A stretch of 34,660 bases of DNA from a virus, in IMG/VR virus record IMGVR_UViG_3300017733_000017, positions 1-34,660 of that record; one strand, written 5' to 3'. Shown one piece after another: positions 1 through 34,660 of this stretch. The translations under genes were made by a program, and so were the position numbers. How positions within the stretch are numbered: position 1 is the first letter of the stretch; the number at the start of each line of letters is the position of its first letter. The notes below the pieces were generated by a model. The model was not told the origin of the DNA. It saw only the letters and a program-made list of their open reading frames with translations, and ran no database searches.

Positions 1-123
1 AAAGAAAAAATGCTGATCAAAAAACAATTGCTGGACTGCAACAAGACTTAAGGGAACGCAAGTTTACATTTGAAAAAACTGCTACTAAAAGAAGGTTAGA
101 TCTTAACGAAAAGAAAAATGAAC
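1..123. repeat. Contig-end redundancy, identical to 34538-34660
   Basis: The first 123 bases match the last 123 exactly and in the same direction, in the middle of an open reading frame. This is the signature of a circular or circularly permuted molecule assembled as one contig, so the unique length is 34537 bp. It does not by itself show natural terminal repeats. Confidence 0.95.
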
Positions 124-560
124 ATACACAAAAATTAAATGAAGCCGCTATTAATAAAAATAAAAAGTTACAGGAAAAATACACCAAAGACATAGAAAAA
201 ATAAATCGAGATTTAAAGGCACTTCCTGCTTTTGATGCTTTAGATAAAGATGAAATGACAGTTATGTCATCTTTCTTGGATAATCCTGATTTTGCAAAAA
301 CACTTCCAGACTCTGTAAAAGGGTTTTTTGGAGGAGTAGACCAAGAAGTAAAAGTTCGTATTGGTCAACAAGCAAAAGACATTTTAAATAAAGCAAGACT
401 GAGTGGTACAAATATAAGTCTCGAAGATGCTTTAAAAGAAGCAATAAGAAACCTTGCCAGTGGTAATACTAATCCTTCAGATACTCAAGGGGGTAGTAGA
501 GCAACACCACCTGCTACAAGAACACAATCAGATGCTGCTAACTATGTAAGTGAGAATTAG
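1..560 (+). CDS. EF-hand coiled-coil virion protein, 3' part (begins at 34012)
   Basis: This is the 3' part of the gene that starts at 34012. The reading frame enters at base 3 (in phase with 34540) and stays open to the stop at 558-560. It encodes a Lys/Glu-rich helical stretch to about base 230, then a more globular end finishing in a Pro/Thr/Ser-rich tail. The ATG at 255 is in frame but is not the true start, because coding continues upstream across the contig end. The next gene starts 2 bases after the stop. Confidence 0.75.
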   Translation, partial: RKNADQKTIAGLQQDLRERKFTFEKTATKRRLDLNEKKNEHTQKLNEAAINKNKKLQEKYTKDIEKINRDLKALPAFDALDKDEMTVMSSFLDNPDFAKTLPDSVKGFFGGVDQEVKVRIGQQAKDILNKARLSGTNISLEDALKEAIRNLASGNTNPSDTQGGSRATPPATRTQSDAANYVSEN

Positions 561-562
561 TA

Positions 563-3508
563 GTGGCTGACGAAGCATACACAATAACCGCTCAAGACAT
601 CCTTAGCAACCCCAATTTACAGAAAGACGGAGCGTTGCCTGGGGATACTTTGTCTGAAAATGGTACTAAACTTAATCGTGTGTTTTCACAAGAAGGAGAC
701 CGGCGAGAAAAAGGCTATGTCATAACTCAAGAAGACATTGATACCTATCCTGCACTTAGAAGAGACGGAGCAGAAGTAGGAGACGAGTTAATAAACGATG
801 GTACTAAACTTAAAAAAGTAAAACATGATGAGATTTATCAACAAATAAAGTACGGATGGGATTCTACTTTAACTCCCGAAGCAAGCCTTGGAGATATTAT
901 TGAGTCTTATTTTCCACTAGGAAGATTTGATTTTGATTTTTCTAAGTCTTCTATGTTTATTCCTTTTTCAGGATTTTCTTACATATCTCCTGAACAAGCA
1001 TATGGAGAAGGGTTTAATGAAGCCTCTTCAGAAGAACGCAGAGAAATGATTTTAAGGGCGCGAGAAAGAGAATTGATGCAAGACTACAGCCCAGAAATGA
1101 TGAAGCAAGATACAGGAGCAATAACAACAGGAAAAGTACTAGGCGCTGTTGCATCTCCTACTATAGCACTTCCAGCGGGTCAGACGTATCGTGCGGCTGC
1201 TGGAATAGGAGCAGGTATTGGAGGTTCCTACTCTGCCTCTGAACAATTTAGGACCACTGGAGAAGTAGACCCCGTAGAAACTGCTAAGATGGCAGGGGTA
1301 GGTGCGTTAGGTGGAGTTACAGTTAAGTTTGGTGTAGATAAAGTAACACAAAAGTTAGCCAATAGAACAATAAATAAAGTAGATAACGCCATAGCTAAAA
1401 AAGTAGATGAAGGAGAAACCGTAACGGAAGCTGATGTTCCTAAGATCATAGAGGACCTGGGGTTAAGTCAAGCTAAAGTAGATAGAGCAGCACAGGTAGC
1501 CAAAAGAAATCCATACGTTAAAGTAAAGCCAGACTCAGATGATGCTGTAAACACTGCTTTACGTAACGATGAATCAAAATTACGTCAGGTATCTAAGACA
1601 GCCGATAAAATTTTTGGTTCTTTAAAAACAAGAATTTACAACGTACACTCCGGTATTGCAGACAGGCTTGGTAGATTTGAAGCTACTGCTGCCATACGAA
1701 CAAATGAAACTTTAAAATTAGTAGAGCCCTTTATGGCTGCAATGACTAGGTTACAACCAGCCATTAAGCAGGATATAGATCGTCTGTTGTTTAATGGAGA
1801 GTTTGACTTAGCTCGTAACCAGTTGAGTAGGGTTGCTCCAGAAGCTAATGAAGCCTTTGATGCTGTAGTTAAAGTTTTAAAAACAATTCAAGATGACTAC
1901 GCTAAAATAGGAAGAGAGTTTGATGGTATAGAAAACTATCTGCCTAGGTCAATTAAAGACTACTCTAAAATTAGCAAGGGTCTTTACACTAACGAAGTAA
2001 GAAAATACGCTAAAATAAAGGGAGTAAGTCCCAGCGAGTTATCTAATGATACTACGGCTAAGATTGTTGAGAATGTTTTAAGTGGTAGAAAAGTTTTTGA
2101 GCATAAAGGTAAACCCGTGTTTGCGGCCAGCAGAAAAGACATAGGTGGTCCATCAGGAGGACGGAGAACTGTGGGTCAAATATCTCCCAATGACATGGAT
2201 TTGTATAATCCTTCTGAGGTAGCACTTACGCAGTACATTAGAAATGCCATAAACGATATTGAAAAGAATAGGTTTTTCTATGGAGAACTAAAGAACACTG
2301 GGCGTGGTGCGGGTCACAATACTGATGAAGATTTAAGGGGCGGCATAGCTGACCTACTTGCACCGGAAATTCGTAACGGAACTTTAAAGGCTGAAAACCA
2401 AGATTTAATTCAGGAATTACTAGAGGCTCGTTTTGTTCATGGTGAAAAAACAGTTAGTAGTGCCGTTAAAGTTTTAAGGGACCTAGGATATGGAGGAACT
2501 ATTGCCAATCCTCTTTCGGCCATAACTCAGATAGGGGACTTGGGAAGTGCCGCTGCAATTAAGGGACCTGTAAATACTGCAATAGGACTTGCCCGATCTA
2601 TAGTTGGAAAACAACGGATAACTTTAGATGACATTGGATTAGCAGAAGAAATATCCAGAGAGTTTTCTGACCCCAGTAAATTTGCCAGTGCTTTAAATGC
2701 AGGTTTAAAATACTCAGGGTTTAAAAGATTAGATCGCCTGGGTAAAGAAACTTTAATTAACGCTTCTCTAAGAAAAAACATGGGTTGGGCTAAGTCCGAA
2801 AAAGGAATAGCTAAACTTAGAGAAAAGTACGGACAGTTTTTTGGTGATGAATTTAATGATCTTGTTCTTGACTTAAAAAATAAACAGATAACTGACCATG
2901 TTAAAGTTATGGCATTTTCTGACCTTACGGAGTTTCAACCCGTAACTCTTAGCGAACTACCCGAAGCATACCTAAGAGGTCAAAAGACCAGACTGCTCTA
3001 CATGCTCAAATCTTTTACCTTAAAACAGTACGATATTTTAAGAAGAGAAGTAGGTCAGAAGTTATTGACTAAGGGCAAACGAGTTGAGGGTGTTAAAAAC
3101 TTAGCTGCTCTTACAACCTACCTTGCGGCTTCTAATGTTACTTCGTCTGTCATAAAGGATATCTTACAAGGCAAAGAGGTAGACGTAGAAAGTATTCCAG
3201 ACAGGGCAATCTTTGGAGTCCTTGGAGTCTATGGAATAAACAAGTACTCTACTGAAAGATATTTTTCTCAGGGTAAAGTTGTAGAGGGCCTTGCTAACAT
3301 CGTAGCTCCTCCGTCTAATTTAATTGAGTCTCTCTTTGAGCTTCCACAAGAGATGGCAAAGAAAAACCCTAACTACGAAGAGGCAATAGCACGTATGATT
3401 AAACCTCTTCCGATTGTAGGTAAGTTAGCATACCAGTGGATTTTTGGTGGCATGGAAAAAGATGCCGAAAAGAAATTTAAAGAAAACATGAGGGTAGATA
3501 TAGATTAA
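563..3508 (+). CDS. Large internal virion / DNA-ejection protein, 981 aa
   Basis: The largest gene in the genome. Translation probably starts at GTG 563, two bases after the preceding stop. The N-terminus holds two copies of a 34-residue unit (residues 7-40 and 53-86) sharing a Q-D-I ... D-G-A-x-x-G-D ... G-T-K-L pattern. A small Gly/Ala-rich stretch around residues 185-235 may be membrane-active; the rest is mostly helical. No enzymatic motif was recognised. Its size and its position after the tail and structural genes, next to other virion proteins, fit a podovirus internal-core or ejection protein analogous in place to T7 gp16. That role is an inference. The stop overlaps the next start as TAATG. 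Confidence 0.65.
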   Translation: MADEAYTITAQDILSNPNLQKDGALPGDTLSENGTKLNRVFSQEGDRREKGYVITQEDIDTYPALRRDGAEVGDELINDGTKLKKVKHDEIYQQIKYGWDSTLTPEASLGDIIESYFPLGRFDFDFSKSSMFIPFSGFSYISPEQAYGEGFNEASSEERREMILRARERELMQDYSPEMMKQDTGAITTGKVLGAVASPTIALPAGQTYRAAAGIGAGIGGSYSASEQFRTTGEVDPVETAKMAGVGALGGVTVKFGVDKVTQKLANRTINKVDNAIAKKVDEGETVTEADVPKIIEDLGLSQAKVDRAAQVAKRNPYVKVKPDSDDAVNTALRNDESKLRQVSKTADKIFGSLKTRIYNVHSGIADRLGRFEATAAIRTNETLKLVEPFMAAMTRLQPAIKQDIDRLLFNGEFDLARNQLSRVAPEANEAFDAVVKVLKTIQDDYAKIGREFDGIENYLPRSIKDYSKISKGLYTNEVRKYAKIKGVSPSELSNDTTAKIVENVLSGRKVFEHKGKPVFAASRKDIGGPSGGRRTVGQISPNDMDLYNPSEVALTQYIRNAINDIEKNRFFYGELKNTGRGAGHNTDEDLRGGIADLLAPEIRNGTLKAENQDLIQELLEARFVHGEKTVSSAVKVLRDLGYGGTIANPLSAITQIGDLGSAAAIKGPVNTAIGLARSIVGKQRITLDDIGLAEEISREFSDPSKFASALNAGLKYSGFKRLDRLGKETLINASLRKNMGWAKSEKGIAKLREKYGQFFGDEFNDLVLDLKNKQITDHVKVMAFSDLTEFQPVTLSELPEAYLRGQKTRLLYMLKSFTLKQYDILRREVGQKLLTKGKRVEGVKNLAALTTYLAASNVTSSVIKDILQGKEVDVESIPDRAIFGVLGVYGINKYSTERYFSQGKVVEGLANIVAPPSNLIESLFELPQEMAKKNPNYEEAIARMIKPLPIVGKLAYQWIFGGMEKDAEKKFKENMRVDID

Positions 3509-5166
3509 TGGCTGAAGAACCACTTCCCATATTTAAAAAACAAGCTGAAGAAATGCAAGGTATGTTTAGTAAAGCAGCTAATGTATCTCAGGATGTATGG
3601 GACAACATGTCTTTTTTAGATCGTATGGCTCTTCTCTCTGCTCCTCTGCCTGTAGTTGGAGATATAATAGGAGCAGCCGCTGATGCTGTAGCTATTTACA
3701 AAGAACCTTCAGTTACAAACATAGCTCTTGGGGCTGTTGGTTTGTTACCTTTTGTACCTGGAGCTAGTGTCACTAGAACTGCACAAAAAGCCTTTACTAA
3801 TTTAAGAAACGATATTCCTGGTTTTTATGCGCCAGGAGGTGAGTTAGGACGGGTAGGTGCTTTTGGAAAAACTCTTCCAGAAGGACTTAGAAATCTAGCT
3901 CAAGCCAGGTATGGTCCTGAAAGCAGAGCTATTCAAAATGAATTTAATATTAGTGCAGCAGATCAAAGGGCAGCTAGAGAAGCCTTAAGAGTATCTGAAA
4001 AAGTAACTACTCAGTTAAAACCTTTAGAAAAACAAATAAAAACAATGAAGGAAACAGGCAAAGCGTACACAGGAAAATATAGAAAAGTTAAAAGTGGAAA
4101 AGACAAGGGTAAAACAATACCTGTAGAAACAAAAGAGTTTGAAAAGTTAACTAAAAACGCTCAACAATTAAGGTCTACCGCTAACGCTGCCGGTAAAAAA
4201 GCAATGGGGCAGCTTAATCAATCACGTTCTATGATTAACCAGTACGGAACTGACAAAGGTTTCTTAAAAAATATAGATGAGGTTGACCATGTTAAAACTT
4301 TTAAATCTTTTAATTCTAAAGATTACTTTGATACGGTAGAAGATTTAGTTCCTACTGGTATTGGAAGAGAAGGAGTTGAAGAGATTTTTAACAAGATAAA
4401 AACTCATCCAGACATAGGAATGAATCCTAAAAAAAATTATCAAATGAACATAAGAAAAGTTCACACGGGATCAGCAGGAGAGTTAGACCCTGGAATGTCA
4501 GCAAAAGTGTATGGTAATCTAAGTTTAAACAACATTAAAGAAAGAGTTTTTTCTGGTGGAAAAGGCTATAACTCCGACAAAACATTTTTAAATAAGTTAG
4601 AAAAAGCAGGAGTAAATGTTTTAAATCCAGATGCAGTCCTTAAAGGAAAACCTGCAATTATAACTGGATCGGGCAAATCAGATGCTTGGGAATTAGGCGG
4701 TGTAAATTACATGTCTGCTATAAATAAAAGAGGACAAGTAACTACAATTGTTAACGATGAACATGATTTAGGAAGGCTTCCAGAAAGAGTAAGAAAAATA
4801 ACAGATGAAATAGGTAAGTTACCTGGAGCAGACAGATACATGAATGTTTCAGAACCTATTGTCTATGACTTAGTTAAGGGTAAAAAACTTACGGCTACTC
4901 AAGTTAGAGCTAAAAATAAATTTCAAAAGAAAAAACAACAGGCAGAGCAAAAGGCTATAGAAAATTATAAAAAGATTCCCGGTGTAAATCTTTCAGGAAA
5001 GATACCCGCTGGTTTTAAAACAAGAGAACAGTGGGGAAGAGCCCAAGCAGTCGCTAACTTACAACCAACCGCTAGAGATTTTGGTGGGTTATTTAAAGAA
5101 GCTGTTATTTTTGGACCGTCAAGAGTAGGAAGACCTTTAACAAGAGAAGAAGAGGGGCAGCAGTAA
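3508..5166 (+). CDS. Virion-associated protein with pretoxin-like hydrophobic segment, 552 aa
   Basis: Begins at ATG 3508, overlapping the previous stop by one base. Residues about 38-90 are a Pro/Gly/Ala/Val-rich hydrophobic stretch with two P-x-V-G/P-G-A turns. It resembles the membrane hairpin ('pretoxin') found before C-terminal domains in polymorphic toxins. The middle is basic and helical, and residues about 260-470 look globular with no catalytic motif that I recognise. Position beside the large ejection protein suggests a structural or injected protein. An effector that acts in the host cell is possible but not shown. Confidence 0.55.
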   Translation: MAEEPLPIFKKQAEEMQGMFSKAANVSQDVWDNMSFLDRMALLSAPLPVVGDIIGAAADAVAIYKEPSVTNIALGAVGLLPFVPGASVTRTAQKAFTNLRNDIPGFYAPGGELGRVGAFGKTLPEGLRNLAQARYGPESRAIQNEFNISAADQRAAREALRVSEKVTTQLKPLEKQIKTMKETGKAYTGKYRKVKSGKDKGKTIPVETKEFEKLTKNAQQLRSTANAAGKKAMGQLNQSRSMINQYGTDKGFLKNIDEVDHVKTFKSFNSKDYFDTVEDLVPTGIGREGVEEIFNKIKTHPDIGMNPKKNYQMNIRKVHTGSAGELDPGMSAKVYGNLSLNNIKERVFSGGKGYNSDKTFLNKLEKAGVNVLNPDAVLKGKPAIITGSGKSDAWELGGVNYMSAINKRGQVTTIVNDEHDLGRLPERVRKITDEIGKLPGADRYMNVSEPIVYDLVKGKKLTATQVRAKNKFQKKKQQAEQKAIENYKKIPGVNLSGKIPAGFKTREQWGRAQAVANLQPTARDFGGLFKEAVIFGPSRVGRPLTREEEGQQ

Positions 5167-5348
5167 TGGCTTCGATACCTAATGATCCCGGCAAGTGGTC
5201 CAGAGCTAAGGCCAAAGCCAAGAAGAAATTTAAAGTGTACCCCAGTGCCTATGCTAACGCTTGGGCTGCTAAGGAATACAAAAGAATGGGGGGAACCTGG
5301 AGAGGGACGGACAATAGAGTTAAGAAGAAAAAGAAGAGGAAAGCATAA
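5166..5348 (+). CDS. Small basic protein, DUF5872-like
   Basis: A 60-residue, strongly basic protein whose start overlaps the previous stop (TAATG) and whose stop overlaps the next start in the same way. The pattern W-S-R-A-K-A ... Y-A-N-A-W-A ... E-Y-K-R-M-G-G is reminiscent of the small DUF5872-type proteins of aquatic viruses, recalled from memory. It ends in a poly-Lys/Arg tail. Nucleic-acid binding or virion DNA condensation is plausible from charge alone. Confidence 0.6.
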   Translation: MASIPNDPGKWSRAKAKAKKKFKVYPSAYANAWAAKEYKRMGGTWRGTDNRVKKKKKRKA

Positions 5349-5524
5349 TGGCTAAAGGTGTAAAGCATTACTTCAAAGACGGGACTGAACACAAGGGCGG
5401 GATGCACAAGATGCCCAACGGTCAGCTACACTCAGGTAAAACTCACGGCAAGACTAGCAAACGTTTGTACCACTTTGGAGACCTATCAAAGACGGCCAAG
5501 GTAAAGGCAAAGAAACGTGGCTAA
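5348..5524 (+). CDS. Small basic His/Gly/Lys-rich protein
   Basis: A 58-residue ORF in a chain of coupled small genes; its ATG shares one base with the previous stop codon. It has repeated H/K-G and M-H-K-M-P-N-G type turns and a basic C-terminus. I do not recognise a family. The perfect stop/start coupling with both neighbours and the similar composition support it as a real gene. Confidence 0.6.
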   Translation: MAKGVKHYFKDGTEHKGGMHKMPNGQLHSGKTHGKTSKRLYHFGDLSKTAKVKAKKRG

Positions 5525-5741
5525 GAAGGGTGGTCTTGGTAAGTGGTTTGACGAAGAGTGGGTTGACGTCAAGACTGGCAAACCTTGTGGACGTAGCGGT
5601 AAGAACGACAAGAGAGCGTACCCTGCTTGCCGTCCTAAGGCCGTAGCGTCCCGTGTGTCCAAGTCAGAGGCACGTAAAAAGACTGGTCCATCTAAAGTTA
5701 AGTGGTCAGTAACTGCATCAGGAAAGAAAAGAAAGGCATAA
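5517..5741 (+). CDS. Small basic conserved phage protein, possible zinc-binding knuckle
   Basis: A 74-residue protein that probably starts at GTG 5517, overlapping the previous gene by 8 bases. It contains W-F-x-E-E-W-V-D-V, then C-G-R-S-G-K and Y-P-A-C-R-P, then a Lys-rich end. The W-x-x-E-W-V-D ... P-C-G-R ... Y-P-x-C-R-P arrangement is, from memory, common in small proteins of aquatic viruses, with unknown role. The two cysteines could bind metal only by pairing with another chain. Confidence 0.6.
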   Translation: MAKKGGLGKWFDEEWVDVKTGKPCGRSGKNDKRAYPACRPKAVASRVSKSEARKKTGPSKVKWSVTASGKKRKA

Positions 5742-5857
5742 TGAAACAGAAAATTATCAAACTTATCTGCTTTGTGTTTGGTCATAAGAATCCAGGAAGC
5801 AACGAAAGCAGGTTTATCTGCTCCCGTTGCGGCCTAGACGTTGTTAGGAGTCGTTAG
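5741..5857 (+). CDS. Small zinc-ribbon protein, DUF1660-like
   Basis: A 38-residue ORF whose ATG overlaps the previous stop (TAATG). It carries C10 followed by F-G-H-K and a C-S-R-C-G knuckle, which together could bind one zinc. The layout matches the tiny 'CxLFGHK ... CxxCG' prophage proteins (DUF1660), whose function is unknown. It is the last rightward gene, and its 3' end overlaps the 3' end of the leftward 5844-5984 ORF. Confidence 0.5.
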   Translation: MKQKIIKLICFVFGHKNPGSNESRFICSRCGLDVVRSR

Positions 5858-5984
5858 ATTTTCCAGAGAGATACTTAGGAATATTTTTATTCTTACCTTC
5901 TGCCCAATTCCTAAAGTGAACCGTGTGTCTCCACCAGCATCTCAAGCCCCACCTAAACCAGTACTTAATTCTCTTTAACCGCAT
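5844..5984 (-). CDS. Small Trp/Arg-rich hypothetical protein
   Basis: A 46-residue ORF at the end of the leftward arm. Its ATG (5984) overlaps the last 10 bases of the ribonucleotide reductase gene, and its 3' end overlaps the converging + gene by 14 bases. It is very rich in Trp, Arg, Lys and His (for example W-R-H-T-V-H-F-R-N-W). The ribosome site is weak (AAAGA). It is accepted because it fills the only otherwise empty stretch in this arm and has a distinctive composition. I do not recognise it. Confidence 0.45.
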   Translation of the reverse strand: MRLKRIKYWFRWGLRCWWRHTVHFRNWAEGKNKNIPKYLSGKSNDS

Positions 5985-7675
5985 TCTTTTGTACCAGTCT
6001 CGGGGTCAATGTAACAGGCGGCACCTTCTGTCTGTGGTTCATCGGCCACATTAAGAATACCATAGCGTTTACCTGCCAGTCTAAAGGTAGTCACACCCTT
6101 TAGCTTACCCTTCCATCCCTTCATGTACACATCCTTAAACTCATCAAAGGTTACTGCGTCCCCTACGTTGATAGTCTTGGAACACGCACTGTCTACGAAG
6201 GGCTGCACTGCGATCTGAATGGCAAGGTGGTCGTCTACTGACAGGTCGTTGGCTACCTCACCCTGTAGATTATACTTGTCATGTACGTAGTCCTTCATCT
6301 TCATAATGACGGGACCTTCTGGTAACTGTACAGTCCTGTCGTACTCCAAGGCAAACACAGGTTCAATCCCGCTGCTTACGTTGTCGGCGGTAAAGCTGAT
6401 GGTTCCTGTGGGTGCTATGGAAATCAAGTGACTGTTTCTCATGCCCTGCTTCTTAATCTTTGCCTTTAGTTCTTCAGGAAACTTAGATACAAAACCACTC
6501 TCCAAATACCCCGTCTCCTTGAACTTAGGGAATGCTCCCTTCTCCACTGCAAGGTCTGAGCTTGCCTCGTAACAGGCATGGGTCAGCGTCTTCATAATCT
6601 TCTTGGTAAACTTAACGGACTCAGGAGAGCCATAGGAGAGGTCCATAAGAGTGAAGGCGTTGGCTAGGCCAGTGATCCCTATGCCTATCCTACGGGTCCT
6701 CTGATGCTCCTTACGCTGCTCCTCAAGGGGGTACTGTGTACGATCAATGACGTTATCCATAGCACGTACAACATGGGGAACATCTGCATTGAACTGTTCG
6801 TAGTCAAACTCAAAGTCGGGAGTGATGTACCGTGGAAGATTAAAGGACCCCAGAAGACAGGCACCAAAGGGAGGTAGAGGTTGTTCACCACAGGGGTTAG
6901 TGGCATCAATGTCCTCACAGTACCATAGAGGATTGTCCTCATTAACACGGTCAATGAAGATGACCCCTGGCTCTGCCCAGTCCCAGTTGTTACGCATGAT
7001 CTCGTCCCACAACATACGGGCGTTGATTGTGTTGTAGACCTTACCACTAAACTTAAGGTCAAAGTCTCCGTCCTTCTCTACTGCTCTCATAAACTCATCG
7101 GTAACACCTACGGAGATGTTGAAGTTGGTCAAGTCCTTGTCGTTCTTCTTTGCTCGAATGAACTCCTCAATATCAGGGTGGTCCACTCGAAGCACTGCCA
7201 TCATAGCCCCTCGTCTATGTCCCGCTGAGACAATCGTTCGGCAGACTGCATCAAAGATGTGCATAAAAGATACAGGCCCACTAGCGGAACTGTCAAGAGA
7301 AACAATACGATCACCGCTAGGGCGAATAAGACTGAAATCATAGCCAATCCCGCCTCCTCTACGCATCGTCTCAGCAGCTTCACTGGCTCTTTGCATGATC
7401 GAGTCCATAGAGTCTTCAATAGACCCACTAACAAAACAATTGAGTGCTGTAACATTCCTAGGACTTCCCATTGCGGACTGGACTCTCCCCGCAGGAAGGA
7501 ACCGCATGTCCATAGTAATTTCTTTATACGATTTACGATGTTCTTCATCATCTGACATTGCTCCCGCTTGTCTACTGATGGCCTCCTCAAAGCTCTCATT
7601 AGCCAACCGATACTTCATGGCATGGAGGTCATCGCAAGGTTTAACTTGTGGTCCTACTGAGTTTCTTCCGTACAT
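5975..7675 (-). CDS. nrdJ: Adenosylcobalamin-dependent (class II) ribonucleotide reductase
   Basis: Reduces ribonucleotides to deoxyribonucleotides for phage DNA synthesis using vitamin B12. The diagnostic N-P-C-G-E-Q-P-L-P-P motif gives N260, C262 (thiyl radical) and E264. C273 lies exactly 11 residues later, as in class II enzymes, and should pair with C80 as the active-site redox couple. C554 and C565 at the C-terminus are the likely shuttle cysteines. At 566 residues it is short and lacks an N-terminal ATP-cone, so allosteric activity control is probably absent. The start at 7675 follows AAGGAA. No NrdB, thioredoxin or glutaredoxin gene is visible, so host reductant must be used. Confidence 0.93.
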   Translation of the reverse strand: MYGRNSVGPQVKPCDDLHAMKYRLANESFEEAISRQAGAMSDDEEHRKSYKEITMDMRFLPAGRVQSAMGSPRNVTALNCFVSGSIEDSMDSIMQRASEAAETMRRGGGIGYDFSLIRPSGDRIVSLDSSASGPVSFMHIFDAVCRTIVSAGHRRGAMMAVLRVDHPDIEEFIRAKKNDKDLTNFNISVGVTDEFMRAVEKDGDFDLKFSGKVYNTINARMLWDEIMRNNWDWAEPGVIFIDRVNEDNPLWYCEDIDATNPCGEQPLPPFGACLLGSFNLPRYITPDFEFDYEQFNADVPHVVRAMDNVIDRTQYPLEEQRKEHQRTRRIGIGITGLANAFTLMDLSYGSPESVKFTKKIMKTLTHACYEASSDLAVEKGAFPKFKETGYLESGFVSKFPEELKAKIKKQGMRNSHLISIAPTGTISFTADNVSSGIEPVFALEYDRTVQLPEGPVIMKMKDYVHDKYNLQGEVANDLSVDDHLAIQIAVQPFVDSACSKTINVGDAVTFDEFKDVYMKGWKGKLKGVTTFRLAGKRYGILNVADEPQTEGAACYIDPETGTKECG

Positions 7676-7686
7676 ATTTAGTTTCC

Positions 7687-7893
7687 TTAGTGATGGGTTA
7701 TGGCATGTTCCTCAGGGAAATCAGGACCCTGAGTAAACCTTATAAACATTTCTTCCAGTGCAAGAGCTATAAAAAAAGAAGTCTTTCTGTTATTAAGTTT
7801 TGATAAGTCTTTTAACCAAGAATAAAACTCAGGAGGTAACTCTTCCTCATCTACTAACTCAGCAAAATACTGTTCTTCTAAATCCATATCCAT
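7687..7893 (-). CDS. Small acidic hypothetical protein
   Basis: A 68-residue protein between the DUF6378-like gene and nrdJ. The start at 7893 follows AAAGGT. The N-terminal half is acidic (M-D-M-D-L-E-E) and the remainder is predicted helical, with a hydrophobic patch around residues 40-52. No family recognised. Confidence 0.6.
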   Translation of the reverse strand: MDMDLEEQYFAELVDEEELPPEFYSWLKDLSKLNNRKTSFFIALALEEMFIRFTQGPDFPEEHAITHH

Positions 7894-7898
7894 GTGCG

Positions 7899-8195
7899 CT
7901 ACCTTTCAGGGGTAAACTCAATAACATTTTCAGTACTGGACATTTCTTCTGCTAGAGCAGCATACCCTGCTATGTCCACAAAGCTATCCGAAGTATGCTT
8001 ATGAACTAACCTAGCTACCTTAAGAAGTATCATCATAACTGCAACGTCCTCTGGTTTTAGTCCGTACTCTTCGTCTAGGTATGTGTTCCATAGAGCAGCA
8101 ATACGTTTGTGATTGTCGTAAGCATCTCCATAGTCGTTGGCACGTTGGCCATTTAAGATAGTCTGAGCTTCTCTAAGAACTTCATTCCTATTCAT
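7899..8195 (-). CDS. Conserved phage protein, DUF6378-like
   Basis: 98 residues from ATG 8195, chosen because it follows a strong GAGGAG site and overlaps the upstream stop by 8 bases. The longer frame upstream has no comparable site. The core A-N-D-Y-G-D-A-Y-D-N-H-K-R-I-A-A-L-W and the later E-D-V-A-V-M-M-I-L-L-K-V-A-R match the DUF6378-type small helical proteins common in phages. The function is unknown; it is often seen near nucleotide-metabolism and replication genes. Confidence 0.75.
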   Translation of the reverse strand: MNRNEVLREAQTILNGQRANDYGDAYDNHKRIAALWNTYLDEEYGLKPEDVAVMMILLKVARLVHKHTSDSFVDIAGYAALAEEMSSTENVIEFTPER

Positions 8196-8382
8196 TATTA
8201 TACTCCTCTTCATCTTGAATGTCAACATCAAACTCTCGTCGCAGGTTATCCATAGTGTCCTCAACTATGTCCTCAAATCTCTCAAGGATATCTTCACTGG
8301 TAATGTCCAGAAAGTCACAAAGAAATTCAGGATCAGTAATAGCTGCAAGTCTCCGAATGAACTGTTCATTTGATAAAGGCAT
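8188..8382 (-). CDS. Small acidic helical protein
   Basis: 64 residues from ATG 8382, which follows GGAGGA and lies inside the end of the endonuclease I-like gene (17-base overlap). It is highly acidic and helical, with alternating Asp/Glu and Leu/Ile/Phe, ending in D-E-E-E-Y-N-N-E. No family assigned. Its charge would suit binding to, or mimicry against, a basic protein surface, but that is speculation. Confidence 0.65.
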   Translation of the reverse strand: MPLSNEQFIRRLAAITDPEFLCDFLDITSEDILERFEDIVEDTMDNLRREFDVDIQDEEEYNNE

Positions 8383-8734
8383 CGGTAATGTCCTCCAATG
8401 TGTACCACTTGAACCCTTCCTTATCACACCATTCTGACATATTCATTTTACTTCCCTTCCTTAGTTTTTTGTTTGGGTTATACAGAAGAAAAACTAACTG
8501 TCTTTTCTTTGGTAGACTGTCCCGTATTGCTTTGTACTTCTGTGTGTCACCGACTCTGAAGTATCCCTTAGCCTCCACAAGAATATCTATTTTGTTCTTA
8601 TCGTTTCTCCCTACAAAGTCAGGGATGTAATTCTTGTGGATGACATAAGGGACCTTCTCTGATTCATACTTACAGTACTTCTTCAGTAAGAGACCTGCTG
8701 TCTCCTCGAACTTATTCCGATACTTTGGAGGCAC
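8366..8734 (-). CDS. T7 endonuclease I-like Holliday-junction resolvase
   Basis: A 122-residue protein with the T7 gp3 catalytic layout: an early E10/E11, then P-D-F with D39, then I-L-V-E-A-K-G with E54 and K56. The C-terminal K-G-S-x-x-x-x-S-E-W-C-x-K-x-G-x-K-W segment also matches that family. It would resolve branched intermediates and debranch replicating DNA before packaging. The start is a GTG at 8734, overlapping the upstream DUF1737-like gene by 23 bases. Confidence 0.85.
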   Translation of the reverse strand: MPPKYRNKFEETAGLLLKKYCKYESEKVPYVIHKNYIPDFVGRNDKNKIDILVEAKGYFRVGDTQKYKAIRDSLPKKRQLVFLLYNPNKKLRKGSKMNMSEWCDKEGFKWYTLEDITDAFIK

Positions 8735-8894
8735 TCTTCTTTACCTTGGTTTCTTTTGTAAGGGCCTGGGTCATACCTCCTGTCTGAGCCACAAAGGGTG
8801 TTCCGTGTAGGGTCCACCCGTCATTAAGTAACTCAGTTACCTGTTGCTCGAAACGGTCATGGCGTGGGGTGTTGATAACTTTAAATTCAATCAT
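8712..8894 (-). CDS. Small DUF1737-like protein
   Basis: 60 residues starting at ATG 8894 after GGAGAA. The pattern F-K-V-I ... F-E-Q-Q-V-T-E-L-L-N-D-G-W-T-L-H-G-T-P matches the short DUF1737 fold (beta-alpha-beta with an x-L-x-x-G-W turn). It is followed by a Lys-rich tail. Function unknown; such proteins are common small accessory genes in phages. Confidence 0.65.
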   Translation of the reverse strand: MIEFKVINTPRHDRFEQQVTELLNDGWTLHGTPFVAQTGGMTQALTKETKVKKSASKVSE

Positions 8895-8903
8895 TGTATT
8901 CTC

Positions 8904-9794
8904 CTATTCATCTAGGTTAATTTCAGGATAAGGTTTACCCTGACGGTTCTTAGGGACGTTTACTACGGTAGTTAAAAACTTTGGACCTGAGCCAGTGTGA
9001 AATGCGCGGACTTCTGGATAACAAAACTTTTTGTACTGGCAATAAGAGCAGGTAGTACACAGTTTTAAGTTGCCTGACTTCCCATCCTCTTCGGGAGAAT
9101 AGCATCTTGAAGGTCGGTCTTCCTGCTTTACAGACTTTTTTACATGCTCAATCCTTTCCTCAATATCCCCTGAGAAATGCTCGTACATAGGATCACTTGT
9201 GTTGTCCAAGTCATACTCAAGAACAGCCAGCTTACCGCTGTCTCTGTCCATAGCAAGCCATGCCCACTTACGATCTCCCTCCGCATGGGCGTATGCTTTG
9301 ATCTGATCGACATAACCAAAGTCATCTTTTGCGGCTAGGGTTCTATCGTTAAACTTCATTAAACCAAACTTAGTAGTGGACTTAACATCAACCACAGTGC
9401 CATCAATCTTACAGTCCATGTGACCCCTGACTCCACCAACGGACACTTCCTTCTGTTCATCCGTTACCTTGTGTCCGGTGAGACGGACAAGAAGCAGGAT
9501 CATCTCCTCAATCATGTGACCATACATAAACTTGATAAGAGTGTGGGGTTGGATACGCTCACCCCTGTAGCCGTTGTAGGAGAACCATTGGATAAGATCA
9601 TTTTTACCCACTGAGGAAAGGCGTAGTTTCCTACCGTCCCTACGTCCACCTGGAAGGAACTCCTTACGCATGATTTCCTTCATGGCCTCTCCGAATTTGT
9701 CTATTTCCTCCTCAACGTCCACACCATCGCCAGTGTTTCTGTTGACCATGAGGGTATAGATGTCTTCGACTAGGGTATCCATGTTCTTTTCCAT
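8904..9794 (-). CDS. Cas4/RecB-like PD-(D/E)XK exonuclease
   Basis: 296 residues. Residues 91-138 contain Y-G-H-M (H93), then G-H-M-D (D127) and V-D-V-K (D136, K138), with Q164 in D-Q-I-K-A-Y: the PD-(D/E)XK nuclease signature including a QxxxY-type motif IV. C231, C246, C249, C252 and C258 form a C-terminal cluster that could bind an iron-sulfur centre, as in Cas4/AddB-type nucleases. It likely processes DNA ends in recombination or degrades host DNA, a role played by gp6-type exonucleases in T7-like phages. The start follows TAGGAGAG and is preceded by a copy of the TGGGA-N3-TCCCA palindrome. Confidence 0.87.
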   Translation of the reverse strand: MEKNMDTLVEDIYTLMVNRNTGDGVDVEEEIDKFGEAMKEIMRKEFLPGGRRDGRKLRLSSVGKNDLIQWFSYNGYRGERIQPHTLIKFMYGHMIEEMILLLVRLTGHKVTDEQKEVSVGGVRGHMDCKIDGTVVDVKSTTKFGLMKFNDRTLAAKDDFGYVDQIKAYAHAEGDRKWAWLAMDRDSGKLAVLEYDLDNTSDPMYEHFSGDIEERIEHVKKSVKQEDRPSRCYSPEEDGKSGNLKLCTTCSYCQYKKFCYPEVRAFHTGSGPKFLTTVVNVPKNRQGKPYPEINLDE

Positions 9795-9810
9795 TATACT
9801 CTCCTATATT

Positions 9811-9825
9811 CTGGGATCGTCCCAG
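9811..9825. promoter_or_regulatory. Palindrome copy 1, upstream of exonuclease gene
   Basis: CTGGGA-TCG-TCCCAG lies between the polymerase stop and the exonuclease gene. Its leftward edge is 16 nt before the start codon at 9794, just ahead of the ribosome site. It could be an operator in DNA or a 6-bp, 3-nt-loop hairpin in the mRNA. Confidence 0.75.
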
Positions 9826-9828
9826 AAA

Positions 9829-11574
9829 TTAGTGGGTCTCTGCCCACGATTGTCCCACCTTGTACTCTCCGTCCAGTGGGCATTTAAGCGACATCCGATC
9901 TCCAGCAGCCTTGATACACTCTACGGCCAGCCAGCCTAGCTTCTCTGCTTGGTCCTCTTTGACCTCCACTTGAAACTCATCGTGAATATTACCTACAAAC
10001 TTGTACTCTATATTATGTATTGTAGCATACTCATCAAGTATCGTCAAGGACTTCTTCATTATTATTGCACCTGCTGACTGTAGAAGTGTATTCAAGGCGG
10101 CGTGTTCACTCCGCAGTACTAGTTTTCTTCCGTCGAGTCCTTTGAGGTATCCTCTCCGCGCAGATCGTGAAACCCTTTCGCGTAAATCTCGAAGAGACGG
10201 TGTGTTAGAGAGAAACTTCTCCTTAAGTTTTGCTCCGTCTCGCTTAGAACCTCCAACAATAGTTCCGATTTTGGCGTCTCCTGCGCCGTAGAGGAAAGCA
10301 TAGATAAAAGTTTTAGCGAGGTCTCTTGTTGCAAGTCCAGCAGCTTTTTGATTGGCTGTATGGACATCTCCATTTGTGACTTCATTTGTGTACTCCTTAT
10401 CATTCATGTAGTGGGCTAACATTCTCAACTCCAGGCCAGCGGCATCAATACCCACAAGCCTGTAACCTTTTGGTACTGTCCAACACTCACGGCATTCAGT
10501 ACCGTATGGAGAGTAAGAGGCGGGGACCTGTGCCATGTTGGGGCTGCTGTGTGTCATACGCCCCGTCACTGCACCGATAGGGTTGACCCTACCGTGGACC
10601 CTACCATCCTCCTCTACCGCTTCTATCCATGACTGCACCTGTGCCGTTCTCTTCTGTATCAGTAGATACTCTGCGATTAGCTTGGCCTCAGGTATATCAA
10701 CCCTGGATAAAACTCCTTCGTCTACGATGGCCTGTCCCTTCTCAGTAAACAACTTAGGCTTCCACCCAAAGAACTGTAGGTGACGGGCTATCTGTTGTCT
10801 TGACCCTAGATTAAATTCGGGAAAAGAAACTCTACTAAATGGACCAGCCACATCAGTATACCGATCCCCAAGAAACTTAAGCCCAACCACACTAAGGCTT
10901 CCGTCCTTGTTATATTTGGGAGTGACCTCCTTATCGAAGACCGCAAGAGGCGTGAACCTTTTATGAACCTCCCTCTCCACTTCCATGCTTCGCTGCTTAA
11001 GTTTTGCCTGTATATCAAACGCTCGTTCAACATCTAGTTCCCATCCATTGTTCTCCTGCTTAGTTATAATACGTTGCACTTCATGTTCTAGTTCTATGGA
11101 CTCTCCCTGAAACTCCTCCAGCTTTTCAGTTAGTTCAGTGTACAGCTTGGCAGTAACGTCCAAGTCTCTCTCGCAGTACTCAATCATCTCATCCGACAGG
11201 GTAGACCAGTCGTCGTGATCTCCCTTCCGAAACCCTAGTCTCTCCCCCCATGCCCTGAGTGAATGTCCTCCCTCCATCTGAGGGTTGTACAGTCGGGACA
11301 AAACAAGGGTATCAACTACGTTAGGCAGTGTAATTCCCAACAGGTCGTTCATTACAGGACTGTCAAACCCAATAATGTTATGACCAACCACAGTAGAATA
11401 TCCATTGATGTACTCCTGTATCTCTGTTGCGTCACTAAACGAAGGCGTAAGGAAACTCTTCTTGATCTTCGTCTCTAGGTCCATCGTTCCTATCATCCAT
11501 ATCCGCTCTATCGAAGAGGTCTGGCTGTTTTGTAAAGCGGTGGTTTCTATATCTAAGATAAGCGTCTGGGTCAT
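9829..11574 (-). CDS. T7-like family A DNA polymerase with 3'-5' exonuclease
   Basis: 581 residues. The N-terminal exonuclease has D8 and E10 (L-D-I-E-T-T), G-H-N-I-I-G-F-D (to D71) and Y133-C-E-R-D137. Polymerase motif A is G-I-D-A-A-G-L-E-L-R (D377). Motif B is R-D-L-A-K-T-F-I-Y (K421, Y425) followed by Y-G-A-G. Motif C is H531-D532-E533. Tyr at 425 is the position equivalent to E. coli Pol I F762 and T7 Y526; in published phage surveys Tyr or Phe there is linked to virulent lifestyles. It is shorter than T7 gp5 (704 residues), so the thioredoxin-binding insertion is probably absent. The start at 11574 follows AGAGGTGAG and is needed to retain exonuclease motif I. Confidence 0.95.
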   Translation of the reverse strand: MTQTLILDIETTALQNSQTSSIERIWMIGTMDLETKIKKSFLTPSFSDATEIQEYINGYSTVVGHNIIGFDSPVMNDLLGITLPNVVDTLVLSRLYNPQMEGGHSLRAWGERLGFRKGDHDDWSTLSDEMIEYCERDLDVTAKLYTELTEKLEEFQGESIELEHEVQRIITKQENNGWELDVERAFDIQAKLKQRSMEVEREVHKRFTPLAVFDKEVTPKYNKDGSLSVVGLKFLGDRYTDVAGPFSRVSFPEFNLGSRQQIARHLQFFGWKPKLFTEKGQAIVDEGVLSRVDIPEAKLIAEYLLIQKRTAQVQSWIEAVEEDGRVHGRVNPIGAVTGRMTHSSPNMAQVPASYSPYGTECRECWTVPKGYRLVGIDAAGLELRMLAHYMNDKEYTNEVTNGDVHTANQKAAGLATRDLAKTFIYAFLYGAGDAKIGTIVGGSKRDGAKLKEKFLSNTPSLRDLRERVSRSARRGYLKGLDGRKLVLRSEHAALNTLLQSAGAIIMKKSLTILDEYATIHNIEYKFVGNIHDEFQVEVKEDQAEKLGWLAVECIKAAGDRMSLKCPLDGEYKVGQSWAETH

Positions 11575-11881
11575 TGATTAAAGTCTCACCTCTGTTTAGA
11601 GCTTTGTGTTCTAGAGCGTGACAGTTCATACATAAGATAGCACACTTATCAGCTTCCTTCAAGACATTAGTTAAATATTTAGCTCTCCATTTTCTTACAT
11701 CCAAACCAAACTCTTTATCTTCGGGATTAAGATGATGAAAACAAAGTATGTCCGAAGGCCAGTGATCTTTACACAACTCACACGTACCTCCTGTCTTTCT
11801 TAAAATATAAGAGTCCCTTCTTGATCTCAGCCTTGAATGATGTTTTCTATCATAAGGATTTCTAGCAGGTACTTTAGGCAT
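11435..11881 (-). CDS. HNH endonuclease
   Basis: 148 residues with a zinc-HNH core: C34-x2-C37, F-H49-H50-L-N52-P, and C84-x2-C87-H88. The start overlaps the upstream stop by 8 bases. The last ~46 residues, after the catalytic core, overlap the first 140 bases of the DNA polymerase gene in another frame. It could be a packaging-associated nuclease, a host-DNA nuclease or a free-standing homing endonuclease; its place immediately before the polymerase gene fits the last. Unlike phages where HNH sits beside terminase, it is far from TerL here. Confidence 0.85.
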   Translation of the reverse strand: MPKVPARNPYDRKHHSRLRSRRDSYILRKTGGTCELCKDHWPSDILCFHHLNPEDKEFGLDVRKWRAKYLTNVLKEADKCAILCMNCHALEHKALNRGETLINDPDAYLRYRNHRFTKQPDLFDRADMDDRNDGPRDEDQEEFPYAFV

Positions 11882-12050
11882 TGTCCTTCTCCCAGCAATC
11901 TTTACTGCACCAGAACTGCATAGGTACTGCCTTGGCTACCTCAGGGGTCTCATGGACAGAGCCACAGTAGTTACACTTGAACATCCCAACGGGAACATCC
12001 TGGTCCATTGTCCCTGCTATCCCCACCCCCTCTTCTTTAGAACTCTTCAT
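11874..12050 (-). CDS. Small zinc-finger protein
   Basis: 58 residues from ATG 12050, which follows a strong AGGAGGT site and overlaps the primase-helicase end by 14 bases. C26-x2-C29 and C48-x3-C52 can form one treble-clef-like zinc site, the second within an F-W-C-S-K-D-C-W stretch. Function unknown; DNA or protein binding next to the replication enzymes is plausible. Confidence 0.7.
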   Translation of the reverse strand: MKSSKEEGVGIAGTMDQDVPVGMFKCNYCGSVHETPEVAKAVPMQFWCSKDCWEKDNA

Positions 12051-13470
12051 GGGCCACCTCCTGTACCTCAGGTGCCACACCCGCTACCATACGGGAGGTA
12101 TCGTCCTCATAGTACAGCCATCCAGCGTGTCCCGTGCGTCCCGTGCGGCGGCACTTCACTAGCTGCACCTTGGTACAGTTCCTAGCGTAGTCGTCCTCCG
12201 ACATCTTGTCCCTGCTCAGGAGTATGGTATTGAATGCGATCTGATTGATCGAACCGGACCCCTTCATGTCGTACTCGTTGACATCGTGAGGGTCCTTAAC
12301 GCTGGGCTTGCGTAGGTGTGACACGATGATGATGGCCGCATTGGTTTCCTTGGCCAGCTTCAGGCACCTGTCCATAAAGGAGTCGATCATCCCGTTCTCA
12401 TTGGACTGCACTGCCGCCTGTAGTGGATCAAGAATCAACACTTCACAGTCCATACCCTTGATTAGATACCTCATACGAGAGAACAAGTCCTCGATGTCTG
12501 AGGCTCCGGCATGGTCGTCAAGGTGTATCCTGTCGGTCTCCTGTAGTTCCTCATAGTGAGGGCGGTACGAACTGTAGTCCCGCTCCTCCTCAGGTATCAC
12601 CTTGATATTGGTGCCACCCACTACACCCACTACGTTCTCCGTAATCTCACCTATGGATGCCTCAAGGAACACCGCTCCGATCCTACGGTTGGTCTCCTTG
12701 TACATACCATAGAGTAGGTTGGTGACGAAGGTAGTCTTACCTACGGAGGTCAAGGCACCTATCACCGTGACCTCACCAGCGGCCATGCCACCGTTCATCA
12801 TCTTGTTGAGAGTACCGAAGGTGGAAGGGAAGGGTATGATCTCTGCCTTGCCACGGGTGACAAAAGCATCCCAACATACCTCGTCGGACAGCGAGACCAC
12901 TCCTGCTGGCTTGTATTCCTTAGCGTCCCACCAGCACTTGACGAACTCCTGCACCCTCCCTGCCGTCAGCATATCGGCGGCGTCCTTCATGGGCAGACGT
13001 ACTACCTTAGCCTTGTTGGGAGAGAACAGAGAGACCACCTCATCAGCGGCCTTCTGTCCAGCGGCATCGTTGTCAAAACAGATGACCACCTTATCGAATG
13101 TCTCCAGCCACTCAAGGTTCTCCTTGATGTCTTTGGATGCGGAGGAGGCACCCCGTTTGATGCTGACCACGGGCCACTTGCCGTCGAACATCTCGGCCAC
13201 GGCGAGAGCATCTAGTTCCCCCTCCGTGACCGTGATGAACTTACCACCGCTGGCCCAGTGGCTCATACCAAACAAGCCAGTGTTTTCCAGTGTTCCGGTG
13301 GTATAAAAATCTTTTGCATTTACATTACGGACCTTGGTTCCCACTAGGTTGCCAGTGTCCTTGTCATAGTAGGGGTAGTGATGCTTGTCGTCCTCAAGAG
13401 TTACCCCAAACTTCTCGACTATTCGTTGAGATATATTTCTATCCTTGATGGGTCCTGATGTGCCGGACAT
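12037..13470 (-). CDS. Predicted short helicase form from internal start (gp4B-like)
   Basis: An internal ATG (Met68) in the primase-helicase frame is preceded by AGAGGATTGGAA and by a TGGGA-N3-TCCCA palindrome ending 18 nt upstream, the same spacing as at independent gene starts. The product (477 residues) would lack the zinc ribbon but keep Toprim and helicase domains. T7 makes gp4B from Met64 in just this way. Predicted, not proven. Confidence 0.6.
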   Translation of the reverse strand: MSGTSGPIKDRNISQRIVEKFGVTLEDDKHHYPYYDKDTGNLVGTKVRNVNAKDFYTTGTLENTGLFGMSHWASGGKFITVTEGELDALAVAEMFDGKWPVVSIKRGASSASKDIKENLEWLETFDKVVICFDNDAAGQKAADEVVSLFSPNKAKVVRLPMKDAADMLTAGRVQEFVKCWWDAKEYKPAGVVSLSDEVCWDAFVTRGKAEIIPFPSTFGTLNKMMNGGMAAGEVTVIGALTSVGKTTFVTNLLYGMYKETNRRIGAVFLEASIGEITENVVGVVGGTNIKVIPEEERDYSSYRPHYEELQETDRIHLDDHAGASDIEDLFSRMRYLIKGMDCEVLILDPLQAAVQSNENGMIDSFMDRCLKLAKETNAAIIIVSHLRKPSVKDPHDVNEYDMKGSGSINQIAFNTILLSRDKMSEDDYARNCTKVQLVKCRRTGRTGHAGWLYYEDDTSRMVAGVAPEVQEVAHEEF

Positions 13471-13671
13471 TTCCAATCCTCTCGTTTTCTGGGACCGTCC
13501 CAGGTTTTCAGTGGGAGGGGGAGTTGCACCCCCGTCCCTCTCAATATGACCGCACTTAAAGCAGTACCCATGCCCGTCATCGTAGACTGCGAGGTTATCC
13601 CCCGTCTTATCTTCTCCGTTACTACGACAGGAGGGGCAGGGTGCCTTGCTTATGAAGTTAGACTGGAGCAT
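12037..13671 (-). CDS. T7 gp4-like primase-helicase
   Basis: 544 residues. The N-terminal zinc ribbon has C12, C15, C37 and C40 for primer-site recognition. The Toprim primase has E150 and D200/D202. The RecA-like hexameric helicase has Walker A at 305-314 (G-x4-G-K-T-T), Walker B ending in D415 and the H452 sensor (V-S-H-L-R). It unwinds DNA and makes primers for the family A polymerase. An internal Met68 has its own AGAGGA site and an upstream palindrome copy (see findings), suggesting a second product without the zinc ribbon. The gene starts one base from the SSB stop. Confidence 0.95.
   Translation of the reverse strand: MLQSNFISKAPCPSCRSNGEDKTGDNLAVYDDGHGYCFKCGHIERDGGATPPPTENLGRSQKTRGLEMSGTSGPIKDRNISQRIVEKFGVTLEDDKHHYPYYDKDTGNLVGTKVRNVNAKDFYTTGTLENTGLFGMSHWASGGKFITVTEGELDALAVAEMFDGKWPVVSIKRGASSASKDIKENLEWLETFDKVVICFDNDAAGQKAADEVVSLFSPNKAKVVRLPMKDAADMLTAGRVQEFVKCWWDAKEYKPAGVVSLSDEVCWDAFVTRGKAEIIPFPSTFGTLNKMMNGGMAAGEVTVIGALTSVGKTTFVTNLLYGMYKETNRRIGAVFLEASIGEITENVVGVVGGTNIKVIPEEERDYSSYRPHYEELQETDRIHLDDHAGASDIEDLFSRMRYLIKGMDCEVLILDPLQAAVQSNENGMIDSFMDRCLKLAKETNAAIIIVSHLRKPSVKDPHDVNEYDMKGSGSINQIAFNTILLSRDKMSEDDYARNCTKVQLVKCRRTGRTGHAGWLYYEDDTSRMVAGVAPEVQEVAHEEF
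13489..13503. promoter_or_regulatory. Palindrome copy 2, inside primase-helicase gene
   Basis: CTGGGAC-C-GTCCCAG is a perfect 7+1+7 palindrome inside the coding sequence, encoding the end of the linker after the zinc ribbon. It lies 18 nt before the internal start at 13470. Confidence 0.8.
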
Positions 13672-14045
13672 TAAAAGTCCTCGTCGTCTGCACCGTCACC
13701 ACCCTCTGCCATCTCCAGTACCTTGATCTTCTTGAAGTACGGAGCAACACCGTGAGTAGGGTGTGGTTTGCTGGGTTCCCACATTACCCGCACCCTAGAA
13801 CCATATGGGATGAACTTGGCAATGGACTCACCGTCAGCGTCAAGGACGGAGAAGCCAGGGAACTTGGTTACAAACTTGCGCTGGGGCTGGTTCTTGTACT
13901 CCTTCAGCTTCACCCCTGTCTCGGCCAGCTTCGCCGCCTCGTCAGGTTCCAGAGTGAGGACGATGGAATACTTGCCCGTGTCCTGTCCATTGTAACGCTC
14001 AGTCTCAGCGAGGTTTGAAAATGCAACTGTACCTTCGGTAATCAT
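13671..14045 (-). CDS. Single-stranded DNA-binding protein (gp2.5-like)
   Basis: 124 residues: a predicted OB-fold followed by a Gly/Asp/Glu tail ending in D-D-E-D-F. The terminal Phe after an acidic tail is the hallmark of T7 gp2.5, where it contacts polymerase and helicase. The body contains V-R-V-M-W-E-P and P-Y-F-K-K-I-K-V-L strands typical of phage SSBs in this class. It sits directly upstream of the primase-helicase and shares the start/stop junction. It would coat template strands and organise the replisome. Confidence 0.85.
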   Translation of the reverse strand: MITEGTVAFSNLAETERYNGQDTGKYSIVLTLEPDEAAKLAETGVKLKEYKNQPQRKFVTKFPGFSVLDADGESIAKFIPYGSRVRVMWEPSKPHPTHGVAPYFKKIKVLEMAEGGDGADDEDF

Positions 14046-14269
14046 AGATAGTTCTCCTTTAGTTGATTAGAGGTGGGCATTGAATAGCGAACATAACGTC
14101 TCCCCGTGGGGTCTACCTTCCGTTGTCGGGTAATGACTATCCCCATTTCTTCAAGGTCACTGATCCTACGAGGTAGACTGGCGATCCGATAGAGATCACG
14201 GGCCTCGTAGTTAGAGATCGAACGACCACCCTGAAAATGATCCATTAAAAGTTTAGTCTGTGCTTTCAT
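14042..14269 (-). CDS. Winged HTH protein (HTH_39-like)
   Basis: 75 residues. G-R-S-I-S-N-Y-E-A-R-D-L-Y ... L-P-R-R-I-S-D-L-E-E-M-G-I matches the small phage helix-turn-helix family (S-I-x-x-x-E-A-x-x-L ... R-I-x-D-L-x-x-x-G), with an Arg-rich wing after it. Its stop overlaps the SSB start. It is the only evident DNA-binding regulator encoded here, so it is a candidate to recognise the TGGGA-N3-TCCCA palindromes. That link is an inference. Confidence 0.75.
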   Translation of the reverse strand: MKAQTKLLMDHFQGGRSISNYEARDLYRIASLPRRISDLEEMGIVITRQRKVDPTGRRYVRYSMPTSNQLKENYL

Positions 14270-14292
14270 CTTAACTCCTTCTGTCTGATTGG

Positions 14293-14610
14293 TTATGCTA
14301 ATATACTACCATGCGTAGGCCTAGGTGTCAAGTCTACAGGTTTACCGTCTTTCCCATAGGCTTGGTCGTACTCTGGAGAGGACGCTATTTGTTCAAAGGG
14401 TAGCACCTCTCGCTTGTATGTGTCGCCATACTCCCAGCGACCATAGGTCATGGGTGACTTAGCGGCAGTAAACCAACGTGCATACATATTCTTCTCCTCA
14501 TTCTTTGGTAGTTGATAAGTCTTGAGAACACGTATCTCAAAATCCTTGAACCTAAATATGGCGTAGGGATTGTCTACGTCTCTCGTCTTTCCCATTGGAT
14601 TCTTAGCCAT
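14293..14610 (-). CDS. Conserved phage protein of unknown function
   Basis: 105 residues. Its ATG overlaps the previous stop (TAATG). The order M-G-K-T-R ... N-P-Y-A-I-F ... V-L-K-T-Y-Q ... N-M-Y-A-R-W-F ... Y-G-D-T-Y is one I associate with a small protein widespread in marine cyanophages and vibriophages; no function is known. It is aromatic-rich and looks globular. Confidence 0.7.
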   Translation of the reverse strand: MAKNPMGKTRDVDNPYAIFRFKDFEIRVLKTYQLPKNEEKNMYARWFTAAKSPMTYGRWEYGDTYKREVLPFEQIASSPEYDQAYGKDGKPVDLTPRPTHGSILA

Positions 14611-14828
14611 TAGTCTGTACCTCCTATCTTTAGTTGATGATCCGTTAATTCTTCGAGCCTCTCGAATACACTCTTTCGGAGCCTCACGTTTATCTTGTGA
14701 CCTTCGGAACCCCCAGGCCAGTACTCAAGATAGACCCACTTCCTTCCCCTCTTCTTGACGTTGACTATCCTGTAGCCAGAGCCTATCCGTGGTGCCTCAT
14801 CAGCAAACCATATAGCTTTACGAGTCAT
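14610..14828 (-). CDS. Small basic hypothetical protein
   Basis: 72 residues from ATG 14828 after AGAGGTGAGC; a GTG two codons upstream is less likely. A beta-rich W-x-Y-L-E-Y-W-P-G-G turn is followed by a basic helix. It overlaps the end of the upstream gene by 11 bases and the next start by one. No family recognised. Confidence 0.65.
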   Translation of the reverse strand: MTRKAIWFADEAPRIGSGYRIVNVKKRGRKWVYLEYWPGGSEGHKINVRLRKSVFERLEELTDHQLKIGGTD

Positions 14829-14991
14829 GCTCACCTCTCATGTATTCCTTGATCTCCTTATCCGCATCAGTAGCAGACAGGGTACGCTTGCGGGACCTGA
14901 AGGCTTTGGGGTGATAGTACTTATCCATCACAACCTTCTCTGGATTCCTCCGATTCTTTGGAGAAGACCGCCTCTTGTTCTTGGTAGACAT
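14818..14991 (-). CDS. Small basic protein downstream of the structured element
   Basis: A 57-residue ORF with a strong AAGGAAGGAAGG ribosome site and a palindrome copy 18 nt upstream. The N-terminus is very basic (K-N-K-R-R-S-S-P-K-N-R-R-N-P) and the C-terminus is acidic and helical. No family recognised. It is the first gene after the intergenic structured element at 15027-15153. Confidence 0.65.
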   Translation of the reverse strand: MSTKNKRRSSPKNRRNPEKVVMDKYYHPKAFRSRKRTLSATDADKEIKEYMRGEHDS

Positions 14992-15009
14992 AACCTTCCT
15001 TCCTTTTTT

Positions 15010-15024
15010 ATGGGACCATCCCAG
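15010..15024. promoter_or_regulatory. Palindrome copy 3, next to structured element
   Basis: ATGGGACCATCCCAG. It lies 18 nt before the start at 14991 and 2 nt from the edge of the large inverted repeat at 15027-15153. Confidence 0.7.
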
Positions 15025-15026
15025 AT

Positions 15027-15153
15027 ATTCTTAAGGTTGAGAGTGTCACCCCTGTACGGCCTCCACACAAGGTAGAGAGGTAAGGCCTTTGTGCTATGAG
15101 GTCTCGCTCACCTAGTGCTAGGTTCCCCCCATGACACTCTCAGTCTTAAGAAT
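15027..15153 (+). ncRNA. Candidate structured RNA, multi-branched, closed by a 22-bp stem
   Basis: 15027-15048 pairs with 15132-15153 over 22 positions. As + strand RNA the three central pairs are G-U, U-G and U-A, so the helix is unbroken; as - strand RNA two of them become mismatches. Inside lie a 7-bp hairpin arm (66-72 with 86/87-93 of the 15000 block, again with a G-U only on +), a weak U-G-A-G/C-U-C-A arm (15097-15110) and A-C-C-U-A/U-A-G-G-U around a G-U-G-C loop (15110-15123). An alternative G-G-C-C-U/A-G-G-C-C pairing (15058-62/15083-87) competes with the first arm. It has no credible ORF and no tRNA T-loop consensus. Identity unknown. Confidence 0.55.
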
Positions 15154-15213
15154 ACCTAGGAAATAACTTTAATGAATATATAAAGGATTAATTCCCTAGG
15201 CTTCTTAAGTATT

Positions 15214-15411
15214 CTATAGATCATTCTCCTCATTGTCAAGCGGAATCTTTGAGATAATATTAACATCGTCTATGTACTCAAAGTCCTCCGCTACCGCCTC
15301 ACCTATTGAACCCATGCACTTTCCGCATGTGTCAAGAGGTAAACCTGTGAACAGATCACGCTTAAGTAATTCTCCGTCCTTTAGTTTAGCGTCACAAATT
15401 TTACATCTCAT
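15214..15411 (-). CDS. Small zinc-ribbon protein
   Basis: 65 residues with two Cys knuckles, C3-x2-C6 and C29-x2-C32, at a spacing that fits one zinc ribbon, then an acidic C-terminus. The start follows AAAGGAAAAG. Such compact early phage proteins often bind host enzymes, but no family is recognised here. Confidence 0.65.
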   Translation of the reverse strand: MRCKICDAKLKDGELLKRDLFTGLPLDTCGKCMGSIGEAVAEDFEYIDDVNIISKIPLDNEENDL

Positions 15412-15442
15412 TTTCTTTTCCTTTACTTGTCTTTTACTTACC

Positions 15443-15532
15443 TTAAAATCTCGCTGATATATAGATCAGGGTCCAGGTCACGATAAAATATACCCAGTGA
15501 TCCGACAAAACTAATCTAATTTTCTCCCACAT
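15443..15532 (-). CDS. Tiny membrane protein C (29 aa)
   Basis: ATG 15532 lies two bases from the stop of the previous gene. The product has a charged start (M-W-E-K-I-R) then about 16 hydrophobic and aromatic residues, a single predicted membrane helix. The ribosome site is modest (GGGGTG). It resembles the tiny membrane ORFs at 16154-16243 and 16985-17065 in size and position in the early arm. Confidence 0.5.
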   Translation of the reverse strand: MWEKIRLVLSDHWVYFIVTWTLIYISARF

Positions 15533-15533
15533 A

Positions 15534-15716
15534 TCAAGCACCCCATGTACCAGTTGCAACATAATGCTTATACTTCTTGTCTTTCTCAGTGGGATTCCAC
15601 CACCAATCCGGCATGACATTGTACCTGCACTCCATCGCCCAGCACCACTCGTCGTACCCCATGCGTCTAACCGCACTCATGCACTGGTCCACTAGTTTCT
15701 GTCTGCTATATGCCAT
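15534..15716 (-). CDS. Small Trp/Cys-rich protein
   Basis: 60 residues overlapping the upstream gene by 11 bases. The middle holds G-Y-D-E-W-C-W-A-M-E-C-R-Y-N and then P-D-W-W-W-N-P, an unusually Trp-rich patch. No family recognised. Confidence 0.6.
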   Translation of the reverse strand: MAYSRQKLVDQCMSAVRRMGYDEWCWAMECRYNVMPDWWWNPTEKDKKYKHYVATGTWGA

Positions 15717-15942
15717 AGAGTTCGTCCTCCGGGTCCATCAATAATTCAGGGTGATAATTTACCATGTAATTTCCACCCATGTCAAGTGCCACAAAGTAAC
15801 TACGTTCTGATCCGTTTTTGTTTGAGTATTTCTCCTCGGTTTTATAGTACCTGTTCTTCTTTGGCGGGATGGTGTACCCTGCTAAACGTAACGCCTTGAT
15901 AATCTCTTGCGTCTCCGTTTTTGTCCATATGCGTGTTGTCAT
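15706..15942 (-). CDS. Small hypothetical early protein
   Basis: 78 residues; ATG and the preceding stop overlap as ATGA. The N-terminus T-E-T-Q-E-I-I-K-A-L-R-L-A-G-Y-T-I resembles an amphipathic helix from a small alpha/beta protein; the rest is aromatic. No family recognised. Confidence 0.6.
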   Translation of the reverse strand: MTTRIWTKTETQEIIKALRLAGYTIPPKKNRYYKTEEKYSNKNGSERSYFVALDMGGNYMVNYHPELLMDPEDELYGI

Positions 15943-16157
15943 TTTACTGTTACCTTTGCTTGAGTTTCAATCCATACTTTGGCACCGCAGGACAGCGGCT
16001 TGTCTGGACTATACACTATTTTACAGGGACCGTCAACCTCTACTGTGTGGCCGTAGTCGTTTGACTTGTACGTCTTGACCGTGATCACTGGGTTACGCTC
16101 TCCAGACTTAGCGTTTGCCTTGATAACGTGTTGATTAATGTGTATTATTTTTTTCAT
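15939..16157 (-). CDS. Conserved marine-phage-type small protein
   Basis: 72 residues from ATG 16157, chosen over the longer frame to 16277 because it follows AGAGGTG and overlaps the stop of the tiny membrane ORF as ATGA. It starts M-K-K-I-I-H-I-N-Q-H-V-I-K-A-N and later has D-G-P-C-K-I-V-Y-S-P-D-K-P-L-S-C-G-A-K-V-W. From memory this beta-rich protein is conserved in many marine podoviruses; the function is unknown. Confidence 0.75.
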   Translation of the reverse strand: MKKIIHINQHVIKANAKSGERNPVITVKTYKSNDYGHTVEVDGPCKIVYSPDKPLSCGAKVWIETQAKVTVK

Positions 16158-16243
16158 TTGATTATCACCTCTATAAAAAAGATTACCGCCGCAAGTGCCA
16201 TCGCTAGTGCGACGACATCCACCATACCAAATTTCTTGTCCAT
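16154..16243 (-). CDS. Tiny membrane protein B (29 aa)
   Basis: ATG 16243 follows a strong AAAAAAGGAG site. The product starts M-D-K-K-F-G and continues with about 20 hydrophobic residues, a single membrane helix. Its TGA overlaps the next gene's ATG by 4 bases, implying translational coupling. It overlaps the end of the 16204-16332 ORF in another frame. Confidence 0.65.
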   Translation of the reverse strand: MDKKFGMVDVVALAMALAAVIFFIEVIIK

Positions 16244-16332
16244 TGTCTAGCTCCTTTTTTACCTTGCTTCTGTTCATCTTTTAGTCGTAACAATTCGATA
16301 GCCTCGTCATATGATCTCGCGGTTTTAGTCAT
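16204..16332 (-). CDS. Small basic/helical protein (42 aa)
   Basis: Start chosen at ATG 16332 because GGAGGT lies at ideal distance and a palindrome copy ends 18 nt upstream; the frame is open to 16413 but lacks a site there. The product is a charged helix with a Trp-rich end (N-L-V-W-W-M). Its last 13 codons overlap the next tiny gene. No family recognised. Confidence 0.6.
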   Translation of the reverse strand: MTKTARSYDEAIELLRLKDEQKQGKKGARQWTRNLVWWMSSH

Positions 16333-16350
16333 GGTTTTACCTCCAATTTT

Positions 16351-16365
16351 CTGGGACGGTCCCAG
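16351..16365. promoter_or_regulatory. Palindrome copy 4, upstream of the 42-aa gene
   Basis: CTGGGAC-G-GTCCCAG is a perfect 7+1+7 palindrome between the Gp88-like gene stop and the start at 16332, 18 nt from the start codon. Confidence 0.8.
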
Positions 16366-16367
16366 GT

Positions 16368-16985
16368 TTAGTGTTTCTTGTACGATACGTTTTTGACGGA
16401 CGGACTCCAACATGCCCTACAATCCCCACAATTATTCCCGCGAGTGTAGGCTAGGCATTCCTGGCCTATGGGTTGCCCGTGTTTGTCAAATACCGTGCTA
16501 GTGTTGTCAGCATTAGGGGCACGACCATTGACCTTGCTCCCCGATAGACGGATCACTAGGTTGTCCGGTGTATTTACGCCACGTATGATGTCTCGTTCCT
16601 GCGTAGGTAGCCAATGTTTCACGTTCGGGGTGCGTTTGCACACCTCAATAATACTATCCAACATGGTCCGTGATTGCAGGTCCCCACTATCAAACCATCT
16701 ATGATATTTGGTCCCCGATCTATTGATTTGAAAAACCATTGCTTCAATCCAGGTTTGTTGGCTAGCATTTTGCCACTTCTCCAGGTTAGACTTGTATCCC
16801 TGGTTCACGCTAGGGCGTAGCTTTTGTAGCTTCCGGGCATAGCAGGATGCACAAGGTGTACCCTTGATTTCTGCTAACTTGCTCCCCGTCTTACAGGCGA
16901 AAGCATCTATAGCGTATGATGTCCCTGGCATCTTGCTGTTGCCTTTGGATATCTTACCAGATTGTATTGCTTCTTTAACTAACAT
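16368..16985 (-). CDS. Cys-rich Gp88-like protein
   Basis: 205 residues from ATG 16985 (strong AAAGGAG; the frame upstream is a different small gene). Cysteines C31, C45-x2-C48 (in C-A-S-C-Y-A), C116, C177 and C186-x2-C189-x2-C192 could form metal or iron-sulfur sites. The fold pattern resembles the phage 'gene product 88' family, which I relate loosely to Gp37/Gp68-type radical-SAM-like proteins; the function is unknown. It is among the first early genes, so a host-takeover or nucleotide-modification role is conceivable, not shown. Confidence 0.65.
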   Translation of the reverse strand: MLVKEAIQSGKISKGNSKMPGTSYAIDAFACKTGSKLAEIKGTPCASCYARKLQKLRPSVNQGYKSNLEKWQNASQQTWIEAMVFQINRSGTKYHRWFDSGDLQSRTMLDSIIEVCKRTPNVKHWLPTQERDIIRGVNTPDNLVIRLSGSKVNGRAPNADNTSTVFDKHGQPIGQECLAYTRGNNCGDCRACWSPSVKNVSYKKH

Positions 16986-17065
16986 CACTTGTTCTCCTTT
17001 AAAAACCATAAACAATAAAAAAACATAACTACACTTGAAATAAAAAATAACCATAACATAAACAT
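16985..17065 (-). CDS. Tiny membrane protein A (26 aa)
   Basis: ATG 17065 follows AAAGGAG at 7-nt spacing. The product is almost entirely hydrophobic and aromatic to residue 22, then K-E-N-K, so a single membrane helix with a basic end. Its stop shares one base with the Gp88-like start (TGATG), and its last codons contain that gene's ribosome site. Confidence 0.65.
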   Translation of the reverse strand: MFMLWLFFISSVVMFFYCLWFLKENK

Positions 17066-17096
17066 CACCTGTCTCCTTTAGTGTGTCCTATCATAC

Positions 17097-17121
17097 CCCC
17101 TGGCCATTGTCAAACCAGGGG
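17097..17121 (-). promoter_or_regulatory. GC-rich hairpin in early mRNA
   Basis: CCCCTGG (17097-17103) pairs with CCAGGGG (17115-17121) around an 11-nt loop, between the acidic-repeat gene and tiny membrane gene A. There is no U-run on either strand, so it is more likely a processing or stability hairpin than a terminator. Confidence 0.5.
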
Positions 17122-17136
17122 ATATTGTAGGAAACA

Positions 17137-17733
17137 CTAGCGGCGGAATGCCTCAGGAATTTCCAGAGGGTTGGGGTCCGCTATTTCCGCGAGTGCTTTT
17201 GATGCAATCTTCTTGGGATCTAATCCGTTCTGTTGAGCCTCGGCAAGCAATGCAGCGATTACCGCTACATAGTCTACATCTTCCAGGGGTTTTGTTTCCG
17301 TTTCCTCGGTTGCTTCCTCGGTTGCTTCCTCGGTTGCTTCCTCGGTTACTTCCTCAGCTTCCTCGGCCACCTCCTCGGTTGCTTCCTCGGCCTTCTGAGC
17401 CTTCTGGATAGCCTTCCGAATTGCGCTCAGTTTGCGCCATCCGTTCGCCAGGGCTTCATCTACTACAGGATCAAAATTCTCCTTCACAAATTTGCAATCC
17501 CTGGCAAACTCAGAACGCTGCTCCGGCGTGAGAAATACGAACATGTCCGTGAGAACTCCGCTATTCTCCACCATCTTTTTAGTGAGGGACTTTTCCGGCC
17601 ATGCTCCGCCGGTCTCCGCCTGGATGATTTCAAACATGGGCAGGTAATGCTCCATGACCAAGTTCTCAGCGTGTTTAGCATCCGAATGAACCGCTTGGCG
17701 TAAAGCTTTATTGATGTTTTCAACGTTATGCAT
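17137..17733 (-). CDS. Early acidic protein with TEEA repeats
   Basis: 198 residues from ATG 17733 (after AAAGGAT); the frame opens at 17781 but has no ribosome site there. The N-terminal ~115 residues look globular and helical. A low-complexity acidic stretch follows, made by repeats of E-E-A-T / E-E-V, then a short C-terminal helix. It is the first gene of the leftward arm, where phages often place host-takeover proteins. A strongly acidic tail can mimic DNA or bind basic proteins. No family recognised. Confidence 0.7.
   Translation of the reverse strand: MHNVENINKALRQAVHSDAKHAENLVMEHYLPMFEIIQAETGGAWPEKSLTKKMVENSGVLTDMFVFLTPEQRSEFARDCKFVKENFDPVVDEALANGWRKLSAIRKAIQKAQKAEEATEEVAEEAEEVTEEATEEATEEATEETETKPLEDVDYVAVIAALLAEAQQNGLDPKKIASKALAEIADPNPLEIPEAFRR
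17302..17349 (+). repeat. 12-bp tandem repeats (4 units)
   Basis: TTCCTCGGTTGC repeats three times exactly and a fourth time with one change (TTCCTCGGTTAC), then decays to about 17394. It encodes the T-E-E-A repeats of the early acidic protein on the - strand. Confidence 0.85.
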
Positions 17734-17808
17734 TGCTCTATATCCTTTTGACTGATTAATGGTGATGACAATAGACATCAATTCTCAGATATTGTCTAGA
17801 ATTATTTT

Positions 17809-17823
17809 ATGGGATCATCCCAT
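17809..17823. promoter_or_regulatory. Palindrome copy 5, early leader
   Basis: ATGGGAT-C-ATCCCAT, with fully complementary 7-bp arms. Compared with copies 2 and 4, the inner pair and the outer pair have changed on both sides together, which preserves the symmetry. Confidence 0.75.
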
Positions 17824-17916
17824 ATTTTTCATTTGAGGCCATAAGTGTTGCATAAGTACCACACTGGTATAACTGGCATGAATTGTGCTTAATGCAATAA
17901 GTGTGCCAATTGAATT

Positions 17917-17934
17917 CCTGGGATGTCCCAGGAA
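17917..17934. promoter_or_regulatory. Palindrome copy 6, variant spacing
   Basis: CCTGGGA-TG-TCCCAGG with further symmetry outward to TTCC/GGAA. The spacer is 2 nt rather than 3, so it may be a weaker or differently used site. Confidence 0.6.
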
Positions 17935-17968
17935 ATACCTGACAACCACACTCAGGTATTCTTTTTTT
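17934..17968 (+). terminator. Intrinsic terminator on + strand
   Basis: AATACCTGA (17934-17942) pairs with TCAGGTATT (17952-17960) over a 9-nt loop and is followed by CTTTTTTT. The U-run lies only on the + side. It would stop rightward transcription before the late promoter, either antisense readthrough or a short local RNA. Confidence 0.7.
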
Positions 17969-18210
17969 CTCATTTCCACAGGAATTCTCAGGTAGTCTCA
18001 GGAAAACCACACGCCCAGTGGGGTCATTTGTGGGCCTGAGGAGGCACGGGGAGGGGCCCATAGCCAACCCAGCATTCCTGTTCTACCCTCATGCCCACAT
18101 GGGAAGCAATTTGGACCACCTAAGAATTACATAAATAACTAAACCATAGTAAAATAACTCTTGACTTTTCAGGACAGGCGGGGTACTTCTAAAGAAATCC
18201 TAAGAAGCTA

Positions 18211-18239
18211 TTGACTTTAGGTTATAAATATGATATAAT
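18211..18239 (+). promoter_or_regulatory. Rightward sigma70-type promoter
   Basis: TTGACT (18211-18216), a 17-bp spacer and TATAAT (18234-18239) give a near-perfect housekeeping promoter, expected to start near 18246. It drives the structural arm and supports use of host RNA polymerase. A second TTGACT at 18161 has only a poor -10. Confidence 0.8.
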
Positions 18240-18351
18240 AAAGCTATAAAGAGGTTGATACTTAAGAACATCAAAGTTAAACTTTAAGAAGTTAACCTTT
18301 AAGAATTTAAACAAATAACTTATCTTCACATCTTAAGAATACTTAAGTATG

Positions 18352-18377
18352 CAAACCAGTTATGGTTTGGTCTTTTT
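18352..18377 (+). terminator. Leader terminator / attenuator
   Basis: CAAACCA (18352-18358), loop GTTA, TGGTTTG (18363-18369), then GTCTTTTT. It lies between the promoter and the first rightward gene at 18400, so it should limit readthrough unless an antitermination mechanism acts. Confidence 0.65.
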
Positions 18378-18399
18378 AAAATAGTCGAGGAGTTGTCTT

Positions 18400-18495
18400 A
18401 TGGCTGGTTATGGTTATGGAAGTATGAAACCTAAGAAAAAGAAAAAGAAGGATGAGGAAAGTAAAAAGAAAAAGAAACCTCGTAAGAAAAAATGA
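18400..18495 (+). CDS. Tiny Lys-rich protein (31 aa)
   Basis: ATG 18400 follows CGAGGAG. The product starts M-A-G-Y-G-Y-G-S-M-K-P, then is almost pure Lys interrupted by D-E-E-S. Its stop overlaps the next ATG as ATGA. Similar Gly/Tyr plus poly-Lys miniproteins are, from memory, common at this position in marine podoviruses. Nucleic-acid binding is suggested only by charge. Confidence 0.6.
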   Translation: MAGYGYGSMKPKKKKKKDEESKKKKKPRKKK

Positions 18496-18740
18496 TAACC
18501 TATAGAGGTGAGAAGTTCTCTGGCTATAACAAACCTAAGCGTACTCCTGGCAAGTCTAAAAAGTTTGCTGTTCTTGCCAAAAAAGGCGACAAGACAAAGT
18601 TAATTAGGTTTGGTGATCCCAACATGACAATTAAAAAGGATCAGCCCAAGAGAAGGAAGAGCTTTCGAGCCAGACACAAATGTGATACGTCTCCTCCAGA
18701 TAAACTATCGGCACGATACTGGAGTTGTAAAAAGTGGTAA
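18492..18740 (+). CDS. Small basic conserved protein (DUF5754-like)
   Basis: 82 residues: F-S-G-Y-N-K-P-K-R-T-P, K-F-A-V-L-A-K-K-G, K-L-I-R-F-G, R-R-K-S-F-R-A-R-H-x-C and W-S-C-K-K-W. This order matches a small basic family shared by phages and large aquatic viruses (DUF5754-like, from memory). Its place just before the terminase genes and its basic nature suggest a DNA-associated or packaging-linked role, unproven. Confidence 0.7.
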   Translation: MITYRGEKFSGYNKPKRTPGKSKKFAVLAKKGDKTKLIRFGDPNMTIKKDQPKRRKSFRARHKCDTSPPDKLSARYWSCKKW

Positions 18741-18779
18741 CTGCCTCCCTACGCAGTAGGAAAAAGTCAGGAGCAAGGA

Positions 18780-19172
18780 ATGTCAGAAACAGAAGAAGAG
18801 CAACAGCCCCCCGTTGTAAAAAAGAAGAGAGGCAACCCAAACTTTCACAAGGGGATGCCAGCGTTAAATCCAACAGGAAGACCAAAGGGATCACTTAACA
18901 AATATACTAAACTCTCCAGAGAACTTATGTCCACTAAGGGACCGGAGATTGTCAGTAAGGTTATAGAACTAGCACTAGAGGGAGATAGGCACTGTCTTAA
19001 GATGTGCATGGATAGAATTATCCCTACCTCCAAAGCAGTAGAAATAACACACGAACATCAGGACCTTGGCGTTAATATTATTATTGAAGGTGTCAAAGCA
19101 GTAGAGGCAAGAGAAGCCAAGGAACAGGAAGTATTTGAAGCAGAGTTTCAAGAAGTAGACAAGAATGACTGA
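18780..19172 (+). CDS. terS: Terminase small subunit
   Basis: 130 residues after an AGGAG site. The N-terminus has G-N-P-N-F ... N-P-T-G-R-P-K-G-S-L-N-K, the DUF5681-type leader of many small terminases. A helical DNA-binding region and an acidic C-terminal tail follow. It should recognise the packaging start and hand DNA to TerL, whose start overlaps its end by 8 bases. Confidence 0.82.
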   Translation: MSETEEEQQPPVVKKKRGNPNFHKGMPALNPTGRPKGSLNKYTKLSRELMSTKGPEIVSKVIELALEGDRHCLKMCMDRIIPTSKAVEITHEHQDLGVNIIIEGVKAVEAREAKEQEVFEAEFQEVDKND

Positions 19173-20445
19173 CTTAAAAGTTACTCTTCACGATGCTCAA
19201 ATGCAAATCTTTAAGTCCGACAAAAGATTTAAAGTAGCCAGTTGCGGTAGACGGTTTGGTAAAAGTTACTTAGCGGCGTGGGTATTAATTATTAAGGCAC
19301 TACAGAGTCCAGACAAGGACGTATTCTATGTAGCACCTACGTTTCAACAAGCTAAAGATATTCTCTGGTCTATCCTTAAGGACGTAGGTCAGAATGTAAT
19401 CAAAAGCACACATGAGAATACTGCAACAGTTACTCTAGTAAACGATAGAAAGATATATCTAAAAGGGTCCGATAGACCAGATACTCTAAGGGGCGTAGGG
19501 CTTGCATATGTCGTCATGGACGAGTATGCCTCTATGAAGCCAGAAGTATGGGAGATGATCCTAAGGCCTACACTAGCAGATGTTAAGGGTGGTGCTTTAT
19601 TTATAGGAACTCCGGCAGGAAAGAACCACTTTCATAAGTTATGGTTAGAGGCACAGTTACCGGAAAACGCAGAGGATTGGGAGTCTTATCAGTTTGTTTC
19701 AACAGATAATCCTTTTTTGGACCCAACCGAAATTGACGCCGCACAGAAATCCATGTCTACACAGGCTTTTCGACAAGAGTTTGAAGCAACATTTGAAAGT
19801 TTTTCTGGAGGGGTGTTTCAAGAAGAGTGGGTTAAGTATGAAGAAGATGAAGAGTTTGATGAAGAAGTTTCTTCTAAAGTAGGTCATTACGTAGTATCAG
19901 TAGACCCTGCTGGTTTTGAAAAAGCAGATAAGGGCAGAGGTCTTAAATCTTCTAAGCTAGACGAAACGGCAATATCTGTAGTTAAGATTGTAGGAGACGA
20001 GTGGTTAGTTAAGGATATACACCACGGACGTTGGAACATTAAAGAAACTGCGGAAAAGATTATTGATGTTTCTGAGGATGTCAACGCCACTACAGTAGGA
20101 ATTGAATCGGGTGCGTTAAAGAATGCTATCATGCCCTACATCGAAGACGAAATGAGAGTAAGGGGAAGGTGGATAAACATAACGGACGTAACTCACGGCG
20201 GTAAAAGAAAACAAGACAGAATAGTCTGGGCCTTACAGGGTCGAATGGAACACGGTAAAATTAAATTTCGTAAGGCAGATTGGAACCATGAGTTTATTTC
20301 TCAAATGCTAGACTTTCCAAGTCCTCTATCCCACGATGACTTACTGGATTCTTTGGCATACATAGACCAAGTTTCTGTAGCTGACTATGCAAGTTCAATA
20401 GAAATAGACGAGTGGGAACCACTAGATACGGTATCGGGGTATTAA
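19165..20445 (+). CDS. terL: Terminase large subunit
   Basis: 426 residues, an ATPase plus nuclease. Walker A is at 28-34 (G-R-R-F-G-K-S), Walker B at 116-120 (V-V-M-D-E) and a coupling motif at I-G-T-P-A-G (147-152). The RNase H-like nuclease uses D247 (V-S-V-D-P-A-G), E314 (V-G-I-E-S-G) and Asp in D-D-L-L-D-S-L-A-Y (391-395). It pumps and cuts phage DNA at the portal. The motif order is complete. Confidence 0.94.
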   Translation: MTDLKVTLHDAQMQIFKSDKRFKVASCGRRFGKSYLAAWVLIIKALQSPDKDVFYVAPTFQQAKDILWSILKDVGQNVIKSTHENTATVTLVNDRKIYLKGSDRPDTLRGVGLAYVVMDEYASMKPEVWEMILRPTLADVKGGALFIGTPAGKNHFHKLWLEAQLPENAEDWESYQFVSTDNPFLDPTEIDAAQKSMSTQAFRQEFEATFESFSGGVFQEEWVKYEEDEEFDEEVSSKVGHYVVSVDPAGFEKADKGRGLKSSKLDETAISVVKIVGDEWLVKDIHHGRWNIKETAEKIIDVSEDVNATTVGIESGALKNAIMPYIEDEMRVRGRWINITDVTHGGKRKQDRIVWALQGRMEHGKIKFRKADWNHEFISQMLDFPSPLSHDDLLDSLAYIDQVSVADYASSIEIDEWEPLDTVSGY

Positions 20446-20448
20446 TTT

Positions 20449-22398
20449 ATGGACGAACTGACGTACAGAGACCCTCAGGCATCCCTAGCGTCATGGGTAA
20501 TGAACAAGGTCGAAGAGTGGGAAGACCACCGTAATACTAATTATATGGAAAAATGGGATGAGTACTATCGCATTTGGCGTGGTATCTGGTCCTACGAAGA
20601 TAAAACAAGAGAGTCAGAAAACTCCAAACTAATTTCTCCCGCAACACAACAGGCCATTGAGTCTACCGTAGCAGAGCTTGAAGAAGCTATCTTTGGTAGA
20701 GATATGTGGTTTGACATACGTGATGACGTAATGGATCAAAATCCTACGGACATTGCAGTAATGCGTACAATACTCCAAGAAGATATGCAACGGTGTAAAG
20801 TTAAAGATCCCATTGTTGAGTCTTTGCTTAACGCTGCTATTTATGGTACGGGCATTGCAAAGATAAACGTAATGGACGAAATTGAAAAAATTCCAGTTGA
20901 AGCAGGTATCCCTGGAACTCTTACGACAGATGTAGCAGTTCAAGAAAAAGTTATTACGTCAGTTAAAATAGACTCACTAACTCCAAAAGAGTTTGTAATT
21001 GATCCCTGTGTTACTTCAATTGATGAAGCCTTGGGCGTTGCTCAGGTAGTTATTAAACCCAAATGGGAAATTATGGAAGGAATGAAGGAAGGTGTTTACG
21101 AAGATAAACCGCTTGGTGACTATGATAAAATGGACTTGGGCTACGACGAAGAATACAGTAACGACTTGGGTAGCGAAGATAAAGTCAAAATTGTAGAGTA
21201 CTGGGGACAGGTTCCTAAAAAATACTTAAATGATCGTAGCAACTCTATGGAAGAAGAGTTTGACTACGAAGATGATGAACTTGTAGAATCAGTTGTCGTT
21301 ATTGCTAATGACCACATTGTACTTAAGGCCGCAGAAAACCCATACTTAATGGAAGATCGTCCCTTTGTGGCTTTTCAACTTGATCGTGTTCCCAACAAGT
21401 TTTGGGGACGAGGGGTGGCAGAGAAAGGTTACAATCCTCAGAAAGCTCTTGACGCAGAGCTACGCGCTAGGATTGACGCTCTTGCCCTTACGACACACCC
21501 GATGCTTGGTGTGGACGCTACTCGTCTCCCTAGGGGTGTCAAGTTCGAGGTCAAAGCCGGTAAGACAATTCTTACAAACGGTGATCCCCGGTCAACCTTG
21601 TTCCCCTTAAACTTTGGAAACGTCTCTAATACAACCTTTACTGAGGCTGGTGAATTAGAACGTATGGTTCAAATGGGTACTGGAGCAATGGATAGTGCCA
21701 ATAGTAACTTCTCAAACCCTAGGAACTCTACTGCTTCTGGAATGTCCATGATACAGGCCGCTTCCATTAAACGACAGAAGCGTACTATTATGAACTTCCA
21801 AGAAAACTTTTTAATTCCCTTAATTGAAAAGTCTGCCTTTCGTTATATTCAGTTTTCTCCTGATCGTTATCCGGCAGGAGACTATAAGTTTAAGGCTTAC
21901 TCTTCTATGGGTATTATGGCCAAGGAACTGGAGATGACCCAGATGATCCAGTTGATGTCAATGACACAACCAGGTACTCCTCCTCATGCTATGTTGCTTA
22001 TGTCCATTTTTGAAAATAGCTCAATGTCCAACAGGGATCAAATGAAGGCCGCTATTGCTCAATCCCTACAGCCAAACCCTCAGGCACAACAAATGCAACA
22101 GATGGTACAACAGCTTGAGCTTATGAAACTGCAAATGGAAATTGAGGAAATGAAAGCCGGAGCAATGAAGGACATGGCCCACGCAGCCAAGCTACAGTCC
22201 GATGCCCAGGACAAAAACTCTGAGTCCGCTATGGCTAAAGTACAGGTTGATCTTGCAGAAAAAATGGCACGTATTGAAAAACTTAAAATAGATGCACAGA
22301 ATGTTCAGTCAGAAACAATGAGGAATATGCCAGAAGTAGAACACTTGCAGTCCGAAACTATTCTTAATTTAGCTAAAGCAGCCGAAACGGGTAGATAA
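20449..22398 (+). CDS. Portal protein
   Basis: 649 residues directly after TerL. The N-terminus (W-x-E-Y-Y-R-I-W-R-G) and the middle fit a podovirus portal. Residues about 540-645 are a Gln/Met/Ala/Glu-rich coiled coil, probably the barrel that extends into the capsid. It forms the dodecameric DNA channel and TerL docking site. The assignment rests on order, length and composition. Confidence 0.85.
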   Translation: MDELTYRDPQASLASWVMNKVEEWEDHRNTNYMEKWDEYYRIWRGIWSYEDKTRESENSKLISPATQQAIESTVAELEEAIFGRDMWFDIRDDVMDQNPTDIAVMRTILQEDMQRCKVKDPIVESLLNAAIYGTGIAKINVMDEIEKIPVEAGIPGTLTTDVAVQEKVITSVKIDSLTPKEFVIDPCVTSIDEALGVAQVVIKPKWEIMEGMKEGVYEDKPLGDYDKMDLGYDEEYSNDLGSEDKVKIVEYWGQVPKKYLNDRSNSMEEEFDYEDDELVESVVVIANDHIVLKAAENPYLMEDRPFVAFQLDRVPNKFWGRGVAEKGYNPQKALDAELRARIDALALTTHPMLGVDATRLPRGVKFEVKAGKTILTNGDPRSTLFPLNFGNVSNTTFTEAGELERMVQMGTGAMDSANSNFSNPRNSTASGMSMIQAASIKRQKRTIMNFQENFLIPLIEKSAFRYIQFSPDRYPAGDYKFKAYSSMGIMAKELEMTQMIQLMSMTQPGTPPHAMLLMSIFENSSMSNRDQMKAAIAQSLQPNPQAQQMQQMVQQLELMKLQMEIEEMKAGAMKDMAHAAKLQSDAQDKNSESAMAKVQVDLAEKMARIEKLKIDAQNVQSETMRNMPEVEHLQSETILNLAKAAETGR

Positions 22399-22628
22399 TG
22401 ACTGACAGAGAAATTCTTGAAAAACGTCTTGACTTGTTTAATAGCGATGCCTGGACTATTTTTATAAAAGAGTTAGAGGACATGGCTGAATCACTAGAAA
22501 ACATACAGACGATAGAAGACGAGAAGACGCTTTTTCTACGGAAAGGGCAGGTAGATATGCTAAATATGTTTATTAATTTAGAGGAGACTACCAAACTAGC
22601 GTTGGATCAATTAGAGTTAGACCTTTAA
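22398..22628 (+). CDS. Small helical protein after portal
   Basis: 76 residues, acidic and helical, with start and stop overlapping the portal end (TAATG). It sits between portal and scaffold, so a small assembly factor is plausible. No family recognised. Confidence 0.65.
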   Translation: MTDREILEKRLDLFNSDAWTIFIKELEDMAESLENIQTIEDEKTLFLRKGQVDMLNMFINLEETTKLALDQLELDL

Positions 22629-22679
22629 TCCCAACATATTTTAACTCCATAATCTTTATACAGGACGGAGGTTAGTACT

Positions 22680-23471
22680 ATGGATAGTGTTGTTGTAGAA
22701 GCAGAACAAGAAGTTGAACTAGAAGAAGGCGCAGAGTATGCGAACATCGAAGAGGCTCCCCAAGTGGAACAACCTCAGGAAGAACCGCAAGTGGACTTGC
22801 CTGACAAGTTTAAGAACAAGTCGATGGAAGACATTGTTTCTTCCTACGAAAACTTGGAAAGAGAACTTGGAAGGAAGGGACAAGAACTAGGCGAGCTTCG
22901 TAAACTTACGGACGGTATTCTTCAACAACAAGTTACCACTAGTCAAAACGGAACAGAAGAGCCAGAAGAGGATTTAGATTTTTTTGATGATCCTGACAAA
23001 GCCGTCAGTAAAGCCATTGAAAATCATCCAAAGTTCCGTCAGTTTGAAGAGCAGCAAAAAACACAGCATGTTCAAGCTACAACTCAACGACTGAAAGAGG
23101 CACATCCTGATTATCTTGAAATCGTAGGAGATTCCAAGTTTCAGGAGTGGGTTCAAGGAAGCCCGATACGTAAGCAGCTATTTGTAGCAGCACACAACTA
23201 TAACTTAGACTCCGCTTTGGAACTTATAGGTAACTGGAAAGAACGAGCCTTAATTAGTAACACAAGCGAAGCCGAAGCAAACAAAGCTGCTGAACGAGAA
23301 CAAGCCATGAAGGCAGGAAAAGGCGTATCTAGGACTTCTTCAGAATCTACATCCGGTAAAAAAATCTACCGTAGGGCTGATCTAATCAGACTTAAAACAA
23401 ATGATCCTGAGCGTTACGAAACTTTGCAGGATGAAATACTTGCAGCATACGCAGAGGGTCGAGTCAAATAA
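22680..23471 (+). CDS. Capsid scaffolding protein
   Basis: 263 residues after GGACGGAGG. The N-terminus is strongly acidic (Glu/Gln/Val), the centre is helical with a D-L-D-F-F-D-D-P-D-K turn, and the C-terminus is basic. These features and the position directly before the capsid gene are typical of scaffolds, which guide procapsid assembly and leave before packaging. Confidence 0.82.
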   Translation: MDSVVVEAEQEVELEEGAEYANIEEAPQVEQPQEEPQVDLPDKFKNKSMEDIVSSYENLERELGRKGQELGELRKLTDGILQQQVTTSQNGTEEPEEDLDFFDDPDKAVSKAIENHPKFRQFEEQQKTQHVQATTQRLKEAHPDYLEIVGDSKFQEWVQGSPIRKQLFVAAHNYNLDSALELIGNWKERALISNTSEAEANKAAEREQAMKAGKGVSRTSSESTSGKKIYRRADLIRLKTNDPERYETLQDEILAAYAEGRVK

Positions 23472-23494
23472 TTTTATAAAGAAAGGAGCTAATT

Positions 23495-24418
23495 ATGGCT
23501 TTGGGTACTGGTCATCAGACGATCACGACAGGGGCAACTTTTATACCTGAGTTGTGGTCCGATGAAGTAATTGCTGGGTACAAGAAAAATCTTGTGCTTG
23601 GTGGTCTTGTCACTAAAATTAATCACTCAGGAAAAAAGGGGGATACTATTCACATTCCTAAGCCTGTTCGTGGTTCCGCTGCTGTTAAAGCTGCAAACAC
23701 TCAAGTAACGCTTCAGGGCGATACTCACAGTGAAGTGCAGGTCAGCATTAACAAACACTATGAGTATTCTGTACTCATGGAAGACATCACGGAAGTTCAA
23801 GCTCTTCAGTCTCTTCGTCGGTTCTACACTGACGATGCTGGTTATGCTTTGGCTACACAAGTAGATACCGATCTGTTTACGCTTACAGAAGCTCTTCAGG
23901 GTGGTACGGTAGGAGGTACTGGTGCGGCGTTGTACGAAAAAGCTGTCATTGGCGGCAATGGTACAACTCTATACACGGGTAACTCCACAAACGCTACGGA
24001 TATTACGGATGCAGGTATTAGGGCTATGATCCTAAAACTTGACAACGCTGATATTCCTTCGGATAATCGCTTTATGGTTATTCCTCCGATTGCCGCTAAT
24101 GATATGTTGGCTATTAACCGTTTTACTGAACAACAGTTTATCGGTAATGGCGAAGCTATCAAGACCGGAAAAATCGGTAGCATCTATGGAATGGACGTTT
24201 ATGTTTCTTCAAACTGCCCGTCCATTAACTCCGATGCCCAACGTGTCGGTGTTATGATGCACAAGGATGCCCTTTGCTTTGCGGAGCAAATGGGTGTTCG
24301 GTCTCAGACGCAATACAAGCAAGAGTATCTTGGTGATCTGTTCACTGCCGATACGCTTTATGGCGTTGCGGAACTCCGCGACGATGCTGGTGTAGCGTTT
24401 GTTGTTCCTGCTACCTAA
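23495..24418 (+). CDS. Major capsid protein
   Basis: 307 residues after AAAGGAGC. The N-terminus T-F-I-P-E-L-W-S-D-E-V and then K-K-G-D-T-I-H-I-P-K-P match the HK97-fold coat proteins of many marine podoviruses. It follows the scaffold and should form the icosahedral shell. The C-terminal D-D-A-G-V-A-F-V-V-P also fits that group. Confidence 0.92.
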   Translation: MALGTGHQTITTGATFIPELWSDEVIAGYKKNLVLGGLVTKINHSGKKGDTIHIPKPVRGSAAVKAANTQVTLQGDTHSEVQVSINKHYEYSVLMEDITEVQALQSLRRFYTDDAGYALATQVDTDLFTLTEALQGGTVGGTGAALYEKAVIGGNGTTLYTGNSTNATDITDAGIRAMILKLDNADIPSDNRFMVIPPIAANDMLAINRFTEQQFIGNGEAIKTGKIGSIYGMDVYVSSNCPSINSDAQRVGVMMHKDALCFAEQMGVRSQTQYKQEYLGDLFTADTLYGVAELRDDAGVAFVVPAT

Positions 24419-24421
24419 GTA

Positions 24422-24459
24422 GTTAAAGGGAGGCTCTGGTTTAAGGGGCCTCCCACTAC
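24422..24459 (+). promoter_or_regulatory. Strong hairpin after the capsid gene
   Basis: GGGAGGC (24428-24434) pairs with GCCTCCC (24448-24454), with three more inner pairs (two of them G-U) and possible GTAGT/ACTAC pairing outside. No U-run follows, so partial termination, RNase processing or mRNA protection is more likely than full termination. Confidence 0.65.
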
Positions 24460-24478
24460 TACAACAAGGGGCTAAGTT

Positions 24479-25054
24479 ATGATTACTTTAGAAGATGCTT
24501 TATCGGATACAAGTTATAATCTAGAGCTTGAACGTATTAAAAATAAAATAGCCCGACTGTATAGAGAGCTTCTTCTTAAGTCATTTAAACAGTCAAACCC
24601 CGGAGCTACTGAAGAACAAATAGCTAGTTTTTTAGAGGAAAACGAACTAGAATTTAAAGGGGACGGGTTTGATGAAGAGGCAGAAGACCTACAGAGTTTA
24701 ATAGATTTACTTATGCACGAGAACGAAGAGCTTGACGAAGTTAAGGAAAAGGACTACGAAAAGCATGACGTTCAAAAAGGAAGTAAAGCTAAGGAAGTTT
24801 CCGAGGGAAGACCCGCTCCTAAAACCGCAAATATTAAGGCTGCACAAGGGGGATTGTTTACTCCTTCCGATAAAAGAAAAAAACCAAGAATTACAGAGGT
24901 TTCCGTTCCGACACCTACAGGTCGCATTAAAAGAGTGGCAACGGATAATCCTAAAGTTCGTACTGAGCAGTTAAGTGCTGTATGGGAAAAAGAAAGAGAA
25001 AAACTACTTGCGTTAGTTCGTGAACGAAACAAGGAATATGGTGTGGTATTATGA
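24479..25054 (+). CDS. Hypothetical structural-region protein
   Basis: 191 residues: an acidic helical N-terminal half, then a Lys/Arg/Pro-rich linker with P-T-P-T-G-R-I-K-R-V, and a helical end (W-E-K-E-R-E-K-L-L-A-L). It lies after capsid and before the fibre genes. A virion or assembly role is inferred from position only. Confidence 0.6.
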   Translation: MITLEDALSDTSYNLELERIKNKIARLYRELLLKSFKQSNPGATEEQIASFLEENELEFKGDGFDEEAEDLQSLIDLLMHENEELDEVKEKDYEKHDVQKGSKAKEVSEGRPAPKTANIKAAQGGLFTPSDKRKKPRITEVSVPTPTGRIKRVATDNPKVRTEQLSAVWEKEREKLLALVRERNKEYGVVL

Positions 25055-25170
25055 AACCAGTAAAGAACAGAGTTGCCGGAAAATTTGTCAAAAAGAAAAA
25101 GAAAAAAATGACAGAAGAAAAGAAAAAGAAAAATTTAGCTCGTTGGGCAGGAGAAAGGCTTAGAGGTTAA
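25051..25170 (+). CDS. Tiny Lys-rich protein (39 aa)
   Basis: Its ATG overlaps the previous stop as ATGA. The product has two poly-Lys runs and ends L-A-R-W-A-G-E-R-L-R-G. It is similar in style to the basic miniproteins at 18400 and 5166-5348. Function unknown. Confidence 0.55.
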   Translation: MKPVKNRVAGKFVKKKKKKMTEEKKKKNLARWAGERLRG

Positions 25171-25172
25171 TT

Positions 25173-25370
25173 ATGCCAAGAGGAAGAACTAAACCTTTAT
25201 TTAAACCTTTTCCTAAGCCCCCTACGCCAAAGTGGGATAGGCAACAGTTGTTTATGAAACTATCAAATCAAAGACAAGAGGAACGCTCTCCTTTTGATTC
25301 AGGAGATGCAGCATTATACGGTAGCGAAAAATCACTTTACGGGATAGCCCGATATTCTTCAAGGAGTTAA
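25173..25370 (+). CDS. Small Pro/Lys-rich hypothetical protein
   Basis: 65 residues, starting 2 bases after the previous stop. The N-terminus is rich in Pro and Lys, followed by a polar helix and S-L-Y-G turns. No family recognised. Confidence 0.55.
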   Translation: MPRGRTKPLFKPFPKPPTPKWDRQQLFMKLSNQRQEERSPFDSGDAALYGSEKSLYGIARYSSRS

Positions 25371-25374
25371 ATAA

Positions 25375-25947
25375 ATGAGCGATTATACAATTCAAGTTAG
25401 CTGGTCCGGTAAAGATGCTCTGGCTGATTCTGATGCAAACAAAATTATTTCTGGTGGAGATTTTAACACAGAGTTTTCTGCTGTACGAACAGCGGTTAAT
25501 ACTAAATACGACTCAGATGATTTAGGTGTAACTCTTCAACAGTTTGATGCAGCTACGGTTAAAAACGATGAGGCAACTAATTTTAACGACAACATTGTTT
25601 CTCGTCTTAATCTTAAAGACTACGGCGAAGTTACCAACGCTATAGGAGCTACTGGTGGCGGTACGCAAGACATTGACCTGACGGCTGGCAACTCAGTTAG
25701 TGCAACAGTTGATACCGGCGCAAATACTTTTACCTTTAGCAACCCTACTGCCAGTGACGAACAGTGTGGCTTTGTTTTGTACCTAACCAACGGTGGAAGT
25801 CAAACAGTTAATTGGCCAGCATCTGTAGATTTTGCTGGTGGAACAGCCCCGACTTTGACGACTTCTGGAGTTGATGTGCTTTGTTTTACATCGATAGATG
25901 CCGGAACCCGTTGGTATGGGTTTGCTGCTGGATTGGACATGAAATAA
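25375..25947 (+). CDS. Tail fibre / receptor-binding module protein
   Basis: 190 residues. The N-terminus (S-W-S-G-K-D-A-L-A-D-S-D, F-N-T-E-F-S-A-V) is typical of short marine phage fibres. After about residue 90 a Gly/Thr/Ser-rich beta domain follows, ending R-W-Y-G-F. The stop overlaps the start of the LamG-like gene. Trimeric fibre or adaptor is likely. Confidence 0.65.
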   Translation: MSDYTIQVSWSGKDALADSDANKIISGGDFNTEFSAVRTAVNTKYDSDDLGVTLQQFDAATVKNDEATNFNDNIVSRLNLKDYGEVTNAIGATGGGTQDIDLTAGNSVSATVDTGANTFTFSNPTASDEQCGFVLYLTNGGSQTVNWPASVDFAGGTAPTLTTSGVDVLCFTSIDAGTRWYGFAAGLDMK

Positions 25948-26696
25948 TGACGGGCTTCCGTAATTTGCTTATGGCCGCTGCCGGAACGGGGGGCGCGTTT
26001 GAAGTGGATAAATCGGGTCTCTTCGTAAAAGCAGATGCCGAGTTTTTGTCTGCCGACAGCGGTTTTGGAACGCCGACCAATGCTGACATTGGCACGTTAA
26101 GCATGTGGTTTAAACGCGCCAGCGTCGGGGGTTCAAACCTACGATTATTTACTCACGGCAGCGGCGGCTCCGTTCAAATCCAGGGATACTTTACCAGTGC
26201 GAATAAGTTAGTTATCGGAAACGGAACTGAAATAACAATTACAAATACGTTTACCTCGACCACCGCGTGGCAACATCTGGTCGTTCGCGTAGATACCTCG
26301 CAAAGCACCTCCAGTAATCGCGTTAGGCTTTATTTGGACGGCTCGCAAATTAGCAGCTTTGATGCTGCTAGTTATCCCAGCCAAAATGGCAATGTGTTTA
26401 CCTCAACTGGCTGGAGAATTGCTAGTTGGTCGGGATCAACGGCGCATACTTTTGACGGTCGGATGGCGGAGGTCATATACTGCGATGGTCAAAGTCTAGC
26501 ACCGACAGCTTTTGCAGAGGATAACGGTGGCACTTGGACCCCGATTGATCCTACCTCCAATACTTTTGGATCAAATGGCTTTTATTTAAACTTCGCTTCA
26601 TCTGGCAGCGATCTAGGCGATGATGCCAGCGGAAATTCTAACGATTTTACCAACAACAATGCTGCTACGCAATCAACTGATACGCCAACTAGCTAA
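25947..26696 (+). CDS. LamG/concanavalin-like receptor-binding protein
   Basis: 249 residues from ATG 25947 (TAATG overlap with the previous stop); the longer frame upstream lies inside that gene. A beta-sandwich with L-S-M-W-F-K-R, W-Q-H-L-V-V-R-V-D-T, R-L-Y-L-D-G and F-D-G-R-M-A-E-V-I-Y is the LamG_3 type, often carbohydrate-binding. The segment is visibly richer in G+C and in GCG/GGC/CGC codons than its neighbours, suggesting acquisition. It ends after D-D-A-S-G-N-S-N-D-F ... D-T-P-T-S, a point where longer homologues, as I recall, continue. Confidence 0.75.
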   Translation: MTGFRNLLMAAAGTGGAFEVDKSGLFVKADAEFLSADSGFGTPTNADIGTLSMWFKRASVGGSNLRLFTHGSGGSVQIQGYFTSANKLVIGNGTEITITNTFTSTTAWQHLVVRVDTSQSTSSNRVRLYLDGSQISSFDAASYPSQNGNVFTSTGWRIASWSGSTAHTFDGRMAEVIYCDGQSLAPTAFAEDNGGTWTPIDPTSNTFGSNGFYLNFASSGSDLGDDASGNSNDFTNNNAATQSTDTPTS

Positions 26697-26720
26697 AAGT
26701 TAGAAAACTAGGAGAAATTA

Positions 26721-27278
26721 ATGTACGTAATTAAAAACGAAAGTAATGCAATTGTTGCTGACGGCAAGGGAAGAAAGTCATTTAACTCTTTGGCAGTTAT
26801 TTTTAGACCCGATGGCGGTCAAACCAATAATGCCAAAGTGGATGAGCCTTTGTTTGACGAAGGTGGCCAGTCTTTGTTTATCCGTGAAGTTGAACCTCAA
26901 CCCGATAGTAATTTTTACTATTCTTCCTACAACAGCAACGAAGGCTCTTGGACCTCTACGGCAAAAAACCTAGACGATGTTACAGAGACGGTTGACGGTA
27001 AAGAAGTTGTAACTAAGGGTCTTAAATCACAGTGGATTACTAAAACAAAAGAAACAGCAAACTCTTTGTTGGCTCCTACTGATTGGCAAGTGATTGCCAA
27101 AGCAGAACGTGATCGTGCTATTGATTCGAATGTGGCAACTTATCGTGCGGCTGTTATTTCTAAATGTTTAGACATAGAAACAGCAATTACTAATGCTGCT
27201 GATCTTGATACGTTTAAGGCGTTGTTTATTGTACCTAAAAACGGAAACGCTCCGATCCACGATTGGCCTGAAGCGTAA
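26721..27278 (+). CDS. Tail fibre assembly chaperone-like protein
   Basis: 185 residues after TAGGAG. The C-terminal L-L-A-P-T-D-W-Q-V-I-A-K-A-E-R-D ... T-Y-R-A-A-V pattern matches the DUF4376/phage tail-fibre assembly type. Its place just after the fibre genes supports a chaperone for fibre folding or attachment. Confidence 0.6.
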   Translation: MYVIKNESNAIVADGKGRKSFNSLAVIFRPDGGQTNNAKVDEPLFDEGGQSLFIREVEPQPDSNFYYSSYNSNEGSWTSTAKNLDDVTETVDGKEVVTKGLKSQWITKTKETANSLLAPTDWQVIAKAERDRAIDSNVATYRAAVISKCLDIETAITNAADLDTFKALFIVPKNGNAPIHDWPEA

Positions 27279-27436
27279 TGGAAGTTAAACCTGTAATAGA
27301 TGCCGCTGCTGTAGCGGGTGGGCTTGGAAGTTGGTTTTCTTTGCTTCCTGATATTGCGGCAGTGTTTACTATTGTGTGGTTATCTATTAGAATTTGGGAA
27401 TCTGAAACCGTAAAAAAATGGATGGATAGGGACTAA
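27278..27436 (+). CDS. Holin-like membrane protein (52 aa)
   Basis: ATG overlaps the fibre chaperone stop (TAATG) and its own stop overlaps the next ATG. A helix of about 20 hydrophobic residues (L-P-D-I-A-A-V-F-T-I-V-W-L-S-I-R-I-W) is followed by a charged end (E-S-E-T-V-K-K-W-M-D-R-D). Size and topology suit a small holin or pinholin at the start of the lysis cassette. Another membrane candidate lies at 28539. Confidence 0.6.
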   Translation: MEVKPVIDAAAVAGGLGSWFSLLPDIAAVFTIVWLSIRIWESETVKKWMDRD

Positions 27437-27960
27437 TGGACCCGGTTACTATAGCCACTGCCATAGCCACAACGAGAACGTTAGTAAAAAGCGCAAAGCA
27501 CGTTAAGGATATTGCAAAGGGTTTAGATGATCTTTTTACTGCACAAGAAGCAGACCAAAAACCAGAAACTAAAGGTAAACCCAAAAGTCGTACACAACAA
27601 ATAATTAATATACGAGCAAAGGAAGGTGACGATGCTTTTGATGATGATACTTCTCTTGGTTCCGTAGCTGCTGATGTTTTAGAAAAAGAACAAATTGCTC
27701 GTAACTTAAAAAGTCTTGAAAGAGAAATAGATAATAAGTGGGGCAAAGGTACATTTAAAAAGATTGAGCTAGAGCGATCTAAACGTATAGCTGAAAAGCA
27801 TAAGAAACAACGTGAAAAACGTGAAGAGGCCCAAAGAAAAGCTGAAGAAGGAAAGTCTTTTTGGGTAAAAACAGCATTAGAAATTTTAAAAGGTATTGCT
27901 GTAATTGGGTTTATTGCTGGAGGAGTGTTTTTACTTTTGCATCTTAAGGCGTCTCAGTAA
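27436..27960 (+). CDS. Coiled-coil protein with C-terminal membrane helix
   Basis: 174 residues. The body is charged and helical, with long Lys/Arg/Glu runs around 115-145, then a single C-terminal hydrophobic helix (I-A-V-I-G-F-I-A-G-G-V-F-L-L-L). The tail-anchored topology and location suggest a lysis-accessory membrane protein. No family is confidently recognised. Confidence 0.6.
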   Translation: MDPVTIATAIATTRTLVKSAKHVKDIAKGLDDLFTAQEADQKPETKGKPKSRTQQIINIRAKEGDDAFDDDTSLGSVAADVLEKEQIARNLKSLEREIDNKWGKGTFKKIELERSKRIAEKHKKQREKREEAQRKAEEGKSFWVKTALEILKGIAVIGFIAGGVFLLLHLKASQ

Positions 27961-28295
27961 TGGATGGCGCAGTTGACATAAAGTTTTTAATTACGTTAGG
28001 CGGTATTATTTTTTCTGTGGCTGGTGCAGCAGCCGTAGGTAAAATGCAAATTAAAGCAATACTAGAATCTTTAGCTGATGTAGAAAAAAGACTTAGAGAA
28101 ATAGATAAACGAATAGATAGTTTAGAAAGTGGGCATGAAGTAGTAGCATCAAAAGTAAAAACATTGGCTGAAATTAATTCAGTTTCTGCTTTGGCTAACC
28201 AGAATAAACAAGTAGCTAAAATGGAAGTATCAATACAACACTTAGAAAAAGAAGTAGACAGGCAACATAAAATGCACAATGGAGTTCACCCATGA
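27960..28295 (+). CDS. N-terminal membrane helix plus coiled coil (spanin-like)
   Basis: 111 residues. A membrane helix near residues 8-27 (F-L-I-T-L-G-G-I-I-F-S) is followed by a long coiled coil. This is the topology of an inner-membrane spanin or a holin accessory. The stop overlaps the next start. Assignment is by topology only. Confidence 0.55.
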   Translation: MDGAVDIKFLITLGGIIFSVAGAAAVGKMQIKAILESLADVEKRLREIDKRIDSLESGHEVVASKVKTLAEINSVSALANQNKQVAKMEVSIQHLEKEVDRQHKMHNGVHP

Positions 28296-28546
28296 CAAAA
28301 CTTTTTTTATTGATATTTCTTTGGCATCAAGATGATACCATAACGCATAACATTGCAATAGTAGAAGAGTGTCCACCTTCAGAAGTTATTATATCTCAAT
28401 TTCAACCAATGCAAGACATGGGAATAATAAAAAGTTGGGCTGGTTATTGTAAAGATATTAGATTTGATCCTCCAAAAAATTCTGAACAAGAAGAACAAAA
28501 AGAACCAGATACAAAAACACAAGGAGCGGAAGAAATAAATGCTTAG
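28292..28546 (+). CDS. Small exported or membrane-associated protein
   Basis: 84 residues with a short hydrophobic N-terminus (T-K-L-F-L-L-I-F-L-W), two later Cys and an acidic C-terminal tail. It has no lipobox, so it is not an obvious outer-membrane spanin. It belongs to the lysis region by position. Confidence 0.55.
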   Translation: MTKLFLLIFLWHQDDTITHNIAIVEECPPSEVIISQFQPMQDMGIIKSWAGYCKDIRFDPPKNSEQEEQKEPDTKTQGAEEINA

Positions 28547-28973
28547 TCTTGTTGGATCAGTACTTGGGTTTGTTACTTCTACTGGCCCTGGTCTGTTTAA
28601 AATGTTTATGGATGCCAAACAAGATCAGCGGGATAAAGAACACGAGCTAAAACTAATGGCTCAACAGGCCCAGGACAAGCGAGACGAGGCTTTAATAGCC
28701 AGCGTAGGCGAAGTAAATATAGCTGTACATAAGAATGTAGATGAACAAACCAAAAGGGCAAGTCAATGGGTTGTAAATCTTTCCGCTACAGTAAGACCGC
28801 TCATTACATATTTCTTTTTCTTGGAATTTGTATTGCTTACTTTTCTTTCGGCATTCGATATGATCAGTCAGGAAATTTTCAGGAACCTATGGTCAGACGA
28901 GATAGTCGGAATCTTCAGTGTTATTATCAGTTTTTGGTTCGGTCAACGCTTAGTGTCGAAATGGTCGAAATGA
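28539..28973 (+). CDS. Holin, 3TM type
   Basis: 144 residues. An amphipathic coiled-coil half is followed by R-P-L-I-T-Y-F-F-F-L-E-F and further hydrophobic segments ending F-G-Q-R-L-V-S-K-W. The W-V ... R-P-L ... F-G-x-R layout is that of the 3TM phage holin family. It lies directly before the endolysin; the endolysin start overlaps its stop. Confidence 0.7.
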   Translation: MLSLVGSVLGFVTSTGPGLFKMFMDAKQDQRDKEHELKLMAQQAQDKRDEALIASVGEVNIAVHKNVDEQTKRASQWVVNLSATVRPLITYFFFLEFVLLTFLSAFDMISQEIFRNLWSDEIVGIFSVIISFWFGQRLVSKWSK

Positions 28974-29422
28974 TAAATGACAAAGGTCTTCACTTACTAA
29001 AGGACTTTGAGGGATTTTCTGAAGAACCATATAAAGACGTAGCTGGAATATGGACAATAGGTTTTGGTTCAATTTATGGTGTAAATGGCAAAAGGGTTAC
29101 TGCTGACCACCCTAACATTACTAAAGATCAAGCAGTAGACTTAATGGAAAGAGATCTTAAGACTACAGAAGGTCGTATTGCTAGTTTAGTTAAGGTCCCT
29201 CTAACGGAAAACCAGTTTGCAGCTTTATGTAGTTTTGTGTACAACGTAGGTTCTGGAGCCTTCCAAAGAAGTACAGCCAGAATGAAGCTAAACCGTAAAG
29301 ACTACTTAGGATGTGCCGATGAGTTCTTAAGATGGAAGTTTGCAGGGGGCAGACCAATAAAGGGACTTCTTCGTAGACGAGTTGCGGAAAGAGAATTATT
29401 TTTAGATGAGGAAATAACATGA
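28970..29422 (+). CDS. Endolysin, GH24 lysozyme-like muramidase
   Basis: 150 residues from ATG 28970, overlapping the holin stop as ATGA; ATG 28961 is an in-frame alternative, and the frame further upstream lies within the holin gene. E14, D23 and T29 (F-E-G-F, K-D, W-T-I-G-F-G) have the exact E-x8-D-x5-T spacing of the T4-lysozyme/GH24 catalytic triad. No signal peptide or SAR helix is seen, so release should need a holin. It cleaves peptidoglycan at the end of infection. Confidence 0.92.
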   Translation: MINDKGLHLLKDFEGFSEEPYKDVAGIWTIGFGSIYGVNGKRVTADHPNITKDQAVDLMERDLKTTEGRIASLVKVPLTENQFAALCSFVYNVGSGAFQRSTARMKLNRKDYLGCADEFLRWKFAGGRPIKGLLRRRVAERELFLDEEIT

Positions 29423-30075
29423 GTTATAGAACAGTTATTGACAAAGTACTTACAAGACTACGAGAAGATACTATAGGCGCAGACTGGTCAGGAGTTATTT
29501 CTGCGGCAGGTAACGTAGATGACTATCAAAAACTTATTGGTGAACTGGTTAATGAAGCTAAGGATATTGTAGAGGACGCTTGGAACTGGACCTCCCTTCG
29601 TTCCATAGAAACTGTAACAACTTCAGCTTCAACAGCAGCTTACGATATGTCTAATGTAACCAGCCGTTCTCGCATCCTTCAGGTTTTTGATAATACAAAC
29701 GATGCAGTCTTAAGACAAATCAGCGATGCTCAATTTCTTAACTACACTTACATAGGTACTACACAAACTGGTCAACCTACTTACTTTCGTTTAAAGGATA
29801 ATGACATACACTTTTGGCCCACACCGGCAGGAGCATACGACATTAAAGTAAACGTAGTTATTCCTCAAACAGACCGTACTCTAGCGGCAGATACTTTTAC
29901 CGTACCTGAAAACCTTATTGTTCTTGGAGCCTACTCTCTTGCACTAAACGAGCGTGGGGAAGACGGGGGTACTGTGTCAGATACTGCTGGACAACGGTTT
30001 ACTCTTTCTTTAACTGACGCTATTTCTCAAGACTCTGATAGGACTGTAGACGAGAATACTTGGTATGCCAGCTAA
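29419..30075 (+). CDS. Head-to-tail adaptor / connector protein
   Basis: 218 residues; the start overlaps the endolysin stop by 4 bases. W-N-W-T-S-L-R ... Y-D-M-S-N-V and I-H-F-W-P-T-P-A are typical of phage adaptor proteins placed under the portal. In podoviruses this ring (T7 gp11 or P22 gp4 analogue) links the portal to the tail. No search was made, so the subfamily is uncertain. Confidence 0.72.
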   Translation: MSYRTVIDKVLTRLREDTIGADWSGVISAAGNVDDYQKLIGELVNEAKDIVEDAWNWTSLRSIETVTTSASTAAYDMSNVTSRSRILQVFDNTNDAVLRQISDAQFLNYTYIGTTQTGQPTYFRLKDNDIHFWPTPAGAYDIKVNVVIPQTDRTLAADTFTVPENLIVLGAYSLALNERGEDGGTVSDTAGQRFTLSLTDAISQDSDRTVDENTWYAS

Positions 30076-31723
30076 AAATACAAGTTCAATACTCCTGGCG
30101 GGATTAGGAGCAAAAGGTCTTAATACCCAAGCTCAAAGTGCAACACTTGGTCTTGAGTTTCTTACGGAAGCCAACAACGTAGTGTATGACTTAGAAGGTC
30201 GTATGGGTCCTCGAAAGGGTGTTAAACAAATTACTACACCCGTCACTACTGGAGCCATAAAGTCCATAGGAGAGTTTGTTAAGTCAGACAGAACTAGAGA
30301 GTATTATGCTGGTACAGGGGCTAAGATTGTAAAACTAAACACTGCTACTGCTCCAGATACTTTAGTAGAGCAGTCCTTCTCAGGTAGTCCTCAGACTATT
30401 AGTGATAGCAACTGGCAGTGGGTAAACTTTAACAATGAGTTTTGGGGAGTACAGTCAGGACATAAAGTTATTAACTACGACGGGACTAACTGGTACGACA
30501 TAGATGACTTAGGGGCCTATGCTGCTCCTGCTGGAGTAACAACCTTTGACCCTAACTGTGCTTTGGGTGAGTTTGGTAGGGTATTCTATGGTGGTATTAC
30601 AGAGGCCAAGGGAACAATCTACTACTCCGATAACTTGATTGGAGAAAAATTAAACGGAGGAGCCGCTGGAGCATTAGACCTTAAGACTGTATGGGGTAAT
30701 GATGAAATTATACACTTGGCTTCTCTGGAAAACAAACTGGTTATCTTTGGAAAACAAAACATTGTTATTTACAGCGGGGCCATTAATCCCGCCACAATGG
30801 TTTTAGAGGAAATTATACGAGACGTTGGACTTGCGGGTAGAGACAACGTAGTGTACGTAGGGGCCGATCTGTTTTTCCTAAGTTACGAAGGGCTGGTCTC
30901 CATAAGGCGTGTCACTCAGACAGACGGTAGGGCTCCCGTTGAGGGACTGTCCACTACAGTTCGTAATGATCTTACCCGTATACTTACTCAGGCTGCCGTA
31001 GAAAACATTAAAAGCATATACTACCAGAAAGAAGGTTTTATTCTCACGTTAATGCCTGACAATGACAAAGCCTACGTTTTTGATTTTTCTGTAGGTAAGA
31101 TGGAGTTTCCCAGGATTACAACGTGGACCTTTAACTTAGAGCCTCTGTCTGCTTTGTACACTTTTGACGGTAAACTTTATTTTGGTACGACTGATTCTTT
31201 AGCAGAGTACGATGGATATTACGATGTAACTCTTACGGACTCAACGGCCAGCTTTGGAAATGAAGCAGCTTGTACAGCGGCGGGAGGAACTTGGGACGGA
31301 TCAAAATGTTGGACCTCAACTAATACAGACTATAGTTGGTTATTTCAAACACCCTGGTCAGACTTTGGAGATCAAGTGTTTGCTAAGATAATCAAGACAG
31401 GGTTAATTACCGTTACCGGAGGACAGGGAGCGGCTGCTACTATCCAACTATATAAAGACTACGAGTATGGATCAGCATACTCTAAAACATTTAACTTAAC
31501 CAGTGATGCCGTTAATTATCTTTACGGTGCTGGTCCCTCAAGTTCTCAGGCTTCTTTGTACGGTAAGGCTACCTATGCAGCAACGTCTGGTCCTAGAGAA
31601 TATAAAATTCCTTTGGCAAGAACAGGTAAAACATTTAGAATTAGAATGACTTTTGAAGTTAAGGGTAACTACTCAAGTTTAATTACAGCAAACCTCCTTG
31701 CGAAAAAAGGAAAAGTTAGGTAA
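30065..31723 (+). CDS. Tail tubular / stabilisation protein (P22 gp10- or T7 gp12-like)
   Basis: 552 residues overlapping the adaptor by 11 bases. It starts with L-L-A-G-L-G-A-K-G-L-N and has repeated beta blades with E-F-G-R-V-F-Y-G-G and G-K-L-Y-F-G-T type turns, suggesting a propeller. Size and position fit the tail nozzle or stabilisation protein that plugs the channel after packaging. Confidence 0.72.
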   Translation: MPAKNTSSILLAGLGAKGLNTQAQSATLGLEFLTEANNVVYDLEGRMGPRKGVKQITTPVTTGAIKSIGEFVKSDRTREYYAGTGAKIVKLNTATAPDTLVEQSFSGSPQTISDSNWQWVNFNNEFWGVQSGHKVINYDGTNWYDIDDLGAYAAPAGVTTFDPNCALGEFGRVFYGGITEAKGTIYYSDNLIGEKLNGGAAGALDLKTVWGNDEIIHLASLENKLVIFGKQNIVIYSGAINPATMVLEEIIRDVGLAGRDNVVYVGADLFFLSYEGLVSIRRVTQTDGRAPVEGLSTTVRNDLTRILTQAAVENIKSIYYQKEGFILTLMPDNDKAYVFDFSVGKMEFPRITTWTFNLEPLSALYTFDGKLYFGTTDSLAEYDGYYDVTLTDSTASFGNEAACTAAGGTWDGSKCWTSTNTDYSWLFQTPWSDFGDQVFAKIIKTGLITVTGGQGAAATIQLYKDYEYGSAYSKTFNLTSDAVNYLYGAGPSSSQASLYGKATYAATSGPREYKIPLARTGKTFRIRMTFEVKGNYSSLITANLLAKKGKVR

Positions 31724-31738
31724 CATAGAGAGGATAAC

Positions 31739-32521
31739 ATGGCTATAGATTTTTTAGGAAGTTTAATTGGTGGAGGTCTTAGTTATCTAGGGCAACGACA
31801 GGCCTCTAAGGATGCTTTAGAAGCTGCTCAACAACAAGCCGCCGCAACCCAGGCCGCTGCTACTGGAGCTTTAGAACAAGCGCAACCTTACGGAGTAGGA
31901 GGTCTTGGAGGTACGGCACAGTTTGATGCTGACAGTCGAACTGCTTTAATGAACCTGTCTCCTGAACTTGCTAACATCTACTCAGGAGCCCTTACGCGAA
32001 GTGGTTTGTTTGGTCAACAAGCAGGACAGTATGCAGGAATGGACCCCTTTGCTGCTGGGGAGTTGTTTTACCAACAACAACAACCTTACTTCCAAGAGGA
32101 AGAGGATAGGCAGAGGACGAACTTAGAGACCCGCCTGTTAGCACAAGGACGCTTAGGGGGTACAGGGGGCGCACAAGAGCAGAGGGCTCTGGAGGAGGCT
32201 ATAGGGGCTTCTCAGGCACAACGTAGGACTGCTGGGTTTAACAGGGCTCAGGCGTTAATTGATACTCTTCTTGGGCGTGAATCGGGAGACCTGGCTAGGG
32301 CCACTGGACTTCTTGATATCCCGCTACAGTACGCTAACGTAGGCCGTGGTATCGGAGGAACTCTGGGACAGGTAGCTGCTTCTGGACTTGCTTCTCAGGC
32401 AGCTTCTCAGGGACTTCTTGCGGCAGTACAGGGTACTGGTAATCCTCTGGCCTCTGGTCTAATGGGAGCGGGTGGATACATAACAAAGAACTTTGGATAC
32501 CAACGTCCACAAGGAACGTAA
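31739..32521 (+). CDS. Ejection-type virion protein 1 (Ala/Gln-rich)
   Basis: 260 residues after AGAGGAT. Rich in Ala, Gln, Gly and Leu, with long helices (A-L-E-A-A-Q-Q-Q-A-A) and a Gly/Ala-rich end. Composition and position fit a P22 gp7-like internal protein that is ejected with DNA. No catalytic motif is visible. Confidence 0.6.
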   Translation: MAIDFLGSLIGGGLSYLGQRQASKDALEAAQQQAAATQAAATGALEQAQPYGVGGLGGTAQFDADSRTALMNLSPELANIYSGALTRSGLFGQQAGQYAGMDPFAAGELFYQQQQPYFQEEEDRQRTNLETRLLAQGRLGGTGGAQEQRALEEAIGASQAQRRTAGFNRAQALIDTLLGRESGDLARATGLLDIPLQYANVGRGIGGTLGQVAASGLASQAASQGLLAAVQGTGNPLASGLMGAGGYITKNFGYQRPQGT

Positions 32522-32522
32522 C

Positions 32523-33998
32523 ATGGCTATAGTTGTAGACGATAATGTTCCAGACTTTCTTAGAGAGTTTTTAACTTCTCAAGGGGTCATTAGTGTTAAG
32601 GATACTGAGACAGGTGAGACAGGAATTGTTCGTATTCCACCTCGTAGACGAAGACGAGGACCTGAACAAGAACAGGCTGGTAGTCTTGATGAAGAATATA
32701 CAAACCCTCAGGTAACATCAGCATCCTCTGGGTCTTTATCAGATTTTCTTTCTGGTTTGTTTTCTTCAGATGATACTGATCCTGCTTTTCAAGCTATGTT
32801 AACTGACGTTGCTAATCAAGAATTTGTAGGCCTTCCTGAACAAGGAGTGCCAATGCTTGATCCTAATACAGGAGAATATGCATCTTTACGTGACGTAACC
32901 TTTGATGAGTTTAACGATCTTCAGAGCGGAGTGGCTAACTCACTTCTTAGCCCTAGTTATCGTGGAAACGAAAGCACAGGTCGTTTCTCTCCTAATTATG
33001 ATGGTTTTGTAAAAATGAGAGGCCAAGACTTTTATGACAGCATGAGTAAAACCTCAGGAAACTCTGTTGTTGATGGAGCCATGAATTTAGTAAGTGGAAT
33101 TGGACAATCAGTAACAGACGCTTTTAGTCAACTTGGTGGTTTATTTAATACTGATAATAATGCTGGGGCTCTTAGTGCATATGGCGGTACTGTACCTTCT
33201 AATATAATGGGAAGAATTAATCCTGCTTTTACTGATCCTACACTATCGACAGATCGTTTAGTTGGACAAGCTTTAGGAACAGGTTTACTTGGAGTAGCTA
33301 CTCAGGCTATTCCTGGTGCAAATATTTTAGGATTGGGAGCTAATCTTTTAGGCAAGATGGGATTTCACCATGACTACAATCCTTCTAGGGACGCTAACTT
33401 AAATTTTGATGTAACTTCTGGAAGGTTTGAATGGGACTCTCTTGACCCTGGAGGAGGGGGAGTTCAATACGGTAGCAAAGCTAATGAACAAATGATTATA
33501 GACGAAGCAAACGAAAACCCAAATCAAAGATTTGATGTTACTTGGCAGGACGAAGAAGGTAATCAGAAAACTGGAAATATATCTTTTGGTGAAGCCAGAG
33601 ATGTTTTAGGTATACTTAACGATCCAGATTTTATGGATGATCCTCAAGAAGTATGGAACGCTTTTAGTCTTTCCGGTCCAACTTTTGGAAGTCAAGTAAT
33701 GTTTGGCAATACTAGTAATCAAATGGCTATAAATGAATTTGATGCTACTGGAACGGAAGCAATTAGAAATGAAGCGGGTGCAGTAGCAGATCGACTTGGA
33801 TTAGGATATACCCAAGAAACAAATTTAGCTGAAGCTATGAGAGATACTTTAGCTGTTGCACCTGAAATGTCTTCTATGTATGACTACAACCCTGATCCAG
33901 ATGGTATTGGTACTGATTTTGATGCTGATGATGGCATGGGTAGTATGAGCAGCATGGGCTTTGGCGAAGGTGACTTTGGCACTGACGGTTTAATTTAA
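32523..33998 (+). CDS. Ejection-type virion protein 2, 491 aa
   Basis: The start is set at ATG 32523 after CAAGGAACG; the frame extends upstream to 32493 but overlaps the previous gene. The N-terminus has a basic R-R-R-R-R-G patch, the centre is Gly/Ala/Ser-rich with a possible membrane helix near residues 255-290, and the C-terminus is acidic with D-P-D-G-I-G and repeated Met-Ser-Ser. Structural or ejected protein by position. Confidence 0.6.
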   Translation: MAIVVDDNVPDFLREFLTSQGVISVKDTETGETGIVRIPPRRRRRGPEQEQAGSLDEEYTNPQVTSASSGSLSDFLSGLFSSDDTDPAFQAMLTDVANQEFVGLPEQGVPMLDPNTGEYASLRDVTFDEFNDLQSGVANSLLSPSYRGNESTGRFSPNYDGFVKMRGQDFYDSMSKTSGNSVVDGAMNLVSGIGQSVTDAFSQLGGLFNTDNNAGALSAYGGTVPSNIMGRINPAFTDPTLSTDRLVGQALGTGLLGVATQAIPGANILGLGANLLGKMGFHHDYNPSRDANLNFDVTSGRFEWDSLDPGGGGVQYGSKANEQMIIDEANENPNQRFDVTWQDEEGNQKTGNISFGEARDVLGILNDPDFMDDPQEVWNAFSLSGPTFGSQVMFGNTSNQMAINEFDATGTEAIRNEAGAVADRLGLGYTQETNLAEAMRDTLAVAPEMSSMYDYNPDPDGIGTDFDADDGMGSMSSMGFGEGDFGTDGLI

Positions 33999-34011
33999 GA
34001 GGAATTTAAGA

Positions 34012-34660
34012 ATGGCTAATGGATTATTTGCAACTAAACCTATGAACACCGCTGGAGAAATCCAGAGGCTTATGCAGTTGGAACAAGAAAAACGTATTCG
34101 AGACGCTGGTGCTGGCTTTAGTAACCCTCTGGTAAGAGCCCGTGCTATGGCAGGACAGGGTATGCAGGAGGCCATAAGCGGCATGGGTACTGGACTCACT
34201 GGACTTCTTGGGGGTGAGGGGAAAGTACGTATGGACCCTAGGATGCAAGAGGCCCTTAAAAGAGACAAGGATCGTAAAGACCTGTTGGCTATGTATAACA
34301 ATGCTGATACTGACGGTGACGGAAAAGTTTCTTTACAGGAATATAGAACATTAGCCAAAGAATTTAGAGCTAGAGGTTATCAGTCAGAAGCTCAAGAAGT
34401 TCTTAAGGAAGCCGAAAGAGAATACGGAACTGGTTTCCAAAGAATGCAAATGGAAACCAAGAAAACTGAGCAAGATAGAAAGTATGGATTAGATGAGCGT
34501 ATGGTTAAAACCGCAGAAAACCGTTTGGAAGAAGCAAAAAGAAAAAATGCTGATCAAAAAACAATTGCTGGACTGCAACAAGACTTAAGGGAACGCAAGT
34601 TTACATTTGAAAAAACTGCTACTAAAAGAAGGTTAGATCTTAACGAAAAGAAAAATGAAC
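34012..34660 (+). CDS. EF-hand coiled-coil virion protein, 5' part (continues at 1-560)
   Basis: This is the 5' part of a gene split by the arbitrary contig ends. Joined through the 123-bp overlap it runs 34012-34537 plus 1-560, giving 361 residues with no stop. The start ATG at 34012 follows an AGGAATTTAAGA ribosome site. Residues 99-110 form a textbook EF-hand loop (D1, D3, D5, G6, V8, S9, E12; bases 34306-34341). After about residue 120 the chain is rich in Lys, Glu and Gln and looks like a long coiled coil. It lies between two ejection-type virion genes, so an internal or ejection protein is the likely role. The function is inferred from position; the calcium-loop pattern is seen directly. 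Confidence 0.75.
   Translation, partial: MANGLFATKPMNTAGEIQRLMQLEQEKRIRDAGAGFSNPLVRARAMAGQGMQEAISGMGTGLTGLLGGEGKVRMDPRMQEALKRDKDRKDLLAMYNNADTDGDGKVSLQEYRTLAKEFRARGYQSEAQEVLKEAEREYGTGFQRMQMETKKTEQDRKYGLDERMVKTAENRLEEAKRKNADQKTIAGLQQDLRERKFTFEKTATKRRLDLNEKKNE

Follow-up and report, generated by a model that had tools for sequence, protein, structure and literature searches.

Genomic context of the element

The window, by which we mean the whole 34,660-nt stretch of viral DNA that was analysed (IMG/VR record IMGVR_UViG_3300017733_000017), carries a 123-nt direct repeat shared by its two ends, suggesting that it is probably a complete genome. Its source is probably a marine phage of podovirus-like type whose polymerase belongs to the A family; among isolates, Pelagibacter phages have the closest polymerases (~53% at the amino acid level). 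The element studied here sits within a 222-nt gap separating two minus-strand ORFs, a downstream gene for a 57-aa basic protein (14818-14991) and an upstream gene for a 65-aa Cys-rich protein (15214-15411), both on the same strand as the element; the gap location and the minus-strand surroundings described in the original prediction were thus confirmed. Upstream of the element on its own strand lies a sigma70-like promoter, TTGACA-17-TAGAAT (11/12; 15211-15239, minus strand), whose context is kept in relatives. The promoter is followed by an AT-rich inverted repeat, CTTAAG..CCTAGG..CCTAGG..CTTAAG (15145-15209, minus strand), which is conserved across relatives and whose distal CTTAAG is the insertion point of the element. 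The palindrome TGGGACCATCCCA (TGGGA..TCCCA; 15011-15023), one of five copies, adjoins the element, as had been noticed from the sequence, and is a separate feature.

Several other motifs were observed around this locus. A TTGACA-N17-TATAGAAT-like promoter with an immediate AT-rich inverted repeat bearing CTTAAG-like ends occurs at ~19 related loci, including window 15145-15239 (minus strand), L004 3458, L005 3775, L006 3534, L010 4089, L018 2785 and L045 2115. This pair resembles a T7-style promoter plus AT-rich origin, or an operator, and is kept in relatives with or without the element; in the window (15145-15239) it is a likelier recognition site for replication than the element, for which that role had been suggested as one possibility. 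CTGGGA..TCCCAG mini-palindromes occur in the window (9807, 13485, 15006, 16347 and 17805) and in L004-L023; many early genes have one immediately ahead of their ribosome-binding site, and one lies inside the primase-helicase gene, shortly ahead of an internal ATG. They measure 12 or 13 bp owing to a one-base difference at the centre, and this variation fits an RNA hairpin better than it does an operator. Between the polymerase and helicase genes, an ORF at 11435-11881 (minus strand) appeared HNH endonuclease-like by its translation and may encode a homing endonuclease.

Arms at 15026-15048 and 15132-15154 are part of the best inverted repeat of the window, which ranked 1 of 72 pairs (arms 15019-15048/15132-15161, 30 nt, 87% complementary, 83 nt between). 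RNA folding of 15020-15160 was compared with that of shuffled sequences, giving z scores of -4.8 for the plus strand and -5.8 for the minus strand, and 0 of 200 shuffles were as good. The fold outdid the shuffles on both strands, showing that the structure is not due to chance and bearing out the long terminal stem around ~83 nt that had been described. ARAGORN predicted no tRNA or tmRNA at the element, and a search with the covariance models of Rfam 15 (4227 families) returned no family at the gathering threshold in the window; across the window, L084 and L089, Rfam 15 gave weak, inconsistent, chance-level matches only.

Homologues in other phage lineages

The search for homologues began with a primase search that yielded 80 related loci. 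Three contigs (L001-L003) were nearly identical to the window and contained the element, and a short, weak similarity (75% across 52 nt) led to L053 and L055, where a related structure is located between the SSB and primase genes. L008, L084, L089 and L091 were added by local and collection pattern searches. The element is present in four lineages besides that of the window (L008; L053/L055; L089/L091; L084). The window copy stands furthest from the rest (68-69% to each), and four of the five lineages are at least 87% alike between lineages over the element.

Six sequences were used to build a covariance model, which recovered exactly the known copies, with scores of 104.9-136.5 bits; seed members match such a model by construction, and the informative part is the absence of matches elsewhere. 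No other convincing match was obtained among 86 sources, 38 whole records or 16 extra loci. Eight of the 38 whole records were positive, with one copy apiece, and the remaining 30 had none. Scans of viral contigs with other patterns added no members, and the other pattern-scan matches there, mostly within coding sequence, were dropped as chance. Isolated phages and plasmids gave no DNA match to the element. No cellular copy was detected in cellular genomes with two specific patterns, which are blind to divergent copies: one pattern had 0 exact matches and the second had 4, none supported by the covariance model. Among the titles and abstracts listed by literature searches, none describes the element.

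A possible conserved hairpin motif, GGGTC..GGGGGAGCC..AAGAAATCCCCC, was seen in the SSB-primase gap of L030, L045, L046, L048, L054, L059 and L063, where it fills the gap position that holds the element in L053 and L055.

Conserved structure and its strand

Comparison of the homologues defined a candidate structured-RNA element of 108 nt (15036-15143, minus strand; cmsearch match 15029-15145, 104.9 bits) that is absent from L004, L005 and L006. On the minus strand, it is closed by helix P1 (5' arm 15131-15142; 3' arm 15038-15049), which was delineated by RNAalifold and covariation and in which 6 of 12 pairs have changed on both sides. P1 encloses the hairpin P2 (ACCUAGCACUAGGU; 15110-15123), whose length varies among homologues, being tight in L008 and 26 nt longer through an extension in L053, L055 and L089; the helix P3 (15083-15108), with a conserved loop of homologue consensus AAUGUCCYGAUAGCAACAA; and the hairpin P4 (CCUUR...YAGGG; 15050-15072), with one A-U to G-C compensatory change. 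A longer P3 (GGUG/UACC) or P2 plus an optional P5 (AGGGG/CCUCU) are both nearly invariant, and either could form. Sequence conservation is higher in the interior of the element than in its repeat arms.

Two-sided changes were found in 8 of 30 pairs, P5 included, a level that 0 of 500 shuffles reached, and 99.4% of 180 cells were paired compared with 40-60% once the partners were slid. Such compensatory base changes across homologues (8 pairs) support membership as a structured RNA. Since only five lineages are represented and four of them are closely alike, the covariation comes down to a small number of events, most of them in P1 and most contributed by the divergent window copy. The suspected structured noncoding RNA is supported by the conservation, the covariation and the presence at several loci, and the covariance comparison suggested with it did find the structure kept in related phage contigs (8 covarying pairs). 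The proposed pair of mutually exclusive pairings fared less well: both are complete in the window (5/5 and 7/7 pairs) but degraded in every homologue (2/5 and 2-3/7), and they were dropped as a conserved feature.

We are highly confident that the structured RNA is on the minus strand. Read on that strand, P1-P4 contain 16 G-U cells and 0 A-C cells, so a plus-strand reading would hold mismatches at these wobbles. The conserved strand was also the strand of the flanking genes in every context and lineage. A U-rich tract directly follows the 3' arm of P1 in L008, L053, L055, L084 and L089, and none follows it in the window; the stem that precedes the U tract on the RNA strand encloses a loop of ~80-115 nt, unlike the loop of a classical terminator hairpin. 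No convincing promoter of its own was identified beside the element in L053, L055 or L084. The original prediction had the element transcribed opposite to its neighbours, which conflicts with the strand of the homologues and with G-U pairs confined to the minus strand in the conserved helices; the U tract in four lineages and the minus-strand sigma70-like promoter also speak against it. Of the plus-only G-U pairs that it cited in two helices, the comparison covered one set, two adjacent GT/GT pairs (G-U on plus, A-C on minus); these do exist, but they sit where the element meets the flanking sequence and not within the conserved P1. A plus-strand RNA was accordingly rejected on the wobble-pair asymmetry and the orientation relative to genes.

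Insertion and lateral distribution

L004, L005 and L006, whose primases are 99, 98 and 94% identical in amino acids to that of the window, have an empty, uninterrupted site. Where these relatives are uninterrupted, the window has 108 nt (15036-15143) between two 7-nt TCTTAAG direct repeats (15029-15035 and 15144-15150), which resemble a target-site duplication when compared with the empty sites. Loss through recombination between the repeats could also have produced the empty site; gain is the simpler account, since the remaining relatives also lack the element there. The flanks of the copies in other lineages showed no clear duplication. Hairpins lie directly 5' of the element in L084, L008 and the window; they are weak in L053/L055 and missing in L089, and an insertion specificity for them is therefore not claimed.

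The copies occupy different surroundings. In L008 the element is in the same gap as in the window, on the opposite side of the palindrome; in L053 and L055 it precedes the primase gene, and in L089 and L091 a phrog_624 gene. L084 is a fragment of a temperate-type, lambda-like phage with regulator, lambda O-like and RecE-like genes. The downstream genes accordingly vary (small basic protein, primase, phrog_624 protein, Cys-rich protein), with the same kind common only to the window and L008, and these differences suggest that the element is not tied to one downstream gene. The L008 and L084 copies are 91.3% identical. Between L053 and L089 the element is 98.5% identical and the primases 53.0% (nucleotides), and L054 is without the element although its primase is 95.9-96.6% identical in nucleotides to those of L053/L055. 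These comparisons make it very likely that the element was acquired laterally.

Exchange among these phages extends to other early genes. The phrog_624 'DNA binding protein' genes of L008 (877-1350), L055 (696-1169) and L089 (2680-3192) are 85-87% identical in nucleotides, whereas the primases of the same three are just 53-61% identical, which indicates strong exchange of early genes. The lateral spread may thus reflect ordinary recombination rather than mobility of the element's own.

Interpretation and alternative explanations

The reading that best fits is a laterally exchanged RNA, released from early transcripts and acting in trans; taken whole, we put it at about an even chance, and the choice of trans over cis action is by itself similarly balanced. 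A released RNA functioning on its own would account for the changing neighbours, the conserved single-stranded core, the sense orientation and the stem with U residues. A start codon lies a short way downstream of every copy, a placement that would fit a cis regulator too. From the sequence, we infer transcription, release, trans action and target as follows. The minus-strand RNA would consist of the closing helix P1, the hairpins P2 and P4 and the helix P3 with its conserved loop, encoded by an element that has been exchanged among marine phages and presumably entered the source phage between two early genes. Early transcripts would contain it, and in the window they would start from the TTGACA-TAGAAT promoter that lies ~70 nt upstream of the element. 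Its release as a discrete RNA of ~110-140 nt would probably follow; most members would rely for this on termination, brought about by the P1 stem and U tract, and the window copy, which has no U tract, perhaps on RNase cleavage of the long stem. The freed RNA may act in trans on a factor common to the hosts of these phages.

A cis-acting leader or intercistronic RNA of the minus strand, governing the transcription or stability of its early mRNA, is a possible though less probable account. It could be an attenuator with P1 and the U tract as a regulated terminator, an RNA of the HK022 put type that causes processive antitermination, or a hairpin for processing or stability. Its constant sense orientation immediately upstream of an early-region gene, the stem and U-rich tract in four lineages and the strong promoter close upstream in the window and L008 would all be expected of such an RNA; however, the downstream genes differ among lineages, the element is in mid-operon position in L053, L055 and L089, close relatives manage without it, and a terminator ahead of the primase gene would require relief. 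Unlikely, in our estimation, is that the released RNA belongs to an autonomous, RNA-defined mobile unit of ~108 nt without a protein gene, which would insert precisely from P1 to P1, with duplication of a short target, into the early operons of phages unrelated to one another and serve a trans function (e.g. counter-defence or host-factor capture).

The strand asymmetry of P1-P4, with G-U cells and no A-C cells, together with the single copy in each positive record and the lack of any spread into multiple copies, makes an element acting only as DNA less likely. A MITE-like or recombination-site palindrome, in which the inverted repeat serves mobility or DNA binding, would explain the terminal inverted repeat, the 7-nt direct repeats, the precise empty site and the occurrence in unrelated phages; yet the interior is better conserved than the repeat arms, the orientation is fixed relative to genes and no adjacent transposase was found, and we consider it improbable. 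The plus-strand antisense RNA or switch proposed at the outset is highly improbable: set against its stable fold (z -4.8) and the two junction pairs that are G-U solely on plus are the A-C mismatches that the homologues would carry, the lack of conservation of the switch pairings and, among the matches listed, the absence of a promoter-like site on the plus strand shortly upstream.

Significance and relation to known systems

The element would represent a new family among the structured RNAs of phages, unusual in its lateral distribution, and it had no match in the resources searched. Phage noncoding RNAs are poorly catalogued, and this one is missing from Rfam and occurs in five or more phage lineages, one of which is an unrelated phage of temperate type. 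In several pairs of phages it is conserved far beyond the carrier genomes, a pattern suggesting that the RNA is useful or spreads itself; a natural test of its effect is offered by near-identical phages of which some have it and others do not.

Phage and prophage small RNAs carried as morons are similarly sporadic and laterally acquired and share the 3' stem and U tract with the copies of four lineages; the present element differs in lacking a convincing promoter of its own in L053, L055 and L084, and its expression is predicted from sequence. HK022 put, likewise a small structured RNA of a phage early transcript, is located just behind the early promoters, whereas the positions of this element vary; sequence relation between the two was compared through Rfam only. 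MITE-like elements are also ~110 bp long, with terminal inverted repeats, short flanking direct repeats such as those of the window copy and no protein, and differ from the present element in its RNA-type conserved interior, fixed orientation and single copy. Comparative genomics of metagenomes has yielded 104 candidate structured RNA motifs (PMC2864571). These motifs resemble our element in their covarying structure, marine metagenomic origin and function not yet known, and the element is set apart from them by its sporadic occurrence in phages, its insertion at an empty site and its lack of an Rfam 15 match.
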